Shown piece by piece: positions 1-64,000 of a DNA stretch of 64,000 bases. How positions within the stretch are numbered: the stretch's first letter is position 1; each line of letters begins with the position of its first letter. Where the stretch lies: NCBI GenBank assembly GCA_027488935.1, contig JAIYAP010000081.1, positions 1-64,000 of the forward strand, written 5' to 3'. This stretch comes from Saprospiraceae bacterium (GTDB taxonomy: Bacteria > Bacteroidota > Bacteroidia > Chitinophagales > Saprospiraceae). A program made the position numbers and the translations under genes. A model generated the notes under the pieces. That model saw only the letters and a list, made by a program, of their open reading frames with translations, did not search any database and was not told the origin of the DNA.

Positions 1-172
1 CAGAAAATGTATTTTACGACTTCATTTGTGATCGCTGACTAAACTCTTCCACTCTGTCTCTTTCGAGACCTTACCTTCTTTTTTCTTTCACTTCCAACCT
101 GTCAATGAACTCTTTATAATCGAAACCTTCGTTAAGGCTCTTTTAATCTTACTTGTTACTCCGTTTAAAATC
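1..172 (-). other. Probable leader of an rRNA operon (16S gene off the left edge)
   Basis: There is no plausible ORF here. Read on the minus strand, the stretch starts just after a TATCTTTG promoter. It contains TTCATTGACAGGTTGG (plus positions 94-109), which resembles the TTCTTTGACATnTTG box commonly found ahead of 16S rRNA genes in Bacteroidota. It also has a perfect GTCTC-GAAA-GAGAC hairpin (56-69), and its minus-strand end runs out of the window at the left edge. The rRNA assignment is by pattern recall; the 16S gene itself is not visible. Confidence 0.5.
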
Positions 173-178
173 GGGACG

Positions 179-186
179 CAAAGATA
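179..186 (-). promoter_or_regulatory. Leftward -7 promoter box (proximal)
   Basis: The minus strand reads TATCTTTG, a full match to the Bacteroidota -7 consensus TAnnTTTG. It points out of the window to the left, into the putative rRNA leader. Confidence 0.6.
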
Positions 187-261
187 CGGTTTGTTTTTTC
201 ATTCCGCCAAACATTTTCGAAAAAATATTTTTTCTGTCGTCGCTAATTCCAAAAGCGGGCG

Positions 262-269
262 CAAAGGTA
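262..269 (-). promoter_or_regulatory. Leftward -7 promoter box (distal)
   Basis: The minus strand reads TACCTTTG, again a full TAnnTTTG match, 83 bp upstream of the proximal box. Two promoters in tandem are common for rRNA operons. Confidence 0.55.
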
Positions 270-389
270 ACACCACATTCCATGTTTCCAATAGATGGGG
301 CAAAGTTTTTTAAATCTTTTTTTGCACTTATCCCAAAACCCCCTATTTTTGGGGCTTTAACCCTTAATCTTTCATTTAATCATCCTTTC

Positions 390-1115
390 ATGCTTCCTTT
401 TTTTTCTGCCACGCGCAAATTTGGCCAAGAAATCTTTTCCGGAATCCTTCACCTGGCCTATCCCGAACTCTGTGCCGCCTGCCAATACGACCTTCCCATT
501 GCCGGAAATTGCTTTTGTATCCGTTGTCAACTCAAGTTGCATCCCTCGGATATGTACAAAAGTGTCGAAAATGAATTTACCCAACGCTTTTGGGGACGAC
601 TTCCGCTGCAAACCGGGGCTGCCATGTACTACTTCACCCGAAAAAGCCCCATCCAACGCGCCCTACACCAATTGAAATACCGAAACCAACCAGATGTAGG
701 CATTAAAATAGGTCGAGCATTCGGACGACAACTCCTTACCAATCCCGTCTTCCAATCGATTGATCTGATTATACCCGTCCCACTCCATCCAAAACGAGAA
801 CGTTTGCGCGGATACAATCAAAGTACCATGCTGGCCCGCGGATTGGCCGAAATACTCGAGGTCCCCGTGGTTACCGATGTCTTGCAACGCCAAAAATTTA
901 CGCAAACCCAAACCCAAAAAAAACGCCTCGAACGATTTCGAAATATGGGGGACGTCTTTGTCGTAAAACAACCCAAACTGATTGCCGATAAACATGTGCT
1001 GCTCGTCGATGATATCCTGACAACCGGCGCAACCCTCGAAATGTGCGGAATCGCCCTCATCGAAGTGCCGGGTACCCGCATCAGCATCGCCACCATTGCA
1101 ATTGCGATGCTTTAA
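390..1115 (+). CDS. ComF family phosphoribosyltransferase-like protein
   Basis: The protein has 241 residues and the ComF/GntX layout. The N-terminal segment carries paired cysteines (C28/C31 and C43/C46) likely to bind zinc. The C-terminal phosphoribosyltransferase fold carries the PRPP-binding loop VLLVDDILTTGAT. The upstream motif VPLHPKRERLRGYNQ is also typical of the family. ComF proteins take part in DNA uptake in competent bacteria, but in Bacteroidota the role is not established. The frame stays open upstream to 153, but those codons lie in A/T-rich leader sequence with no similarity, so the ATG at 390, which opens directly into the family N-terminus, is preferred. A small hypothetical gene follows 12 bp downstream. 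Confidence 0.88.
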   Translation: MLPFFSATRKFGQEIFSGILHLAYPELCAACQYDLPIAGNCFCIRCQLKLHPSDMYKSVENEFTQRFWGRLPLQTGAAMYYFTRKSPIQRALHQLKYRNQPDVGIKIGRAFGRQLLTNPVFQSIDLIIPVPLHPKRERLRGYNQSTMLARGLAEILEVPVVTDVLQRQKFTQTQTQKKRLERFRNMGDVFVVKQPKLIADKHVLLVDDILTTGATLEMCGIALIEVPGTRISIATIAIAML

Positions 1116-1127
1116 ACTAAAGTAAGG

Positions 1128-1427
1128 ATGTTGAAACGGGTGCTGCTCTCCGATATTACCGATTATGCCTTGCTAGCCCAGTTGCTGCGCCATCTGCTGG
1201 AACTCCTGCAACATGGTCCCTTGCAAAAGCCACTCCGGCAAATCAGCTATGAAACCATGGTCGCTGAGAAAATAATGGTTTACCTCAGCCAAATGCCCAT
1301 AGAAGATTTTGACACCTATAATATAGATGCAGCAGATTACCATTGTGTGCTGGAACGCCTGCTGAAGGTACATCCTACCATTAAGTTATGGCAAACCGAT
1401 ACCGGCGAACTATTTATCGAAATATGA
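1128..1427 (+). CDS. Hypothetical protein, 99 residues
   Basis: I do not recognise a family. The protein is small and leucine-rich in its first half, with no signal peptide, membrane helix or metal motif, and predicts as largely helical. It starts 12 bp after comF on the same strand and probably shares its transcript. The promoter box of the next gene begins only 40 bp after its stop. Codon use looks like its neighbours, so it is probably real, but the function is unknown. Confidence 0.6.
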   Translation: MLKRVLLSDITDYALLAQLLRHLLELLQHGPLQKPLRQISYETMVAEKIMVYLSQMPIEDFDTYNIDAADYHCVLERLLKVHPTIKLWQTDTGELFIEI

Positions 1428-1466
1428 AAGGAACAATTTTGATAAACCAAAAGGATTTATTTACGT

Positions 1467-1474
1467 TACCTTTG
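1467..1474 (+). promoter_or_regulatory. -7 promoter box for the Nfu-type gene
   Basis: TACCTTTG, a full match to TAnnTTTG, 40 bp ahead of the ATG at 1515. No clear TTG -33 element is visible. Confidence 0.55.
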
Positions 1475-1514
1475 CGTAGAATATTTCCAAACAACAATAA
1501 AAGAGGCTCATCGC

Positions 1515-2123
1515 ATGGAAACGATTGCAAAAAGTCCGGTAATGCTTTATACCGAGCAAACACCCAACCCAGAAGCGCTGAAATATGTAACCAATCGGCT
1601 GCTTTACCGCGGTATTGCAGATTTTAAAGAAGCGGCACTCGCCGAAACATGGAGCCCGATGGCCCATAGTCTCATGGAGCTGCCTTATGTGAAAAGTGTC
1701 TATTTCAATAATAACTACGTCACTGTTACCAAGGAATTCAATTACGAATGGGCCGATATCATGCTCAAACTGAAAGAATTTATCAAGGATTTTGTGGAAA
1801 ATGGCGGCACGGTGGTAAATGAAGGATTTACCGAATTTATTGAAAAGGCAGAAGCCGAAAGCAACGCTGGTCAGTTTAGCGGTGAAAATGGCGATATTGC
1901 ACGCAAAGTCAAGGAATTAATTGATACCTACGTTAAACCTGCGGTTGAAATGGATGGCGGCAACATTGAATTCAAGGCCTATGAAAACGGTCGGGTATTC
2001 GTAACCATGCAAGGATCTTGCAGCGGCTGCCCATCATCTTCGGTTACGTTAAAAGCCGGTATTGAAGGTATGCTGAAACGCATGATTCCAGAAGTAACAG
2101 AAGTGGTACAAGAAATGGCTTAA
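1515..2123 (+). CDS. NifU family protein, Nfu-type Fe-S cluster carrier
   Basis: This 202-residue protein has two domains. The N-terminal Nfu_N domain begins with the typical TEQTPNPEALKY stretch (about residues 10-95). The C-terminal NifU-like domain (about 110-200) contains GSCSGCPSS, in which C169 and C172 form the CxxC that holds a 4Fe-4S cluster at the dimer interface. Such proteins carry assembled clusters from the SUF or ISC scaffold to target apoenzymes in the cytoplasm. The length is normal for the two-domain form. It has its own promoter upstream and a strong intrinsic terminator downstream, so it appears to be a single-gene unit. No other Fe-S assembly genes are nearby. Confidence 0.93.
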   Translation: METIAKSPVMLYTEQTPNPEALKYVTNRLLYRGIADFKEAALAETWSPMAHSLMELPYVKSVYFNNNYVTVTKEFNYEWADIMLKLKEFIKDFVENGGTVVNEGFTEFIEKAEAESNAGQFSGENGDIARKVKELIDTYVKPAVEMDGGNIEFKAYENGRVFVTMQGSCSGCPSSSVTLKAGIEGMLKRMIPEVTEVVQEMA

Positions 2124-2156
2124 ACGGCCTGTTTTTGTCCGTTTGTAGAAGATGGT

Positions 2157-2201
2157 GCAAGCCGTTCCAGTTTAGTTACTGGAGCGGCTTGCGCTTTTAT
2201 T
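2157..2201 (+). terminator. Intrinsic terminator after the Nfu-type gene
   Basis: A 14-bp stem (2157-2170 with 2179-2192, one G-U pair) has an 8-base loop and is followed by a T-rich stretch. It sits 34 bp after the stop codon. Confidence 0.8.
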
Positions 2202-2216
2202 CTTCTAAATTGATGC

Positions 2217-2224
2217 TACCTTTG
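2217..2224 (+). promoter_or_regulatory. -7 promoter box for the flippase gene
   Basis: TACCTTTG, a full TAnnTTTG match, located between the upstream terminator and the ATG at 2247. Confidence 0.6.
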
Positions 2225-2246
2225 GCGCACATACGATCTGTCCAAT

Positions 2247-3728
2247 ATGTCTTTAATAAAAAAGTTAGCGGGAGAAACCGCAATTTATGGCCTTAGCAGC
2301 ATCCTCGGCCGCTTGTTGAACATGCTGTTGGTCCCTTTTTATACCCGTGTACTGGCGACAACCAATGAATATGGTGCGGTGATCGATTTGTATGCCACCT
2401 CGGCTTTTGTCATGGTGCTCTTCTCCTACCGAATGGAGTCCGCATTTTTTCGATTTGGAACGCCGAAGGAAGACCGTGATCGGGCCTATTCAACAGGCTT
2501 GATTTCTATTATCGGTACTTCAGCATTGATCGTTGCATTGCTGCTAGGCTTTGCACAACCGATTGCCAATGCACTGTATTACCCGAAACATCCGGAATAC
2601 ATCCGGTGGTTTGCCCTGATTTTGGCGCTCGATTGCCTGGCCGAATTGCCTTTTGCCCGCCTGCGCCTGGAACAGAGACCACGCTTTTTTGTGGTGGTGA
2701 AAATGGCGAACATCTTTATTAATATAGGTATGAACCTGTTTTGGCTGGTTTTCTGCCCTTGGGCTGCCCAACAGGGTTATTCCTGGGTGCACGCGGTTTG
2801 GGCGCCCGGACTTGGGGTGGGTTATATCTTTTTGTCCAACCTGATTGCTAGTTTAGTTACCCTGCTCCTATTGTTTCCGCAGTTTCGAGCAATAAAGTGG
2901 GTATTTGACAAGATTTTATGGTTAAAAATGGTGGTTTATGCAGCACCTTTAATCATTGTAACCTTTTCGGGTATTGTAGGAGAAATGTTCAGTCGTTCGA
3001 TGCTCAAATTCCTGTTGCCCGGTACACCTGCGGAAAACCTGGGCGCGGTGGGGGTTTTCGGTGCCAACTATAAACTGGCAGCACTCATTTCCCTTTTTAC
3101 CCAGGCCTATCGGTATGCCGCGGAGCCGTTTTTCTTTCGGCATGCGGGCGAAAAGGATGCCATGCGCACCCAAGCAGAGGCAACAAAGTGGTTTACGATT
3201 ACTTCGGCAGCGGGTATGTTGTTTATATTGTTGTTCATAGATATCGTAAAATACTTCATTTCCCCTAAATATTGGAGTGGTCTCCCTGTGGTGCCGGTAT
3301 TGCTCATGGCCAATTTGTTGCTGGGCGTTTATTACAACTTTTCTATTTGGTACCGCCTCAAAGACCGCACTGGCCTGGGGGCCTGGATTTCGGTGGTGAG
3401 TGCGTTGCTTACCATTGGACTTAATTTTGTCCTGATTCCTTTATTTGGGTACCAGGGCGCATCGTGGGTAACGCTCATTTGCTATGCCTACCTGTGTTTT
3501 GCAACCTGGTATACGGGCAAAAAGCATTATCCGGTGCCTTATGCTATGGGCAGGATGTCGGCCTATGTTGCACTGGTTTTTGCTTTATGGGGATTAGATC
3601 AGTTGCTGCAGCCATTCCTGGCAGGCATACCACTCCTGTTGTGGGGGGCAAAAGTGATTTTATTCGGCGCTTTTGCCGGCGTCGTGTTTCAGCTTGAACT
3701 CAGAAACAAGATATTTAAATCCGCTTAA
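2247..3728 (+). CDS. Polysaccharide biosynthesis / lipid-linked oligosaccharide flippase (MOP superfamily)
   Basis: The 493-residue protein is strongly hydrophobic, with roughly a dozen or more membrane helices. It opens with the family-typical N-terminus KKLAGETAIYGLSSILGR and LLNMLLVPFYTRVL. This matches the Wzx/MurJ-like polysaccharide transport group, which flips lipid-linked sugars across the inner membrane. No glycosyltransferases are next to it, so the substrate cannot be named; a peptidoglycan, O-antigen or exopolysaccharide precursor are all possible. It has its own promoter after a terminator and converges on the MBL gene with 11 bp between stops. Confidence 0.85.
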   Translation: MSLIKKLAGETAIYGLSSILGRLLNMLLVPFYTRVLATTNEYGAVIDLYATSAFVMVLFSYRMESAFFRFGTPKEDRDRAYSTGLISIIGTSALIVALLLGFAQPIANALYYPKHPEYIRWFALILALDCLAELPFARLRLEQRPRFFVVVKMANIFINIGMNLFWLVFCPWAAQQGYSWVHAVWAPGLGVGYIFLSNLIASLVTLLLLFPQFRAIKWVFDKILWLKMVVYAAPLIIVTFSGIVGEMFSRSMLKFLLPGTPAENLGAVGVFGANYKLAALISLFTQAYRYAAEPFFFRHAGEKDAMRTQAEATKWFTITSAAGMLFILLFIDIVKYFISPKYWSGLPVVPVLLMANLLLGVYYNFSIWYRLKDRTGLGAWISVVSALLTIGLNFVLIPLFGYQGASWVTLICYAYLCFATWYTGKKHYPVPYAMGRMSAYVALVFALWGLDQLLQPFLAGIPLLLWGAKVILFGAFAGVVFQLELRNKIFKSA

Positions 3729-3739
3729 CGTTTTGTCAA

Positions 3740-5176
3740 TCAAATAATTACTTCTTCACCAAGGGTCGGGATGTCTACCGATTTGAAGCCCTGTTCCTGC
3801 AAATAATCGCGCCATTTCTCCTGGCGATCGAGGGTGCCGTGTACCAGGAAGATTTTTTGCGCAGTTGCTTTTTGATTAGACAAGAAATTATACATTTCTT
3901 CCTGATCTCCATGCGCGGAAAAGGAATCCATCATGACTACATCTGCCAACACTTGCAGGTTTTCGCCGAAAATATGGACAGACTTGGCACCTGAGCGCAA
4001 AACCCCACCCAGTGTATTGGGCGCGCAATAACCCACCATCAGGAACGTATTGCGTTTGTTTTCAATATTGTTAAATGCGTGGTGCACAATTCGACCCGCA
4101 TTCATCATACCTGACGCTGAAATAATAATGCAAGGTTTGTCGATGTTGTTTAGCGCCTTACTTCCTTCCGTCGAACGAACATACGTAAGCCCATTGAAGC
4201 CCCAGGGATCCTCAGCGTCTATCAAATAGCGGTGTATTTCCTCATCCATGCACTCCGGATGGCTGATGAATACCTGGGTCGCGTTCACGGCAAGCGGACT
4301 ATCCACAAAAATTGGAATTTTGGGCAGTCTGCCAGCAAAATGTAATTGACTTAAGATGTACACCACTTCCTGGGTACGTCCGATAGAAAAGGCCGGAATG
4401 ATGAGTTTGCCTTTTTTCTCAACACAAGTATCGTGTACTACTTCTAAAAACTGCTCTAGTTCATTGGGCGCAGACGCGTGCGTGCGATCGCCATAGGTGC
4501 TTTCGCAAATAATATAATCGGCGTCAGGCATGGGCATGGGATCCTGAAGTATAGGGCGGTTCGGCCGACCAATGTCGCCGCTAAAGGACAAACGAATGCT
4601 CCGATCTCCTTCCTGAATCACCAAATTTACACTGGCTGAGCCCAGGATGTGGCCGGTATCGCGGAACAATACTTTTACATCGGGGTGAACATGAAACCAC
4701 TCTTCGTAATTAAAGCTGGAAAATCGATCTATGACACCGTAAACATCCGCTGTGGTATAAAGCGGTGTTTTTTCGGGGTCGTTGAGGTTTTTGCGCTTTT
4801 TATTGAAGTACTCGGCGTCGGATTCCTGTATTTTGGCGCTATCCATCAGCATAATCGTGCAAAGATCACGGGTAGCATTGGTGGCGAAGATTTTTCCTTT
4901 AAATCCATCGGCCACCAGCTTGGGTACCCGACCGGTATGGTCAATGTGGGCATGGCTTAATACAAGATAATCGATTTCTTTGGGGTCAAAATGCCATTTT
5001 TCATTAAAATCTAGCATTGGATTGGCTGCATTGGTGCTGCCCTCCGTTGAGCGGCCGTCATCATCGCCGCCTTGGTATAACCCACAATCCAACAGAATTT
5101 TAGTGCCATTTTCCAAAGTAATCAGATGGCAGGATCCAGTTACTTCGCGCGCTGCGCCACAAAATTTAATCTTCAT
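3740..5176 (-). CDS. MBL-fold metallo-hydrolase with beta-CASP domain (RNA-processing exonuclease-like)
   Basis: The 478-residue protein belongs to the metallo-beta-lactamase fold beta-CASP group. The metal site HxHxDH is visible as SHAHIDHTG, followed by an aspartate-containing SFSGDIG segment. The beta-CASP insert has PAFSIGRTQE and ISASGMMNAGR, and the C-terminal Zn-dependent RNA-specificity segment has DSFSAHGDQEE and LVHG. Relatives act as RNA endo- or exonucleases (CPSF73, archaeal and bacterial homologues); a role in RNA turnover is inferred. The longer frame to 5233 was rejected because MKIKFCGAAREVTGSCH is the standard N-terminus. Confidence 0.92.
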   Translation of the reverse strand: MKIKFCGAAREVTGSCHLITLENGTKILLDCGLYQGGDDDGRSTEGSTNAANPMLDFNEKWHFDPKEIDYLVLSHAHIDHTGRVPKLVADGFKGKIFATNATRDLCTIMLMDSAKIQESDAEYFNKKRKNLNDPEKTPLYTTADVYGVIDRFSSFNYEEWFHVHPDVKVLFRDTGHILGSASVNLVIQEGDRSIRLSFSGDIGRPNRPILQDPMPMPDADYIICESTYGDRTHASAPNELEQFLEVVHDTCVEKKGKLIIPAFSIGRTQEVVYILSQLHFAGRLPKIPIFVDSPLAVNATQVFISHPECMDEEIHRYLIDAEDPWGFNGLTYVRSTEGSKALNNIDKPCIIISASGMMNAGRIVHHAFNNIENKRNTFLMVGYCAPNTLGGVLRSGAKSVHIFGENLQVLADVVMMDSFSAHGDQEEMYNFLSNQKATAQKIFLVHGTLDRQEKWRDYLQEQGFKSVDIPTLGEEVII

Positions 5177-5198
5177 AAAAATAATATAAATTAGACTT

Positions 5199-5237
5199 TT
5201 GCATGAATGGCCGAAAAGTAAGGCAATATTCATGCAA
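5199..5237. promoter_or_regulatory. Inverted repeat at the MBL gene promoter, possible operator
   Basis: TTGCATGAAT (5199-5208) and ATTCATGCAA (5228-5237) are perfect 10-bp inverted arms, 19 bp apart. Between them the minus strand reads TACTTTTC (5213-5220), one base from the -7 consensus, so the arms would flank the MBL gene promoter. Confidence 0.35.
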
Positions 5238-5313
5238 GGCCATTGATTTTATGCTTTAAAACGCAAAACGATTTAAAAAAACGCAAACACCGCAAGTCCC
5301 GATATAAAATTGG

Positions 5314-5321
5314 TATCTTTG
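5314..5321 (+). promoter_or_regulatory. -7 promoter box for leucyl aminopeptidase
   Basis: TATCTTTG, a full TAnnTTTG match, 83 bp ahead of the start codon at 5405. Confidence 0.55.
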
Positions 5322-5404
5322 CAATCCTTTTTTTGATACACACTTTGGGGTAATCATTCGATATCCCTGATTATCCGACAATTTGACCAAATCCTCGCTG
5401 GTCT

Positions 5405-6838
5405 GTGAAAAGAGTACAACTAGCTGCCGTTGAGGCAGACGAATCAGATGATAACTTAGTGCTGCTTGTCGAAAAAGGCAAGACTGACCTGCTTCAAGGT
5501 ATTTTACAGCCCTCGGAATTTGACTTTTTACAGCAAATTGTAGGACGGGAGGTAAGCACCTGTTTTTTCCCACGTCCGACAGGAACTGTTTTTATTCGCA
5601 TATTAAAGGCTGATAAAGATCCGATGGCCGCCCTGGAAGTCGCCAGACTGGCCGGTACTGAACTGTTGCGGGAACTGCGAAACTATAAAATTGAATCCGT
5701 TCAGATTCGAAGTTTTACCGAAACGCCCCGGTTATTGGCATTTGCGGAAGGGCTGGCGCTGGCGAGTTATCAGTTTTTAAAATACTATACGCAACCTGAA
5801 AAGAAAGAAAAAGCCTTTCGCTGGATTCGAGTAGCAAAGCCTGGCGCTACGTTTGAAGAAGTGCAGGAGTTGGATCAATTGGTAGAGGCGGTATTTTTAG
5901 CCCGGAACCTCGTCAACGAACCGCATTCTCATTTTACCGCACTCGATTTGGCCGCTGCTGCCCAACAGGCTGGTACGGAATACGGTTTTGAAGTAGAAGT
6001 ATTGGGCAAGGAAAAACTCGAAAGTTTGAAAATGGGGGGCTTGTTGGCGATCAACAAGGCGAGTACAGTGCCACCCCAGTTTTGTATTTTGGAATGGAAA
6101 CCAGTGGGAGCGCAAAATAAAAAGCCTGTGGTTTTGGTCGGGAAAGGCGTTGTGTATGATACCGGCGGCTTGAGTTTGAAGCCAACCGATGGTATGGATT
6201 ATATGAAATGTGATATGGCGGGTGCTGCCACGGTAATTGGGTTATTCGCTGCGGCGGCACGTAATCAGTTACCCGTGCATTTGATCGGGTTAATTCCAGC
6301 GACTGATAATAAAATTGGAGAAAACGCGCTTTCTCCTGGCGATGTGATTCGCATGTACTCCGGAAAATCGGTTGAAGTAATCAATACCGATGCGGAAGGG
6401 CGTATTATTTTGGCAGATGCGCTGCATTATGCTAAAAAATACAAGCCGGAGTTGGTGATTGACTTTGCTACCCTCACGGGTGCGGCGGTACGCGCAGTAG
6501 GTACCCAGGCGATTTGTTACATGGGGACAGCTGCCGAAAAAACAAAAAAACAACTCGAAAAAAGCGGCTGGGAGACCTACGAACGGCTCATTGAATTTCC
6601 GCTTTGGAAAGAATATGGCGATGAATTAAAAAGTAATATTGCCGATTTGAAAAATGTTGGATCAGGGAACGCAGGTATGGTCACAGCCGGGAAATTCCTG
6701 GAACATTTTACGGATTATCCCTGGCTGCACTTGGACATTGCCGGACCTGCCTATCTTCGCGCTGCCAATGCTTACCGTACCAAAGACGGTACTGGTGTAG
6801 GAGTGCGGCTGATGTATCGATTTTTAAAACAATATTGA
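5405..6838 (+). CDS. Leucyl aminopeptidase family protein (M17)
   Basis: The 477-residue protein has the M17 layout: a variable N-terminal domain (about 1-165) and a C-terminal catalytic domain. The catalytic domain shows GKGVVYDTGGLSLKP and CDMAGAATV, which carry metal ligands and the active-site lysine. It also has the family signature NTDAEGRIILADAL. M17 enzymes remove N-terminal residues from peptides in the cytoplasm with two metal ions, usually as hexamers. The start is a GTG; no in-frame ATG upstream is available, and this start gives a full-length N-terminal domain. It is followed by pdxA on the same strand after 64 bp. Confidence 0.92.
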   Translation: MKRVQLAAVEADESDDNLVLLVEKGKTDLLQGILQPSEFDFLQQIVGREVSTCFFPRPTGTVFIRILKADKDPMAALEVARLAGTELLRELRNYKIESVQIRSFTETPRLLAFAEGLALASYQFLKYYTQPEKKEKAFRWIRVAKPGATFEEVQELDQLVEAVFLARNLVNEPHSHFTALDLAAAAQQAGTEYGFEVEVLGKEKLESLKMGGLLAINKASTVPPQFCILEWKPVGAQNKKPVVLVGKGVVYDTGGLSLKPTDGMDYMKCDMAGAATVIGLFAAAARNQLPVHLIGLIPATDNKIGENALSPGDVIRMYSGKSVEVINTDAEGRIILADALHYAKKYKPELVIDFATLTGAAVRAVGTQAICYMGTAAEKTKKQLEKSGWETYERLIEFPLWKEYGDELKSNIADLKNVGSGNAGMVTAGKFLEHFTDYPWLHLDIAGPAYLRAANAYRTKDGTGVGVRLMYRFLKQY

Positions 6839-6902
6839 ATAGATTTGCGCTGAAAACCTATTATGGAATTACAGCGAATGATCCGTTTTAAAATGCCTGA
6901 AA

Positions 6903-8000
6903 ATGAGTAATTTAACCATCGGAATAACTTGTGGCGACATCAATGGAATTGGCCTTGAAGTCGCGTTGAAAGCCCTGGCCCTCAAAAAAGCCGGACCTGC
7001 TTACCGGATTGTGATTTATGGCAGCACCAAGGTGGTCGCCTATCACAAAAATATCATTACCCAGGAAAACATTCAGTTCCATTCGGTGAATTCGCCGGAA
7101 GAGGCCCAGGCAGATCGCATCAACATCATCAATTGTTGGAACGACAACGTCAATATAACCTTGGGAAAACCAACGGATATGGGCGGAAAGTGTGCCTATC
7201 AGGCCTTGGAGCGGGCTGTTAAGGACTTAAAAGCGGGCCTTATTGACGCGATGGTGACGGCGCCCATCAATAAAAAAGCCATGCAAATGGCCGATTTTCC
7301 ATTCGTTGGGCATACAGAGTACATTTCCAATGCATTTGGGGCTAAAAATTCGCTGATGCTGATGGTTTCCGATACCCTGCGTATCGGCGTGGTGACCAAC
7401 CATTTGCCCCTTAAAGCCGTTGCAGAGGCCGTTACCAAAGAAAAAGTGCTCAAAAAGATCCTGATTCTTTCGGAAACACTGAAAATTGACTTTAACTTAG
7501 ACCGTCCGACCATCGCAGTACTCGGCCTCAACCCGCACGCGGGTGATGAAGGTGCCATTGGAGATGAGGAAGAAAAAATTATCCGCCCTGCCATTGAAGA
7601 AGCAAAAGCGAAAGGCGTGATGGCATTTGGTCCTTTTCCAGCCGATGGCTTTTTCGGATCGGGTCAATACAACAAATTTGATGGCATTTTGGCGATGTAC
7701 CACGATCAAGGTTTGGTTCCGTTCAAGGCGTTGTCTTTTGGGGCTGGGGTGAATTATACCGCTGGTTTGTCTATTGTGCGCACTTCGCCCGATCATGGCA
7801 CGGCTTATGATATTGCCGGGAAGGGAGAGGCCGATGAAACTTCTTTCATAAAAGCCTTGTACCTGGGGGCCGAAATTGTTCGGAACCGCAACGAATACCT
7901 TGATATGCATGCCAACTCACTCGAAAGGCGCAAACAAAAAGCCCTGGAAAGTGAAACCGGTGAAGATGAAATCCTGGAAGAAGTGATCCCAGAGGATTAA
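6903..8000 (+). CDS. pdxA: 4-hydroxythreonine-4-phosphate dehydrogenase
   Basis: The enzyme oxidises 4-phosphohydroxy-L-threonine in the DXP-dependent route to pyridoxal phosphate (vitamin B6). The 365-residue sequence shows the three metal-binding histidine regions GHTEY, NPHAGD and [10 protein letters not shown], and the N-terminal [11 protein letters not shown] motif. It carries an acidic C-terminal tail rich in Glu after the conserved domain. No other B6 gene is adjacent. The aminopeptidase upstream and glucokinase-like gene downstream are in the same direction with gaps of about 60 bp, so co-transcription is possible but not required. Confidence 0.95.
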
Positions 8001-8059
8001 TCGCAAATACCCATCAAATCCGAAACCAACATTTACCTACACACACTGCAATTTATTTT

Positions 8060-8803
8060 ATGAATACGATCCTAGGAATCGATGTTGGCGCATCTGGCAT
8101 CAAAGGGGCATTAGTTGACCTCGAAAATGGCAAATTATCGGGTGAACGCTTTCGGGTACCCACCCCGCAACCCTCTACACCCGCTGCAATGGCCACGGCA
8201 TTTGCCGAAATCATTGACTATTTCGATTACAAAGGCGTTGTAGGGTGCGGATTTCCTGCATTGGTAAAAAACGGGGTAGCACAATCGGCTGCCAATATTG
8301 ATAAATCCTGGATTGGGGTCAATGTGGAGCAGGCGTTTAGCGCCGCATCCGGCGATCGGGTGTGTGTAACCAATGACGCAGATGCTGCGGGTATGGCCGA
8401 AATGCGGTATGGCAAGGGCAAAGGCGAAATGGGCCTGGTCATTTTGATCACCATCGGAACCGGATTAGGTACCGCTATTTTCTACAAAGGCCAAATGATT
8501 CCAAATACCGAACTTGGCCATTTGAAATGGAATAACGGCAAATCGGTTGAACAATATTGCTCCTCAGGCGCACGCGAGCGCCTGAAAATTAGCCGGAAAG
8601 AATGGGCGGATCGTTTTAACGAATATTTGCAACACCTGGAACTGCTTTTTTCACCCGATCTGTTTATCCTAGGCGGCGGCGAAAGCAAGTTTTTTGAAGT
8701 GTATAAAGAGCAACTCATCGTAAATGCCCGCGTTGAACCAGCAAAATTACTGAACAACGCAGGCATTATTGGCGCTGCAGCCTATGCAGCCGAAGTAAAA
8801 TAG
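8060..8803 (+). CDS. ROK family sugar kinase, polyphosphate glucokinase-like
   Basis: The 247-residue protein opens with the phosphate-binding motif [15 protein letters not shown] and contains the second phosphate motif [30 protein letters not shown] sits where ROK proteins have their sugar-binding ExGH. The short length and GxDxGxSGIKG start are closest to polyphosphate-dependent glucokinases, which phosphorylate glucose using polyphosphate or ATP. The zinc-binding CxCGxxGC loop of classical ROK repressors and kinases is absent, and there is no DNA-binding domain. The phosphate donor cannot be decided from sequence. It converges with tatC. Confidence 0.82.
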
Positions 8804-8818
8804 TCTTTTTTTAGGCTT

Positions 8819-9715
8819 TTATTCTGTGTCGGTGTCGTGTGGTACGATTGACCGGCGACTTTCTTTTTCGGCCGCTTCCAGTGCAGCAGCGCGCTTGCGT
8901 TGCACCCGCGCAACCACCAGGATGCTAATTTCATACAATCCCCAGAGTGGGATGGAAACCAGGGTTTGAGAAACCACATCCGGCGGGGTAATTATGGCCG
9001 CAATGATCAGGATGACTACAATCGCATGCCGGCGGTAGGCCCGAAGAAAGGACGCGCCCACAATGCCTATTTTGGCTAAAAAATAAGCAACAACTGGCAT
9101 CTCAAAAATCAAACCTGTTGGCAGGGTAAACATCGTCATATAGGTAACATACGAGTCGAGGGTTGGTGCTACCACCAGCCCACTCACTGTATAACTAGCC
9201 AGAAAACTGATAGAGAAGGGGGCGATTACAAAATACCCAAAACATACACCCAATAAAAACAGGAAAGAACAAATAAACACGACGCCACGAATCGCTTTCT
9301 GCTCCTGCTCTAACAAGCCCGGACTGATAAACTTCCAAAACTGCCAAAAAATATAAGGAAAGGCACCAATAACACCTAGCCAAAACGAAACGTACAGGTG
9401 CTGCATCAAAACTTCACCCAGCTGGCGGGTGATTAAGTCAAATTTAGGTGGCGTAAAACACATATTTTCACCCAATCCCAATGCATGGGAGGCACTGCAT
9501 AAAATCCGATAGGTCGGAAATTCTGGGTACCTAGGGCCAAATAACAAAGTACTAAATACAAATTCCTTATTGAGAAAAAAGATGATGCCAATGACAAAAA
9601 TGCCTAACACCGATCGTAAAATCGTCGTTCTCAATTCAGATACATGGTCAAAGAAGCTCATTTCTCCGCCTGCTGCTTTCACACGCTCGTGTTCATGTTG
9701 TTGATCCAATGCCAT
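8819..9715 (-). CDS. tatC: Sec-independent protein translocase subunit TatC
   Basis: TatC is the core receptor of the twin-arginine pathway, which exports folded proteins across the inner membrane. The 298-residue protein has six predicted helices. Near the start is the conserved MSFFDHVSELR stretch that contacts signal peptides, and further on FWQFWKFISPGLLEQEQK. The late segment IITPPDVVSQ is also typical. A roughly 60-residue insert in the first periplasmic loop and a charged C-terminal tail are common in Bacteroidota. No tatA gene is adjacent. A TACCTTTG promoter box lies 36 bp upstream. Confidence 0.95.
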   Translation of the reverse strand: MALDQQHEHERVKAAGGEMSFFDHVSELRTTILRSVLGIFVIGIIFFLNKEFVFSTLLFGPRYPEFPTYRILCSASHALGLGENMCFTPPKFDLITRQLGEVLMQHLYVSFWLGVIGAFPYIFWQFWKFISPGLLEQEQKAIRGVVFICSFLFLLGVCFGYFVIAPFSISFLASYTVSGLVVAPTLDSYVTYMTMFTLPTGLIFEMPVVAYFLAKIGIVGASFLRAYRRHAIVVILIIAAIITPPDVVSQTLVSIPLWGLYEISILVVARVQRKRAAALEAAEKESRRSIVPHDTDTE

Positions 9716-9750
9716 ATTGCAAGTTCCGTTAGGTTGATACTTAGACGCAG

Positions 9751-9758
9751 CAAAGGTA
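9751..9758 (-). promoter_or_regulatory. -7 promoter box for tatC
   Basis: The minus strand reads TACCTTTG, a full TAnnTTTG match, placing the transcription start roughly 30 bp ahead of the tatC ATG. Confidence 0.55.
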
Positions 9759-9872
9759 AAAGGTTAAGTCGCAGTCTGCGTTAAAAACGTTTAAACTTCA
9801 TTTTTTCACCATATTTTAAGTTAAACATGTATCTACTTACCCAAAAAAATGTATTTTAAAAGGGTAAATTTC

Positions 9873-9880
9873 TACTTTTG
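9873..9880 (+). promoter_or_regulatory. -7 promoter box for the DUF6089-type barrel gene
   Basis: TACTTTTG, a full TAnnTTTG match, about 100 bp ahead of the start. The intervening leader is A/T-rich and has no clear structure. Confidence 0.45.
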
Positions 9881-9979
9881 CACAATTAATGTATCTGATT
9901 TTCGGTTTTAAGCTTCACTGCTTCAAAATGTAATCCGCGCATTTCTTTTTTAATCATGAACTTTTACCGCTGCAAACAC

Positions 9980-10681
9980 ATGATGAAGCATACTTCCACA
10001 GTGCTTTTACTATTAATCTCCCTTAACCTTCAAGCCCAAAAAAAGTCTAAAGATCAATACCTGGAATGTGGTTTCCTGTTTGGACTCACCAACTATTCCG
10101 GCGATGTTGCTGAAAAGCGCATTGAATTTTCAGAAACCCAACCAGGTTATGGTGTTTTTGTACGCTACAACCTCGCTCCAAAGTTTGCGATTAAAGCCCA
10201 TTTGTACACGGGCGCTATCAAAGGCGACGATAAAAACTCGCCGGTCTTATATGATCGAAAATTCAAGTTTTCAACCAATATTGTCGAAACAGCCGCTATT
10301 CTGGAGTTCAATTTTTTGGGTAAACCACGCTTCTCTAAAACGGGTCTGCGCAACTTGAACTTCTCTCCTTATGTATTTATTGGCGGAGGCGTTACCTTTT
10401 TGGTTGCCGACGCCCAATACTACGGCCCACCAGAAAAGCGCAACGATTATTTAACCGTTCCATTTCCGGAGGAGGATTTGCCCAAGCGCCTTTTTATACT
10501 GCCAACCGGCGTCGGTTTAAAAGTCAATATGCTGGAGCGCTTTGTGCTTGGCCTGGATGTTGGCTGGCGTCCTGTTTTTTCTGATGGACTTGATGGCGTG
10601 AAAATTAATGGCAATCCCAATCAAAGCGACTGGTATTATTTCGTAGGTATCACCACGTCTTTTATTATCACAGGAAAGTAA
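9980..10681 (+). CDS. Outer-membrane beta-barrel protein, DUF6089-type
   Basis: The protein has about 233 residues with a clear signal peptide (MMKHTSTVLLLLISLNLQAQ). The rest is alternating aromatic and glycine-rich beta strands: YLECGFLFGLTNYSGDV near the start, a central GVFVRYNLAPKFAIK strand pair, and a C-terminal WYYFVGITTSFII strand. These are hallmarks of the small barrel family DUF6089 of Bacteroidota; function is unknown. An in-frame ATG at 9956 would add eight residues before the signal peptide and is less likely. The next gene, a TPR protein, has its own promoter 91 bp downstream. Confidence 0.8.
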   Translation: MMKHTSTVLLLLISLNLQAQKKSKDQYLECGFLFGLTNYSGDVAEKRIEFSETQPGYGVFVRYNLAPKFAIKAHLYTGAIKGDDKNSPVLYDRKFKFSTNIVETAAILEFNFLGKPRFSKTGLRNLNFSPYVFIGGGVTFLVADAQYYGPPEKRNDYLTVPFPEEDLPKRLFILPTGVGLKVNMLERFVLGLDVGWRPVFSDGLDGVKINGNPNQSDWYYFVGITTSFIITGK

Positions 10682-10749
10682 CCTGGGTATAATTTCGAGG
10701 AGTAGACGCAAAAAATGCGTGAATGGCGCAGGACGATCAAAACAAGTCC

Positions 10750-10779
10750 TTGTGCGCTGCGTTATTTGAGGTAATTTTG
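10750..10779 (+). promoter_or_regulatory. Complete -33/-7 promoter for the TPR gene
   Basis: TTG (10750-10752), a 19-bp spacer, then TAATTTTG (10772-10779). This matches both Bacteroidota promoter elements and supports translation starting at 10810 rather than at the earlier in-frame ATG at 10723, which lies upstream of the promoter. Confidence 0.6.
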
Positions 10780-10809
10780 CCCTTTCATGCTATCTACATT
10801 TTGACGCTC

Positions 10810-12618
10810 ATGATTCGTATGCGATTTATTTTCTGGGCCCTGGCCCAATTTGTGCTGATTTCGGTTGTACATGCCCAGGATCCCAACCTGGCTGCCCAGT
10901 ATTTTTCCAGTGGCGAGTATGAAAAGGCGGCGACGCTGTACGAACAACTTGCCGATAAGGACAGTAGAAATGAATATTATTTCAACCGCTATGTAGAGTC
11001 GTTGTTTAGCCTGAATCGCTACGAAGAGTGCGAAAAAGCGGTAAAAAAGCAACTGAAGAAGACGCCCGAAAATACCCTGCTTTATGTCACGTACGGACTA
11101 CTCTTCGAACGTCAGGGTAAAGAAGCACAAGCTAAAGAACAATTTCAAAAAGCCATTGATCGCATGTCGGTCGATTACGCTTCGGTCCTTCGGGTGGCAA
11201 CTACCCTCGAGAAGGCATCCAAGTTTGATTTTGCCATCCTCGCCTATGAACGGGGCGAACAAGCAACCAAAGAACAACACCGTTTTGCCTATAACCTGGG
11301 GGAATTGTATCGCAGAAAAGGTGATACGCCCAAAATGATCGAATTTTACCTGAATGCGATTGAAGCCGATCCGGGCAAACTTCAATTGATTCAAACCGTG
11401 ATCGCGCGCTTTTTACCAGCAAAGGAATATGCTGTATTGCAAACGCAATTGTACGAACGCGTTCAAAAAAACGACAATCCTGATTTGGTTGAGTTGTTGG
11501 CCTGGACCTTTGTACAACGGAAAGATTTTAAAAGTGCCCTGCGCCAATATAAAGCCCTCGACAAGCGGCTGGGCGAAAATGGCCAACGGGTTTTCCGCAT
11601 TTCCGAGGATGCTGCAGAAGCCCGCGATTACGATGCAGCCATTGCAGGCTACGAATATATTGTGAGCGATAAAGGGCAAATGAATCCGTATTTTTTTGAT
11701 GCGAAACAGGCCATTATGCAATGTCGCCGGAAAAAAATAACGGAAGGGCTTGCATATTCCCAAGCCGAATTGCAAACCCTCGAAAAGGATTACGAAAATT
11801 TCTTGTCGCAATTTGGCCGTGGCCGCCAATCGGCGTTGCTCATTATGCAACAAGCCGAACTGGAAGCCATTTACATCAATAATTTGCCCAAAGCCATCGC
11901 GTTGTTGGAGGAAGTGAAGGGTTTTCCAGGAATGGATCGCAACACCTTAGCAACAGCTAAAATTCATTTGGCCGATTATTACCTGATGAATGGCGATGTG
12001 TGGGAAAGTACCCTTTTATACAGCCAAGTAGATAAAGCCTTTAAAGAAGAGCAAATTGGTCAGGAAGCGCGTTTTAAAAATGCCCGTTTGGCTTATTTTA
12101 ACGGCGATTTTCAGTGGGCCCAGGCACAATTTAATGTTTTAAAAGCCTCTACTTCCAAACTTATATCCAATGATGCCCTCGATTTATCGGTGTTTATCAT
12201 GGATAATTTGAACCTGGATACGACTTCGGAGGCAATCTCCTTATATGCCGGGGCGGAATTGCTGGTATTTCAAAACCTGTTTGATGCTGCCTTTCAAAAA
12301 CTGGATACCCTGCGGGTGAAATTTCCCGAGCATTCTTTGCAAGACGATATTTTATACCTTGAAGCACAGATTTACGAGAAAAAGCGCGATTTTGAGCATG
12401 CTGCCAAGAACTATGCGGAGGTAGCCGATAAATATAAAGAAGATATTCGAGCCGATAATGCATTGTTTGCCCTTGCTCAATTGTACGAAACGCGGTTAAA
12501 TGACCTCGAAAAAGCAAAAACACTCTATGAGCAAATCTTTGTAGAATACTCAGGGAGCGTTTTTGCGGTGGAAGCCCGGAAGCGGTTCCGAATTTTGCGT
12601 GGTGATAAAATGCAATAG
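10810..12618 (+). CDS. Tetratricopeptide-repeat protein, exported
   Basis: The protein has 602 residues with an N-terminal signal peptide ending HAQ. The mature part is built from helical TPR repeats, for example YFSSGEYEKAATLYEQL near the start, EHAAKNYAEVADKYKEDI, and DLEKAKTLYEQIFVEYSG at the end. TPR arrays are protein-interaction scaffolds; in the periplasm of Bacteroidota they often work with outer-membrane assembly or gliding/T9SS components. No partner can be named, though the barrel gene directly upstream is a candidate. It converges with murQ, leaving nine bases between stops. Confidence 0.85.
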   Translation: MIRMRFIFWALAQFVLISVVHAQDPNLAAQYFSSGEYEKAATLYEQLADKDSRNEYYFNRYVESLFSLNRYEECEKAVKKQLKKTPENTLLYVTYGLLFERQGKEAQAKEQFQKAIDRMSVDYASVLRVATTLEKASKFDFAILAYERGEQATKEQHRFAYNLGELYRRKGDTPKMIEFYLNAIEADPGKLQLIQTVIARFLPAKEYAVLQTQLYERVQKNDNPDLVELLAWTFVQRKDFKSALRQYKALDKRLGENGQRVFRISEDAAEARDYDAAIAGYEYIVSDKGQMNPYFFDAKQAIMQCRRKKITEGLAYSQAELQTLEKDYENFLSQFGRGRQSALLIMQQAELEAIYINNLPKAIALLEEVKGFPGMDRNTLATAKIHLADYYLMNGDVWESTLLYSQVDKAFKEEQIGQEARFKNARLAYFNGDFQWAQAQFNVLKASTSKLISNDALDLSVFIMDNLNLDTTSEAISLYAGAELLVFQNLFDAAFQKLDTLRVKFPEHSLQDDILYLEAQIYEKKRDFEHAAKNYAEVADKYKEDIRADNALFALAQLYETRLNDLEKAKTLYEQIFVEYSGSVFAVEARKRFRILRGDKMQ

Positions 12619-12627
12619 CGCACAGGT

Positions 12628-13437
12628 TTAGTGCCCGCCAATCGCCCGCAGCGTTGCCCGCACATTGCCGTACCGAATCAATAATTTTCGAGCAGTTTCA
12701 TACTCGATGCCGCTTGCTTGGGAAACCATGCGTGCGCCACGGTCGATTAATTTTTCGTTGGACAGCAGCATATCCACCATTTTATTGTCTTCTACCCGGC
12801 CCAGTTGAATCATTACCGAGGTTGAAATCATATTGAGGATCAACTTTTGGGCGGTGCCTGCCTTCATACGGGTACTGCCCGTTACAAATTCCGGGCCCAC
12901 CACGGCCAATACCGGAAAGTCGGCCGCTGCCAAAATAGGCGCTCCAGGGTTGCACGTGATACAGCCCGTTGTAATACCGTGGGCGCGGCAATCGTGTAGG
13001 CCTTGCACGACATAAGGCGTTGTTCCAGAGGCTGCAATGCCAATTACGATGTCCTGGGCATCAATTTGCCAAACTTGTAAGTCCGACCAAGCCTGCGTGG
13101 TGCTATCCTCGGCATTTTCAACCGGATTCCGCAACGCGCGATCGCCGCCCGCAATCAGGCCAATCACCCAATCGGGTGGAGCGCCAAACGTTGGAGGAAT
13201 TTCAGAAGCATCCAGTACGCCCAGCCGCCCGCTGGTACCTGCGCCGATATAGAACAAACGTCCCCCTTCCTTCATTTTTTCTACAATGGCTGCCACCAGA
13301 GGTTCAATTTGGGGAATGGCTTGTTGTACCGCCTGGGGCACCAAATGGTCTTCCGCATTGATGTGGGTGAGCAAAGTTTGGATGCTCATTTGTTCTAAAT
13401 GCCGATATTTGGAGCTCGATTCTGTGATTTTTTCCAT
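12628..13437 (-). CDS. murQ: N-acetylmuramic acid 6-phosphate etherase
   Basis: MurQ cleaves the lactyl ether of MurNAc-6-phosphate to give GlcNAc-6-phosphate during peptidoglycan recycling. The 269-residue sequence shows the SIS-domain phosphate-binding motif GAGTSGRLGVLDASEIPPTF and the catalytic-region stretch GGDRALRNPVENAED. It also has VTGSTRMKAGTAQKLILNMIST. The C-terminal extension of proteobacterial MurQ is missing, as is common in Bacteroidota. No anhMurNAc kinase or MurNAc transporter lies next to it. It faces away from the lipoprotein gene at 13605. Confidence 0.95.
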   Translation of the reverse strand: MEKITESSSKYRHLEQMSIQTLLTHINAEDHLVPQAVQQAIPQIEPLVAAIVEKMKEGGRLFYIGAGTSGRLGVLDASEIPPTFGAPPDWVIGLIAGGDRALRNPVENAEDSTTQAWSDLQVWQIDAQDIVIGIAASGTTPYVVQGLHDCRAHGITTGCITCNPGAPILAAADFPVLAVVGPEFVTGSTRMKAGTAQKLILNMISTSVMIQLGRVEDNKMVDMLLSNEKLIDRGARMVSQASGIEYETARKLLIRYGNVRATLRAIGGH

Positions 13438-13604
13438 GTCATTAAAATCTTGTTTGCGTTTGTTCAGTTTTTGTTGTGAATTTTAACAAATTTTGTTATT
13501 ATCGTAACATAATTTAAAAGAAATCAAGCAGGGAACGCCCTCATCTTGCGTCAAAATTACTTCATCACCTGGCCCTCGGTAAGGTCAGCATAAAAACGAA
13601 AACC

Positions 13605-14801
13605 ATGTTATCCTACTGCTTCCGACTGATTCCTATGCTCCTTGCAGGTGTTTTAATGTTTACTGCCTGCCAATCTGTTCAAAATTTGACCGAACGTGGC
13701 GATTATGACGGCGCAATCGATTTTTGCGTGCGCAAATTACAAGGCAAAAAGAAAAAGAAGACAGAATATGTAAAAGGATTGGAAACCGCATTTCAAAAAG
13801 CCCAGTCCCGCGACCTTGCAAACGTTGACCAATTGATTGCAGCAAGCCGGCCAGAAAACTGGGAACGCATCCATGATATTCACCAAAATATTCGCAATCG
13901 CCAAAACCGGGTAACGCCTTTATTGCCTTTGCGCGCAAAAGATGGATATTTGGCACACTTTGAAATGATAGACATCGCCACCCTGGAAAATGAAAGCCGC
14001 TCCAAGGCAGCCGCTTTTTTATACAATGAAGCAAAGAACTTCATTGTATTGGGTGAGCGTGGCGACCGAAAAGCAGCGCGTAAGGGTTATTATAAATTGA
14101 TCGATTTGGAGCAAAAATATTACCGCAGTTATCAAGACAAAGACTTGTTGAAAGTAAAAGCCAAAGCCCTGGGCACTGCGCAAATTTTGTTTAGGGTTGA
14201 AAATAATTCAGGCCAAATTTTACCAGTAGGTTTTGTGGATCGTATTTTAAATATTGGCAAAAACCAATTGGATAGTGACTGGAAATCGTTTGATTTTGAC
14301 GAAAAAGCCGATCATCCCTACGATTTTAAAGTAGTGTTGAAAGTACGCAACATCGATGTTAGTCCAGAACGCGTCCATGAGCGGAGTTATACGGATGAAA
14401 AAGAGATCAAAGATGGTTGGGATTATGTGTTGGATAAAAAAGGCAATGTTGTGAAAGATTCCTTGGGAAATGACCTCAAAACACCCCGTTATGTGCGTAT
14501 CCGGGCCGATGTTTTGGAAGTGTATCAATCCAAGTCAACCCGTTTGGCGGGCATCATTGAAATTTATGATGCGCAGCGCAATACCTTGCTGGATAACCGC
14601 GACATCGCGACGGAAGTTTTATTTGAAAATTACGCTTCTACCTTTAAAGGCGATAATAGAGCCTTATCGGAAGATTCCCGCTGCAGAATAGGCAACACAC
14701 CACTACCTTTTCCGCACAATGAGGACATGTTGAATCAGGCCGCAGAACGCTTAAAACCCAACCTGAAAAACGAACTGGCCTGGAATCCGGCATTGGATTA
14801 A
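13605..14801 (+). CDS. Predicted lipoprotein of unknown function
   Basis: The protein has 398 residues. The N-terminus is a lipoprotein signal with the cleavage site LMFTAC, so the mature protein is probably anchored to a membrane. The first part (residues 30-170) is helical and lysine-rich, with GDYDGAIDFCVRKL resembling a TPR-like unit. The rest is mixed alpha/beta with many charged residues. I do not recognise the family. It is flanked by murQ in the opposite direction and has a strong terminator downstream, so it is transcribed alone. Confidence 0.75.
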   Translation: MLSYCFRLIPMLLAGVLMFTACQSVQNLTERGDYDGAIDFCVRKLQGKKKKKTEYVKGLETAFQKAQSRDLANVDQLIAASRPENWERIHDIHQNIRNRQNRVTPLLPLRAKDGYLAHFEMIDIATLENESRSKAAAFLYNEAKNFIVLGERGDRKAARKGYYKLIDLEQKYYRSYQDKDLLKVKAKALGTAQILFRVENNSGQILPVGFVDRILNIGKNQLDSDWKSFDFDEKADHPYDFKVVLKVRNIDVSPERVHERSYTDEKEIKDGWDYVLDKKGNVVKDSLGNDLKTPRYVRIRADVLEVYQSKSTRLAGIIEIYDAQRNTLLDNRDIATEVLFENYASTFKGDNRALSEDSRCRIGNTPLPFPHNEDMLNQAAERLKPNLKNELAWNPALD

Positions 14802-14826
14802 ATAATAAGATCTGTATGGTTTATTG

Positions 14827-14862
14827 GGCCGTTTGCGAAATTAAAAACCGCAAACGGCCTTT
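14827..14862 (+). terminator. Intrinsic terminator after the lipoprotein gene
   Basis: A perfect 11-bp stem pairs 14827-14837 with 14849-14859, with an 11-base loop, followed by TTT. It begins 26 bp after the stop codon. Confidence 0.75.
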
Positions 14863-14924
14863 GTGTTAAACGAAACGTAATTTAAAATTCATAATTCCTT
14901 AACATCACTTAGGAGTACCGGCCG

Positions 14925-14932
14925 TACCTTTG
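14925..14932 (+). promoter_or_regulatory. -7 promoter box for the 6S-like RNA
   Basis: TACCTTTG, a full TAnnTTTG match. It predicts a start near 14940, immediately ahead of a structured stretch with no ORF. Confidence 0.55.
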
Positions 14933-14939
14933 TATCTAC

Positions 14940-15112
14940 AAGTAACAGATGAAAACTATAAGAATTTGCTCCCGCGTCTGATCGCTTTCTGCTCTGCTCG
15001 TTCTCTTTCGGTCGCTTTTTTTCTGCTCTCGCAGTCCTCTTCTCCCTTGTAAAAGGTTTATGAGAACGATTGCCACGTTTTGGGCGCGGGAATTAGATTT
15101 TTCCGTTTTTTA
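14940..15112 (+). ncRNA. Candidate structured small RNA, 6S-like rod
   Basis: This 170-nt stretch has no good ORF but has its own -7 box. It folds as nested arms. An outer stem pairs TCCCGCG (14970-14976) with CGCGGGA (15085-15091), extended by AAT/ATT across a bulge. An inner stem pairs TCGTTCTC (14998-15005) with GAGAACGA (15062-15069). The large internal loop between them (14977-14997 and 15070-15084) and the T-rich end (15099-15111) give the outline of 6S RNA, which mimics an open promoter and binds RNA polymerase. Bacteroidota have a divergent form (the 6S-Flavo motif). The identity is inferred from shape alone. Confidence 0.45.
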
Positions 15113-15231
15113 ACATAGTACCATTTTCAGGAATGGTCGCATCAAATGTTGCCCTTAAAAAAGGGTGTCTCGAACACCCAACCCAATTTAATCATTTTTT
15201 ATAATCTTTTGAAAACAGCTTCCGGTAGGAA

Positions 15232-16092
15232 ATGAAACGCGAATTAGATATTGTTGTGCTTTCGGACATTCATCTTGGTACGTACGGGTGCCATGCACGT
15301 GAACTGCACAATTACCTGAAAAGTATTCAGCCACGTACTTTGGTGCTGAATGGAGACATATTTGACATCTGGTATTTCAAGAAAAGTTATTTTCCCAGAG
15401 AGCACATGGAAGTGGTGCGCCGCATCCTCAAAATGGCGGTAAACGGTACCAAGGTATATTACCTTACGGGCAACCACGATGATGTTTTGCGCAAATTTGG
15501 TGAAATATCACTTGGTTTGATCCATTTGCGCAATAAACTGGTATTCCAGATTGACGGGCGTACCCATTGGGTTTTTCATGGGGATGTGTTTGACGCCAGT
15601 ATTCAGCGTGCGCGCTGGTTGGCTCGGATGGGCGGTGAAGGGTATGATATGCTCATTCGTATCAACCGGGTGATCAATGCCGGGCGGCGTATTTTTGGCT
15701 TCGGTCCGGTTTCTTTTGCCGCAAAAGTGAAAAAAAGCGTAAAAGGCGCAGTCAAATACATCAGTGATTTTGAAGAAACCGCTATCCAGCTGGCTGCTGA
15801 AAAAGAATACGATTGTGTGATTTGTGGCCATATTCACCGTCCGCAAATGCGCGATGTAAAAGCCACAAATGGCAATACCGTTACGTATATGAACAGCGGC
15901 GACTGGGTAGAAAATATGACCTCCTTAGAGTTGGTCAATGGCAAATGGAGCATTTACCGCTACGATGAAACCGAATTTGATATGGTAAATCCGCGCTTGC
16001 AGGTCATTGAGCGTGAACCAAAAGTGTTTACGCTTACCCGCGAAGAAGTTTTGCCCGATGCCAATGGTATGGCCGCTTACGATGCGCTTTAA
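15232..16092 (+). CDS. UDP-2,3-diacylglucosamine diphosphatase-like metallophosphoesterase
   Basis: The 286-residue protein carries all five calcineurin-type metal motifs in order: LSDIHLG, LNGDIFDIW, TGNHDD, FHGDVFD and GHIHRPQ. The spacing and the long helical insert after the fourth motif match LpxH-like enzymes of Bacteroidota, which remove UMP from UDP-2,3-diacylglucosamine in lipid A synthesis at the inner membrane. No other lipid A genes are adjacent, so substrate assignment rests on family similarity. The leader (15113-15231) contains a GGGTGT/ACACCC hairpin (15163-15179). A strong terminator lies about 100 bp after the stop. Confidence 0.85.
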   Translation: MKRELDIVVLSDIHLGTYGCHARELHNYLKSIQPRTLVLNGDIFDIWYFKKSYFPREHMEVVRRILKMAVNGTKVYYLTGNHDDVLRKFGEISLGLIHLRNKLVFQIDGRTHWVFHGDVFDASIQRARWLARMGGEGYDMLIRINRVINAGRRIFGFGPVSFAAKVKKSVKGAVKYISDFEETAIQLAAEKEYDCVICGHIHRPQMRDVKATNGNTVTYMNSGDWVENMTSLELVNGKWSIYRYDETEFDMVNPRLQVIEREPKVFTLTREEVLPDANGMAAYDAL

Positions 16093-16191
16093 ATAAAAAT
16101 TTCTTTACGACCGGAGTGGACAGGTTTGATTTTTGCGCTTCGGTTGATTTGACTTCATACCTTACCATATATATTACAGATTAAGTGTGTA

Positions 16192-16224
16192 AAGTCGGTG
16201 GCGTCCAGCTGCCGACTTTTTTTA
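16192..16224 (+). terminator. Intrinsic terminator between the LpxH-like and TSUP genes
   Basis: AAGTCGG (16192-16198) pairs with CCGACTT (16212-16218), followed by a run of six or more T. It overlaps a possible GTG start at 16198, which is one reason to place the TSUP start at 16252. Confidence 0.8.
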
Positions 16225-16251
16225 TTGCCCAAAAATGCCTTGGTTTGCAGC

Positions 16252-17010
16252 ATGGATTATGCCTTGGTTTTACTTTGCGTCTTTTCTTTTTTGGCAGGAT
16301 TTATCGACAGTATTGTGGGCGGGGGCGGACTGGTTTCTATTCCTGCGTTTTTTGTATTGTATCCACAATTGAGTGTTCCGAATATCATCAGTACCAATCG
16401 GCTGGCATCGGCGGTGGGTACACTGGTGGCGGCCATTAATTATAGTCGGAGCGTGCGCATTCCCTGGAAGCCGGTATTTTTTGCTGGCGTAGGCGCGGCC
16501 ATACTCTCCTATCTTGGGGCTACTGTGCAGAGTTTGTTGCCCAGTTCCTTATTAAAACCCATCATTTTAGTGCTGATTGTGGCCATTGCGATTTATACTT
16601 ACCGCAAAAAGTCGTTCGGGCTGAGTGATCATTTTAAAGTGCCCGAAAATTTGATTCTCTGGTATGCGGCCGGGATTGGCATGGTGTTGGGGTTTTACAA
16701 CGGTTTTGTGGGGCCTGGCACAGGGAGTTTGCTGGTATTTGGCTTTGTAAGTGTGATCGGCTATAGTTTTTTAAGCGCCTCGGCCATGGCCAAAATCGTC
16801 AATGTGATCGCGGATGTTGCGTCCCTTGTTTTTTTCCTCATGCATGGCCAGGTGCTGTTTCATTTGGCCTTGCCCATGATGGCGTGCAATGTAGCGGGTT
16901 CGTACACGGGCAGTCGTATGGCTGTTTTACGCGGTAACGGGTTCATCCGGCGGGTATTTATCGTGGTTGTTTCGGGTATTATTTTGCGCTTTGCCTGGGA
17001 CGTTTTTTAG
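16252..17010 (+). CDS. Sulfite exporter TauE/SafE (TSUP) family membrane protein
   Basis: The 252-residue protein has about eight predicted membrane helices in the two-half TSUP arrangement. The first half has GFIDSIVGGGGLVSIP and the second GFYNGFVGPGTGS, the repeated glycine-rich motif of the family. Members move sulfite, sulfoacetate, taurine-derived or other small organic anions; the substrate is not predictable here. The frame begins at a GTG inside the upstream terminator hairpin, so the ATG at 16252 is chosen. The stop overlaps the stop of the convergent gene (TTAG shared at 17007-17010). Confidence 0.88.
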   Translation: MDYALVLLCVFSFLAGFIDSIVGGGGLVSIPAFFVLYPQLSVPNIISTNRLASAVGTLVAAINYSRSVRIPWKPVFFAGVGAAILSYLGATVQSLLPSSLLKPIILVLIVAIAIYTYRKKSFGLSDHFKVPENLILWYAAGIGMVLGFYNGFVGPGTGSLLVFGFVSVIGYSFLSASAMAKIVNVIADVASLVFFLMHGQVLFHLALPMMACNVAGSYTGSRMAVLRGNGFIRRVFIVVVSGIILRFAWDVF

Positions 17011-17540
17011 TCCTCCCACTGAAAAATGCCATGAATGATGCGGTTTTCATCATGTGGGGCATTTACTTTATCCAATAGTTCGGGGCTGAGCAGTTCGGCT
17101 GCGTACTCGGGATCGAGCAGGGGTAACTGATGTTGTTCCAAAATGGCAACCACCGCGTTTTTAATCGGTTCTAAAATGGGACTCTTAACTTTGCCGATCG
17201 TGTTATAATCGAGGGTATCCCAGCCCAAAGTTTCGTCAGAGATGTAGGCTTCAATTTCGGCAAAAGCAGCAATGGGCGCGCAAAAACTGATACAAACGAT
17301 GAGTGCCGGGCTATTTCCGCCTGTTTGTTGCGGGATAAAGCACACGATTTCAAGGAAATTGGACATACTTCCATCCTGTGTGATGGCAACATCAAAATCC
17401 GTGTGGTCGGTAAAGGCATTGATGAGTGCGCCAAAATGCGCTTCAATGCCGTCTTCTTTTTCGTTCAGGCGAATAGGCCATTCCGGGCGGTACGGTTTCC
17501 ATTCGACAATATTGGTCAGTTCCGTGGTTGTGAATTTCAT
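17007..17540 (-). CDS. Hypothetical protein, 177 residues
   Basis: I do not recognise a family. The protein is soluble-looking with no signal peptide. It starts KFTTTELTNIVEWKPYRPEWP and has a central hydrophobic stretch ALIVCISFCAPIAAFAEIEAYI that looks like a buried strand-helix rather than a membrane span. The frame stays open to 17612, but the ATG at 17540 starts cleanly. It ends in a four-base overlap with the TSUP gene on the other strand and faces away from the amidohydrolase. Confidence 0.6.
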   Translation of the reverse strand: MKFTTTELTNIVEWKPYRPEWPIRLNEKEDGIEAHFGALINAFTDHTDFDVAITQDGSMSNFLEIVCFIPQQTGGNSPALIVCISFCAPIAAFAEIEAYISDETLGWDTLDYNTIGKVKSPILEPIKNAVVAILEQHQLPLLDPEYAAELLSPELLDKVNAPHDENRIIHGIFQWED

Positions 17541-17679
17541 AGCAGATGTGGATGTTTCGTAAGGAATTTGGGTGCGCGGATGGGTAATTTTAAAAAATGG
17601 CAAATTTATCACTTGCCCAATGGTTTTATCTTCAAAGTAAATGGCAATTTTTGCCGGAAAATTAAATCTTTTTCAAGCC

Positions 17680-18861
17680 ATGCGTAAAATTACTGCTGAC
17701 TGGATTTTCCCTGTTGCTGCTGCACCCGTACAAGCGGGCGTTTTGATCGTGGATGATGCCGGTAAAATATTGGCCATCGAATCCCGTACACAACATGAAA
17801 CGGGCGATTTGGAGGTGTTTCATGGAGCGATTGTTCCCGGATTTGTCAATACCCACTGCCACCTCGAACTTTCGCACATGCTGGGCAAAGTGGATACGGG
17901 TACCGGATTGATCCCGTTCATCACCGGGGTTGTCACCAAACGCAATGTAGCGCAGGAACTGATTACTGAAGCCATTAACAACGCAAACCAGGAAATGTTG
18001 GACGGCGGGATCGTGGCTTTAGGCGATATTTCCAATGCGCCCGACACGTTTGCGGTGAAGGCTTTGGGTAAAATGCGGTATTATACGTTTATCGAACTCT
18101 TTGATTTTCTGCAAGATGCGGGCGCTGAAAAGGCGTTTGCGGACTGGTCGGCGGTGTACGAACAATTAACCTTAGCGCCGGGCAGTGCCAAGTCGATGGT
18201 GCCTCATGCGCCGTACACTGTGAGTAAAACCTTGTTTGAAAAAATCAATGCCTTAAATGCAGCTTCGGGCATCACGGTAAGCATCCATAACCAGGAAACG
18301 CCGCCGGAGAATACATTGTTTTTGGATAAAACGGGCGATTTTATTGAGTTTTATGGTCGTTTTGGGGTGTCGATGGAGCAATTTGAGGCAACAGGGCAAC
18401 CCTCTATTTATTACGCGCTGCGCAACATGAATCCGCAAAACCGGACCTTGTTTGTACACAATACCTTGAGTACCCGAGAAGATATTCAGGCTGCGCATGC
18501 CTGGAGCGACCAGGTGTATTGGGCCACTTGTCCGAATGCTAACTTATACATTGAGAACCGTTTACCCAATTATCAAGCCTTTTTGGATACCCAGGCGCGC
18601 ATGACGGTGGGCACGGATAGTTTGACTTCCAACTGGCAATTATCTATATTGGAAGAGCTAAAAACCATTGCGCGGTACCAAAGTTATGTGCCTTTTGAAA
18701 CGATGTTGCGTTGGGCAACGTTGAATGGCGCCGAAGCATTGGGCTTTGATGATACTTTAGGAAGTTTGGAACCCGGAAAAACGCCGGGCGTGTTGTTGCT
18801 AGAGCACTTGAGTGCGGCGGGTGGCATTCAGGCGCAGACCAGCGTTCGGAGATTGGTATAA
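17680..18861 (+). CDS. Amidohydrolase family protein (chlorohydrolase / deaminase group)
   Basis: The 393-residue protein is a metal-dependent TIM-barrel hydrolase. The first metal motif is NTHCHLELSH. A histidine at VSIHNQE, one at LFVHNTL and the aspartate in TVGTDSLTSN complete the expected mononuclear site, and the C-terminal LGSLEPGKTPGVLL closes the composite beta domain. Relatives deaminate guanine, cytosine, aminodeoxyfutalosine or S-adenosylhomocysteine-type substrates. No menaquinone or purine genes lie nearby, so the substrate is open. The upstream frame to 17641 adds 13 residues without family match. Confidence 0.82.
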   Translation: MRKITADWIFPVAAAPVQAGVLIVDDAGKILAIESRTQHETGDLEVFHGAIVPGFVNTHCHLELSHMLGKVDTGTGLIPFITGVVTKRNVAQELITEAINNANQEMLDGGIVALGDISNAPDTFAVKALGKMRYYTFIELFDFLQDAGAEKAFADWSAVYEQLTLAPGSAKSMVPHAPYTVSKTLFEKINALNAASGITVSIHNQETPPENTLFLDKTGDFIEFYGRFGVSMEQFEATGQPSIYYALRNMNPQNRTLFVHNTLSTREDIQAAHAWSDQVYWATCPNANLYIENRLPNYQAFLDTQARMTVGTDSLTSNWQLSILEELKTIARYQSYVPFETMLRWATLNGAEALGFDDTLGSLEPGKTPGVLLLEHLSAAGGIQAQTSVRRLV

Positions 18862-19013
18862 GTCAATTAGGTCCACCAATTTGCCTGATTGATCGAAAAA
18901 AGCAGTGCTTTGGCCAACGGAATGACGCTTACCGTGTTAGGTAATAGACCTTTGTATATATGCAGGGGCTTTTCTGTCTTCACCGTACGATACCGGGTAT
19001 GCTCGGCAATGTT

Positions 19014-21539
19014 ATGTTTTTTATCCTGAAAATGGCCTGGCGCGATAGTCGCCGCAACGTTAGTCGCTTGTTTTTATTTGTTGCCGCTATTGTGGTGGGC
19101 ATTGCGGCGTTGACGGCGGTACGTTCTTTTAGCATCAATTTGACGAAAGACATTGACCGGGAAGCCAAAACGCTGCTGGGAGCCGATTTGCTCATTGAAG
19201 GCAACCAGGCGCTGCCGGATTCGCTGATGGCGGAAATTATGGCACAGCCCGGCGTAACAGCATCGCGGATTTACAATTTACTCTCGATGCTGTATTTCCC
19301 CCGCGCCCAAGGCACGCGCCTGACGATGGTGCGGGCGATTTCGGGCGATTATCCTTATTATGGCAATTGGAACAGCGCGCCTGCGGATGCGTGGATAAAC
19401 TACCGCAAGGGCCAAAAAACCCTGGTAGAACACGCTTTGATGCTGCAATTTGGCCTGCAAACGGGCGATACGGTCAAAATCGGAAAACTTAATTTTCAAT
19501 TGGAAGGCGATTTGCTTTCACGTCCGGGACGCGCGGGGGTAGGCTCGGCCATTGCGCCGGTAGCGTTTATCCCGATGGAATACCTGGATTCGACCGGGCT
19601 TGTAACCACGGGCAGCCGGGTTTGGTACCAGTATTATTTCAAATTTCCGGAAACTACCGATGTGGATGCCTTTGCCAAAAAGATGGACAAAGCGCTGGAT
19701 CGCGCCAAATTGAATTGGGAAACGGTGGCTTCTAATAAAAAGAATATTGGTACCGCGTTTGGGAGTTTTTCGACCTTTTTAAACCTCGTGGGCTTTATTG
19801 CTTTGCTGCTCGGCTGTATCGGCGTGGCCGGTGCGGTGCATATTTACCTCAAAGACAAGTTGCCCACCGTGGCTATTTTGCGTTGTTTGGGCGCTTCGGG
19901 GCGGAAAGCATTTTATGTGTACCTCGTGCAGGTGAGCGGCATAGGTTTGCTGGGTGCTTTTGCCGGTGCTTTATTGGGTTCCGGTATCCAAAAAATACTG
20001 CCGTGGTTGACCAAAGACCTTTTGCCGATTGAAACCGTAAGTACCGATATTTCGGGAATAGCCGTGTTGCAAGGCACTTTGTTGGGCCTTTGTGTCTCGG
20101 TTTTGTTTGCGTTATTGCCCCTTTCCGGCATTTTAAAGACTTCGCCCTTGCGCACCTTGCGGGCGGGTGTAGACGCGGAGCCGGAAAACAATGCCGCCCT
20201 GCGCTGGTCGGTGTACGTCTTGATATTTGTTGCATTGTTGGGTTTTACACGTTGGTTGGTGGGTAATTGGACGCAATCGCTGTATTTTATTGGGGGTATT
20301 GCGGTGGCGTTTGCGGTGTTGTACGGTGTTTCCTGGCTGTTAACCTTTGCGTTACGTCGGTATTTTCCGAAAAAATGGCCTTACGTGTGGCGGCAGGGTA
20401 TTGCGAATTTGTTCCGTCCGGGCAACCAAACCGTTTTGTTGATTGTGACCATCGGATTGGGCACCATGTTGTTGTCCATCTTGTTGTTGACCCAAAACCT
20501 GTTGTTACAGCAAGTGGAGTTTACGGGGCGTGGTCAGCAACCCAACATGATTTTATTTGATATTCAATCAACTGAAAAAGATAGTGTTGCAGCCTTAGTG
20601 CGTGCAAAAGGGATGCCTTTAATTCAACAAGTGGCGATTGTGACCACCCGTTTGGAGACCATCGACGGGCGCACCAAAGCGCAGGATGAAGTGGATAGTA
20701 CCAAAGCGCTCGAAAAAGGGGTTTGGGATCGGGAGTATCGGGTTACGTTTCGGGATACGCTCATAGATACCGAAAAAATTGTGGAAGGCACCTGGGTGGG
20801 TAATTACACGCCTGGCCAACCGATTCCGATTTCCATTTCGGATAATTTGCAAAAAAGCATGCAGGCCGAAATTGGCACCAGAATCGTCTTTAATGTGCAG
20901 GGCGCACGTTTGGAAACAGTGGTTAGCAGCGTTCGGAAAATTGATTTTAACCGAATGCAAACCAATTTTCTGGTGGTATTTCCGAAAGGTGTACTGGAGC
21001 AGGCCCCACAATTTCATGTCATTATTTCGCGGGTAGGCGATGCAGCACAATCGGCTGCATTTCAATCGGAATTGGTACGCAAATACCCGGGTATTTCAGC
21101 AATAGATTTGACGCAGGTACTGAAATCGCTGGATGAAATATTGGGCAAAGTATCGTTTGTGATCCGCTTTATGGCCCTTTTTAGCATTTTAACGGGTCTT
21201 TTGGTGCTGTTGAGCGCGATTTATCAGGGAAAATATGCGCGGATTCGGGAGAGTGTGTTGTTGCGCACGTTGGGCGCGCGGCGGAGTCAGATATTATGGA
21301 TCAACGGCATCGAGTATTTCTTGCTGGGCGCGCTGGCTTGTTTTGCAGGCATTGGGTTGTCGGTCGCTGGCGCGTGGGCATTGGCAGCATTTGCTTTTAA
21401 AATTCCATTTGTGCCAGTTTTATGGCCATTATTGCTCATTTTTGGCATTATTACAATGCTTACCGTGCTTATTGGCCTGTTCAACAGCCGGGAAGTAATT
21501 CAAAAACCGCCGTTGGAAGTATTGCGGGAGGCCGCCTAG
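19014..21539 (+). CDS. ABC transporter permease, FtsX/YbbP-like
   Basis: The 841-residue inner-membrane protein opens with MFFILKMAWRDSRRNVSRL followed by a first helix. It has two sets of FtsX-type helices, the first near residues 250-370 and the second at the C-terminus, an extra helix pair between them, and two large periplasmic parts. This layout matches YbbP, the permease partner of YbbA-type ATPases. No ATPase gene is adjacent, so its partner must be elsewhere. An in-frame ATG at 18960 lies at the expected transcription start of a GACCTTTG box (18947-18954), so a later start is preferred. Its stop overlaps the convergent gene's stop. Confidence 0.85.
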   Translation: MFFILKMAWRDSRRNVSRLFLFVAAIVVGIAALTAVRSFSINLTKDIDREAKTLLGADLLIEGNQALPDSLMAEIMAQPGVTASRIYNLLSMLYFPRAQGTRLTMVRAISGDYPYYGNWNSAPADAWINYRKGQKTLVEHALMLQFGLQTGDTVKIGKLNFQLEGDLLSRPGRAGVGSAIAPVAFIPMEYLDSTGLVTTGSRVWYQYYFKFPETTDVDAFAKKMDKALDRAKLNWETVASNKKNIGTAFGSFSTFLNLVGFIALLLGCIGVAGAVHIYLKDKLPTVAILRCLGASGRKAFYVYLVQVSGIGLLGAFAGALLGSGIQKILPWLTKDLLPIETVSTDISGIAVLQGTLLGLCVSVLFALLPLSGILKTSPLRTLRAGVDAEPENNAALRWSVYVLIFVALLGFTRWLVGNWTQSLYFIGGIAVAFAVLYGVSWLLTFALRRYFPKKWPYVWRQGIANLFRPGNQTVLLIVTIGLGTMLLSILLLTQNLLLQQVEFTGRGQQPNMILFDIQSTEKDSVAALVRAKGMPLIQQVAIVTTRLETIDGRTKAQDEVDSTKALEKGVWDREYRVTFRDTLIDTEKIVEGTWVGNYTPGQPIPISISDNLQKSMQAEIGTRIVFNVQGARLETVVSSVRKIDFNRMQTNFLVVFPKGVLEQAPQFHVIISRVGDAAQSAAFQSELVRKYPGISAIDLTQVLKSLDEILGKVSFVIRFMALFSILTGLLVLLSAIYQGKYARIRESVLLRTLGARRSQILWINGIEYFLLGALACFAGIGLSVAGAWALAAFAFKIPFVPVLWPLLLIFGIITMLTVLIGLFNSREVIQKPPLEVLREAA

Positions 21540-22318
21540 ATTTCCTTTAAATCATCCTCCTGCGGAATCGGGTCGGCACTTTTTTCTTTTAATTCGGCGA
21601 GGCTCAGCAATTCGAGTTTGCCTTCATGTTCCATCAACTGCATGAGTTGGAGTTGATTGTCAAAAAACTTTTCGGCTTCGTCTGCTTCCAATTTTTGGCC
21701 GGGCTTGTAAGAAATCAGGTAAAAATTGTTGCCTTCCACGTGCGCGGGCGGGTGTTCGAGGATAAATTTTCGGAGTTCGGGGCTGAATTTGTTGCGCACC
21801 ATTTCTTCAAACTGGCCTTTTAACCAGAATTTATCCGAAAATTCGGGTCCGTCGGGAAAATTGATGTCATGGTCGATGCCTAGGGTTTGTTTTACCTTAT
21901 GCCACCAGGTTTCGGGTTTGAGTTTGAAATCGGGCAAATCCCAGTGGCGGTTGTTGGCGAAAAACACGGTTTGGGTAACGCGTTTCGTTGTTTTGCCATA
22001 AGATTTGAGGTAGGTGTAATCAAACAAGTACACGTCTGTTTCGCCTACTTTTTTATACAATACATTGGTGATCTTGGTATTATTAAAAAAGAACCAGCGG
22101 CGTTCGTGGCGAAACAGATCGAATTGATTGAGTTGACTTTTGAGGCCAAAACGGTCTTCTTCCAGGAACTCGAGTTGCATGCGCTTGGCCAAACCCCGCA
22201 ACCGGTCCTGTCGTATTTTGCGTACTAGTCGACGTCTGCTGATGAAAAAATACACAATGCCGGCAATAAAGCCGTAATACAACAGGGTGAAAAAAAGCAC
22301 TGGAAAACTAAAGAGCAT
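21536..22318 (-). CDS. Hypothetical single-span membrane protein
   Basis: The protein has 260 residues. A hydrophobic N-terminal helix (residues 4-27) is followed by a basic stretch RRRLVRKIRQDRLRGLAKRM, which puts the C-terminal domain in the cytoplasm. The soluble part looks like a mixed alpha/beta domain with FFNNTKITNVLYKK and TDVYLFDYTY strands, reminiscent of the DUF3137-type fold, but I am not certain of that. It ends in an acidic tail. It converges with the permease, the two stops overlapping by four bases. Confidence 0.65.
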   Translation of the reverse strand: MLFSFPVLFFTLLYYGFIAGIVYFFISRRRLVRKIRQDRLRGLAKRMQLEFLEEDRFGLKSQLNQFDLFRHERRWFFFNNTKITNVLYKKVGETDVYLFDYTYLKSYGKTTKRVTQTVFFANNRHWDLPDFKLKPETWWHKVKQTLGIDHDINFPDGPEFSDKFWLKGQFEEMVRNKFSPELRKFILEHPPAHVEGNNFYLISYKPGQKLEADEAEKFFDNQLQLMQLMEHEGKLELLSLAELKEKSADPIPQEDDLKEI

Positions 22319-22386
22319 AACCCGGAATTTTTGGGCAAAATATACAGATTAATCTCAATCTGCAATTAAAATTAAACAACAAAAAC

Positions 22387-22632
22387 ATGTTTCAGGAAAA
22401 AGATCACCAATTACAGGCCACGTTGAAATTTAAAGATTTCATCGAGGCGTTTGCTTTTATGACCGAGGTGGCTATTCATGTTGAAAAATTGAACCACCAC
22501 CCGCATTGGAGCAATGTGTACAATGTCGTTGAAATTCAATTGACCACCCACGATGCGGGCAACAAAGTGACCGAAAAGGATCGGACATTAGCGGCGGTTA
22601 TTGAAAAAGTGTACAAAAAGTACCAGGCATAA
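22387..22632 (+). CDS. 4a-hydroxytetrahydrobiopterin (pterin-4a-carbinolamine) dehydratase
   Basis: The 81-residue protein is the typical size of this small alpha/beta enzyme. It shows the active-site motif EKLNHHPHWSNVYNVV and the later TTHDAGNKVTEKD stretch. The enzyme dehydrates 4a-hydroxy-tetrahydropterin to regenerate the cofactor used by aromatic amino-acid hydroxylases. No hydroxylase gene is next to it; in Bacteroidota such genes are often scattered. A strong terminator follows at 22665. Confidence 0.93.
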   Translation: MFQEKDHQLQATLKFKDFIEAFAFMTEVAIHVEKLNHHPHWSNVYNVVEIQLTTHDAGNKVTEKDRTLAAVIEKVYKKYQA

Positions 22633-22664
22633 ATCGCCAAACATAGGAAAACGCTGCTATTTTT

Positions 22665-22705
22665 GCCCTTGCCAACTGCCTTCCGGTCACTGGGCAAGGG
22701 CTTTT
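22665..22705 (+). terminator. Intrinsic terminator after the pterin dehydratase gene
   Basis: GCCCTTGCC (22665-22673) pairs with GGCAAGGGC (22693-22701), followed by TTTT. A TAnnTTTG-like box (22658-22665) overlaps its left arm and could serve the lipoprotein gene that follows. Confidence 0.65.
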
Positions 22706-22741
22706 AACCGTTTTTTCCAACCGATTTGCAACGTTATCCAG

Positions 22742-23179
22742 ATGAAAACCACTGTTTTTTACCTTGTGTTTTTTAGTACGCTCAGTTTGCTTTTTGCCTG
22801 CAAACACACCCAATACACCGCCGATAAATTGCCCGATGAACTATTGCGCTGGGGCCACGGCGGTGGCATCACGGGCAAAGAAACCAGTTATGTATTGCTC
22901 GAAAATGGCCAGTTATTTCAGCGCGATGGCGTTCAGGCTGCACTTACGGCATTGCCTTCTATCAAAAGCCGAAAAGCAGATGGATTGATTGACAAAGCCG
23001 AAAATCTGGGTATTTTGACCCTTACTTTTGCACATCCCGGCAATACTTATCAATTTATAGAATTGGAAGACGAGGGCAAAAAGAACCGGGTTGTGTGGGG
23101 CGATGGCAAATTCCCGGCAAATCCTGAACTTGCAGCGTTTTACCAGGAATTGGTTCAATTGACTGCGGTTAAACAATAG
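22742..23179 (+). CDS. Predicted small lipoprotein
   Basis: The protein has 145 residues with a lipoprotein signal peptide whose cleavage site is LLFAC, giving a lipid-anchored protein of about 125 residues. The mature part has a GHGGGITGKETSYVLLENGQLFQ stretch in its first third, suggestive of a beta-rich domain. I do not recognise the family. The frame is open back to 22601, but that part overlaps the pterin dehydratase and its terminator, so the ATG at 22742 with its signal peptide is chosen. DPP III follows 70 bp downstream on the same strand. Confidence 0.72.
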   Translation: MKTTVFYLVFFSTLSLLFACKHTQYTADKLPDELLRWGHGGGITGKETSYVLLENGQLFQRDGVQAALTALPSIKSRKADGLIDKAENLGILTLTFAHPGNTYQFIELEDEGKKNRVVWGDGKFPANPELAAFYQELVQLTAVKQ

Positions 23180-23249
23180 TATCGTTATTTGTAAAGCAAC
23201 CACACCCCTATCCCACCACCTTGCTCATTTTGAAATGCACACCAACACA

Positions 23250-25325
23250 ATGAAATCAACTGCACACTTTTTTAATGCCCTCTTGCTATCCTGCGCGCTA
23301 TTTTTTGCGGCTTGTGGCACCGAAACACCCAAAACCGCCGACACCAGCACGGCACCGGAGAAGGTATTGCTCGATACTTTTGCCGACATCCAGATCTTGC
23401 GCTACGAACTGCCGGGCTGGGATAAATTGAGTTTGCAGCAAAAAACCTTCATTTATTATTTGTCGGAAGCAACATTGTGGGGCCGGGACATCATTTACGA
23501 CCAGCATTGCAAATACAACCTGACCGTGCGCAAAACGCTGGAAGCCATCGTAGAATCGTACAAAGGCGATCGCAACCAGGCGGATTTTAAAAACTTTGAA
23601 GTGTATGCCAAACGTGTATGGTTTAGCAACGGCATTCACCACCATTACAACGAAACCAAGATCATTCCGGGCTGTCCGGAGGCCTATTTCGCCAGTTTGG
23701 TGCAACAAAGTGATGCAAAACTGCTTCCGCTTGCCCCGGATGAAAAGTTAGAAGATTTTTTAAAGAACCTGTTGCCTATTTTATACGATCCCAATATCCT
23801 GTCGAAACGCACCAATAAAGCGGAAGGTCTGGATATGGTGCAAGCCTCTGCGGTGAATTTTTACGAAGCCATTACGGCGGCAGAAGTAGACGCGTTTTAT
23901 AAGCAAAAAATCGATGCAGCGGGAACGAAGCGGCCCATGTTTGGCTTGAATTCCAAATTGGTAGGTGTTCCCGGCGGCGCACCGGTTGAAAAAGTGTGGC
24001 GCGCAGGCGCAGGCAATATGTACGGTGCTGCCATCGACAAAATTGTGGAAAACCTGGAAAAAGCCATTCCTTTTGCCGAAAACGAACAGCAAAAAAAGGC
24101 CCTGGGGCTCTTGATCGAGTTTTATAAAACAGGCGACCTGAAAACGTTTGATACGTTTAACATCGCCTGGCTGCAAGAAACCAGCAGTACCATCGACTTT
24201 ATCAATGGATTTATTGAAGTATACCATGACCCGAAAGGTTACAAGGCCGATTTCGAGGCAATGGTACAGTACAATGACCCGGAGGCGACGGAAAAAATGA
24301 GCATTGTGAGTGGCCATGCCCAGTATTTTGAAGACAACAGCACGATTCCTGAACTGTATAAAAAAGATACGGTACAAGGCGTGAGTTACCGGGTAATCAA
24401 TGTGGCGATGGAAGGTGGTGATTGTGCCCCTGCAACGCCGATTGGGGTGAATTTGCCGAACTCAGACTGGATTAGAGAAGATTACGGCTCCAAATCGGTG
24501 AGTTTGCTCAACATTGAAAACGCGTATGGCAAAGCGGGCGGCGCATTGGCCACGGCCGAGTTTGCCAATGATCCACAAGAAATTGAAATTGCCAAAAAAT
24601 ACGCCGAGGCTTGTGGCAAAATGCACACCGCCTTACACGAGGTGATTGGACATGCGAGCGGAAAATTGAAACCTGGGGTAGCAGCACCCAATGTGACCCT
24701 CAAGCAATATGCCAGCACGTTGGAAGAAGGCAGGGCCGATTTGGTGGCCTTGTATTATATGCCCGACCCAAAATTGGTGGAATGGGGTTTGTTGCCGGAT
24801 GCAGAAGCCTATAAAGCCGAATACGACCAATATCTTCGCAATGGCCTGTTGACGCAGTTGCGCCGGATTCAGCCGGGTGCCAACCTGGAGGAAGACCACA
24901 TGCGCAACCGGCACTTGGTGGCATCGTGGGCGTATGAGAAAGGCCTGAAAGACAGCGTGATTGTGCGCAGCGTGCGCAATGGCAAAACCTATATAGACAT
25001 CCGCGATTATGCCAAATTACGGGTTATTTTTGGCGCATTATTATCTGAAATACAACGCATTAAGTCAGAAGGCGATTTCAAAGCTGCCCGTGCGTTGGTG
25101 GAAGGATACGGGGTAAAAGTGGATGCCGACTTGGTAAAAGCGGTAAAAAGCAGGTATTCGAGTTTGCCTACCAAGCCTTATGGCGGTTTTGTGCAACCTA
25201 AGTTGGTGCCGGTACAAGATGGGACGGGCAAAATCACCGATGTGAAGGTGGAATTGGAACTGGATTTTGTGCAACAGATGCTGCGTTTTGGGAAGCAGTA
25301 TTCGGCTTTGCCGGTACAGAATTAA
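23250..25325 (+). CDS. Dipeptidyl-peptidase III (M49), lipoprotein form
   Basis: The 691-residue zinc peptidase removes dipeptides from the N-terminus of short peptides. The metal motif HEVIGH has the six-residue HExxGH spacing unique to M49, and LEEGRADLVALYYM supplies the third ligand, matching the family EECRAE. The N-terminus has a lipoprotein signal with the site FFAAC. This export is unlike the cytosolic eukaryotic enzymes but known among Bacteroidota homologues. An ATG 15 bp upstream (23235) is possible. A bidirectional terminator hairpin lies after the stop. Confidence 0.92.
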   Translation: MKSTAHFFNALLLSCALFFAACGTETPKTADTSTAPEKVLLDTFADIQILRYELPGWDKLSLQQKTFIYYLSEATLWGRDIIYDQHCKYNLTVRKTLEAIVESYKGDRNQADFKNFEVYAKRVWFSNGIHHHYNETKIIPGCPEAYFASLVQQSDAKLLPLAPDEKLEDFLKNLLPILYDPNILSKRTNKAEGLDMVQASAVNFYEAITAAEVDAFYKQKIDAAGTKRPMFGLNSKLVGVPGGAPVEKVWRAGAGNMYGAAIDKIVENLEKAIPFAENEQQKKALGLLIEFYKTGDLKTFDTFNIAWLQETSSTIDFINGFIEVYHDPKGYKADFEAMVQYNDPEATEKMSIVSGHAQYFEDNSTIPELYKKDTVQGVSYRVINVAMEGGDCAPATPIGVNLPNSDWIREDYGSKSVSLLNIENAYGKAGGALATAEFANDPQEIEIAKKYAEACGKMHTALHEVIGHASGKLKPGVAAPNVTLKQYASTLEEGRADLVALYYMPDPKLVEWGLLPDAEAYKAEYDQYLRNGLLTQLRRIQPGANLEEDHMRNRHLVASWAYEKGLKDSVIVRSVRNGKTYIDIRDYAKLRVIFGALLSEIQRIKSEGDFKAARALVEGYGVKVDADLVKAVKSRYSSLPTKPYGGFVQPKLVPVQDGTGKITDVKVELELDFVQQMLRFGKQYSALPVQN

Positions 25326-25337
25326 GCGGGGGAACGA

Positions 25338-25365
25338 CCACGGATTACGCGGATTTGCACAGATT
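25338..25365 (+). repeat. Dispersed 28-bp repeat, copy 1
   Basis: The repeat begins CCACGGATTACGCGGATT and matches a second copy at 26697-26724 in 25 of 28 positions. Both lie between genes. Similar sequences are scattered through intergenic regions of many Bacteroidota genomes by my recollection. Confidence 0.55.
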
Positions 25366-25390
25366 TTATAATACGCGGTGCATTGGGAAG

Positions 25391-25428
25391 AAAAGCGACA
25401 AAGACATTACCTGTTTTTGTCGCTTTTT
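25391..25428. terminator. Bidirectional intrinsic terminator between DPP III and the T9SS gene
   Basis: A perfect 12-bp stem pairs 25391-25402 (A-rich start) with 25416-25427 (ending in T). The A-run on one side and T-run on the other let it stop transcription from either strand. Confidence 0.75.
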
Positions 25429-25440
25429 CATTTCCCCGCT

Positions 25441-25463
25441 CGCGCCAGGTTCTACCTGGTGCG
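25441..25463 (-). terminator. Stable hairpin after the T9SS gene
   Basis: Ten base pairs (25441-25450 with 25454-25463, one G-T pair) close a three-base loop. It lies 16 bp past the stop of the leftward T9SS gene and ahead of the bidirectional terminator, so it may add to termination or protect the 3' end. Confidence 0.4.
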
Positions 25464-25478
25464 GCCCATCCATCGGGT

Positions 25479-26405
25479 TCAGACCCGCTTCTTAATAAAC
25501 GTAAAAGGAAAAGTTTTCCCATCTGCACCCAGCAGCATGCCCCAATAACTGCCGGGTGATAAGCGCGCAATATCCACGGTCAACAAACCGCCGGATGGGG
25601 CCAATTGGGGGGTTAAAATACAGGCGCCCAGGGTGTTGTAAATTCGTAGTTGATAGGCTGATTCAGCGACCGAGACAGGAATATCAATATAAAGGCGTTC
25701 ATCGGCCGGATTCGGATAAACGGAAATACGGGTAGGATTGTCGGGAAGGGTGGTTGCGGTGAGGTCACAACTTTCGCCTGGCTTCATATATACAATTTGG
25801 CCATTCACTGAAAAACACACGATATAATCAGATGGGCCGTCGATGGCATTGGCACAATGTAAGGGTGCGAATAAAAAATCTTCAAAATCCCCCATGCCTT
25901 CTACAATGGTAATGGAGTATAAGCCTGGATTTTCCGGATCGTCGGTGGCGGCGCATGTTACGGTCTGGGTTTTGCGCGGTAGGCTGTCATTAAAAACAAC
26001 AGTTCCCACTGCCGTGACCGTACGCGTACGTTGGTTAGGAAGATAATAAGACAGCATGGTATCCAGTGTGACGAGGTTCAGATCGTACACCACCTCCCCA
26101 TTGCTGGTATAAACGATGCCGTTCTCCTCGCGGTAAAACCGTTTCGTGGAATGTGCACCGAAGAAACTATCCTCGTATTTTAATTCATAACAGTATTTTC
26201 CATTGACCAACACCGAATCGGGTGCGAAGCGGTATTTCCGACGGGAAGTTTTGAACAACTCGGCATGATTTACGGTCCATTCGTTGGCGGGATTAATGAT
26301 GGGTAGATAGGGCAAAACCGCCGATTTTAGCGTTGGGGCAAAATGCGGCTGTGCCGAGAGGAACTGGGCGAAGAACAGCAGTAGGAGCAGGTAGCGTGTA
26401 CGCAT
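25479..26405 (-). CDS. Secreted protein with T9SS type A sorting domain
   Basis: The protein has 308 residues. A signal peptide ending FLSAQ directs it through Sec. The last 80 residues form a C-terminal domain with VYPNPADERLYIDIP, LRIYNTLGACIL and LSPGSYWGMLLG, the pattern recognised by the type IX secretion system for export and surface anchoring. The central part (about 30-220) is a beta-rich domain I do not recognise, containing VVFNDSLPRKTQTVTCAATDD. T9SS genes themselves are not in this window. Confidence 0.85.
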   Translation of the reverse strand: MRTRYLLLLLFFAQFLSAQPHFAPTLKSAVLPYLPIINPANEWTVNHAELFKTSRRKYRFAPDSVLVNGKYCYELKYEDSFFGAHSTKRFYREENGIVYTSNGEVVYDLNLVTLDTMLSYYLPNQRTRTVTAVGTVVFNDSLPRKTQTVTCAATDDPENPGLYSITIVEGMGDFEDFLFAPLHCANAIDGPSDYIVCFSVNGQIVYMKPGESCDLTATTLPDNPTRISVYPNPADERLYIDIPVSVAESAYQLRIYNTLGACILTPQLAPSGGLLTVDIARLSPGSYWGMLLGADGKTFPFTFIKKRV

Positions 26406-26696
26406 GGATAGATTTATTTTATTGAGATACGGGGCGTTGTTTTGCGCATGATCTCAGGGTGATTAATTCTATTTAATTAGCAATTACGATTAGAATTGTG
26501 TGCTATTTTAGCGGCTAAATACGCAGTAAGGGGGCTAAATGGCACGAAGATGAATGTAACATCAAAAATAATCGTATTCAAAGACTTATTGGGTTGAATG
26601 TGTTGCAAATGCATAATTTTAGCAAAAATGGAGGCTTCGCATAGGCCTCGTGCCTGCACATGCACGCGCGTGAAGACCAGCCGCAGCGTAGGGCTA

Positions 26697-26724
26697 CCAC
26701 AGATTACCCGGATTTTCACAGATT
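26697..26724 (+). repeat. Dispersed 28-bp repeat, copy 2
   Basis: Starts CCACAGATTACCCGGATT. It differs from copy 1 at three positions (5, 12 and 20 of the repeat). Confidence 0.55.
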
Positions 26725-26831
26725 GTGATCCACGTTTTGTATGGGGAAGCACAGCTATTCAGATTACGATCCCGCCAGCAGAAAAATATTTAATATTTTT
26801 TTTCAAAACGCGGAACTTTTCAATCCCCCCC

Positions 26832-26862
26832 TTGTGTTGTGTGTAAATGTCGCCCACCTTTG
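26832..26862 (+). promoter_or_regulatory. Promoter of the ECF sigma factor gene
   Basis: TTG (26832-26834), a 20-bp spacer, then CACCTTTG (26855-26862). The -7 box has CA in place of TA. The resulting transcript would start near 26869, supporting translation from the ATG at 26891 instead of the longer frame from 26741. Confidence 0.5.
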
Positions 26863-26890
26863 TGGTTCGGCTCACTTAAACCTAAGCTTT

Positions 26891-27529
26891 ATGGCTACAT
26901 TGACTACCACGGCTAATTACACTGCAACCAAACGGGATCTGCGCATCTTCGAGAAGGAATTCCTTCCTTTGATCGATGCGGTGACATCCTTCGCTTGTCG
27001 ACTGACGGGCGATGCGACGTTGGCAGATGACCTGGTGCAGGAAACGTACCTGAAGGCCTGGCGCTTTGCAGATCGCTACACGGAAGATACCAACGCCAAA
27101 GCGTGGTTGTTCCGGATTTGCCGCAACGCCTTTATCAATGAGTACCGCACCAAGCGGAACCAACCTTACAAGGTGGACTACGAAGACATCGTGGTGTACC
27201 ACAATGAAGACGATCCCGTTTCGGCGCATTACCTCGATTTGCACGAGGAAATGGGCGGCCAACTGATGGGCGATGAGGTGACGCTCGCGATCAATGCGTT
27301 GCGTCCTGAATTCCGGATGGTGGTATTGCTGGATCTGGAAGACTTCACCTATGAAGAAATCGCGGCTATAGCGGGTATTCCGATTGGCACCGTACGTTCT
27401 CGTTTGTTCCGTGCGCGGCAGATTTTGCAAGCAAAACTGTTGGAATATGCAAGCAAACAAGGATTCCGTTCACAAGACGATGATGATGCTATGCCACAAG
27501 GCCGCACAAACGATGTTTCGAAATCGTAA
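26891..27529 (+). CDS. RNA polymerase sigma factor, ECF (sigma-70 family)
   Basis: The 212-residue protein has the two ECF regions. Region 2 (about 25-100) has FACRLTGDATLADDLVQETYLKAWRF and AKAWLFRICRNAFINEYR. Region 4 (about 140-195) has LRPEFRMVVLLDLEDFTYEEIA and GTVRSRLFRARQIL, the helix-turn-helix that reads the -35 region. The acidic segment between them is longer than usual. No classical anti-sigma gene is adjacent; a strong terminator follows within a few bases, and two small ORFs come after that. It may be an orphan, possibly abundant, ECF factor of the sort found in Bacteroidota. Confidence 0.92.
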   Translation: MATLTTTANYTATKRDLRIFEKEFLPLIDAVTSFACRLTGDATLADDLVQETYLKAWRFADRYTEDTNAKAWLFRICRNAFINEYRTKRNQPYKVDYEDIVVYHNEDDPVSAHYLDLHEEMGGQLMGDEVTLAINALRPEFRMVVLLDLEDFTYEEIAAIAGIPIGTVRSRLFRARQILQAKLLEYASKQGFRSQDDDDAMPQGRTNDVSKS

Positions 27530-27531
27530 AA

Positions 27532-27576
27532 AAAAGGGTTTATCCGGTTTGGCTTGCCACCGTGATAAACCCTTTT
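27532..27576 (+). terminator. Intrinsic terminator after the sigma factor gene
   Basis: A perfect 13-bp stem pairs 27532-27544 with 27564-27576. A-rich and T-rich ends make it work in both directions. It separates the sigma gene from the small ORFs that follow. Confidence 0.8.
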
Positions 27577-27599
27577 AAATTATACTTTTTTTTCAAACC

Positions 27600-27803
27600 A
27601 TGTTTTTAACTCGTCCACATTTCTTTGCAGGTCAGCAGGCGCAAGCAGCGCACTGCTCCATGTTGCAATTTACCAACACAATTACCGCACAAAATTGGCG
27701 CACTGCTGGTCGGACCGTTTTGGTTGGCACCCAAACAGGTTGCAGTTGTACGCCCGGTTATTGTCCCTTGGTAGTTTCAACCTGTAGCAAGTCTGGCAAA
27801 TAA
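27600..27803 (+). CDS. Small cysteine-containing ORF of unknown function
   Basis: This 67-codon ORF starts 24 bp after the sigma gene terminator. Its last third is dense in Cys, Thr and Ser: GCSCTPGYCPLVVSTCSKSGK. There is no clear signal peptide. The sequence is reminiscent in composition of ribosomally made peptide precursors, but no modification enzyme or transporter is near, so that is only a thought. The stop codon is directly followed by the ATG of the next ORF (TAA then ATG), suggesting translational coupling. It may still be a chance ORF. Confidence 0.35.
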   Translation: MFLTRPHFFAGQQAQAAHCSMLQFTNTITAQNWRTAGRTVLVGTQTGCSCTPGYCPLVVSTCSKSGK

Positions 27804-28097
27804 ATGGCGACACAATCATTTTTTCACATGAAAAATCTTCGCAATCAACAAGGTAACGATGCCGCTGCCAGCCAAAGAAACGGAATTCCAAACTCCAATA
27901 CTCCTTCAGAACCGTTTATGGATGAGTTTACACGCTTAGAAGAAAAAGTATTTTCAGAAAATCCTTCCCCCAGGATACCAGAATCGCCAGAAGAAGAATC
28001 ACTTCGTTTATTTTTAAAGACCCATATCGCTCACCACAAAGCTTCACCCGCCTTAATAGAACGCATCAAAAGTTCTATACTGTCCGGGAAAGCGTGA
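27804..28097 (+). CDS. Hypothetical protein, 97 residues
   Basis: The ATG follows the stop of the preceding small ORF with no gap. The N-terminal half is polar and disordered (Asn, Ser, Pro rich). The C-terminal half is helical, with EEESLRLFLKTHIAHHKAS followed by PALIERIKSSIL. The tail resembles the end of small zinc-finger anti-sigma proteins in Bacteroidota, but the HxxxCxxC zinc motif is absent. A start at 27828 is also possible. The position after an ECF sigma gene is suggestive; function is unknown. A terminator follows at 28161. Confidence 0.5.
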   Translation: MATQSFFHMKNLRNQQGNDAAASQRNGIPNSNTPSEPFMDEFTRLEEKVFSENPSPRIPESPEEESLRLFLKTHIAHHKASPALIERIKSSILSGKA

Positions 28098-28160
28098 TTC
28101 TTGCTAAGTTCCCTTCCTTTTTTGCTTCTTAATTGACTTGACTTCCCCAAAAGAAATGAT

Positions 28161-28193
28161 TCGCCGGCGCCAATCGCTCCGGCGATTTTTTTT
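28161..28193 (+). terminator. Intrinsic terminator
   Basis: TCGCCGG (28161-28167) pairs with CCGGCGA (28179-28185), followed by eight T. It ends the transcript of the small ORFs at 27600-28097. Confidence 0.85.
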
Positions 28194-28241
28194 GCCCTTT
28201 TGAAAACATGCCCGAGCGCGGAACTTTCGATCTGGATCCTG

Positions 28242-28964
28242 TTACTGCTTAGCCCGTTTTTCGAGTTCGCTCATGGGAAAGCGGGCTTTTAACCTGGATT
28301 CGAGCACTAATTGACCCTTATTGAACGTTTTTTTATAGTACACCAGCCCAAGACCTTTGGCGTACCACTCCTCCCCTACCCCTTCGGCCTCCCAACTGCC
28401 TTCGCGTTCATTGCCTACGATTTCCCGAATGCCCATGCGCATACAGGGGTATTTTTTGCCTTCGAGTTCAAAATCGGGCGCGTCGCCCAGGTACCTGCGG
28501 TTGCGAATCACATAATTGGTGCTGTTGGAATCCTGCACCGGATGATAATTCAGTTTAAATAAAAAAACGCCCAGCGAATCGGTCACAAAAAACGGGAACA
28601 AATCAGCAGCAGTTATTTGCGCTTTTATCTGCACCATTTTTCGGCTGAGGGTGTCGGGTTCGTACAGGAAATAGTCCTTGGCAATCGCCCCGCTTTTTAC
28701 AATGTTTTCACTTCTAATTTGCACAATCGCAAATTGATGGTCGTAGTTGGTGGCGGCTAAATAAAGTCCGGAATCGCGCACGAGGGTTTTGTAGTACCAG
28801 TATTCGGGTTGTGACGTTCCGTTTTGGGTGCTTTCATATTGATACACCATGCCTTGTTTCAGGTCGTCAATTGGGAAATAATAGGCTTTTATGTTGCGGT
28901 GCGACGGATCTGCACAAGCGTGTAGCAGCAATAAAACGGGTACAGAAAGGTAAATCAGGCGCAT
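28242..28964 (-). CDS. Predicted lipoprotein of unknown function
   Basis: The protein has 240 residues with a lipoprotein signal and cleavage site LLHAC. The mature protein is beta-rich and has features of a domain that reads out a chemically produced or transported value: repeated aromatic strands such as GMVYQYEST, PEYWYYKTLVRD and GLGLVYYKKTF. I do not recognise the family. The longer frame to 29042 overlaps the UbiA-like gene and adds a second hydrophobic stretch, so the ATG at 28964 is chosen. It lies 44 bp after the UbiA-like gene and may be co-transcribed. Confidence 0.7.
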   Translation of the reverse strand: MRLIYLSVPVLLLLHACADPSHRNIKAYYFPIDDLKQGMVYQYESTQNGTSQPEYWYYKTLVRDSGLYLAATNYDHQFAIVQIRSENIVKSGAIAKDYFLYEPDTLSRKMVQIKAQITAADLFPFFVTDSLGVFLFKLNYHPVQDSNSTNYVIRNRRYLGDAPDFELEGKKYPCMRMGIREIVGNEREGSWEAEGVGEEWYAKGLGLVYYKKTFNKGQLVLESRLKARFPMSELEKRAKQ

Positions 28965-29008
28965 TTTTTTATTTTTAAAGTAAAATGAAAATCCGTTGCG
29001 GGGCAATA

Positions 29009-29803
29009 TCAGCATCCCTGCGCAAAGTAAAGGAACAGCCATTGCAAAGGCATGGGTGCGTCAATCAAAATTTTGCGGCCGTTTTCCGGCGCATTTTGGC
29101 GGAATAGATACCGAAGCAAGCAGGAACTGAGCCAATAGGACAGAAATAGGGCCAACAATTGCATTTGTCCGAAAGGGTGGATAGCATATTGTATAAAATT
29201 CAGGACAAATGCGGTTAAAAATGCGATGTCCATCCAACCCAGTGTGCGCGATACGCCCAAACGATGGGCAAAGGTAGACAGCCCCCTTTGTTGATCGTAA
29301 GCGCGGTCATGCAAATCATACGGCAAGGCCAAGGCCACAAAAAACACCATGCGGGCGCAAAAAAACAGCAACAACGACCAATCAGGCGTATTTTTGAACG
29401 GCAACAGCACCGTTACCCAGGCCCAGGCAAATGCCACCACCACCGGCTTCCAGGCAATATGCCAACGCAAACCCGCGCGCAACGGCCATTTCCAGCCGTA
29501 ATAGGACGCCCAAACCAAAAAAGGAACCAGCAACAAGGATCGAACGGGTGCAGCGCCCCCCAAATAACAATAGCCTGCGATCACACCAGCGATCCAGGCT
29601 ATTGCGCGCAACCGCAAATCGGGCTGCGCAAAATGGTAACCAAAAATGGTTCCGCAAAAAATCAGTATTTCAAGGTTTCCAATCTGTGTAGCACCTGTTC
29701 CAAGCAAGTAACCATTTGCCCAAACCATTGCAACTGCACACCATCCAATCCATATCATATGGACAAGCACCAACCAAAAGGGCATCAATTTTTTTGTGGA
29801 CAT
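29009..29803 (-). CDS. UbiA-like prenyltransferase family protein
   Basis: The 264-residue protein has seven to nine predicted membrane helices. The second aspartate-rich motif of UbiA enzymes is intact as DLHDRAYDQQRGLSTFAHRLG. The first NDxxD motif is not visible: the matching region reads FCGTIFGYHFAQPD. That pattern is seen in a Bacteroidota-specific UbiA subgroup of unknown substrate. UbiA proteins transfer prenyl chains to aromatic acceptors in the membrane; without the first motif, enzyme activity is uncertain. The stop lies 35 bp upstream of the lipoprotein ATG at 28964. Confidence 0.75.
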   Translation of the reverse strand: MSTKKLMPFWLVLVHMIWIGWCAVAMVWANGYLLGTGATQIGNLEILIFCGTIFGYHFAQPDLRLRAIAWIAGVIAGYCYLGGAAPVRSLLLVPFLVWASYYGWKWPLRAGLRWHIAWKPVVVAFAWAWVTVLLPFKNTPDWSLLLFFCARMVFFVALALPYDLHDRAYDQQRGLSTFAHRLGVSRTLGWMDIAFLTAFVLNFIQYAIHPFGQMQLLALFLSYWLSSCLLRYLFRQNAPENGRKILIDAPMPLQWLFLYFAQGC

Positions 29804-29891
29804 GTTCAGAAGCAGTACGAAACGCGTAGCATAACTTACCTAGGAACATGTTTATTTGAAATGGGTTGTTTTTTTACCCGGATCAATTCAA

Positions 29892-30428
29892 CTATTTAAA
29901 AATGCAGTTGTAGGTAGCCTTTGAACCTGCAAGGTAAGAAAGTGACATAACGGCACTTTGGATACCAATATCTGCCAATTTGTGGTACCACTTGCTCTTT
30001 TTGTGCACACGCACCAATGGAATTGTAGCAGACAGTGCGGCACCGGAAATCAACACATTCTGGGTAAGGAACAGGAGGTGGTACGCATCGGTAAACTGAA
30101 CCGGTACACCCGGGCGGGTATATTTATTTTCCCAAGAAAGGGTATTGTCGAAGTACTGACGGTTGGCGTTTGGAAAGCGATCGAAGAACTTTTCGCGTTT
30201 CCAGATCAACGTTTCGCGTACACCTTGGTTAACACCGGCTGCGAAAGATAAGGTTGCAGGCAAAATGGCCAATTTGAGGCTGCGTTTGAGGCTAAAGCGG
30301 AAAGTTTCTGTTGTTTTAGTGGTATTTAAACCAAGTTCTGGGCGGGCGCTCAGATTTTTTGCGTTGTGTGCGAATTGAGCGCTGAGGATACAAGGAAGGA
30401 AGCAGAGAACAAAAACAAGAGACTTCAT
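29892..30428 (-). CDS. Hypothetical exported envelope protein behind a repeat-controlled promoter
   Basis: The protein has 178 residues with a Sec signal peptide ending CILSAQ. Two or three weakly hydrophobic helices follow (LKLAILPATLSFAAGV and LTQNVLISGAALSATIPLV), between which sits FDNTLSWENKYTRPG. This resembles a group of small Bacteroidota envelope proteins of unknown function. Upstream on the minus strand are two tandem 21-bp repeats and a CATCTTTG -7 box (30487-30560), placing the transcription start about 50 bp ahead of the ATG. The same control module occurs before the two small RNAs at the right end of the window, so these genes are probably co-regulated. Confidence 0.7.
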   Translation of the reverse strand: MKSLVFVLCFLPCILSAQFAHNAKNLSARPELGLNTTKTTETFRFSLKRSLKLAILPATLSFAAGVNQGVRETLIWKREKFFDRFPNANRQYFDNTLSWENKYTRPGVPVQFTDAYHLLFLTQNVLISGAALSATIPLVRVHKKSKWYHKLADIGIQSAVMSLSYLAGSKATYNCIFK

Positions 30429-30486
30429 GATGACAGATTGTTACAGATTGGAAGATGATTGGCGCCTTACTGGCCGTTTGATGATA

Positions 30487-30560
30487 CAAAGATGGGGCGT
30501 GACCAGGCCTGCTTTCAGAACCTTTCGTTTTTTGGCAGGCATCGTTCGGACTTTGGTAGG
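30487..30560 (-). promoter_or_regulatory. Activator-type promoter: two tandem 21-bp repeats, 24-bp gap, CATCTTTG
   Basis: On the minus strand, unit 1 is 30560-30540 (begins CCTACCAAAGTCCGAACG) and unit 2 is 30539-30519 (begins CCTGCCAAAAAACGAAAG). They abut with a period of exactly 21 bp. After a 24-bp gap comes CATCTTTG (30494-30487). A weaker third unit may lie at 30561-30581. The repeats take the place of the -33 element, as expected for an activated promoter. Confidence 0.65.
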
Positions 30561-30717
30561 AATTGCCCGGAAATGGTTTTTATGTCAAATCGGCAGGAAC
30601 AGTGGAATGGCACAATTCTCGTGCTAGCAGGGCAGTCAATACCTGGACACCCGGCTTTTTTTCATCCAGACGTTGTTTTGCTTGTACGCATACACGGCTG
30701 TTCACTCTGTAATTGTC

Positions 30718-31749
30718 ATGTCGTACCAATTTCTTGCAAACGAAGGCGCTGCCGGAACGCCGAATTATTCCCGGTTTAACAATACTGCGCAGGATTTCCC
30801 TTTATTAGACGCCTATTCGCAAACGGTGATTGGGGTTACCCGCAAGGTGAGCGATGCGGTGGTGCATTTAAAAATTCAAAAACCTCAGGCACAACAAGCC
30901 AACCGCAATCGTCAGCAACAGGAGCCTTATGGCACTGGCAGCGGGTTTGTGATTAGTACCGATGGGTTTGTTGTAACCAACAGCCACGTGGTCAGTGGCG
31001 CCACGAAAATAGAAGCCACCCTCCAAGATGGCCGTTCCTTCAATGCCCATGTGGTGGGCGATGATCCTTCTACGGATCTTGCCGTGGTAAAAATAGACGG
31101 CGACAACCTTTCCACCATTGGTTTTGGGGAAAGTAACCAATTGCAGGTAGGTCAAATTGCCATTGCGATCGGAAATCCGTATGGTTTTCAGTATTCGGTG
31201 ACGGCCGGGGTCGTGAGCGCGCTCGGGCGTACGCTGCGCACGCAAACGGGCCGCCTCATTGACGATGTGATTCAAACCGATGCGGCGCTCAATCCAGGCA
31301 ACAGCGGTGGTCCTTTGGTCGATTCGCATGGCAATGTGATTGGTGTAAATACAGCGGTAATTTTGCCCGCGCAGGGGTTGTGTTTTGCGGTAGCCTCTAA
31401 TTTGGCCAAATGGGTGGTGGGCAAATTGATTCTGGAAGGGAAAGTGCGGCGCGGCTACTTAGGCATCAGCGCTCAAACCATTCAACTACCGGCCAAATGG
31501 CTCACCAACTTACAATTATCTACCACAGGCGGTATCCAAATCTTGAGTGTAGAAGCGGACGGCCCGGCGGGCAATTCTGAGTTACAATCTGGCGACATTT
31601 TGGTGCAATTTGAAGGCAAACCGGTTGGGTCTATTGATGATTTGCACAAAATATTGGGCGAAAACTCCATTGGCGTGCCGTCCAACCTGTGGGTCGTGCG
31701 CAATGGTGGATTAAAAAACCTAAAAGTAACACCAGGTGAATTGAAATAA
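30718..31749 (+). CDS. HtrA/DegP-like trypsin-fold serine protease with one PDZ domain
   Basis: The 343-residue protein has a full catalytic triad: H90 (TNSHVVSG), D120 (STDLAVVK) and S196 (NPGNSGGP). A single C-terminal PDZ domain follows (about 250-340, with GYLGISAQTI and LQSGDILVQFEG). HtrA proteases normally degrade misfolded proteins in the periplasm. Here the N-terminus MSYQFLANEGAAGTPNYS carries no signal peptide or membrane anchor, so a cytoplasmic location or a mis-placed start must be considered. The upstream frame to 30673 adds MFCLYAYTAVHSVIV, only weakly hydrophobic. Confidence 0.88.
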   Translation: MSYQFLANEGAAGTPNYSRFNNTAQDFPLLDAYSQTVIGVTRKVSDAVVHLKIQKPQAQQANRNRQQQEPYGTGSGFVISTDGFVVTNSHVVSGATKIEATLQDGRSFNAHVVGDDPSTDLAVVKIDGDNLSTIGFGESNQLQVGQIAIAIGNPYGFQYSVTAGVVSALGRTLRTQTGRLIDDVIQTDAALNPGNSGGPLVDSHGNVIGVNTAVILPAQGLCFAVASNLAKWVVGKLILEGKVRRGYLGISAQTIQLPAKWLTNLQLSTTGGIQILSVEADGPAGNSELQSGDILVQFEGKPVGSIDDLHKILGENSIGVPSNLWVVRNGGLKNLKVTPGELK

Positions 31750-31794
31750 CCCGAACTTTGTTGCATTCCATTCACCTTTAAATGCCCTATTTTT

Positions 31795-32727
31795 ATGCAT
31801 ACCATTCTCGGAATAAACGGTGCCGTTGGCGGCCATCTTGCTGAAATCCTTACCCAACAAAACATCAAAGTACGCGGCGTAAGTCGACGTGACCACCCAG
31901 GCAATTGGGAGCATGTTAAAGCGGATGTGTTGGATGCTGCATCGGTTTTAAAGGCAACAGAAGGTTCGGAAGTGGTCTATTTATTGGTGGGTTTGCCCTA
32001 TGAAATAAAGGTTTGGCGCCGCGATTGGCCCGTTGCCATGCAAAACACCATCGATGCTTGTTTGGCACACAACGCCAAATTGGTATTTCTCGATAATGTG
32101 TATGCCCTTGGACAAGTAGATGGCCCGATGAAAGAAGACGCGCCCCATCACCCGATCAGTGAAAAAGGCATTGTGCGGGCGAAAATAGACGATCTGTTGC
32201 TTGATGCGATGCAAAACAAAGGTTTGCGCGCCACCATTGCACGTTCTGCCGATTTTTATGGCCCGAATACAGACAAAAGTGTGCTAAATTCCACCTTGTT
32301 TGAACGGCATGTACTGGGTAAATCGGCCTTCGTGATGGGGAAAGCAGATAAAATTCATACGTACACTTACACCCTGGATATTGCGCCTGCTTTGGCTATT
32401 TTGGGAACGGATGCACGTGCAGACGGGCAAATCTGGAACATTCCGACTTCCCAGGAGCCCTGGACGGGTAAGGATTGGGTTGCTGCGAGTGCTGCGGCGT
32501 TTGGCGTGAAACCAAAATTTCAGGAAACGCCTACGTTTATGCTTCGGATCTTGGGTTTATTTAGCCCGCTTTTCCGCGAATTGATTGAAATGAATTACCA
32601 GTACACCCACCCGTATGTATTGTTGTCCGAAAAATTTGAGCGCACTTTTGGCCTGAAACCAACGCCTTATGCAACCGGATTGGCAGCAACGGTAGCCTAT
32701 TACAAGGCCAAAAGCACGTCAAAATAA
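31795..32727 (+). CDS. NAD(P)-binding SDR-type epimerase/dehydratase-like protein
   Basis: The 310-residue protein has a Rossmann fold with the nucleotide-binding motif GINGAVGGHLAE near the start. A second conserved region, KLVFLDNVYALG, sits where extended SDRs keep their active-site strand, but the usual YxxxK pair is not evident: the region reads EKGIVRAKIDDLLLDAM. It therefore resembles atypical SDRs, which may act as reductases or as non-catalytic NAD(P) sensors. A GAACTTTG box (31753-31760) is a possible weak promoter. It converges with the WD40/TPR gene, three bases between stops. Confidence 0.78.
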   Translation: MHTILGINGAVGGHLAEILTQQNIKVRGVSRRDHPGNWEHVKADVLDAASVLKATEGSEVVYLLVGLPYEIKVWRRDWPVAMQNTIDACLAHNAKLVFLDNVYALGQVDGPMKEDAPHHPISEKGIVRAKIDDLLLDAMQNKGLRATIARSADFYGPNTDKSVLNSTLFERHVLGKSAFVMGKADKIHTYTYTLDIAPALAILGTDARADGQIWNIPTSQEPWTGKDWVAASAAAFGVKPKFQETPTFMLRILGLFSPLFRELIEMNYQYTHPYVLLSEKFERTFGLKPTPYATGLAATVAYYKAKSTSK

Positions 32728-32730
32728 GGT

Positions 32731-35700
32731 TTACTCTGCATCTGGTGGCCGAATCGCTTCGATCAACTGATCAAAATTGGTGAATTCGACGCCAAAGCGT
32801 TGCAAATCGCGAAAATCTTTTTCCAGCAATGCCCAATGGTCATCATCACTGTTGGGCGTTGCTTTTAAATAGTCCCGGTAAATTTGAATACTTTTCGCTC
32901 GGTCGCCCACACCATTGCGCAACCAATAGGCGTGCGCTAAATTGGTTTTGATCAATTCCCGATTCCCATAACCTTCATAACTGGATTCCACATAGGTTTG
33001 GGCCTTTTCAGAATAAGTGATGGATTGGGTTAAGGTCTGCTTATCGCGGCTGTTGGACAAAATGAGGTAATAAGCCTGGTTGATATGCTCATTGAGCCAA
33101 TAATCCTTATTACTATAGGAGGCAGGTCCATCCAGGGCTTGTTGGGCCGCTTTTAGGGCCTGGGAACTCCATGATAGGGCCTTATTCCATTGTTCCAGGT
33201 TGACCATTTTTTGAAAATGCTGCGCGGCATGCCAATAGGCAATATTATTGGTGTCCAACGGCTTGGTGGCCGCTACTGCTGCTTTAAAACGCTGTTCAAA
33301 TTGCTGGATTTCAGCGCGTTTATCTGGAAAACGCGTGGCCAGCACATCCATATAAAACAAGGAGGTGCCCACGGCTAATTCATTGTTCAAACTTCCCAGC
33401 GCAATCAAAGCACCCGAATCCGATCCTTCCAATAAAAAAGTAAGTCCGATGCAAACAGGGGCAGCATAATATTGCACTTGTTCGGCACGCTCAAAAGCCT
33501 GGCGTGCTGCTTCCGCTTTTCCTTGCAGTAGCAGGGCGATGCCCTGTTGTTCGTTTAATTGATAATGGAGGCGCGCGCCCAATTCGTTTTGATAAAATGC
33601 ATCACCGGTAATCTTGATCCACCGATTCAAGGTTTCAATGCCTTTTTCAAAATTGGCAATGGCAGCCTCCAATTGGTCTTTCGACAGGAGTTGCGAGCCC
33701 AAACTCCGGTAATTATCGGCCATCAGGGCCAAATGCATCGTATCCATTGCCGCGGCGCCCTGCTCTAACAATGCATTTGATTGGTTGAAAAATTGGGTGC
33801 TACGCGGGCCAGTGGCTTCAAAGGTGCCCCAATTAAAGTAATTAGTGGCCAAATCGAGCGCCGTTTCCCGCAAATCGCGGCGAAATGTGGTCGAGTTGTT
33901 GCGTTGCAAGGCCTTGGCATCCGAATAGGCTGCTTGCAGATACTTGTCTTTTTTAACAAAATTCGGCGTAAGTGCGGCTTTATGTCGGTTGCGTAAGATA
34001 TTCCACCGCAATTTTTGGGTTGCATCGAAGTCGAGGTCCGTCAGATTACCGGTTTCCGGGCCGCAAATATTTTTCAAATCAATCAGGTCGCCAAACATCC
34101 CGCAAAGACAGGCTTTTTGCACTGCCTCCAATAGGTCATATTCGGCCAGTTGTCTGATTTTAGCATGCAGGGTATCCAGGGCCGACCAGTTTTGTTCATA
34201 TGGTATGAATTGGGTATTGTGGGTCCAATAGGCCCAATCTGTAAACAAACTGGTCGCGTTGCGGATATCTCCTTTGAGCAAGGCCGTGTATGCGGCGGCT
34301 TCCTGCGCTTGCGGTGGATGATCAAATTCTTTATCCATTTGGGATACGACCGACGCTGCCTCGGAAATTTGTCCGCGCAAAAGCCATTTCCAGTGATAAT
34401 CGTTCAACATTTCCAACATCGTACTACGCAGCGAAACCTGGGTTTCTTTATCCAGTTTTCGGTATAAAATAAATGCGCGTTCACAATACTCATATACGCG
34501 TCGGACATTATTGCTTCGGTGGGCCTGCAAGGAGTAATATTCGAAAAAGCTACGGATGAGCGGCCAATCACCCGATGCTGCCAGGCGTTCGAAATTGCCC
34601 ATATAATTCATGGCATTTTCCAGGCCGTACTCGCTGATTTGCTCGGGCGTAAACGGCAATAAACGGCGGTACACCGATTGTGCCTGATCGCGAATAGCGG
34701 TTGGGTCCAGATCGCGGGTAGCAATGGTGGCATTGCTGTTAATTTGCCTGATTTTTTTACCATTTTCGAGAAATGCCATCGATTTTACCCAGCAATCTAC
34801 TGCCTGACTCACTGCTTGTAACTTAATCAGGACTTCTCCTTGTTGGATATCCCAAATATCAATGGTTCCATCTTTGTAGCCGGTTGCCAGGGCCTCGCCA
34901 TCTTCCCGAAATGCGATCGCGGTAATTTCCAAGTCTTTGCTATGGTTGATGCGGACCAATTCATCGGATAAATTATAAATACTAAAAATGCGCACATCAT
35001 GGCCATCCGAAAAGGCAACCAGGTCGCCTTGCTGGCTTACACACAGCATTTGAATGGGATAATTGTGCAAGCGTACCACCCGTGGATTGCTGCCAGACCC
35101 TGTATATCTCCATAGTTTAGCCGTGTTGCGCGGGCTTTGACCAGCATTTTGCGCCGTTTGCAATAGCACCACAATTTCGCCGGAACCTGGAATAAAATAC
35201 AAAGATTTGATGCTTTCCTCAAACTTTTTACTGGCCACGGTAACACCGGTTTCCAGCGATTTTATCACGATTGCATTGTCTTTTTCCACCAAGGCGATCA
35301 GCTGATCTTCTTCGGAAAAAGCAACCACCATTGCACCTTCTGTGGTGGTTTGGGCGGCGAAATCGCGGATCATCTGACCTGAATTGGCCACACAATGCAA
35401 GGTATCATGGCCTTCACACAGGGCTACCCAATTGTTCGATACCGCACATACCACCGAGCCCGACGCCATTTTAGGCATCAAAATTTTGGGTGTACCTGAC
35501 TGATTAGGATTTCGTAATTCCAATTGACGATCGGTTTGCACGACTAAATTAGCACCATTGGGGCTGAGGTTCAAACTTTCTGCCGTTTCAATATCGGTTA
35601 GCCAATCCGATTGCCGCGTGGAAAGATCCCAGGCATAAAGTGCGCCATTGAGCGATACGGAAAACAACCATCGATTATCGTTGGAAAAAGCGCCGTTGGG

Positions 35701-37332
35701 AAACTCCGGCCACGCATTGAGGTTTAAAAAAGCGCCAAAAAGTGTATTGCCTTGTTCATTGCTCGAAATAATCAGTCGATCAGGCAATGCATCGGTGCTG
35801 GGTACTACCCTTGCGATCATTTTTGCATCTGCTGTAGTGGTCATTACCTGACCATCCAGCAATAGGCTAGGTGCCAAGGTGCTTACTTTTTCAAATGCAG
35901 CCGCAATGTTGAAGACCAGGGTGCTATCGCCTTGCAAAACAACGGTTTGTGCGGCTGGATAGATATGCGTTCCCAGCAGAAAATTGGGTGTGCGGGCGTA
36001 ATGCACCGTTTTTTCCAATTCCCAGGATTTATCGCTCGCTTTTTGTTGCCATATTTCCAGCCGATCCCTAAAACCCATCCAAAGTTGGTTGCCAAACAGT
36101 TCAAAACGTTGCAGTTCAGGCGCTTCCACGGTAAAAAACTTCTCTACATTTATTTTTTTAGCGAGGCCTTTGCGTTGGCCAAATTGATCTTTCAGGTTGA
36201 TGCTGAAAATGGTCGCTGCCCCGGCATCATAATAATATAACACATCGCCATTTTTATTGAATGCCCAGGCACTGAGGTTGCTCACGGGTACTTTTACAAA
36301 CTGGGTGGCGCTGCGCCAGATCATCAAGTTTTTATCGGCAAAAAACACCAGGGTTTTGTCATCCGGCGCTGCGGCAAAATAATAGTACAGTTCATTGAAT
36401 GTTACGGGCTCCAGGGGTTCAAAACGCTGTGCATTCCAGCTCCACAGGATAGGTTGTTGGGGCGCGAAGGCATAAATTTTAGCATTTTTCCCCTTGCCCA
36501 ATACGCGTATTTGCGTGCTAGCGGGCAAATTACCGGCCAATTGGTAGCAAAATGGCACTTGAAGTGCCTGATTTTGAACAGTCGGTTTATAATACCATGC
36601 ATCGAGCAAGGCCTGGACACATTTCGGATTATCATCTGGCGCGATGTATTCATTGGCAAAATCGGCCAAACGATAAGCAATGCTGCGGTCGAACTGACGC
36701 AACATGTTTTGGGCATCGGCGGCCAGGTTATCAGCAATTGCATTACGCGCCAGGCGAATAGCCTCCTGTTCTCTGAAGCGCAATTCGTCCTCGGCAGCCT
36801 GTCGGCAATCCGCAATATGATTATTCATACTGCTGCGTTCCGTTTGATTGGCATCGGCGCAGCTTTTGGCCGCGCGATACAATTTGGCGGCATCGTCCCA
36901 ACAACGCTGGGCAAAAGCACGATCCGCTTCCTGGCGGGTAATCGCAAAACAATTATCGCCAGTATAACGCAAAAACGCTGTGGTGGGGATATACTGCCGG
37001 CTTGAATGCATGCCGAATGTTAAGGGCGCGCGCTCTTGGGCGATTGGGTTCGCCTCCTGCGCCGGCTCCTTTTCACATTGCCGTATGAGCAATTCCAACT
37101 CGGCTGCGCGGGGGGTGTTGTCTTGCACGTCGGCACAATCGAGGGCTTCCTGGTAATATTTTACCGCAGCAACACAGTCGCCTTTATCACGGGCAACATT
37201 ACCGGCATCCAAATTACGGGTGTAGCAATCGTACAGCGGGGCCTGGATCACCGCGTTTTGCTGGTAATAGTTCGGATCGCCTTTTTGGGCAAAGAGGCAG
37301 GCGGGGAAAATGATTAGGAGGAAATATTTCAT
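32731..37332 (-). CDS. Very large exported WD40/TPR protein
   Basis: The 1533-residue protein starts with a signal peptide ending CLFAQ. The N-terminal region (about 30-230) has TPR-like helices with repeated paired cysteines such as KGDCVAAVKYYQEALDC and RCWDDAAKLYRAAKSC. The middle (about 260-900) is a beta-propeller of WD40-type blades, clearest as AFREDGEALATGYKDGTIDIWD. The last 500 residues return to TPR helices. No transmembrane segment follows the signal, so it should be periplasmic or surface-exposed. Such scaffolds usually organise protein complexes; the partner is unknown. The upstream frame to 37386 is only the read-through of an intergenic repeat and is excluded. Confidence 0.82.
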   Translation of the reverse strand: MKYFLLIIFPACLFAQKGDPNYYQQNAVIQAPLYDCYTRNLDAGNVARDKGDCVAAVKYYQEALDCADVQDNTPRAAELELLIRQCEKEPAQEANPIAQERAPLTFGMHSSRQYIPTTAFLRYTGDNCFAITRQEADRAFAQRCWDDAAKLYRAAKSCADANQTERSSMNNHIADCRQAAEDELRFREQEAIRLARNAIADNLAADAQNMLRQFDRSIAYRLADFANEYIAPDDNPKCVQALLDAWYYKPTVQNQALQVPFCYQLAGNLPASTQIRVLGKGKNAKIYAFAPQQPILWSWNAQRFEPLEPVTFNELYYYFAAAPDDKTLVFFADKNLMIWRSATQFVKVPVSNLSAWAFNKNGDVLYYYDAGAATIFSINLKDQFGQRKGLAKKINVEKFFTVEAPELQRFELFGNQLWMGFRDRLEIWQQKASDKSWELEKTVHYARTPNFLLGTHIYPAAQTVVLQGDSTLVFNIAAAFEKVSTLAPSLLLDGQVMTTTADAKMIARVVPSTDALPDRLIISSNEQGNTLFGAFLNLNAWPEFPNGAFSNDNRWLFSVSLNGALYAWDLSTRQSDWLTDIETAESLNLSPNGANLVVQTDRQLELRNPNQSGTPKILMPKMASGSVVCAVSNNWVALCEGHDTLHCVANSGQMIRDFAAQTTTEGAMVVAFSEEDQLIALVEKDNAIVIKSLETGVTVASKKFEESIKSLYFIPGSGEIVVLLQTAQNAGQSPRNTAKLWRYTGSGSNPRVVRLHNYPIQMLCVSQQGDLVAFSDGHDVRIFSIYNLSDELVRINHSKDLEITAIAFREDGEALATGYKDGTIDIWDIQQGEVLIKLQAVSQAVDCWVKSMAFLENGKKIRQINSNATIATRDLDPTAIRDQAQSVYRRLLPFTPEQISEYGLENAMNYMGNFERLAASGDWPLIRSFFEYYSLQAHRSNNVRRVYEYCERAFILYRKLDKETQVSLRSTMLEMLNDYHWKWLLRGQISEAASVVSQMDKEFDHPPQAQEAAAYTALLKGDIRNATSLFTDWAYWTHNTQFIPYEQNWSALDTLHAKIRQLAEYDLLEAVQKACLCGMFGDLIDLKNICGPETGNLTDLDFDATQKLRWNILRNRHKAALTPNFVKKDKYLQAAYSDAKALQRNNSTTFRRDLRETALDLATNYFNWGTFEATGPRSTQFFNQSNALLEQGAAAMDTMHLALMADNYRSLGSQLLSKDQLEAAIANFEKGIETLNRWIKITGDAFYQNELGARLHYQLNEQQGIALLLQGKAEAARQAFERAEQVQYYAAPVCIGLTFLLEGSDSGALIALGSLNNELAVGTSLFYMDVLATRFPDKRAEIQQFEQRFKAAVAATKPLDTNNIAYWHAAQHFQKMVNLEQWNKALSWSSQALKAAQQALDGPASYSNKDYWLNEHINQAYYLILSNSRDKQTLTQSITYSEKAQTYVESSYEGYGNRELIKTNLAHAYWLRNGVGDRAKSIQIYRDYLKATPNSDDDHWALLEKDFRDLQRFGVEFTNFDQLIEAIRPPDAE

Positions 37333-37334
37333 TT

Positions 37335-37410
37335 TAGTTGACAGTTGACAATGGATAGTTGACAATTGACAGTGGATAGTTGACAATTGACAGTGTGGAC
37401 AATTGACAGT
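37335..37410. repeat. Short tandem repeat (21-nt unit) in the leader of the WD40/TPR gene
   Basis: Units at 37335-37355, 37356-37376 and 37377-37399 share TAGTTGACA-TTGACA-TGGA, the third with a 2-nt insertion and a partial fourth copy to 37410. They lie between the promoter box at 37492 and the start codon at 37332. TTGACAATTGACA repeats are widespread between genes in Bacteroidota by recollection. Confidence 0.7.
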
Positions 37411-37491
37411 TTGCGGGCGCCAAAAATTTAAGCGTTGATTTATTTCAAATCTTTCCCACAGTAAAACTTAATTTTCAGTCCGTTAAGCCAA

Positions 37492-37499
37492 CAAAGATA
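37492..37499 (-). promoter_or_regulatory. -7 promoter box for the WD40/TPR gene
   Basis: The minus strand reads TATCTTTG, a full TAnnTTTG match, immediately after the gpsA stop. It would give a 150-nt leader that includes the tandem repeat. Confidence 0.5.
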
Positions 37500-37507
37500 T
37501 TCGGTTT

Positions 37508-38557
37508 CTATAAAAAATCCACATCTACTGCGTACGGATAAGTCATCAGGTATTCCAGGGCTTTTTCTATTGGAAACTGTTCATACACAACGGCATATAA
37601 CATATCGGTAATGGGCACATGTAATTTGTAATGCCGGGCCAAGAGGCGGGCAATTTTGAGGGTACGCACCCCTTCTGCCAGTTCGGGCATGGCGCTGCGT
37701 ATTTCGGCGGCGGTTTCGCCTTTCGCGAGGCGCATACCAAAGCTATAGTTGCGTGAATTCGGGCTGGTTGCTGTTGCCACCAAATCTCCAATCCCTGCTA
37801 CACCGATAAATGCCTGGCTGGAAGCGCCCAATGATTTACCAAAATACACCATTTCGGCCAATCCGCGGGCAATCAGCAAGCCTTGAATGTTGCGCCCCAG
37901 TCCCAATCCTCCCAATACGCCCGAACCGAGTGCCACAATATTTTTAAGTGCGCCGGCCAATTCAGCCCCCAGGATGTCATACGAGCCAAAAACATGGAAT
38001 TTGCTGCTGTTGAGTGCCTGTTGTCCGGCCTGAATGACTTCCCGAAACCGGCTGCCCACGAGGGTCGCCGCCGGTTGTCCGGCCATAATTTCGGCGGCTA
38101 AGTTTGGTCCGGACAGGCATCCTACCCGGACCACACTTGTTTCTTCCCATACCACCTCGCTCATCGTGCGCACATTGCTGCGGTTGATGGTAAAATCCGG
38201 CCGATCCAGGTCTTCTTCTTCCACGCCCCGGAGGTCGAACCCCTTGGTGCCATGGATGACGATATGATGCGGTCGCAAAAATGGCGCGAGTGCCTGAATC
38301 ATACTCCGAAAACTGTTGGAGGGCAAAATGGGCATAATCAGGGTGCATCGCTGCGCCAGTTCCTGCAGATCGTTGATGGCGGTTACACGCGGTGCAATCG
38401 CTACCCCAAGATGGGTGCGCGTTGCATTGATCGAATCCACCGTTTCTGGTTTCCGGCTGAACAGCAGTACCTCGGCATTTTGGGCCAAAAGGTTAGCAAT
38501 TGCTGTTCCGAAACTCCCTGCGCCAATTACGCCCACCGGATTAAAATGAGATGCCAT
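37508..38557 (-). CDS. gpsA: Glycerol-3-phosphate dehydrogenase [NAD(P)+]
   Basis: GpsA reduces dihydroxyacetone phosphate to sn-glycerol-3-phosphate, the backbone for phospholipids. The 349-residue sequence has the N-terminal dinucleotide motif GVIGAGSFGTAIA, GTKGFD, CLSGPNLAAEI and the catalytic GALKNIVALGSGVLGGLGLG. It sits 12 bp downstream of the PhoD gene on the same strand and probably shares its transcript. The next gene leftward has its own promoter. Confidence 0.95.
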   Translation of the reverse strand: MASHFNPVGVIGAGSFGTAIANLLAQNAEVLLFSRKPETVDSINATRTHLGVAIAPRVTAINDLQELAQRCTLIMPILPSNSFRSMIQALAPFLRPHHIVIHGTKGFDLRGVEEEDLDRPDFTINRSNVRTMSEVVWEETSVVRVGCLSGPNLAAEIMAGQPAATLVGSRFREVIQAGQQALNSSKFHVFGSYDILGAELAGALKNIVALGSGVLGGLGLGRNIQGLLIARGLAEMVYFGKSLGASSQAFIGVAGIGDLVATATSPNSRNYSFGMRLAKGETAAEIRSAMPELAEGVRTLKIARLLARHYKLHVPITDMLYAVVYEQFPIEKALEYLMTYPYAVDVDFL

Positions 38558-38569
38558 GCTGTTGTTGAT

Positions 38570-39925
38570 TTATCGTTCGTTTTGCAAAATCTTTTTGGTC
38601 CAAATCTCTTTCCCGTTTGTATCGTACACCGTGATGTTCAGTTCGCGGTTGAGGCGCGGGCCGCTGAAACGCAACATGGAAAAGTTGTGTTGTGCCGCGA
38701 TGGTTTCCGACAAGCGCAGTTCATTGGAGTCTTTGGTAAGCGCATCCGTGAACGGTCCTGCTGTAAATGGAGAAGTTGTCAGGTCGTACACCCAGTTTCC
38801 TTTTGCATTTTTGTATCCGCTCAACTCGGTAAAGTGCCGGTCGCCGGTCAAAAATACAACATTTTTAATATCTTCTTTTTCAATAAAGGCCAAGAGGCTG
38901 TCGCGTTCGGCTTTAAAAAAGTGCGCGTATGTTTCGCTGTTTTGGCTGGTGGTAAGCACTTGGCCACCAATCGCTACCAATTTAAACGGTGCGCGGCTGT
39001 TGGCTAAGGATGCTTTCAACCATTCCAATTGTTGGCTGCCGAGGGCTGTACGCGGACAAGCCTCGCAATAGTTGGCGGAGCGGAAATAGCGGTTATCCAT
39101 CAGGAAAAACTCGATGTCATTGTATTGAAACCAAGTAGTACAGCCTTTTTGGTCGTTCAAGCCAAAGGTAGGATTGCCCCAAAATGCCTTAAACACATCC
39201 CAGGAAGTTTCCTTGTACGGCCAATTGCCGTCGCTGTCATTTGGGCCATAATCATGGTCGTCCCAAATTGCATAATGGTTTGTGGATGCCAGCAAGCCTT
39301 GCAATTCGGGCAAGGATCGCGTATGTGTGTAGCGGTACAACATGCCAGTGCGGGTGGCCCAATCCGGCTCGCGGTAGTAGGTATTATCGCCTAGCCAAAC
39401 CATAATATCCGGCTTTTGGTCTTTTATGCTGTTAAATATCTGATATTCAGAGCCATATGGTTTTCCTGGGCGGTCGTATTGTGTTTCGTTAATATACGCG
39501 CAGCTCCCTGTTGCAACCGAAAAAGCGGGCGGATCGGTGCGATATTGCCAAAGTGCCTGCGTTTTGAAGGTGGTTGGGTACGGGAATACCAGGGCTTTGC
39601 CATTGAGCAGGAGTTGGTATTCGTAGTTGGTACCGGGTTCTACCTGATCCGCGATTAATTTAGCGGTGTATCCGGTCGATTTTTCTGTTAAAACCGGGTC
39701 GGTGCGGAACTGTTTCTCTGGTTTTCCTTGTTCCCAATATACGACCGTAAACGTTGCGGCTGTGGTAGATTGTGCCCAGATGAGCACTTCTTTCATGTCG
39801 GCATAACCCAACATCGGACCGCTTTGCAGGCGCGCAGTGGATTCAGTTTGGAGGGCAATTGCAGGCTTTTGTGCAAAACCTTGCATCGAAAAGAGCAGGC
39901 AGCAAAAGAAGAGTAAATGTTTCAT
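38570..39925 (-). CDS. PhoD-like alkaline phosphatase / phosphodiesterase, exported
   Basis: The 451-residue protein has a Sec signal peptide ending GFAQK and no twin-arginine motif. An N-terminal fibronectin-like domain (about 25-125) precedes the metallophosphatase domain. The latter shows the PhoD motifs WLGDNTYYRE, IWDDHDYGPND and LTGDRHFTEL. PhoD-type enzymes release phosphate from phosphate esters or teichoic-acid-like polymers using Fe and Ca. A TACCTTCG box (minus strand, 39949-39956) is one base off the -7 consensus. Expression as an operon with gpsA would tie it to glycerophosphate metabolism. Confidence 0.88.
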   Translation of the reverse strand: MKHLLFFCCLLFSMQGFAQKPAIALQTESTARLQSGPMLGYADMKEVLIWAQSTTAATFTVVYWEQGKPEKQFRTDPVLTEKSTGYTAKLIADQVEPGTNYEYQLLLNGKALVFPYPTTFKTQALWQYRTDPPAFSVATGSCAYINETQYDRPGKPYGSEYQIFNSIKDQKPDIMVWLGDNTYYREPDWATRTGMLYRYTHTRSLPELQGLLASTNHYAIWDDHDYGPNDSDGNWPYKETSWDVFKAFWGNPTFGLNDQKGCTTWFQYNDIEFFLMDNRYFRSANYCEACPRTALGSQQLEWLKASLANSRAPFKLVAIGGQVLTTSQNSETYAHFFKAERDSLLAFIEKEDIKNVVFLTGDRHFTELSGYKNAKGNWVYDLTTSPFTAGPFTDALTKDSNELRLSETIAAQHNFSMLRFSGPRLNRELNITVYDTNGKEIWTKKILQNER

Positions 39926-40062
39926 GATTGGTTGGTATTTTTTTTCTGCGAAGGTACATCAAAGCCCGTTTAAACCCCTGTAAGAAAAAAAGGTCCAATA
40001 ACCAGACAACTATTTGATTTTGCATTACATCTATAAATATAGAATAAAATTTTGCAAAACAC

Positions 40063-40093
40063 TTGCATTGTGTTATAATAACCATTAACTTTG
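40063..40093 (+). promoter_or_regulatory. Complete -33/-7 promoter for the small exported protein
   Basis: TTG (40063-40065), a 20-bp spacer and TAACTTTG (40086-40093), matching both Bacteroidota elements. The predicted start is about 25 bp ahead of the ATG at 40125. Confidence 0.6.
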
Positions 40094-40112
40094 ATTCATC
40101 ATTAAAATAAAA

Positions 40113-40119
40113 AAGGAGG
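40113..40119 (+). promoter_or_regulatory. Strong Shine-Dalgarno site
   Basis: AAGGAGG lies five bases ahead of the ATG at 40125. Strong SD sites are rare in Bacteroidota, and I see no other as good before a gene in this window. Confidence 0.6.
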
Positions 40120-40124
40120 CCGCC

Positions 40125-40556
40125 ATGATCCATCGCTTTAGAGTCCTTTCGCTATTAATCCTGCTTACCCAACCGATTGTGCTGCCATCTCAAACTGCCA
40201 ACAAGACTTTTTCCAAATCATTTAACACCGAGGAAAGGGGCACTGTGCGCATTGACTTGCCTGGCGCGATTGATGTTAAAATCTGGGATAACCCGACCAT
40301 CCGGTTCGAAATCAGTGTTGGGTTACCTTCCGGCAACATGTCGATGCTGAATGAGTTGGCTACGGTGGGCCGTTACAACCTGGTTGCCAAGCCACTGGAA
40401 GGCGACGATGTCTTGGTGATCACAGCGCCTAATTTGCAAAAACAAGTAAAAGTAAAAGGCGAAGCCTTGCACGAATCGGTTGCATACACGGTTTGGATCC
40501 CTAAAAACATGGGCATCGAATTGCCCAATGCAGTAAGCATGGCTGACAAAAAATAG
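40125..40556 (+). CDS. Small exported protein of unknown function
   Basis: The protein has 143 residues with a signal peptide (RFRVLSLLILLTQPIVLPSQ). The mature part looks beta-rich: GTVRIDLPGAIDVKIWDNPTI, then VAYTVWIPKNMGIELPNAVSM. The pattern recalls the first strands of DUF4097-type adhesin-like proteins, but it is far shorter, so it may be a minimal or truncated member. It has an unusually complete promoter and ribosome-binding site, which suggests strong expression. It converges on the phage-holin-type membrane gene. Confidence 0.65.
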   Translation: MIHRFRVLSLLILLTQPIVLPSQTANKTFSKSFNTEERGTVRIDLPGAIDVKIWDNPTIRFEISVGLPSGNMSMLNELATVGRYNLVAKPLEGDDVLVITAPNLQKQVKVKGEALHESVAYTVWIPKNMGIELPNAVSMADKK

Positions 40557-40579
40557 GCTTATTGGAAAATGATCATACC

Positions 40580-40612
40580 GGTTTGGGCGGTCAATTATTT
40601 GCCGTCCAAACC
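40580..40612. terminator. Inverted repeat at the convergent end, possible terminator
   Basis: An 11-bp stem (40580-40590 with 40602-40612, one G-T pair) spans the 3' end of the holin-type gene. There is no T-run, so termination is uncertain. Confidence 0.35.
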
Positions 40613-40933
40613 GCCATTCATAAAATTAGCCAATCCTAAAATCACGGAAAGCAAAATTGCCCAGGATAAGCCCGCTACAGAAAAACCGTCTAACAAACCA
40701 TCTACAATCAGGATCATCGCGCCGTTGATGACAAACAAAAACAGCCCCAGGGTCAAAATCGTGATCGGTAAAGTAAGGATGGTCAGGATCGGACGGATGA
40801 AAAAATTCACCACACCAAGCACAAAAGCTACAATGACAGCCTCCTGGTAGCCATCCACCCGAATGCCAGAAAAAAATTCTGCACAGGCGTAAATGATGAG
40901 TCCGTTGATGAGCAGGGAAATGATAAATCGCAT
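40595..40933 (-). CDS. Phage-holin-type (superfamily IV) small membrane protein
   Basis: The 112-residue protein has four predicted membrane helices, with VLGVVNFFIRPILTILTLPI and LFVINGAMILIVDGLL, the typical pattern of the 4-TMS family PF04020. Despite the name, these are common chromosomal proteins in Bacteroidota and there is no prophage here. The function is unknown. It points away from the control region of the MacB-like permease. Confidence 0.85.
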   Translation of the reverse strand: MRFIISLLINGLIIYACAEFFSGIRVDGYQEAVIVAFVLGVVNFFIRPILTILTLPITILTLGLFLFVINGAMILIVDGLLDGFSVAGLSWAILLSVILGLANFMNGGLDGK

Positions 40934-41109
40934 AGGAAATAGAGTTTAAACGCCTGTTTCATAGGCGCCAAGTGTTCATTGGATGCTGATAGCGTGTGCA
41001 AAATAGGCTTTTCCTCGTATTTCCAATTTTAATTCTATGTATGTTTTGCTGAATAATGCAGTAAAACCGTCTAATTTCCAACTACGCTACGCACTAACCC
41101 AAAAACGCT

Positions 41110-41145
41110 TGTCCGATTTTGGACAGTATCGTTCGATTTTGAACG
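41110..41145 (+). promoter_or_regulatory. Paired palindromes, probable activator-binding enhancer
   Basis: TGTCC-gatttt-GGACA (41110-41125) and CGTTC-gatttt-GAACG (41130-41145) share the same six-base centre, with the two centres exactly 20 bp apart. They lie about 80 bp upstream of a sigma-54-like sequence, an arrangement typical of NtrC-family activators. Confidence 0.5.
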
Positions 41146-41198
41146 TTAATTTACTTTATTTATATATTTAAAACAATGTAAATCATTTTTTTATATTT

Positions 41199-41216
41199 TG
41201 GCATGATCTAGGTGCT
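41199..41216 (+). promoter_or_regulatory. Imperfect sigma-54-like promoter
   Basis: TTGGCATGATCTAGGTGCT carries the GG and GC landmarks, but with 12 bases between them instead of 10. A start about 12 bp downstream would leave a 28-nt leader before the ATG at 41254. Confidence 0.3.
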
Positions 41217-41253
41217 TGTTTATTATTTGGACCTTAAAAGCGTCGCTGTATTG

Positions 41254-43677
41254 ATGGCAAATATTACCTTAAAATTGATCGTACGTAACCTGTGGAACCA
41301 TAAAGTGCATGCAGGTATTAATATTCTGGGCCTATCCATCGGTCTTGCTACTTGCATGTTGATGCTTTTATATGTACAGCATGAATTAAGTTATGATCGT
41401 TTTAATGTGTTGGCCGATCGAATCGTACGCATCACGTTTCGCGGCACGGTTCAAGGGCAAAAAATGAACGAATCGTCTGTCATGCCCCCGGTTGCAGCCG
41501 CTTTGGAAGCAGATTACCCTGAAGTGGAAGCGGCTACCCGTTTACGTCAGGCGGGCACCCCAATGCTGGTGTATCAGGGAAATGAATTTCGGGATGCAGC
41601 CGCAGCCTATATAGATCCTGATTTTTTTCAAGTATTTACCCTTCCGTTGCTGCAAGGCGATGCTAAAACGGCATTAGCCGACCCCAATGCCCTCGTACTT
41701 ACCCAGGCAATGGCACAGCGTTTATTTGGCACGGACGATCCTCTGGGAAAAATTGTTCGGGTGGATGACTGGAATAAATCATATACGGTTACAGGCGTCA
41801 TGGCCCCCATTCCTGAAAATGCACATTTTCATTTTGATGTTTTTATATCCACCACAGGCTTGCCGGAAGCACAATCCGACAGTTGGATGACCTCCAATTT
41901 TTTCACCTACTTGGTTTTGGATAAACATGCTTCTTTTGAAGCCTTTGAGGCCAAATTACCTCAAACTGTGGCGCAATATATTGGTCCACAAATGCAGGTG
42001 GCGATGGGTATGTCGCTTTCGGATTTCCGCAAGCAGGGCAACGACCTTAGTTTTCATGTGCAGCCGCTTACCGACATTCATATGGACAGCGGTTTTGCCA
42101 ATGACCTTTCTCCGAGTGGTAATATGCAATATGTATATGGTTGTTTTGCAATTGCTATATTGGTATTGCTGATTGCTTGTATCAACTTTATGAACCTTTC
42201 CACTGCAGTAGCGGGCAAGCGGGCGCCATCGGTGGGTATACACAAATTGATGGGCGCCAGCAAGGGTCATTTAATTCGTTCATTTCTACTCGAATCGATT
42301 TTATTGACCAGCATTGCGCTTGGTCTGGCACTGGGTATTGTTGCGTTGATTCTTCCTGCTTTTAATGACTTTTTTGTGGTCCGTTTGTCTATAGATCCGG
42401 TTTCGCACCCCTGGATGCTGCCTGGGTTGTGTGCCGTTGGCATTATTACGAGCCTGTTGGCCGGGGCCTATCCTGCTTATTATTTATCAAATTTTAAGCC
42501 CGTAGCGGTCCTAAAAGGTCACATTGATCAGTTTGCACGTGCGCCCGGGTTGCGAAACGGCTTGGTTGTTTTTCAGTTTTTTGTATCTATTATGCTCATT
42601 ATAAGCACTTTAGTAGTATATAGCCAGTTGCGTTATATTCGAAACAAGCAACTGGGTTACAAAAAGGAGCAGGTGCTGATATTGCCGGATGTTGAAGCCC
42701 TGGCTGGCAAATGGAAGGTATTTGAGCAAACTTTAACTTCTGATCCGAATATATTGCAAATCAGCACTTCTGGTTTTCTTCCGGCAGGCGCAAGCAATGG
42801 CAATAATTACTTCATTTCCGCTGAAACGAAAGCAGCGGATATGATTAAAGCGATCCGTTATGAGGTGGATGCGCAGTATATTCCAACCTTGGGGATGGAA
42901 GTTTTACACGGACGCAAATTTTCAGCGGCGCCTTTAGAAGATAGTACGACGGCCATTATCAATGAAACTGCCGCCCTTGCCCTCGGCATGGAAGGGGAGC
43001 GTGCAATCGGACAAACCATCTTGCACGCTGATAAAATTGGCAATAAAGAGCGTTTTGAAATTATCGGCGTCGTTCGTGACTTTCATTTCAAATCATTGCA
43101 TGAACCAATCAGTCCGCTGGTCATGCTGAAAAAACCGGATATGGGCAATATCATACTAAAGGTACGCTCGGAAGCGATTCCCGGCTTGATTGCGACCTTG
43201 CGTTCCAACTGGATGATGTTAAATTCGAAAGCGCCATTTACCTATTCTTTTTTGGAGGATCGTTTTGAGGAAACTTACCGGGCGGAACAAAAAACAGGTA
43301 TTTTATTGGGTATTTTTGCTGGACTGACCATTCTGGTGGCTTGTCTTGGCTTGCTTGGCCTGGCTATATTCACAACAAATCAGCGGCGCAAAGAAATTGG
43401 CATTCGAAAAGTACTCGGCGCCTCTGTTTTATCAATTGTCGGAACCCTGAGCACACCTGTATTAAAATGGATATTTTGGGCCATGCTGATTGCCTGTCCA
43501 ATGGCTTATTATATCATGCAGGCATGGCTGTCTGATTTTGCCTATCGTATTGATATTCAAGGGTGGATGTTTGTCCTTGCGGGATGCTTGACCGTTTTTA
43601 TCGCATTTCTTACGGTAGCAGGGCAAGCGGCGCAGGCTGCCAGACAAGACCCCATGAAGTCCTTACGCAACACATAA
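41254..43677 (+). CDS. ABC transporter permease, MacB/FtsX-type
   Basis: The 807-residue inner-membrane protein contains two MacB-type periplasmic domains and two sets of FtsX helices. The first helix comes after KLIVRNLWNHKVHAGINILG. Internal FtsX motifs are AVAGKRAPSVGIHKLMGASKGHLIR and TTNQRRKEIGIRKVLGASVLSIV, and the coupling-helix pattern is repeated in both halves. Such fused permeases act with a separate ATPase to move peptides, lipids or antimicrobials. The ATPase is not adjacent. Paired palindromes and a sigma-54-like element upstream suggest inducible, stress-type control. A GTG at 41212 lies upstream of the predicted transcript start and was rejected. Confidence 0.87.
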   Translation: MANITLKLIVRNLWNHKVHAGINILGLSIGLATCMLMLLYVQHELSYDRFNVLADRIVRITFRGTVQGQKMNESSVMPPVAAALEADYPEVEAATRLRQAGTPMLVYQGNEFRDAAAAYIDPDFFQVFTLPLLQGDAKTALADPNALVLTQAMAQRLFGTDDPLGKIVRVDDWNKSYTVTGVMAPIPENAHFHFDVFISTTGLPEAQSDSWMTSNFFTYLVLDKHASFEAFEAKLPQTVAQYIGPQMQVAMGMSLSDFRKQGNDLSFHVQPLTDIHMDSGFANDLSPSGNMQYVYGCFAIAILVLLIACINFMNLSTAVAGKRAPSVGIHKLMGASKGHLIRSFLLESILLTSIALGLALGIVALILPAFNDFFVVRLSIDPVSHPWMLPGLCAVGIITSLLAGAYPAYYLSNFKPVAVLKGHIDQFARAPGLRNGLVVFQFFVSIMLIISTLVVYSQLRYIRNKQLGYKKEQVLILPDVEALAGKWKVFEQTLTSDPNILQISTSGFLPAGASNGNNYFISAETKAADMIKAIRYEVDAQYIPTLGMEVLHGRKFSAAPLEDSTTAIINETAALALGMEGERAIGQTILHADKIGNKERFEIIGVVRDFHFKSLHEPISPLVMLKKPDMGNIILKVRSEAIPGLIATLRSNWMMLNSKAPFTYSFLEDRFEETYRAEQKTGILLGIFAGLTILVACLGLLGLAIFTTNQRRKEIGIRKVLGASVLSIVGTLSTPVLKWIFWAMLIACPMAYYIMQAWLSDFAYRIDIQGWMFVLAGCLTVFIAFLTVAGQAAQAARQDPMKSLRNT

Positions 43678-43679
43678 TT

Positions 43680-45878
43680 TTACACAATCAACATCCCTTT
43701 TTCGCGCAAGGCCTGTCCTTCCGGTGCTTGCAAAAACGGGTCGATTGCTTCTAAACCTGCCGCAAGATAACTGGCCTGAAATTTACTGAACAGCATAGGC
43801 CCCTTCCCGGGCAAACTGATTTCACCCAATATTTCAGCCAACCAAGCGCCCTTTTCGGCAGGCAAGGCCAAATACCAGTCTTCTTTTTTGTTACAAAAAG
43901 CCAGTTCGGCCATTGCGATCTGTTTTTTCCCTTCCTGTATTTCAAACGGGTTGACTTGCGGTACATTCCCCAACCAGCAGACCAGCGCATTCGGGCGCGG
44001 GGTTGATTCCGGCAAGGTCATTAAACATTGTTCGATGTAATTGGCTGAGACACTGGTACGCGGCGTTTTAACATCAAACCAGGAGGCCAACGGAAAATCC
44101 AAACCCACGCCGTGCATGTAATTGAACAAGGATTTGCGCAATCCGTCTGCGTACAATTCATGGTCGGCGCCCGAAGGATCCTCATGCGCGAGGTCATTGT
44201 CGGCAAAACGCCCCCATTCCGGCCCGGTGCGCACCACGCCAAAAGCAGCCGGATCCAAGCCCACCGGACTGTGGGCGGTCATGGCAAACAAGTGCCAAAA
44301 ACCCGATTGCAATACCCCATTTTGGAACAATTGACGCACCATTTCCAGCGAATCGATGGTTTCCTGGGCAGTTTGGGTCGGAAAACCATACATCAGATAG
44401 GCGTGTACCATAATGCCTGCCTGGGTAAAAGCGTCGGCTACCCGGGCTACCTGGGCCACCGTCACGCCTTTTTGCATTTTTGTCAACAGCCGGTCGGAAG
44501 CAACTTCTAATCCGCCAGTGACCGCAATACAGCCCGATGCTTTTAACAAACGGCACAAATCGGGACTAAAGTTTTTTTCAAACCGAATGTTGGTCCACCA
44601 CACCACCGTAAGTTGTCGGCGCAATATTTCAATAGCAAGGTCGCGCAGGAGCGCAGGCGGGGCGGCCTCATCGACAAAATGAAAACCATTTTCTCCGGTT
44701 TGTGCAACGATGGTCTCAATACGGTCGCACAGCATGGCCGCCGTAAGTGGCTCGTAATTTTTAATATAATCGAGGCTGATATCGCAAAAAGAGCATTTGC
44801 CCCAATAACAGCCGTGCGCCAGGGTCAGTTTATTCCAACGGCCATCGCTCCAAAGCCGGTGCATGGGATTGGCAATTTCGATGACCGACAAATAATCGCG
44901 TAAAAGCAAATCGCTGTAATCAGGAGTGCCGGTTTCACGCTGGGCAATGTCTTTTTCAACAGCCCCGTTGCAATAACTTACTACGCCGTGTATGCGGGTA
45001 AAAACGCGCTTCAACTGGGCGGTTTCGCGCTGATTATCAAGATGTTCGAGCAAATGCAGTAAGGGCGCTTCGCCATCATCCAGGCACAAATAATCTACAT
45101 AATCGAATAGGCGCTCCTCCGAAACACTGCGCAATTCGGTGTTCACAAAGCCGCCGCCCATCACGACTTTGATGTGCGGATGGTGTTTTTTGATGTATTG
45201 TCCACATTTGAGTGCGCCAAACAAATTGCCAGGAAATGGCACCGAAATGCATAAAACATTAGGCTGTGCATGCTGGATTTTTGTTTCCAGGATTTCCTGC
45301 AGCCAGGCCGACAAACGGGTTTCGGGCGCTTGCAAGGCGGCATGGATGGGATCAAAATGCGTGGCAGATCTTCCCAACCGTTCGGCATACCGGCTGAATC
45401 CAAAATGCGGATCCACAGCTTCTTTGATCAAATCGCCGAGGTCTTCCAGGTATAAGGTAGCCAAATGCCGCGCTTTATCCTGAATGCCCAAGGTGCCAAA
45501 GGCCCATTCAAGATCCTCTAATTGCTGAAAACGGCTTGCTTCCGGCAAAAAAGTGCGGTCGCAAATGCTGTGCGCCAGCGTAGGATTTTTATGTTGTAAA
45601 AAACGCATGACTGGCTCAATCGTGCTCAGGTAGTCGGACTTCAGGCTGTAAATGCGGTAACAATTTTCCGAAAGTTCAATATCTGAGGCATCCAAATCAT
45701 CAAAAACAACTTTCAAACCGGCTCTAGAAAATAGTTTTAGAATCAGTTCAATACCCAAATCAGCCTGAAAAGAGGCAATTCCTTTGGTGTTCAGGAAGCC
45801 TTTCAGGTAAGCAGTGGCCGGATACGGTGTGTTCAACTGGGTAAACGGCGGCGTAATAAGCAGCAACTTGGGTATCAA
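43680..45878 (-). CDS. Radical SAM protein of the B12-binding-domain type
   Basis: The 732-residue protein has the iron-sulfur cluster loop HGCYWGKCSFCD (about residues 354-365), in which the cysteines are spaced C-x4-C-x2-C, as in several B12-type radical SAM proteins. The N-terminal 250 residues form a Rossmann-like domain starting KLLLITPPFTQLNTPYPATAYLKG, but the cobalamin motif DxHxxG is not seen, so B12 binding is doubtful. Substrate is unknown. It sits 11 bp downstream of the S4 gene and is likely in the same leftward transcript as the M14 peptidase. Confidence 0.85.
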   Translation of the reverse strand: MIPKLLLITPPFTQLNTPYPATAYLKGFLNTKGIASFQADLGIELILKLFSRAGLKVVFDDLDASDIELSENCYRIYSLKSDYLSTIEPVMRFLQHKNPTLAHSICDRTFLPEASRFQQLEDLEWAFGTLGIQDKARHLATLYLEDLGDLIKEAVDPHFGFSRYAERLGRSATHFDPIHAALQAPETRLSAWLQEILETKIQHAQPNVLCISVPFPGNLFGALKCGQYIKKHHPHIKVVMGGGFVNTELRSVSEERLFDYVDYLCLDDGEAPLLHLLEHLDNQRETAQLKRVFTRIHGVVSYCNGAVEKDIAQRETGTPDYSDLLLRDYLSVIEIANPMHRLWSDGRWNKLTLAHGCYWGKCSFCDISLDYIKNYEPLTAAMLCDRIETIVAQTGENGFHFVDEAAPPALLRDLAIEILRRQLTVVWWTNIRFEKNFSPDLCRLLKASGCIAVTGGLEVASDRLLTKMQKGVTVAQVARVADAFTQAGIMVHAYLMYGFPTQTAQETIDSLEMVRQLFQNGVLQSGFWHLFAMTAHSPVGLDPAAFGVVRTGPEWGRFADNDLAHEDPSGADHELYADGLRKSLFNYMHGVGLDFPLASWFDVKTPRTSVSANYIEQCLMTLPESTPRPNALVCWLGNVPQVNPFEIQEGKKQIAMAELAFCNKKEDWYLALPAEKGAWLAEILGEISLPGKGPMLFSKFQASYLAAGLEAIDPFLQAPEGQALREKGMLIV

Positions 45879-45889
45879 AATAAGGCCGA

Positions 45890-46105
45890 TTATAGGATGA
45901 TACTTACCGTTTTTCCGTCGAAAACAACTACATCGCCGGGCGTCAGTTTTTTGCGTTTGCGGGTTTCTACCGCATCATTTACCAACACTTCTTCATTTTC
46001 AATGCGCATATTGGCCTCGCCGCCCGTACCCACCCAATATACCGCTTTCAGCAGTTTGTTGAGTTCGATAAAGGGCTGATCTTCTTTAAGTTGAAAGGTA
46101 TTCAT
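45890..46105 (-). CDS. Small S4-domain RNA-binding protein, YbcJ-like
   Basis: The 71-residue protein is little more than one S4 domain: ELNKLLKAVYWVGTGGEA, then VNDAVETRKRKKLTPGDVV. These proteins bind structured RNA, probably ribosomal or tRNA. It lies between the M14 peptidase (25 bp upstream) and the radical SAM gene (11 bp downstream), so the three are likely one operon. Confidence 0.9.
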   Translation of the reverse strand: MNTFQLKEDQPFIELNKLLKAVYWVGTGGEANMRIENEEVLVNDAVETRKRKKLTPGDVVVFDGKTVSIIL

Positions 46106-46130
46106 GGTGTGTTTTTAATAAGAAAAAACC

Positions 46131-48710
46131 TTATTTTGCAGCATCCGAACTGATCAAATTGCCAAAAAATAAGGCATTGGCAAACAATCCGTTGGTACCC
46201 AGCCAAAATCCGCGAAAATTGGGGTTACCGGGAAAACAAATTACCCGTCCTTTTCCGATGCCTGCCACGGCCAATGCAGCCGATTTGGCAACCAATGGTT
46301 TTTGTTTGGGGTGTATATACCCGGCTAAAAGCGGATTCGCAGTGAAAACAGCGGGATTGCCATAAGGGTTTTTGGAAGGGTCAATAAAAAGCGCATCGGC
46401 TAAAAACATGGGCAACGTAGGCCTTGTATAACCAAAACAGAGTGGATGGGTAAGATCCAATTGTGCTTCAAAAATAGCGCCAGGCATCCGCAACGCACCC
46501 AAGTCATCGTCCAATCCGCCATAAGGCAGGCGTTTTCCGGGTGCATCTACGGTCGCATTGCGGATATCGAGGGTGATGAGGCTGGCACTGCGCAGCCATT
46601 TGAGGGCATCGCCGGTAGCAATTAAGGTACCACCCGCTGCTACAAATTCGCGCACTTTTTCGATGGTCAGGCTATAGGTGCCATCGGGCAATACCAGCAC
46701 ATTGTATTTGGAAAGGTTCGCATTGGCTATGCGGTCCTGGTCAATCATCGTCATCGACATACCATATCGGGTATCCAACAAATGCCAGATTTCGCCTGCA
46801 TCTGCCGGATTTACGCCATCCCCGGTCACCATAAGCACTTTTGGTGCCCGCAATACCGGAAATTTGCTGCTGCCCAGATCTGGGCCTTCTTCCGTCAGGC
46901 CATTTTTTATGGAAAACAGCGCGATCTCTGCGGGCAAAATAGCCTTTAATTGTTGCCCCAGGAGGTTACTTTCCGTTGCCTGGCGGTCGGCTGGAATCAA
47001 CAGTGTTCCCGCAGCATAAGCGCGGTTATCGGCCTTGAAGGGTTGCATGGCTACTTTGACCCGGATTCCCGCGTGCAATAATGCGGCCAATGCGCGGGGA
47101 GATTGAGGGTGCCCCCATTCCACGGCGAAGGCAAAAGGGTTAGGAGCCTGCGGGTCGTAAGTTTGCGTGGGTACTTCGGTTGCAAAGCCCGGTTCGGCCA
47201 GCAGCGCTGAGTTAAAATCCTTTGCATTCATTTCGGCAAAATCAAGGCCCATCGCGTAAGGGAGGGTCCAGGCAGAAATATCATAAAAAATGGAGTCCTG
47301 AAAACTGGTTGGCGCACTAAAAATACCTTTAATAAGACGGTATTGCGCCTGATCTAGGGGAACAATTACTGCTTTATTAGGCACAAAACGTGTATTGCCC
47401 AGCTTGATTTCTTGTTTCAGGCCATTCCATTGAATGCGGTGGCGGTCTAATATTTGGAGTAAGGGTGCCATGGCTTCTTGCCCCAATGTACTCCCAAAGA
47501 TGTATGCTTTTACGGCATCCTGTTTAGCGACCTCCTTGTTTTCCTGGTAAAAGCGGCGCAAATATTCGTTCAATTCCACCCGTATATCGGCAATAGCCTG
47601 CATGGTCGAAAATGAGGTAAGTACCTGATTGCGAATGGTATACGGGAACGTGAGCAGCCCGTTATCCGTTTCCTGTACATTTCCTCGGCTGCTGGCCTGT
47701 TCGAACAGGATACCGATGCCGCCATTTACATCCGGGTAGGTTGATCCTTTTCCGTAATAGAAGTCGTCGTAATTTTCGCGGGTAAAAAACAGGATTTTCT
47801 TGGCAGAAAGGAGTTTGGCGTGGTAGTTGGCGATTTTAGCGGTGAGTTCCTGGTTGCGGGCGGGCGTGATTGGGTTGACCCGAGAAGGCACGCCTGGCTG
47901 AAAGAAAAAGGTGGAATTGCTGCCCATTTCGTGGTGATCGGTGAGCACATTGGGTTTCCAGTCTTGCAGAATCGCTACTCGTCCGGCCGATTCGGGTTGT
48001 TGCATCACCAACCAATCGCGGTTTAGGTCGAACCAATAATGGTTGGTACGGCCTTGAGGCCAGGGTTCTTTAAATTCATCTCCGGCAGGGTCGGCGTTTA
48101 GCGTCTTGCTGTGGCGGCTATTCACCCAATTGGAAAAGCGCTGCATGCCATCGGGGTTGAAGCAGGGGTCGAGCAGCACCACTGTATTTTTCAAAAATTG
48201 ATTGAGTTCCGGGTTGTCGGCGGCGGCCAAATAATAGGCAAACAACAAGGCGGCATTGCTTCCGCTGGTTTCATTGCCGTGAATAGAGTAACCAGCATAC
48301 CACACTGCGGGCATTTTATCCAACATCACTTGATCGGCTTTTGCGGGATCTAGCAATGCAAGTCGTTGTGCACGAATCGATTCCAGGTTATTTAAGTTGG
48401 CCGTATCCGAAATAGTAAGGCAAATTAAAGGGCGTTGCTCGTGTGTACGCGCGTACTGGCGCAGTTGCACGCGCGGACTGGTGCGCGCGAGTTCGCGCAG
48501 GTAGGCGAGCAGTTGGTCGTGGCTCACATGCCAGGCCCCCACTTCAAAGCCCAAAAATTGGGCCGGTGTTGGCACCGCTTTATCATATACCGTATTGGGA
48601 AGGTAATAGTTAAGCGTAAGCGCTTCTTGTGCCTTTATCTGGAAAAACGACGAAAAAACAAAAAAAACGAGGCATAAAACAGGCCGAAAGTGCAAAAAAC
48701 GAGGCATCAT
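46131..48710 (-). CDS. M14-family zinc carboxypeptidase-like protein, exported
   Basis: The 859-residue protein has a signal peptide ending QIKAQ. The peptidase domain (about 40-400) shows the first zinc motif SIHGNETSGSNAALL (HxxE) and a histidine at VLTDHHEMGSN as third ligand candidate. The C-terminal half includes a glutamine-amidotransferase-like (ThuA-type) portion with VLMVTGDGVNPADAGEIWHLL and LVLPDGTYSL. This long architecture is common among exported M14 proteins of Bacteroidota. The reading frame continues to 48884, but a TACTTTTG promoter box at 48800-48807 lies downstream of that start, so 48710 is preferred. It appears to head the operon with the S4 and radical SAM genes. Confidence 0.88.
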   Translation of the reverse strand: MMPRFLHFRPVLCLVFFVFSSFFQIKAQEALTLNYYLPNTVYDKAVPTPAQFLGFEVGAWHVSHDQLLAYLRELARTSPRVQLRQYARTHEQRPLICLTISDTANLNNLESIRAQRLALLDPAKADQVMLDKMPAVWYAGYSIHGNETSGSNAALLFAYYLAAADNPELNQFLKNTVVLLDPCFNPDGMQRFSNWVNSRHSKTLNADPAGDEFKEPWPQGRTNHYWFDLNRDWLVMQQPESAGRVAILQDWKPNVLTDHHEMGSNSTFFFQPGVPSRVNPITPARNQELTAKIANYHAKLLSAKKILFFTRENYDDFYYGKGSTYPDVNGGIGILFEQASSRGNVQETDNGLLTFPYTIRNQVLTSFSTMQAIADIRVELNEYLRRFYQENKEVAKQDAVKAYIFGSTLGQEAMAPLLQILDRHRIQWNGLKQEIKLGNTRFVPNKAVIVPLDQAQYRLIKGIFSAPTSFQDSIFYDISAWTLPYAMGLDFAEMNAKDFNSALLAEPGFATEVPTQTYDPQAPNPFAFAVEWGHPQSPRALAALLHAGIRVKVAMQPFKADNRAYAAGTLLIPADRQATESNLLGQQLKAILPAEIALFSIKNGLTEEGPDLGSSKFPVLRAPKVLMVTGDGVNPADAGEIWHLLDTRYGMSMTMIDQDRIANANLSKYNVLVLPDGTYSLTIEKVREFVAAGGTLIATGDALKWLRSASLITLDIRNATVDAPGKRLPYGGLDDDLGALRMPGAIFEAQLDLTHPLCFGYTRPTLPMFLADALFIDPSKNPYGNPAVFTANPLLAGYIHPKQKPLVAKSAALAVAGIGKGRVICFPGNPNFRGFWLGTNGLFANALFFGNLISSDAAK

Positions 48711-48799
48711 GCAAGGGTAATTTCCCGCCGTATTGTCCGAGCACCAGCGCCGACAGGTGATGTAAAATGGAATAAATGAAAAACGTGCACCGGAGCGGG

Positions 48800-48807
48800 C
48801 AAAAGTA
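48800..48807 (-). promoter_or_regulatory. -7 promoter box for the M14 peptidase operon
   Basis: The minus strand reads TACTTTTG, a full TAnnTTTG match, giving a leader of about 80 nt before the ATG at 48710. Confidence 0.55.
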
Positions 48808-48857
48808 CGAGAAATTATGGTGTTCCGATAACAGACCACTAACACGCTGAAAATACA

Positions 48858-48881
48858 AATGGCCCTGCATGCAGGGCCATT
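48858..48881. terminator. Perfect 24-bp palindrome, probable terminator hairpin
   Basis: The arms 48858-48869 and 48870-48881 are perfect reverse complements, with TGCA at the centre. It lies between the stop of the barrel gene (48996) and the promoter of the M14 gene. On the minus strand it is followed by a mildly T-rich stretch, so it may end the barrel gene transcript; a protein-binding operator is the alternative. Confidence 0.45.
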
Positions 48882-48995
48882 CATACGCTACGTTATTCGG
48901 ATTACAGGATTATCAAGAGAACAGGAGAGACAGCGTGGCCAGAAATACACCAAGATTTAAGTGGATTTCCGGCAATTTTTCGTGGTAAATTCGAT

Positions 48996-50255
48996 TTACA
49001 ACTTAAACAAAGCAGAAATTGGCAAGCCAACCGTCACTTGGTGGTTGTTGAAAATCTTGTGGCTTTGCGGTGCCCAGCTGGTAGTGCCGGTGCGCACCCG
49101 CATGGTCACTTTATTGTCGAAACGGATACCCGCTTCAATCTGGGTATTATAGTAGCGATAATCTGGTCCACCCAGGTTTACTTCACCAAACGACAGTGTA
49201 CCGAGGGTGTAGGCAGTAAAACGGGCAATTTTCGTAGAGAAGCCTGCGCCAATTTGTGGACCCCAACCGGTTGTAAAGCCTTTATTGGTATTGGTAAATG
49301 GTTGGTTAAATTCGCGGTAAGTCGGGCAGAAGGTAGATGCTTCCAAACCGAGCAAAGAAATGAGGCGAACCGGCAAGTTATCGCCAACAGTAAGGATATT
49401 CAGGTTGTACATGATGGAGAAGTTACCATCAATGGCCAGCGGATTAAAACGGTCGTTACCAGAAGCGGCGCTTTTTTCGCCATTAGCAGGGTCGCCAATT
49501 GCTTTGGTGGTACCACTTATCTGAAAAGCCCAGCGAGGTTCCCATGTACGGTCAAATTGTTCTACCGAGCGCATCCCGATTACATTGGCAGGGATACTGA
49601 AATTGCTACCGTAATAGCTGCCTGAGGTAGAAGCACGGCCACCGTATAGTTCCAAAGACGTGATCAGGCTTTTATTAAAAATTTGATTAAAAAAGCTGCT
49701 GATATTGCTGACTCCATTGGCTGGCGTGCTACCGAAAGCGGCCGTCAGGTTTTGGTTCAGGCTGTCGAGGCTCCCTTGGTGTTCGGTACCTAAAGTATCG
49801 AAGCTGGTACCAAAAACAGGTACATTACCCTGCAGGCTATCCTGGTACAGACCAAAACCGCGGGTGATGCTGTCGTTATTGGCAAACCAAATGTCGCGGA
49901 TACGATCGAATTCAGAAATCAGGGTATCCTGATCGGGGGCATTCAACACCGAACCAGGCAGCAAACTCAACAAAGAATCCCGACGAATTCCCCATTCAGC
50001 AGACAGGCTGTCAAGGCCCGTGGTTGGATCAATACCACCCAAGGCGGCATTCAAACTATCCAAGCCAGATCCCAGGTTCAGGGAATCGGTATTCCAGGAA
50101 GTTTGCAAATTGTTCAGGTTCGACAAATACTGCGCGCGTTGTGCACTGTCTAACTGAGATAAGATCGGAGTGAAAGTACCCCAATTTTGAGCATGAAGCT
50201 GGCATGATACACACACCAGTACCAAGCATAGCAGTTTGTTGAAATTAGTTTTCAT
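48996..50255 (-). CDS. Exported protein with C-terminal beta-barrel-like domain
   Basis: The 419-residue protein has a signal peptide ending QLHAQ. The first half (about 25-190) is low in hydrophobic residues and rich in Asp, Leu and Ser, with repeated SLDSLNxxL-like units (SGLDSLNAALGG, TGLDSLSAEWG, GSLDSLNQNLTAAFG) that suggest a helical coiled repeat. The second half (about 200-419) has alternating aromatic strands ending in HQVTVGLPISALFKL, typical of outer-membrane barrels. I do not recognise the family. Its predicted transcript has a 485-nt structured leader. Confidence 0.72.
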   Translation of the reverse strand: MKTNFNKLLCLVLVCVSCQLHAQNWGTFTPILSQLDSAQRAQYLSNLNNLQTSWNTDSLNLGSGLDSLNAALGGIDPTTGLDSLSAEWGIRRDSLLSLLPGSVLNAPDQDTLISEFDRIRDIWFANNDSITRGFGLYQDSLQGNVPVFGTSFDTLGTEHQGSLDSLNQNLTAAFGSTPANGVSNISSFFNQIFNKSLITSLELYGGRASTSGSYYGSNFSIPANVIGMRSVEQFDRTWEPRWAFQISGTTKAIGDPANGEKSAASGNDRFNPLAIDGNFSIMYNLNILTVGDNLPVRLISLLGLEASTFCPTYREFNQPFTNTNKGFTTGWGPQIGAGFSTKIARFTAYTLGTLSFGEVNLGGPDYRYYNTQIEAGIRFDNKVTMRVRTGTTSWAPQSHKIFNNHQVTVGLPISALFKL

Positions 50256-50740
50256 AAAAAGTAGTCGTTGTGTGCTTTTGGCACAGAATTTATAAAGAGG
50301 TTAAAGCAGATTCAATTTCGTTTAGGCAATGAGAATTACCTTGATTTGTTGGTACAAATCAAATTGCCATAGCGTGTGTGCACTGGAAATTAACAGAGAT
50401 TTAAAAAGAAGATTACAATAGGACTTGTAATGACAGAGTGTTATTTTTTTCAAAATAATAGCAATTCTATTCCGACGATGTACATCATCGGTGCTATGCA
50501 AAAAAGCGAATTTTGGATGAAATGCGTAAAGCAGATTAATGACGATAAATTGTTGCAAATCAACGAATTAAATTCGGCTGATCAACCAGCATTCATGTAG
50601 TTAACATGTAAGCTACGTGTATTTAACATGCAACAAAAATCAATGAATCAATTCGTGAGATACTAGAATATACACTGGGAAATAAATTTAAATAATTTAT
50701 GAGAGGCAATAAAGCTTCTGCATAATTTGGATCGAATTTT
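50256..50740 (-). other. Long structured 5' leader of the barrel gene
   Basis: No convincing ORF lies here. Read from the promoter box at 50747-50754, it would give a leader of about 485 nt. Visible elements are TTAACATG direct repeats (50601-50608, 50623-50630), a near-palindrome (50472-50491) closing on GTAC, and a nested hairpin. The hairpin pairs TTGATTTGT (50341-50349) with ACAAATCAA (50354-50362), enclosed by GGCAAT/ATTGCC (50325-50330, 50363-50368). Confidence 0.45.
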
Positions 50741-50746
50741 CTTCCG

Positions 50747-50754
50747 CAAAGGTA
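50747..50754 (-). promoter_or_regulatory. -7 promoter box for the barrel gene
   Basis: The minus strand reads TACCTTTG, a full TAnnTTTG match. It is the nearest good box on this strand upstream of 50255. Confidence 0.5.
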
Positions 50755-51077
50755 CATTTTTTAAACCCAGTAACTATACCCAATTAACGGTACTTATTAT
50801 TTCTTTTTTAGAAGGGTCTAGAATGTGACAATTGGGTGTTTTTCTATAATAATTAATTTAAAATTAAGAATAAGTCAAATAAAAAACTGCATGCATTTGT
50901 TAAAGATAAATATAGATTATTAAACTTTAAGGTTTCACACCTAAATCCCCGTATCTTTGTGGGTTCAGGCTGTATTCGTATCATTGCAAAGTAGGCGTAT
51001 TTGAGGTTTCAAACCACCACCACCACGCCCCCCCGCAACTACACTACCTTAAACATGCAGCCCACGACGGCGCTCCT
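50755..51077. other. A/T-rich intergenic region before hflX
   Basis: It contains the hflX promoter box at 50952-50959 and a small GGTTTcAAACC hairpin near 51005-51015. The part from 50760 to 50940 is strongly A/T-rich, with no ORF or other feature I can support. Confidence 0.5.
50952..50959 (+). promoter_or_regulatory. -7 promoter box for hflX
   Basis: TATCTTTG, a full TAnnTTTG match, giving a leader of about 110 nt. Confidence 0.55.
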
Positions 51078-52286
51078 ATGGCAAAAGAATGGACACTCGG
51101 TGAAAAAACCGATAGTTTAAAAAAAGAAACAGAGTACGCAATCCTGGTTGGCGTGATTACACCCGACTCGAACGAGACCCAGGCCCATGAATACTTTGAT
51201 GAACTCGAATTTTTAGCGCTCACCGCGGGCGCTATTACGGTGAAGCGTTTTACCCAACGCCTTCAACATCCTGATCACCTGCATTTTATCGGCAGTGGCA
51301 AGGTGAAAGAAATCGCCATGTACCTCGACCGGCATCCGGAAATCAATTTAGTGATTTTTGACGATGACCTCACCGGAAGACAAAACAACCACTTGGAAGA
51401 GGCTCTTAAAGTTAAAATTTTGGATCGCTCTACCCTGATCCTCGATATTTTTGCCAACCGGGCACAATCTTCCCAAGCCAAAGCGCAAGTAGAACTGGCA
51501 CAAATGAAGTACCTGCTCCCCCGCTTGCGCGGTTTGTGGACGCACTTAGAACGACAGCGCGGCGGTATCGGGATGAGGGGTCCGGGGGAAACCCAAATTG
51601 AAACGGACCGACGCATCGTACAATATCGGATTAAAATCCTGGAGGATAAACTGCGCGACATTGACCGGCAATCGCAAACACAACGCAAAACCCGGGGCGA
51701 ACTGATTCGAGTAGCGCTCGTGGGCTATACTAATGTGGGCAAAAGCACCCTCATGAACCTGCTTTCCAAATCGGAAGTATTGGCCGAGAATAAATTATTT
51801 GCCACCCTGGATACGACGGTGCGCAAGGTTGTATTCGGACAAGTCCCTTTTTTACTCTCCGATACAGTCGGTTTTATCCGAAAACTGCCGCATCACCTGG
51901 TGGAAAGTTTTAAAAGCACCCTCGATGAGGTACGCGAATGCGATATCCTGTTGCACGTGGTGGATATTGCCCATCCGCAATTTGAAGACCATATTAAAAC
52001 GGTGCAAAAAACACTGGAGGAACTGGGCGTTGGAGAAAAACCAACCCTGATGGTCTGTAATAAAGTGGATTTATACCGCGCAACCTGGTTCGATGACTTG
52101 CTGGATGCCCAAACCCGCCTGGAAATTGAAGCCGATTTAAAAGAACGGCTGATGCATACTTTTGGTGAAAACATTTTCATCTCTGCACAAAGCAAAGAAG
52201 GCATTGAGCAATTGCGTGATCGCCTCACACAATTGATCAAAGAAGCATATGTGATTCGCTATCCACACCAAGTGCGCACTTGGTAG
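51078..52286 (+). CDS. hflX: GTPase HflX
   Basis: HflX is a ribosome-associated GTPase that splits stalled ribosomes under stress. The 402-residue protein has the N-terminal HflX domain (about 15-200, with LDRSTLILDIFANRAQSSQAK and GGIGMRGPGETQIETDRR). The GTPase domain shows G1 GYTNVGKST, a DTVGFIRKLPHHLVESF G3 region and NKVD as G4. It has its own promoter after a long A/T-rich region. The last 18 bases overlapping the stop codon form a perfect palindrome (52267-52284). The recJ promoter follows. Confidence 0.95.
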   Translation: MAKEWTLGEKTDSLKKETEYAILVGVITPDSNETQAHEYFDELEFLALTAGAITVKRFTQRLQHPDHLHFIGSGKVKEIAMYLDRHPEINLVIFDDDLTGRQNNHLEEALKVKILDRSTLILDIFANRAQSSQAKAQVELAQMKYLLPRLRGLWTHLERQRGGIGMRGPGETQIETDRRIVQYRIKILEDKLRDIDRQSQTQRKTRGELIRVALVGYTNVGKSTLMNLLSKSEVLAENKLFATLDTTVRKVVFGQVPFLLSDTVGFIRKLPHHLVESFKSTLDEVRECDILLHVVDIAHPQFEDHIKTVQKTLEELGVGEKPTLMVCNKVDLYRATWFDDLLDAQTRLEIEADLKERLMHTFGENIFISAQSKEGIEQLRDRLTQLIKEAYVIRYPHQVRTW

Positions 52287-52294
52287 AAATACCT

Positions 52295-52302
52295 TATCTT
52301 TG
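52295..52302 (+). promoter_or_regulatory. -7 promoter box for recJ
   Basis: TATCTTTG, a full TAnnTTTG match, nine bases after the hflX stop and 60 bp before the recJ ATG. Confidence 0.55.
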
Positions 52303-52362
52303 CAGGATTGGATTTAAACAATTCATCCTGCAAACCACTTTTTTAATCTTAATTTTAATCTA

Positions 52363-54177
52363 ATGAGCCTCCCATCTAAGCTGCCGGATTCAACAGCCGG
52401 TTCCCCTACCGAATTAAGCGCACCCCGCTCTTTTTCTACAACCGAACACCACTTGAAAACGCCACGCTGGCATCTGCTTCCTGCCGACCCGGCCCGGGTA
52501 CAACAACTCCAATCTGAACTGGGAATAAATTCCCTGTTTTGCCAATTACTTGTGCAACGCGGCGTTTCCAACCGCGCCGAAGCAGAATTGTTTTTCAAAC
52601 CTCAATTAGAAGCCCTGCACGACCCTTTTTTGATGCAGGATATGGACTTGGCCGTAGAACGCCTCCATCACGCAATAAATCACTCGGAACGCATCCTCTT
52701 GTACGGCGATTACGATGTAGATGGCACGACCAGCGTAGCCCTGATGTATGCGTTTTTATCCAATTTTTACAAAAATATTGATTTTTACCTGCCCGATCGC
52801 GATAAAGAGGGCTATGGCGTGAGCCTGGCAGGCGTGGAATACGCGCGCGCAAACCATTGCAAACTCATTATTGCCATCGACTGCGGTATTAAAGCCCACG
52901 AGGCCATTGCCTTGGCCAAAAGTTACGGCATCGATTTTATTGTTTGCGACCACCATGTGCCAGAGGGCGGATTACCTGTTTCGATCGCCAACCTCGATCC
53001 GAAACGCAGCGATTGTGCTTATCCGTATAAAGAGTTGAGCGGTTGCGGCATTGCATTTAAACTGGCCCAAGCCATGGCGCAATCCCAGCAGGTACCCGTA
53101 CACGAAATAGATCCTTTGCTGGATTTGGTCGCCATCAGCATTGCTTGTGATATTGTTCCGATTACGGGTGAAAATCGCGTACTCGCGTTTTTGGGGTTAC
53201 GCCAATTAAATCAAAACCCACGCACTGGATTGTGGGCGCTGATTACCCGGATTAATAAAAGTTATCCACTCATCATTTCAGACCTGGTATTTGGCATGGG
53301 GCCGATCATTAATGCGGCCGGACGCTTAGGGGATGCTCGGGAAGCCGTTCAGTTGATGCTTGCCGAAGACCGCAACAGCGCCCTGGAGCGTGCGGGAACC
53401 CTGGTACACCGCAACCGCCAAAGACGCACGGTTGATTACGCCACTGCCGCCGAAGCAAGGCAGCTTTTTATGGATTTGCCCGATTGGAATACCCGTAAAA
53501 GCATCGTTTTGTACAACCCCGATTGGCATAAAGGAATCATTGGTATTGCTTCCAGCCGACTTACGGAAGAATTTCATCGGCCCAGTGTGGTTCTGACCTT
53601 GAGTAATAACCGCGTGGTTGGTTCGGCGCGTTCCGTGCGGGGTTTTGATTTGTATACGGCCTTGCAGGCTTGTGAAGACCTGTTTTATTCTTTTGGCGGC
53701 CATGCCTTTGCGGCGGGGATGCAAATGCCCGTGGAAAATGTTGCTGCATTTGCCATCCGTTTTGAGCAATTGGTACAGGAACAGGTTTCGTTTGAAGATG
53801 AACGGCCCTTGCTCGAAATCAGTGCACCGTTGCGTTTGGATGCGATCAACCACCGTTTTTGGAAAACCTTGCAACGGTTCGAACCTTTTGGTCCGCAAAA
53901 TCGCAGCCCTGTTTTTTGGGCAAAAGCGGTGGTGGATACGGGTAAAAGTAAATTATTGGACAACAACCATGTGCGTCTTTCCCTGCGCCAGGCCGATGGC
54001 GGTAATGCCATAACCGGTATTGGATTCGGGTTGGGCGATCGGTTTATTGCGCTGCGCGAAGGTCCTTTTGACATTCTTTACTCCATTCGGGAAGAGGCGT
54101 GGCACGGGCAAACGGTACTCAGCCTGACCATCAAGGATCTTCAACCTTGTGGGGTGTTTGAACCTACGGACGTATAG
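52363..54177 (+). CDS. recJ: Single-stranded-DNA-specific exonuclease RecJ
   Basis: RecJ degrades single-stranded DNA 5' to 3' in recombination and mismatch repair. The 604-residue protein carries the DHH-superfamily motifs LYGDYDVDGTTS, IAIDCGIKAHE and VCDHHVPEGG, plus the DHHA1 region with SARSVRGFDLYTAL and GGHAFAAGMQM. A C-terminal OB-like domain ends the protein. The first 30 residues are a polar linker (SLPSKLPDSTAGSPTELSAP) before the conserved core. It converges with the patatin gene. Confidence 0.95.
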   Translation: MSLPSKLPDSTAGSPTELSAPRSFSTTEHHLKTPRWHLLPADPARVQQLQSELGINSLFCQLLVQRGVSNRAEAELFFKPQLEALHDPFLMQDMDLAVERLHHAINHSERILLYGDYDVDGTTSVALMYAFLSNFYKNIDFYLPDRDKEGYGVSLAGVEYARANHCKLIIAIDCGIKAHEAIALAKSYGIDFIVCDHHVPEGGLPVSIANLDPKRSDCAYPYKELSGCGIAFKLAQAMAQSQQVPVHEIDPLLDLVAISIACDIVPITGENRVLAFLGLRQLNQNPRTGLWALITRINKSYPLIISDLVFGMGPIINAAGRLGDAREAVQLMLAEDRNSALERAGTLVHRNRQRRTVDYATAAEARQLFMDLPDWNTRKSIVLYNPDWHKGIIGIASSRLTEEFHRPSVVLTLSNNRVVGSARSVRGFDLYTALQACEDLFYSFGGHAFAAGMQMPVENVAAFAIRFEQLVQEQVSFEDERPLLEISAPLRLDAINHRFWKTLQRFEPFGPQNRSPVFWAKAVVDTGKSKLLDNNHVRLSLRQADGGNAITGIGFGLGDRFIALREGPFDILYSIREEAWHGQTVLSLTIKDLQPCGVFEPTDV

Positions 54178-54209
54178 GTATATGGCCTGCATTTTTCCAA
54201 CAACTGGCT

Positions 54210-56477
54210 TTAAAAACGAAACCCAATGCTGCCATATACTTGCCAGCGATTGTCGTTATTGGCCTTGGCAATGTTGATTACTATAGGGCCGATCAGGGTT
54301 TGTACCCCCGCAGTTAAGCCGAAACTTTGGTGTATTTCGTTAAAAACATCCAACAAGGGGGTCGTTCCTTGTATATTCAGTCCGGTACCACTTAGGATGC
54401 TGTATTGCGGAATAATCTGAAAATTATTAGGCAACAGGATCGGAAAACTCAGCTGCATAGAGGCAAATGCGGATTGCAAAGTGTATGCTTCCCGGTTGCC
54501 CACAAAAGGAACGTAAGTCCAGTCGTTGCGTTGATCTACACCGCCGACTAAAAAGCGGTCCACAACATCCAATTGCGTTTCCTGCATCGTGTTGGTTAGC
54601 CGTGCGCCAACCGCAACTTTGGGATAAAATCGGGCATACTTCCCCATTTTAAAGAGTTCTTCCCAGCGTATCAGGACTTTTCCGTAAGGCGAAACCTTTT
54701 CGTTGCGGTCAATTTGGTCGATTTTTTTGTTGTTATACACCACCTCGGTGCCAAACAATATCGGGGTGCCAAGGGTCATACGCGCCGTTACGCTCATGCG
54801 CATGCCCCGCGTGGGCAGGATCGGATGGTCAAGGGTGTTGCTAAGATATTGAAATTCAAGACCCGGCGTCGAAAAGCGCAGCTGGGTGAGCCCCATCAAG
54901 GTGTCACCTTCTACCAATGAGGTAGAACGATCACTTACCAATAAATTAGGGCGATAACGTGTATTTTCCACAACAAATTCGGCCCCAATTTGCGAGGAAC
55001 GCGTCAAACTTCGATGTACACCCATGCCGCTTCTAAAAAAACGACGGATAAATTCATCATACACCAATCCGTCTAAATAAACAGGCGCTTTTACCTTCTC
55101 AAAATAAGTATAAGTATTAAACCACCATTGCGGATTTTTAAAATGAATGCGGTAATCTGCGCGCACCTTATAATTATCTCCAATGTCTAATCCGAAGGTA
55201 GCGCGCGAATTGGCACCCAGGATATCCCGCAGGGTAACATTCGCTAATATGCTGGCTGACAATATATTATCGTAATGTACTCCCACGTTCAGCAACGCAC
55301 GGGGTTGTGGTTGGGTATTAATTTTGAGCACGGGCACCCCATTTTCTATTTGAACCAGGTCGTAATTGACATTTTTAAAACGCCGTGTACCATAATATTG
55401 ATCCACGATCGTGCGTGCTTCATCGGCCGATGGCAGCAGCCGTGCGTCCAATTTTGCCTTGGCCGAATCTGATTTAATCCGGATGGGTAAATCCGGGGTG
55501 GCGGGCATTTTGCTTTGTGCTGCATGTTGGGCGGCGGCCAATGCGCGCAGTTGGGGCATTATTTTCTGGGTCACCCGATCGCCAATCGCAAGAATTTCTT
55601 TCGTTTTTTTAAAATCGCCCGCATCCAGTCCTTCGGCATCTAAGGCTTCATTAAAGTCTGCTAAAATATCACAGGTCTGTTTTTGCCATACGCTTTCTGC
55701 TACACGGCCAAAACTGGCGGATTGGTAAATAATGCGCATCATGGAGTTCAACTCCTCCTTTTTATACAATTTCCCGCCCGTAAATCCGCCGATAACATAA
55801 TCCGCACCCATGTCGCATAAAATATCCACCGGAAAATTTTTAAACAGTCCCCCATCTACCAACAAATTGCCTTCTAATTCAACCGGGGCAAAAATCGTTG
55901 GAATAGACATGGTAGCACGCAACGCATAAGCGAGGTTGCCGGATCGCAAAACAATTGGCTTTCCATGCACGATATCACCGCCAATGCAGCGAAACGGGAT
56001 CGGAAACTGATCAAAATCGCGCGTGTTGGCCGCCCGAAAGGTCAACTGCTGCAAAAGGGCCATCATCGCGTGCCCCTCCACAATCCCCGAGGGTAATTCC
56101 AGTTTTTTGCCATGAATGGGCAATTCGAGCGGAAACTTGCCATACAGGTCCTTTTCGTCAATGTTTACCAAGTCCATCGGCACTTTATTCGACAGCAATT
56201 CGTCCCAATCCAGGGTGCGGGCGAGACTGTCTAATGTGCGGCCGGAGTACCCGATGGCATACAAGCCGCCTACGACACCGCCCATGCTGGTACCCGTGAT
56301 GTAGTCAATTTTAATACCCAGCGAGTCGATGGCCTTGAGCAAGCCAATGTGCGCGAGTCCTTTGGCCCCGCCGCCGCTCAGGCAAAGGCCTACTTTAGCA
56401 GGTGTTTGTACTTGCGCGGGAAGCACTTGTACGAAAAGCATTGCAAGGAGCAGGATAAAAATAGAATGCCTTGTCAT
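54210..56477 (-). CDS. Patatin-like phospholipase with C-terminal BamA-type barrel
   Basis: The 755-residue protein has a signal peptide ending LPAQ and a patatin domain (about 25-300). The domain shows the oxyanion GGGAKG, the catalytic serine in GTSMGG and the aspartate in DGG (LLVDGGLFKNFP). A POTRA-like linker (about 345-390) and a C-terminal 16-strand outer-membrane barrel follow. The architecture matches PlpD-type type Vd autotransporters and the related RssA/NTE group, which place a lipase at the cell surface. It starts 310 bp from the divergent DUF6544-type gene. Confidence 0.92.
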   Translation of the reverse strand: MTRHSIFILLLAMLFVQVLPAQVQTPAKVGLCLSGGGAKGLAHIGLLKAIDSLGIKIDYITGTSMGGVVGGLYAIGYSGRTLDSLARTLDWDELLSNKVPMDLVNIDEKDLYGKFPLELPIHGKKLELPSGIVEGHAMMALLQQLTFRAANTRDFDQFPIPFRCIGGDIVHGKPIVLRSGNLAYALRATMSIPTIFAPVELEGNLLVDGGLFKNFPVDILCDMGADYVIGGFTGGKLYKKEELNSMMRIIYQSASFGRVAESVWQKQTCDILADFNEALDAEGLDAGDFKKTKEILAIGDRVTQKIMPQLRALAAAQHAAQSKMPATPDLPIRIKSDSAKAKLDARLLPSADEARTIVDQYYGTRRFKNVNYDLVQIENGVPVLKINTQPQPRALLNVGVHYDNILSASILANVTLRDILGANSRATFGLDIGDNYKVRADYRIHFKNPQWWFNTYTYFEKVKAPVYLDGLVYDEFIRRFFRSGMGVHRSLTRSSQIGAEFVVENTRYRPNLLVSDRSTSLVEGDTLMGLTQLRFSTPGLEFQYLSNTLDHPILPTRGMRMSVTARMTLGTPILFGTEVVYNNKKIDQIDRNEKVSPYGKVLIRWEELFKMGKYARFYPKVAVGARLTNTMQETQLDVVDRFLVGGVDQRNDWTYVPFVGNREAYTLQSAFASMQLSFPILLPNNFQIIPQYSILSGTGLNIQGTTPLLDVFNEIHQSFGLTAGVQTLIGPIVINIAKANNDNRWQVYGSIGFRF

Positions 56478-56787
56478 TAGATCGGTTGATTTTTTGTGTT
56501 TTTGCTTGTTTTTGTTTTCGTTCTATAATCAAAGACCCATTCTTTGGCTTGCGTGTCGTTTTATTCGGACGAACGGCGGGTTTAAATAGACGAACAAGGC
56601 GGGGGTATAGAAAGACTGCAAATGGGAAGTACGATTTGCGCAAGGACTTGCGAGGCAATGATCGTTGTCATTGTTTTATACGCGTGCTGGGCCGAAATTT
56701 ACCAAATGCAGGTCAATAAGACTTTTAACGCGCTTTTTAAAGCCGTTATGTCCGATGCTGCTCCAATTAACTTGATAAAAAAGAACC
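56478..56787. other. 310-bp divergent intergenic region
   Basis: No consensus TAnnTTTG box is seen for either flanking gene. It contains two copies of GACGAAC-GGCGGG (56568-56580 and 56589-56604) exactly 21 bp apart, and a CAATGA/TCATTG inverted repeat (56656-56661 with 56668-56673). Either could be a control site. Small frames here overlap on both strands and none looks coding. Confidence 0.4.
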
Positions 56788-57888
56788 ATGCTCCGAAATT
56801 TATTCCTGATTCTATTATTGTCCCACGGCCTGATCCACCTGATGGGTTTTGCAAAAGCGTTTGAATTGGCCAGCTTCAATCAATTAAGTACCTCGATTTC
56901 AAAAACAGTCGGTATTTTTTGGCTGCTTGCCGCGCTCCTTTTGCTCATTGCGGCCTTGTTTTTTTTCCTTAAAAGTGATGCTTGGTGGATGTTGGCGGTC
57001 GGCGGGATCGTGCTTTCGCAATGGCTGATTTTTGCTTATTGGCACGACGCCCGGTATGGCACCATTGCCAATGTAATCATTTTGCTGGTCCTCTTGCCCG
57101 CAGCAGGAAACTGGCAGTTTAGAAAACAAATTGCGGCCGACTTGCATGGTTTTCTGCCAAAAGTAGTACCTGCAGCCCCGGTTTTAACCCAGTCGATGGT
57201 AGCAGGGTTGCCGCCCATTGTGCAAAAATGGATGGAATTTTCGCAGGTAATTGGCAAACCGATGCAACAATTCGTGTCGCTGCATCAAACCGGACAAATG
57301 CGTTTGAAGCCAAATGGCAAATGGACGCCGCTCACCGCAACCCAATATTTCACTGTAACCAACCCAGGGTTTATTTGGATGGCCGATGCCGGAAAACCAT
57401 GGATGCACATGGTTGCACGCGATCTGTACCAGGAAGGAAAAGGGCACATGCTGGTGAAAACAATGGGTTTATTTACGGTTGCCAATGCTAAAGGGCCCAC
57501 CATTGATCAGGGTTCGATGATGCGGTATTTAGCCGAAACTTGCTGGTTTCCGAGTGCGGCTTTGAGTGCTTTTGTGAACTGGGAAGCCATTGATAGCCTG
57601 CATGCAAAAGCCACCATGCGTTTTGGCTCCGTGGAAGCATCGGGCGTTTTCAACTTCGATGCAAACGGAGCCTTAAAAGGTTTTGATGCGCTCCGTTATT
57701 ACAGCCAAAAAGGCGGAGATACCCTCGAAAAATGGCATATTGAAAACGATATGTCCAGTGTGCGCACCTTTGACGGCGTGGTGATTCCGACCAAGTCGGT
57801 GGTTAGCTGGCAACTGAAAGAGGGCGATTTTTCCTGGCTTGAACTGGAAATTACCGATTTACAATACAATATACTGCCGCCACAATAA
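56788..57888 (+). CDS. Membrane protein with a DUF6544-type domain
   Basis: The protein has 366 residues. The first 120 form four membrane helices. The soluble C-terminal part (about 130-366) opens with GLPPIVQKWMEFSQVIGKPMQQFVSLHQTGQMRLKPNGKW and has FTVTNPGFIWMADAG, LAETCWFPSAAL and DGVVIPTKSVVSWQL. This pattern fits the DUF6544 domain, whose function is unknown but whose fold resembles lipoprotein-carrier barrels. It precedes two small membrane genes on the same strand. Confidence 0.75.
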   Translation: MLRNLFLILLLSHGLIHLMGFAKAFELASFNQLSTSISKTVGIFWLLAALLLLIAALFFFLKSDAWWMLAVGGIVLSQWLIFAYWHDARYGTIANVIILLVLLPAAGNWQFRKQIAADLHGFLPKVVPAAPVLTQSMVAGLPPIVQKWMEFSQVIGKPMQQFVSLHQTGQMRLKPNGKWTPLTATQYFTVTNPGFIWMADAGKPWMHMVARDLYQEGKGHMLVKTMGLFTVANAKGPTIDQGSMMRYLAETCWFPSAALSAFVNWEAIDSLHAKATMRFGSVEASGVFNFDANGALKGFDALRYYSQKGGDTLEKWHIENDMSSVRTFDGVVIPTKSVVSWQLKEGDFSWLELEITDLQYNILPPQ

Positions 57889-57940
57889 GTAATATTACAG
57901 GACCTAAGCGCCCAACCGTTTTAGATGATTCTGTATCTTT

Positions 57941-57975
57941 CTGCCCAAATTGAGGATTTCCCTTGGTTTGGGCAG
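57941..57975 (+). repeat. Inverted repeat before the small membrane genes
   Basis: CTGCCCAAA (57941-57949) and TTTGGGCAG (57967-57975) are perfect 9-bp arms, 17 bp apart, in the leader before 58000. There is no T-run, so an operator or RNA hairpin is more likely than a terminator. Confidence 0.4.
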
Positions 57976-57999
57976 TATAATTTAACTAAACAGCCTGTT

Positions 58000-58389
58000 A
58001 TGTCACGTTATTTTCAATTTCTAATAGGACCGGAACTGTTATGGGGCATCGCGTATTGTGCCGCCCTTTGGCTTGCGCAGGCCAACCATCCGCCCACCAA
58101 ACTAATGGATAAAATCATCCTCCAAACCTCCAATATTGCGCCTTTATTGGTGCTGCTTAGTTTTTTGTTGTGGTATGTTCCGGGCGTGGTACGTCCCTGG
58201 CTGCTGCTGCGTATTTGGGTAGCAGGCGTATTGGGGAGCCACTTTTTTTTAGAAACGGCTATGGACCATTACAGTAAACAAGGACCGGGCATCGGTACAG
58301 CTTACATGGTGGGTATTCTGGTTTCGTTGTTTGTTTTGATCGCAGGTTCCGTATATGTATTGATTCGTGTCACCTTTTATCAAAACTAA
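58000..58389 (+). CDS. Small membrane protein, 129 residues
   Basis: The protein has four predicted membrane helices and no known motif. The second begins IAPLLVLLSFLLWYVPG and the last GILVSLFVLIAGSVYVLIRV. Between them is SHFFLETAMDHYSKQGPGIGTAY, a polar loop with conserved-looking His and Asp. The frame opens at 57925, but the inverted repeat lies there, so the ATG at 58000 is preferred. It is followed after two bases by another small membrane gene, so the two are likely co-translated. Confidence 0.6.
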   Translation: MSRYFQFLIGPELLWGIAYCAALWLAQANHPPTKLMDKIILQTSNIAPLLVLLSFLLWYVPGVVRPWLLLRIWVAGVLGSHFFLETAMDHYSKQGPGIGTAYMVGILVSLFVLIAGSVYVLIRVTFYQN

Positions 58390-58391
58390 CC

Positions 58392-58655
58392 ATGGGATTC
58401 TTTTTTTGGCTTTTTTGGGTATTGGATGCCTTGCTTCTGGTACTTTCGGCAGTGGGCGGCGGCTTCAGACGCAGTTTTGGCGCATCCGATACCCTGAATA
58501 CCTGGGTCACCCTGTTACTGATTTTAGTGCTGATTTTAAGTTTGGTCTTGCGTTTTGTGTTCAAATTGCGCTGGCCGGGTCTGCTTGTTGCAGCGCTACC
58601 CTGGATCGTGGTGCTTGCGGCTTATCTTGTAGACAAAAGCAAAGCGCGCGCGTAA
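58392..58655 (+). CDS. Small membrane protein, 87 residues
   Basis: It starts two bases after the stop of the preceding gene. Three predicted helices fill the sequence: FFFWLFWVLDALLLVLSAVG, TLLLILVLILSLVLRFV and GLLVAALPWIVVLAAYLV. A basic tail ends it. No family is recognised. It converges with the helicase, one base between stops. Confidence 0.6.
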   Translation: MGFFFWLFWVLDALLLVLSAVGGGFRRSFGASDTLNTWVTLLLILVLILSLVLRFVFKLRWPGLLVAALPWIVVLAAYLVDKSKARA

Positions 58656-58656
58656 A

Positions 58657-61116
58657 TCACACCGGATTGGGGGCAAATCCATGTCGTTCCAAGTGTTTTA
58701 ACACCATTTTCAATTGTCCAAAGGAATATTTATCTTCAAAATGCGACTTGGCGCCCCCCGTTGCGGTGGTTTGATGTTCCATAAAATACTGGCTGATTTC
58801 TTCCACCTGCTCCATGGGAAGGAAATGGCTGATTTCCAGGGTGCCTAAGCCGATAAAATGTGACAAATGGCCTTCAATGGTGCTCGTTACCATCACGCGT
58901 TCGGCTGCAATTTCCTCAATGGTTTTTCCGGATTGAAACATTTCCAGGCTGATTAATTTCGTATCGGGCTTGGGGGGCGCGGGATCGAACGCATTGGCGG
59001 GAAGTGGTTCAAAATCGATCGACTTTTCGGTGCAATACTGGTGTATCAAGTCAAGCATGGCTGGGCCGAATTGCTTTATTTTAGCAGCACCTATTCCTTT
59101 TATACGTTTCAATTCTACCGGTGTGGTCGGCAATAGTTCAGCAATTTCGAGCAAAAGTTTGGTAGAAAACACCTGAAATGCTTCCACATTTAAGTGGTTA
59201 GCCGTATCGGTACGCCATTTTTTCAGGCGTTGCAACAATACGGGATGCGCGCCGATGGCAGGAACGGGTGTTTCGATGGACCTGTTTTGTTGCGCTTTGA
59301 AGTCGAGTTCCGCATTGGTTTTGGTGCGGAGGTATTGCTGGGCAGAAAAGCCTTGCGTGAGGGTACCCAGACAGGCTTTTTTTATAAAAACTTGAAAGCG
59401 CAAATTTTCCAGGGCTTCATAAATAGCGCCTTTGATGTTTTGGTCATCGGATACCAGTTCTAATTTTTGGGTGCAGGGGTCAAACACTGTTTTCAGTTGA
59501 TCGCTAAACCAGGCACCGGCTTTTTGCACCCGTTCCTGCAACGCCGTGTTGGTTTCCGGCAAGGTATTTCCGGCAAATAGCGTTTTGATTTGTGCTTGAA
59601 ATTTTTGTGCTGTTTCGAAAAACGGGACCGTATATGCTGAGTTCAGCACCACGCTTTGGGCATAACTTACCGGATGGATGGCTTTTTCATGGGTCAAATA
59701 AAGGCGCAGCAACACTTCGAAGGCCCTATTTAAGGCACCAAACCCAAACAATTCCAGCACCAAATGTTGTTGATAAGCATTTTTGGAGGCTTGTAAATGG
59801 TCCGCATCCGGTGCATTTTTATCGGCTTCTTCGGTGTAATTGCGCACGGTAGCATCGGTTTTGACGCTGGCGGGTACAATTTTAGAGCGCAACACGATGC
59901 CGCCAAAACTTTTACATCGGCTCAGGGCCACATATACCTGTCCGTGGGCAAAAGCCGCTTGCGCATCAATAATGGCCCGTTCGAAGGTGAGTCCCTGGCT
60001 TTTGTGGATGGTAATGGCCCAGGCTAATTTGAGTGGAAACTGAACAAAGGTGCCAATAATGTTTTCGGTCACCTCTTTGGTTTGTTCGTTGAGGCTGTAT
60101 TTTACATTGTTCCATTCCATTCGGGCCACGACGATGGGTTCGTTTTCCGAGGGACATTGCACGTGAATGGCATGCTCTTCAATACGGGTAATCACCCCTA
60201 ATTTGCCGTTGTAGTATCGTTTTTCGCGGTTAAGATCGTTTTTTACAAACATTACCTGCGCGTTTACCTTGAATTCGAGGGTTTCTTCGGTCGGGTAGGC
60301 GTGCGTGGGAAAATCGCCGGTAATGGTTGCCTTGAACACCGAAACGGGCTGGGGAATTTCCTTTAATTTTTCGACATTAATTTCCTGTGCCTCGGCATTG
60401 AGGGCCGTCAGGGTGATATAGGGTTCGTTTTCGGCCGGTTTAAAGCGGGGAACGAAGCGGCTGTTGAGGATTTCCAGCACTTCTGCATCCAATTTATTAT
60501 CGCGCACCCGATTGAGCAATTCGATGAATTGCGCGTCGGATTGTCGGTAAATATGCTTCAATTCGATAGAAACCGGATCCGTTTGTTGGAGGGCCAGGCT
60601 GCTAAAAAAATAAGGGGTTGCGTAAATATTGCGCAGGAGGTTCCACTCTTCATCTTTCACCACGGGTGGCAATTGGTGCAGGTCGCCAATCATAAGCAGT
60701 TGCACCCCGCCAAAAGGTTTGTAACCATCGCGGTAACGGCGCAGCACCGCATCGATGCTATCGAGTACATCGGCGCGGACCATGCTGATTTCATCGATGA
60801 CCAACAGATCGAGGCTTTGAATGAGCCGGATTTTTTCTTTGGTGAATTTCCGTTGAACGGTGTTATCCCGTTCACTACCAGGCAGATAAGGCCCGAAAGG
60901 CAGTTGGAAAAAGGAATGGATGGTCATTCCGCCAGCATTGATGGCTGCTACGCCGGTGGGCGCTACAATGACCATACGTTTGGGGGAATCCTGCTTAATT
61001 TGGTGGAGGAAGGTTGTTTTGCCGGTACCGGCTTTACCCGTCAAAAAGATGTTTTTGTGGGTATATCTGACATAATCAAAGGCCAGATCGCGTTGGGGAT
61101 TAGTAGAAACGGTCAT
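58657..61116 (-). CDS. Pif1-like DNA helicase with C-terminal HRDC and helix-turn-helix domains
   Basis: The 819-residue protein has superfamily 1B helicase motifs: Walker A LTGKAGTGKTTFLHQ, VVAPTGVAAIN, the motif II segment LLVIDEISMVRAD, and LAWAITIHKSQGLTFE near residue 370. After a variable middle come an HRDC domain (about 625-690, with LLQRLKKWRTDTANHLNVEAF and RIKGIGAAKIKQFG) and an HTH_40-type domain with SGKTIEEIAAER. The HRDC/HTH tail resembles RecQ tails, so the protein combines a Pif1 motor with RecQ-type DNA binding. A TACCTTTG box lies 36 bp upstream. Confidence 0.9.
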   Translation of the reverse strand: MTVSTNPQRDLAFDYVRYTHKNIFLTGKAGTGKTTFLHQIKQDSPKRMVIVAPTGVAAINAGGMTIHSFFQLPFGPYLPGSERDNTVQRKFTKEKIRLIQSLDLLVIDEISMVRADVLDSIDAVLRRYRDGYKPFGGVQLLMIGDLHQLPPVVKDEEWNLLRNIYATPYFFSSLALQQTDPVSIELKHIYRQSDAQFIELLNRVRDNKLDAEVLEILNSRFVPRFKPAENEPYITLTALNAEAQEINVEKLKEIPQPVSVFKATITGDFPTHAYPTEETLEFKVNAQVMFVKNDLNREKRYYNGKLGVITRIEEHAIHVQCPSENEPIVVARMEWNNVKYSLNEQTKEVTENIIGTFVQFPLKLAWAITIHKSQGLTFERAIIDAQAAFAHGQVYVALSRCKSFGGIVLRSKIVPASVKTDATVRNYTEEADKNAPDADHLQASKNAYQQHLVLELFGFGALNRAFEVLLRLYLTHEKAIHPVSYAQSVVLNSAYTVPFFETAQKFQAQIKTLFAGNTLPETNTALQERVQKAGAWFSDQLKTVFDPCTQKLELVSDDQNIKGAIYEALENLRFQVFIKKACLGTLTQGFSAQQYLRTKTNAELDFKAQQNRSIETPVPAIGAHPVLLQRLKKWRTDTANHLNVEAFQVFSTKLLLEIAELLPTTPVELKRIKGIGAAKIKQFGPAMLDLIHQYCTEKSIDFEPLPANAFDPAPPKPDTKLISLEMFQSGKTIEEIAAERVMVTSTIEGHLSHFIGLGTLEISHFLPMEQVEEISQYFMEHQTTATGGAKSHFEDKYSFGQLKMVLKHLERHGFAPNPV

Positions 61117-61151
61117 GCATTGGGTGTAGTGAACGATTAAAAGATAGATTG

Positions 61152-61159
61152 CAAAGGTA
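61152..61159 (-). promoter_or_regulatory. -7 promoter box for the helicase gene
   Basis: The minus strand reads TACCTTTG, a full TAnnTTTG match, giving a leader of about 30 nt. Confidence 0.6.
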
Positions 61160-61198
61160 ATGGAAGAACCAGGAACTTGTCAAGGTATGTACCCGCAA

Positions 61199-61915
61199 TT
61201 ATCGAATAGAAAACATGTCTACATAATTATCGGCAATCAATTCGGCGTAATTAAAATCGGTAATGGCCGAATGCACCCCAAAATCAATGGTGTTGGGGGT
61301 GCGCAAAATCTCCCCCACATTTACCCGGAGGCGGAGTTCATTGCGGGCGCCCGCTTGAAGATCCATCACTTGCTCGAATGGCAGGGTAATGGTGCGGATA
61401 CAATTGTGTGGAGACCGGAATCCGCCAATATGAAATTCAAAAAAGTGGCCCGGCGATTTGGATGCGGGTGCGGTACCTTCTAATTTTAAAAAAATATAGC
61501 CCGTATTCCAGGCCCAAAACATGGCATTTTCGGGATCGAGTGCACCCGATTGCACCCCACTGCAATTTTGTAAACTGTCTACTCCGAGGGTAAATTGCAA
61601 AGCGCGATACCGACCTGGCGGAATTTTTTGCAAAGGGAAAGCCAGGGTTGAAACTTCCTCCACATCGGCTAAGTAATACGTATTGGAATGAAAATCGGGC
61701 CCTGCTGCAGCGAGCAAGACCGGATTTCCCAGATAATATTTACATTTTGACACACTGAAGGGCTGTTGTAACGCATTGTAATACACCGCCGTATCTAGGT
61801 ACAAGGCCCGTCCGTCGACCACATGTTCCAGCACCAGGTTTAACTGCGCGGGCGGAGCAAAAAGGCCCATCCATCCGGCCAGCCACTCCATATAATATAA
61901 AACCCAAACAAACAT
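61199..61915 (-). CDS. MbnP-family (copper-associated) protein
   Basis: The 238-residue protein has LNLVLEHVVDGRALYLD near the start, LQFTLGVDSL mid-protein, then GYIFLKLEGTAP and HIGGFRSPHNCIRTITL. These match the MbnP family, named from methanobactin-linked copper proteins and usually found next to an MbnH di-heme peroxidase. No MbnH gene is here. The N-terminus (FVWVLYYMEWLAGWMGLF) is hydrophobic but lacks basic residues, so export is unclear. Its ATG directly follows the stop of the upstream YHYH gene (TAA then ATG), a sign of coupled translation. Confidence 0.82.
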   Translation of the reverse strand: MFVWVLYYMEWLAGWMGLFAPPAQLNLVLEHVVDGRALYLDTAVYYNALQQPFSVSKCKYYLGNPVLLAAAGPDFHSNTYYLADVEEVSTLAFPLQKIPPGRYRALQFTLGVDSLQNCSGVQSGALDPENAMFWAWNTGYIFLKLEGTAPASKSPGHFFEFHIGGFRSPHNCIRTITLPFEQVMDLQAGARNELRLRVNVGEILRTPNTIDFGVHSAITDFNYAELIADNYVDMFSIR

Positions 61916-63157
61916 TTAACGCTTCACTTTGACAATTTTCTGAATCACTTGTGCTTTATCGGCGTTCAAATGCAGGAAATAAATACCGGAAGGCAGTTCT
62001 GACAAATCGAGTGGGTACTGAATACTCGGTTGCAGGTTTTGATAATCGGCTACCACGGCACCGTTTTCATTGTATAATACGCCGGTGATGTTGTTTACAC
62101 TGTTTGGGGTAAAATAAATGAACGCCGTTGATTTAACCGGATTGGGGCCAAATTCGTATTCAATACCGGTTTCCGGGGTGTGGCTTGCGCTTACACCATT
62201 ATACACCGTGGTTGTTTCATTGATGGTATTGTGGCCGCTGTTCGGACCGCCCATGTTACCCGCCTGCACAACGCCATAAAAAGTACCGAACATGGTGAAT
62301 GGGAATACCGGATCCAAATTGCCATCAATCGTGACAAAATAAGCGTAAATACCATTCGGATATTCGGGTGTAATGCAAAAACGGCCATTGCGTTCGTCTA
62401 AGTCGCCCGCGCCTTGCACATACACGTGATCCTGAATGTAGCAACCAATTGGAAATTGTGCACTTACAGCCGGACCCGCCGCGCTTGCTGTGGAGCCGTC
62501 CGGGAGCGTGGTGCGGGTGGTGATATTGCGAATTTGGTAAGACGATTGCATGCGTTTAATACCGCCCGTTCCATCGGCGTTGGCAAACCCGTAAGCGCCA
62601 TAAATGGGAAATCCATCAAAGGCATAACCGATAATAGGCGCATGCTGGGTGCTGTCGGTATCATCGTACACACAGCGCGGGTTTACATGGTGGTGGTATT
62701 CGCCGCCTGGGGCAGGGTGACCGAGGCAATCATCAAAACTCGAACCTTCCCAATATAATGCATTGCGTTTCCAAATGCCCTGGTTGTTGTAACTCATGCC
62801 ATCGTCGGCATTAAATACGCTGACACCATTGCTCCAAACGCCCGTGTGGCCAAGTCCGATATTCGTAAGGGTACCCGCGTTTTTTACGGGGTTTCGAGTG
62901 ATTTTATAGACAAAATTCTTGTTGACTGGAATATTCGGATTGCCAGCCCAAGGGCCAATGTCATAACCCGGAATGCAGCTGCAACTTACATATACATTAT
63001 TGGTAGAATACTGTACGATTTGAACGTTGGAAGGCAGGTTGTTGTAACCCGTTTCGGTACCAGGGTTGCGTACCCAGGAAGTAACCGCAGGGCCTTGAGC
63101 GGTGATGGCACAGCAATTGGCGCCTAAAAACAATAAAAGCAGGTTGATATATTTCAT
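61916..63157 (-). CDS. YHYH-domain protein with T9SS type A sorting domain
   Basis: The 413-residue protein has a signal peptide ending AITAQ. The YHYH domain (about 90-310) shows GEYHHHVNPRC, IIGYAFDGFPIYG and ENGIYAYF-like strands such as NGIYAYFVTIDG. The last 75 residues are a T9SS C-terminal domain (FGPNPVKSTAFIYF, LSELPSGIYFLHL), so the protein is secreted or surface-bound. YHYH domains are probably metal-binding from their histidines; pairing with MbnP points to copper. A GATCTTTG box (minus, 63284-63291) is one base from consensus. Confidence 0.88.
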   Translation of the reverse strand: MKYINLLLLFLGANCCAITAQGPAVTSWVRNPGTETGYNNLPSNVQIVQYSTNNVYVSCSCIPGYDIGPWAGNPNIPVNKNFVYKITRNPVKNAGTLTNIGLGHTGVWSNGVSVFNADDGMSYNNQGIWKRNALYWEGSSFDDCLGHPAPGGEYHHHVNPRCVYDDTDSTQHAPIIGYAFDGFPIYGAYGFANADGTGGIKRMQSSYQIRNITTRTTLPDGSTASAAGPAVSAQFPIGCYIQDHVYVQGAGDLDERNGRFCITPEYPNGIYAYFVTIDGNLDPVFPFTMFGTFYGVVQAGNMGGPNSGHNTINETTTVYNGVSASHTPETGIEYEFGPNPVKSTAFIYFTPNSVNNITGVLYNENGAVVADYQNLQPSIQYPLDLSELPSGIYFLHLNADKAQVIQKIVKVKR

Positions 63158-63330
63158 AAGGATACCGATGATGAATTGAGCACGAAATAATTTGACTGTC
63201 GTAAGATGCCCCTTTTACCTCAAACTTGCGCTGGATCAGCACCTTTTTTTAAATTCAGTCTTTTATATTACGCATTCGCATAGCCAAAGATCTACTTCAG
63301 CAAGCCTTCAAAATTGAAAATAGCGGCATA

Positions 63331-63404
63331 CCGGTCAAAAACAGGCTGTCCCCTACCATTTCCCGAAAACATCCGGCGAGGCCCCTACCCCCGCCCCATC
63401 TTTG
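63331..63404 (+). promoter_or_regulatory. Activator-type promoter of small RNA 1: two 21-bp repeats, 24-bp gap, CATCTTTG
   Basis: Repeat units are 63331-63351 (begins CCGGTCAAAAACAGGC) and 63352-63372 (begins CCTACCATTTCCCGAAAA), directly abutting. A 24-bp gap leads to CATCTTTG (63397-63404). The last part, CGCCCCATCTTTGTATCATC and two more bases, is identical to the promoter at 30487 on the minus strand. Confidence 0.65.
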
Positions 63405-63410
63405 TATCAT

Positions 63411-63644
63411 CAAGCAAGCAAAAAACAAACAAACAGATCGGGGACAACAGGATTGAGTAGCATGGATTTTGAGATTACCCCCCACCCCCGATCGCCTTAA
63501 AGCAGGAAGCAATATTGAGGTCATGGAACATGCCGGATTGCAAAAGTGTATTCCGGTATGTCCTGCCCAATAAACTAAGATACACAAACACTATGGAGGA
63601 GAACTATTTAGGCTGATGCACAAATGTGTGCGTCGGCCTTTTTT
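63411..63644 (+). ncRNA. Candidate small RNA 1 of a tandem pair
   Basis: The predicted transcript of about 234 nt runs from the CATCTTTG promoter to a strong terminator. Stem A pairs GATCGGGG (63436-63443) with CCCCGATC (63486-63493). A conserved block AAGCAATATTGAGGTCATGG (63507-63526) follows. Stem B pairs 63529-63537 with 63552-63560. The terminator stem has 13 bp (63610-63622 with 63627-63639) and ends in six T. The copy at 63783 keeps the same order, with different bases in the stems that still pair. A short ORF inside the conserved block is an alternative reading. Confidence 0.6.
63610..63644 (+). terminator. Intrinsic terminator of small RNA 1
   Basis: A 13-bp stem with two G-T pairs closes a four-base loop and is followed by TTTTTT. 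Confidence 0.85.
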
Positions 63645-63681
63645 ATATTCTGATTCAAATCTTGCATGCTCCTTTTTAGGC

Positions 63682-63776
63682 CCAACCAAAAAACGAAGGA
63701 TTCCTGCCAAAAACAGGCAGATGCCTACCAATTCCCGAAAACGATGGGCGCAGGTTTTGGAACCGTCGCAAATTTG
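63682..63776 (+). promoter_or_regulatory. Activator-type promoter of small RNA 2: three 21-bp repeats, 24-bp gap, CAAATTTG
   Basis: Units are 63682-63702 (begins CCAACCAAAAAACGAAGG), 63703-63723 (begins CCTGCCAAAAACAGGCAG) and 63724-63744 (begins CCTACCAATTCCCGAAAA), with no gaps between them. A 24-bp gap leads to CAAATTTG (63769-63776). A loose consensus over all copies is CCTRCCAAAAMMCGAAAG. Confidence 0.65.
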
Positions 63777-63782
63777 TTCCAC

Positions 63783-63986
63783 CAAATAAAAAACAAACAA
63801 TCAGGTCAAGGCATGCGGTGCACACCGTGCAAAATATCCCGACCTGTTAAAATAAAAAGCAATATTGAAGTCATGGTTCATACCGGATTATAAAAGCATA
63901 ATTCGGTATGCCTTTTTCAAGATAAAGCAATTTTGGAAGGAAAACAACAAAAAAGCTGATGCACAAAAGGGTGTATCGGCTTTTTT
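63783..63986 (+). ncRNA. Candidate small RNA 2 of a tandem pair
   Basis: The predicted transcript is about 204 nt. Stem A pairs CAGGTC (63802-63807) with GACCTG (63841-63846), different from copy 1 in every position but still pairing. An inner hairpin lies near 63815-63829. The conserved block is AAGCAATATTGAAGTCATGG (63857-63876). Stem B pairs 63879-63889 with 63900-63910 (11 bp). The terminator stem (63953-63964 with 63971-63982) has compensatory changes relative to copy 1 and ends in TTTTTT. No ORF longer than about 75 codons with convincing features is present. Confidence 0.6.
63953..63986 (+). terminator. Intrinsic terminator of small RNA 2
   Basis: A 12-bp stem with two G-T pairs, a six-base loop and a run of six T. 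Confidence 0.85.
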
Positions 63987-64000
63987 ATTGCGCATCCTGA

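Follow-up and report, generated by a model that had tools for sequence, protein, structure and literature searches.

Two adjacent units on the forward strand of a Saprospiraceae contig, lying within the last part of the window (the whole 64,000-nucleotide stretch of DNA that was analysed), are predicted to encode sibling small RNAs. Unit 1 (63411-63644, about 235 nt) was delimited from sequence, homology, fold and identity to the related genome G023, and unit 2 (63783-63986, about 205 nt) from sequence, fold and G023 identity. Our preferred reading, to which we assign a probability of about 0.55, is that these are tandem-duplicated sibling sRNA genes, driven by a LytTR-type activator that they share with genes for secreted proteins, and that their products pair with targets in trans through a conserved block. 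That the units encode small RNAs is judged from the promoter, the structure, the terminator and the finding that no plausible gene lies downstream on the same strand. They appear to constitute a new RNA family of a known type, since sibling sRNAs, tandem ones included, are a familiar theme in the account of PMC4211561.

Each unit follows the consensus order hairpin A, block, hairpin B and terminator, all on the + strand. In unit 1, operator-like repeats GTCAAAAAC (63334-63342) and ACCATTTCC (63355-63363) followed by CGAAA (63364-63368) make up an upstream arrangement at 63334-63368, beyond which a TTTG of the Bacteroidota -7 promoter element (63401-63404) predicts a start at about 63409-63412. 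Stem-loop A (63436-63493) has arms GATCGGGG (63436-63443) and CCCCGATC (63486-63493). The conserved block GGAAGCAATATTGAGGTCATGG (63505-63526, with AAGCAATATTGARGTCATGG at 63507-63526), a candidate seed or protein site, precedes stem B (63529-63560) and an intrinsic terminator with a 13-bp stem and U run (63610-63644), the last two recognised by fold and covariation. Unit 2 repeats this layout, with operator-like repeats GCCAAAAAC (63706-63714) and ACCAATTCC (63727-63735) and then CGAAA (63736-63740; arrangement 63706-63740), the TTTG of its -7 element (63773-63776), stem-loop A (63802-63846; arms CAGGTC at 63802-63807 and GACCTG at 63841-63846), the block (63855-63876, with AAGCAATATTGAAGTCATGG at 63857-63876 corresponding to AAGCAATATTGARGTCATGG of unit 1), stem B (63879-63910) and the terminator (63953-63986), again recognised by fold and covariation. 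The units are spaced by 350 bases from block to block and by 372 from operator to operator. The initial annotation had described two tandem, diverged RNAs, and direct reading of the sequence found all of its stems, blocks and terminators, including the differing stem A arms of the two copies, together with every base change that it listed between copies 1 and 2: G-T (63532/63557) to A-T (63882/63907) in stem B, and T-G (63617/63632) to T-A (63960/63975) and G-C (63618/63631) to G-T (63961/63974) in the terminator.

The units look stand-alone rather than leaders of the next gene, because the plausible downstream genes are antisense to them in their own genome (L019:1133-1540 and beyond), in G004 and in G023. 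To the left of unit 1 lies a divergent gene whose product is a YHYH protein carrying a type IX sorting tail, and then an MbnP-like gene; the two are adjacent at 61199-63157 on the - strand, and the YHYH gene is divergent from an RNA unit in all three of these genomes.

Homologues were found in two of the 41 other genomes of the genus, G023 carrying both units and G004 one. In a DNA search of 60 genomes (the window's own and 59 relatives), 217 bases of unit 1 aligned to G023 at 93% identity, and 124 bases aligned to the G004 unit at 83%. The G004 unit adjoins the same YHYH gene as unit 1 of the window and has a different right-hand neighbour, an opposite-strand frame that we take to be DNA polymerase III alpha-like; YHYH-gene orthologues in G009 and G033, inspected by eye, showed no such RNA upstream. 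Over most of its length each unit shares 93-98% of its bases with G023 (186/200 aligned bases at 63420-63619, 78/80 across the unit 2 operator and promoter at 63700-63779 and 115/120 at 63860-63979), compared with about 50% in the adjacent intergenic DNA (79/160 in the left flank at 63180-63339 and 74 of 168 alignment columns in the right flank at 63980-64139). The stretch holding unit 2 hairpin A (63780-63859) is identical at 57/80 positions. Against a simple picture of conservation, the operator-promoter region of unit 1 (63340-63419) is identical at only 54/80.

The covariance-model search of relatives that the initial annotation had suggested returned homologues with conserved, covarying pairing in G023 and G004. 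Model R1, built on the core of five sequences and run over 42 genus genomes, scored those five at 88.0-91.8 bits and found one extra place in each of the window's own genome, G023 and G004 at 26.3-31.1 bits. This score alone is no proof of homology, because a chance-like hairpin in G003 reached 27.5 bits; that match, in the fourth of the 42 genomes to give one at E <= 0.1, was rejected because it reads as a common terminator of the hairpin-plus-T kind. In a run of R1 over 298 genomes from the order, the window's own genome alone matched at E <= 0.01, in a sample that evidently left out G004 and G023 and under stricter filters that lose weak matches. Model R2, applied with similarly strict filters to 398 genomes of the family, matched seven at E <= 0.05; the extra matches in G011, G505, G598 and G600 were by eye three hairpin-plus-T terminators and one coding-looking piece. 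The block pattern GCAATATTRARGTCA gave 13 matches in the genus, eight of them in the three genomes, compared with two for the reversed pattern, and the five outside the three genomes looked coding by eye. A longer block pattern found eight contigs in a wider set of genome contigs; two of them agree in match positions with the G023 and G004 contigs, and the other six were set aside, since they come from unrelated taxa and scored no higher than 26.6 bits with R2, whereas the eight members scored at least 71.9. No Rfam 15 family matched anywhere in the window at its gathering score, in keeping with the annotation's failure to recognise a known family; five sub-threshold matches at 63200-64000 reached at best 26.3 bits, the cut-off being 66.

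In all three genomes the extra locus has GCAATATT-A-GTCA at the same distance, within 1-2 bases, before a B-like hairpin, and the loci are syntenic, with a sugar-transferase gene before them and a very long gene for a surface-protein-like product downstream. From this alignment and synteny we read the third locus as a dispersed paralogue of the units. It lies in C72:44000-62000 of the window's own genome (L147, L088), in C4 of G023 (L089) and in C167 of G004 (L090). In the own genome two similar genes, one of which was tested and carries DUF4842/DUF4114, stand between the sugar transferase and the RNA locus, which follows directly after a stop codon and ends in a U run and so may be a 3'-UTR element. 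The third locus is absent from the sites of the operator pattern described below. Its cluster contains genes for a LytTR response regulator, a CheY-like regulator, the sugar transferase and the very long surface protein, preceded in the own genome by genes for an HNOB (haem-NO-binding) protein and a hybrid kinase. The loop of hairpin B (63542-63548 in the window) reads AAAAGTG in unit 1 of the own genome and of G023 and in the third locus of both (L088:4852-4926 in the own genome), and AAACGAG in both unit 1 and the third locus of G004 (the latter at L090:2857-2931). The same two-base change in two paralogues could reflect a short gene conversion, a shared partner that changed, or chance.

Folded whole, with their terminators, all five units were more stable than each of 200 dinucleotide shuffles, with z-scores of -4.59 (unit 1), -6.93 (unit 2), -4.99 (G004), -4.45 (G023 unit 1) and -7.12 (G023 unit 2). 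When unit 1 was cut down to a 132-nt piece with stem A, the block and no more of stem B than its 5' half, z was -0.69, with 49/200 shuffles as good, and the third locus gave -2.42 in the own genome (3/200 shuffles) and -7.31 in G004. Preserved pairing with changed bases, which the initial annotation took as a sign of selection on RNA shape, was borne out for stem B and the terminator. Across eight homologues, few and related and themselves the source of the structure, stem B was paired in 91.3% of 104 cells compared with at most 51.9% in slid versions, and both sides had changed at 6 of 13 pairs, a number reached by 4/500 shuffles and set against at most two pairs in slid controls; its covariation score was reached in 0/500 shuffles, and its count of pair types was ordinary (241/500). 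The terminator, examined in five sequences to which the same limits apply, was paired in 96.9% of 65 cells compared with at most 43.6% in slid versions and had both sides changed at 5 of 13 pairs; pairs and score were reached in 0/500 shuffles, and pair types were again ordinary (246/500). Since only 3 of the 42 genus genomes contain the RNA family, the covariation rests on few related sequences. The lower extension of hairpin B, formed by the 3' part of the block and a variable arm, was weaker, with 75.6% of cells paired and one of nine pairs doubly changed.

Hairpin A is the least certain structural element, and here the earlier claim of covariation between copies needs qualifying. Copies 1 and 2 differ so much in these arms that no alignment is possible, and comparing them shows a stem at the same place rather than true covariation; the arms of unit 1 are identical in the own genome, G023 and G004 and therefore give no covariation information. 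Between the unit 2 orthologues of the own genome and G023, all 6 outer pairs of stem A were kept through one double and two single changes, in a comparison of two sequences whose shuffle control was uninformative (262/500). At the hairpin A position the third locus of G004 has an unrelated stem.

A region search of the own genome also matched promoters of other genes, and their alignment revealed a common upstream repeat and promoter. We therefore searched 42 genus genomes with the pattern CGAAA-N30..34-TTTGYNYCAYCAA, which occurred at 26 places, compared with one for a reversed control: 11 in the own genome, four each in G023 and G004, and one in each of seven others. All 19 sites of the three genomes have a 50-nt span with 32 bases from CGAAA to TTTG, whereas the seven sites elsewhere span 49-52 nt, one of them 50. 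Moreover, RCC stands both 9 and 30 bases before CGAAA, and thus 21 bp apart, at 16/19 sites in the three genomes compared with 0/7 elsewhere. Unit 2 is among the 16; the exceptions are unit 1 of the own genome, unit 1 of G023 and a response-regulator gene, the last two having the variant CTGTTTCCCGAAAA in common. The repeats of unit 1 are degenerate, the first in particular. When periods of 15-27 were tried, 21 was the single best at 12/19 sites, tied at two and not best at five. As reported in Tables 2 and 3 of PMC6193735, LytTR operators consist of ACC-led 9-bp repeats with 12 bp between them and a 21-bp period, and PMC7366714 gives TAnnTTTG as the Bacteroidota promoter consensus; no clear -33 element was seen by eye in the promoters with TTTG. 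Judged from the form of the repeats, a LytTR-type regulator is most likely the protein that binds them; that it is the LytTR response regulator encoded near the third RNA locus is our guess. The suggestion in the initial annotation that one activator serves both copies gains from this upstream arrangement of fixed geometry common to both units.

Twelve of the 19 sites lie before genes for a secreted protein of 178 amino acids, five before RNA units and two elsewhere. The twelve genes are on C3, C11, C19, C41, C46, C62 and C75 of the own genome (the last cut by a contig end), C28 and C34 of G023, and C120, C331 and C534 of G004. The window holds one such gene (29892-30428, - strand), with a start that by eye resembles a signal peptide, behind an operator-promoter arrangement running from CGAAA to CATCAA (30478-30527, - strand), and it is probably co-regulated with the RNAs. 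Of the other two sites, one precedes a gene for a response regulator (own C61). The second, on own C72, is separated by about 330 bases, including a 118-codon frame, from a polyphosphate-kinase gene downstream. This kinase gene (L148:1221-3274) is split into two successive open frames, through either a frameshift or an error of assembly.

The 178-aa family occupies 17 places in the three genomes (ten, four and three in the own genome, G023 and G004), of which 12 have the operator arrangement. Two further genes, own C62:3 and G023 C28:1, begin at contig edges where upstream DNA is missing, and those on own C80 (twice) and G023 C595 showed no match to the operator pattern. The family has subgroups about 43% identical to each other, its own-genome copies including those on C3, C11, C41, C46, C62, C75 and C80. 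Within the 42 genus genomes it occurs in the same three as the RNAs, with weak relatives in G027 and G034; the three may be sisters, which would weaken the argument from co-occurrence. The protein matched no Pfam or PHROG family, its NCBIfam matches fell far below cut-off, and PDB sequences gave a single match at E 0.1. Its AlphaFold model has four helices at low confidence (mean pLDDT 55.5).

The block, with consensus GGAAGCAAUAUUGARGUCAUGG, is nearly invariant and mostly single-stranded, and GCAATATT-A-GTCA is unchanged in 8/8 homologues. The complement of the block, allowing up to three mismatches, occurred at 24 non-self places in the three genomes compared with 13 for a reversed control, an excess that comes mostly from G023 (11 vs 2, compared with 9 vs 6 in the own genome and 4 vs 5 in G004). 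Only one of the 22 sites that could be placed (two of the 24 being without a locus) lay at a start codon, and that in G023 only. Predicted duplexes with operator-linked mRNAs, calculated for 25 pairs with 60 shuffles each and ignoring intramolecular folding, had energies that did not clearly stand out from the shuffles, at z -2.04 to +0.90. Hfq (PF17209) was not found in the own genome, and 5/14 control genomes matched the same profile; a canonical Hfq-dependent mechanism is consequently unlikely. According to PMC7366714, sRNAs of Bacteroides work although no homologue of Hfq or ProQ is obvious there.

We propose that the whole unit, comprising operator, promoter, RNA and terminator, was probably duplicated in tandem to give the two sibling genes. 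A LytTR-type response regulator would bind the direct repeats 21 bp apart and recruit RNA polymerase to the TTTG promoter, so that the secreted 178-aa proteins and both RNAs would be made simultaneously. Each transcript would present a 5' hairpin A of free sequence, the block, a hairpin B conserved in shape and the intrinsic terminator. Since no plausible same-strand gene follows the units, the RNAs should act in trans, presumably without Hfq, and the block would most likely base-pair with mRNAs that have to be adjusted once the secreted-protein programme is switched on.

A different use of the block would make the units decoy RNAs, acting in the manner of 6S or CsrB, in which block and hairpin B sequester an RNA-binding protein or RNA polymerase. 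We regard this as unlikely, and retain it because the complement search yielded a single start-codon site and the duplex energies were uninformative. The invariance of GCAATATT-A-GTCA fits such a role, as do the 5' arm of the lower stem, kept while its partner arm varies, and the searches, which gave no Hfq in the own genome and no evident mRNA target in the three genomes. Seven of the 14 operator-linked leaders were scored for likeness to the block, and three of these resemble it at their start region (11-12/18 bases, compared with at most 10/18 in 47 mechanically listed open reading frames of the window); however, the other four have no such likeness (best 3-6/18), and no Rfam family matched at gathering score.

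It is very improbable that the units are stand-alone attenuators or 5' leaders that have lost their gene, or debris of a duplicated promoter, with no function in trans. The same operator-promoter drives 178-aa genes elsewhere, and one of these genes could thus have given rise to the units, but debris does not account for their near-identity to G023 between flanks only about half identical, for pairing kept despite base changes, or for the lack of a plausible same-strand gene downstream. We give hardly any credence to the idea that the units are short mRNAs, or dual-function RNAs, with a small peptide translated from an ATG within the block, a possibility that the initial annotation had itself raised. 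The block does end in ATGG, and the frame from it runs for 16 codons in unit 1 and in G004; yet it has 6 codons in unit 2 of both the own genome and G023, runs past the corresponding place without a stop in unit 1 of G023, and lacks the ATG at the matching position of the third paralogue, and the two 16-codon versions differ at 7 positions, so that no peptide is conserved. Just as implausible is a DNA-level element such as a recombination or protein-binding site, which the tandem inverted repeats and dispersed third copy might suggest, for RNA is favoured by the G-U pairs of stem B and of the terminator, the operator is followed in order by a promoter and a terminator, and the seven neighbouring proteins scanned included no transposase or integrase family.

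The preferred reading, tandem sibling sRNAs that pair in trans, has parallels in known systems. The likeness to Qrr and OmrA/B RNAs pointed out in the initial annotation holds as an analogy (diverged siblings, a conserved core and probable response-regulator-type control), not as membership. As PMC4211561 describes them, OmrA and OmrB of Enterobacteria are tandem diverged siblings with shared conserved parts, like the units, and are controlled by a two-component system; they are however 82-88 nt long with conserved ends and interact with Hfq, whereas the units are about 205-235 nt long with a conserved internal block, in a genome with no Hfq match, and match no Rfam family. The same source presents the Qrr RNAs of Vibrio as several siblings with one conserved core, of 32 nt, activated by the response regulator LuxO, but with dispersed rather than tandem genes (PMC4211561). 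The units, for which no Rfam model gave a match, are homologous RNA genes with conserved structure, each with its own predicted promoter and terminator. LuxO is not known to be a LytTR protein. Within the Bacteroidota, the sRNAs GibS (B. thetaiotaomicron) and Rfp18 (F. psychrophilum) are set apart by their available descriptions, which present neither as a tandem pair. The structured RNAs 6S-Flavo, Bacteroidales-1 and Flavo-1 of this phylum came from comparative genomics (Weinberg 2010; PMC2864571), and their Rfam models had no match in the window at gathering score. The titles and abstract openings returned by searches of the open-licence literature contained no description of the RNA pair.

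A wider and rather doubtful reading places the units in a lineage-specific signalling module as its RNA arm. In this module a LytTR regulator would switch on a private secreted family while Hfq-independent siblings reset surface functions. The regulator might then come from the cluster with H-NOX (nitric-oxide sensor), hybrid-kinase and exopolysaccharide genes beside the third paralogue, and if so the third copy would tie this exopolysaccharide and surface-protein region into the same circuit. To our knowledge, trans-acting sRNAs in environmental Bacteroidota without Hfq have been little mapped. Here an RNA family with covariation occurs together with a defined upstream arrangement and a defined, probably co-regulated protein family, so that separate tests of regulator, RNA and output are feasible. 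As only three of the searched genomes contain members, the family may be young and may thus offer a view of how sRNAs originate and duplicate.
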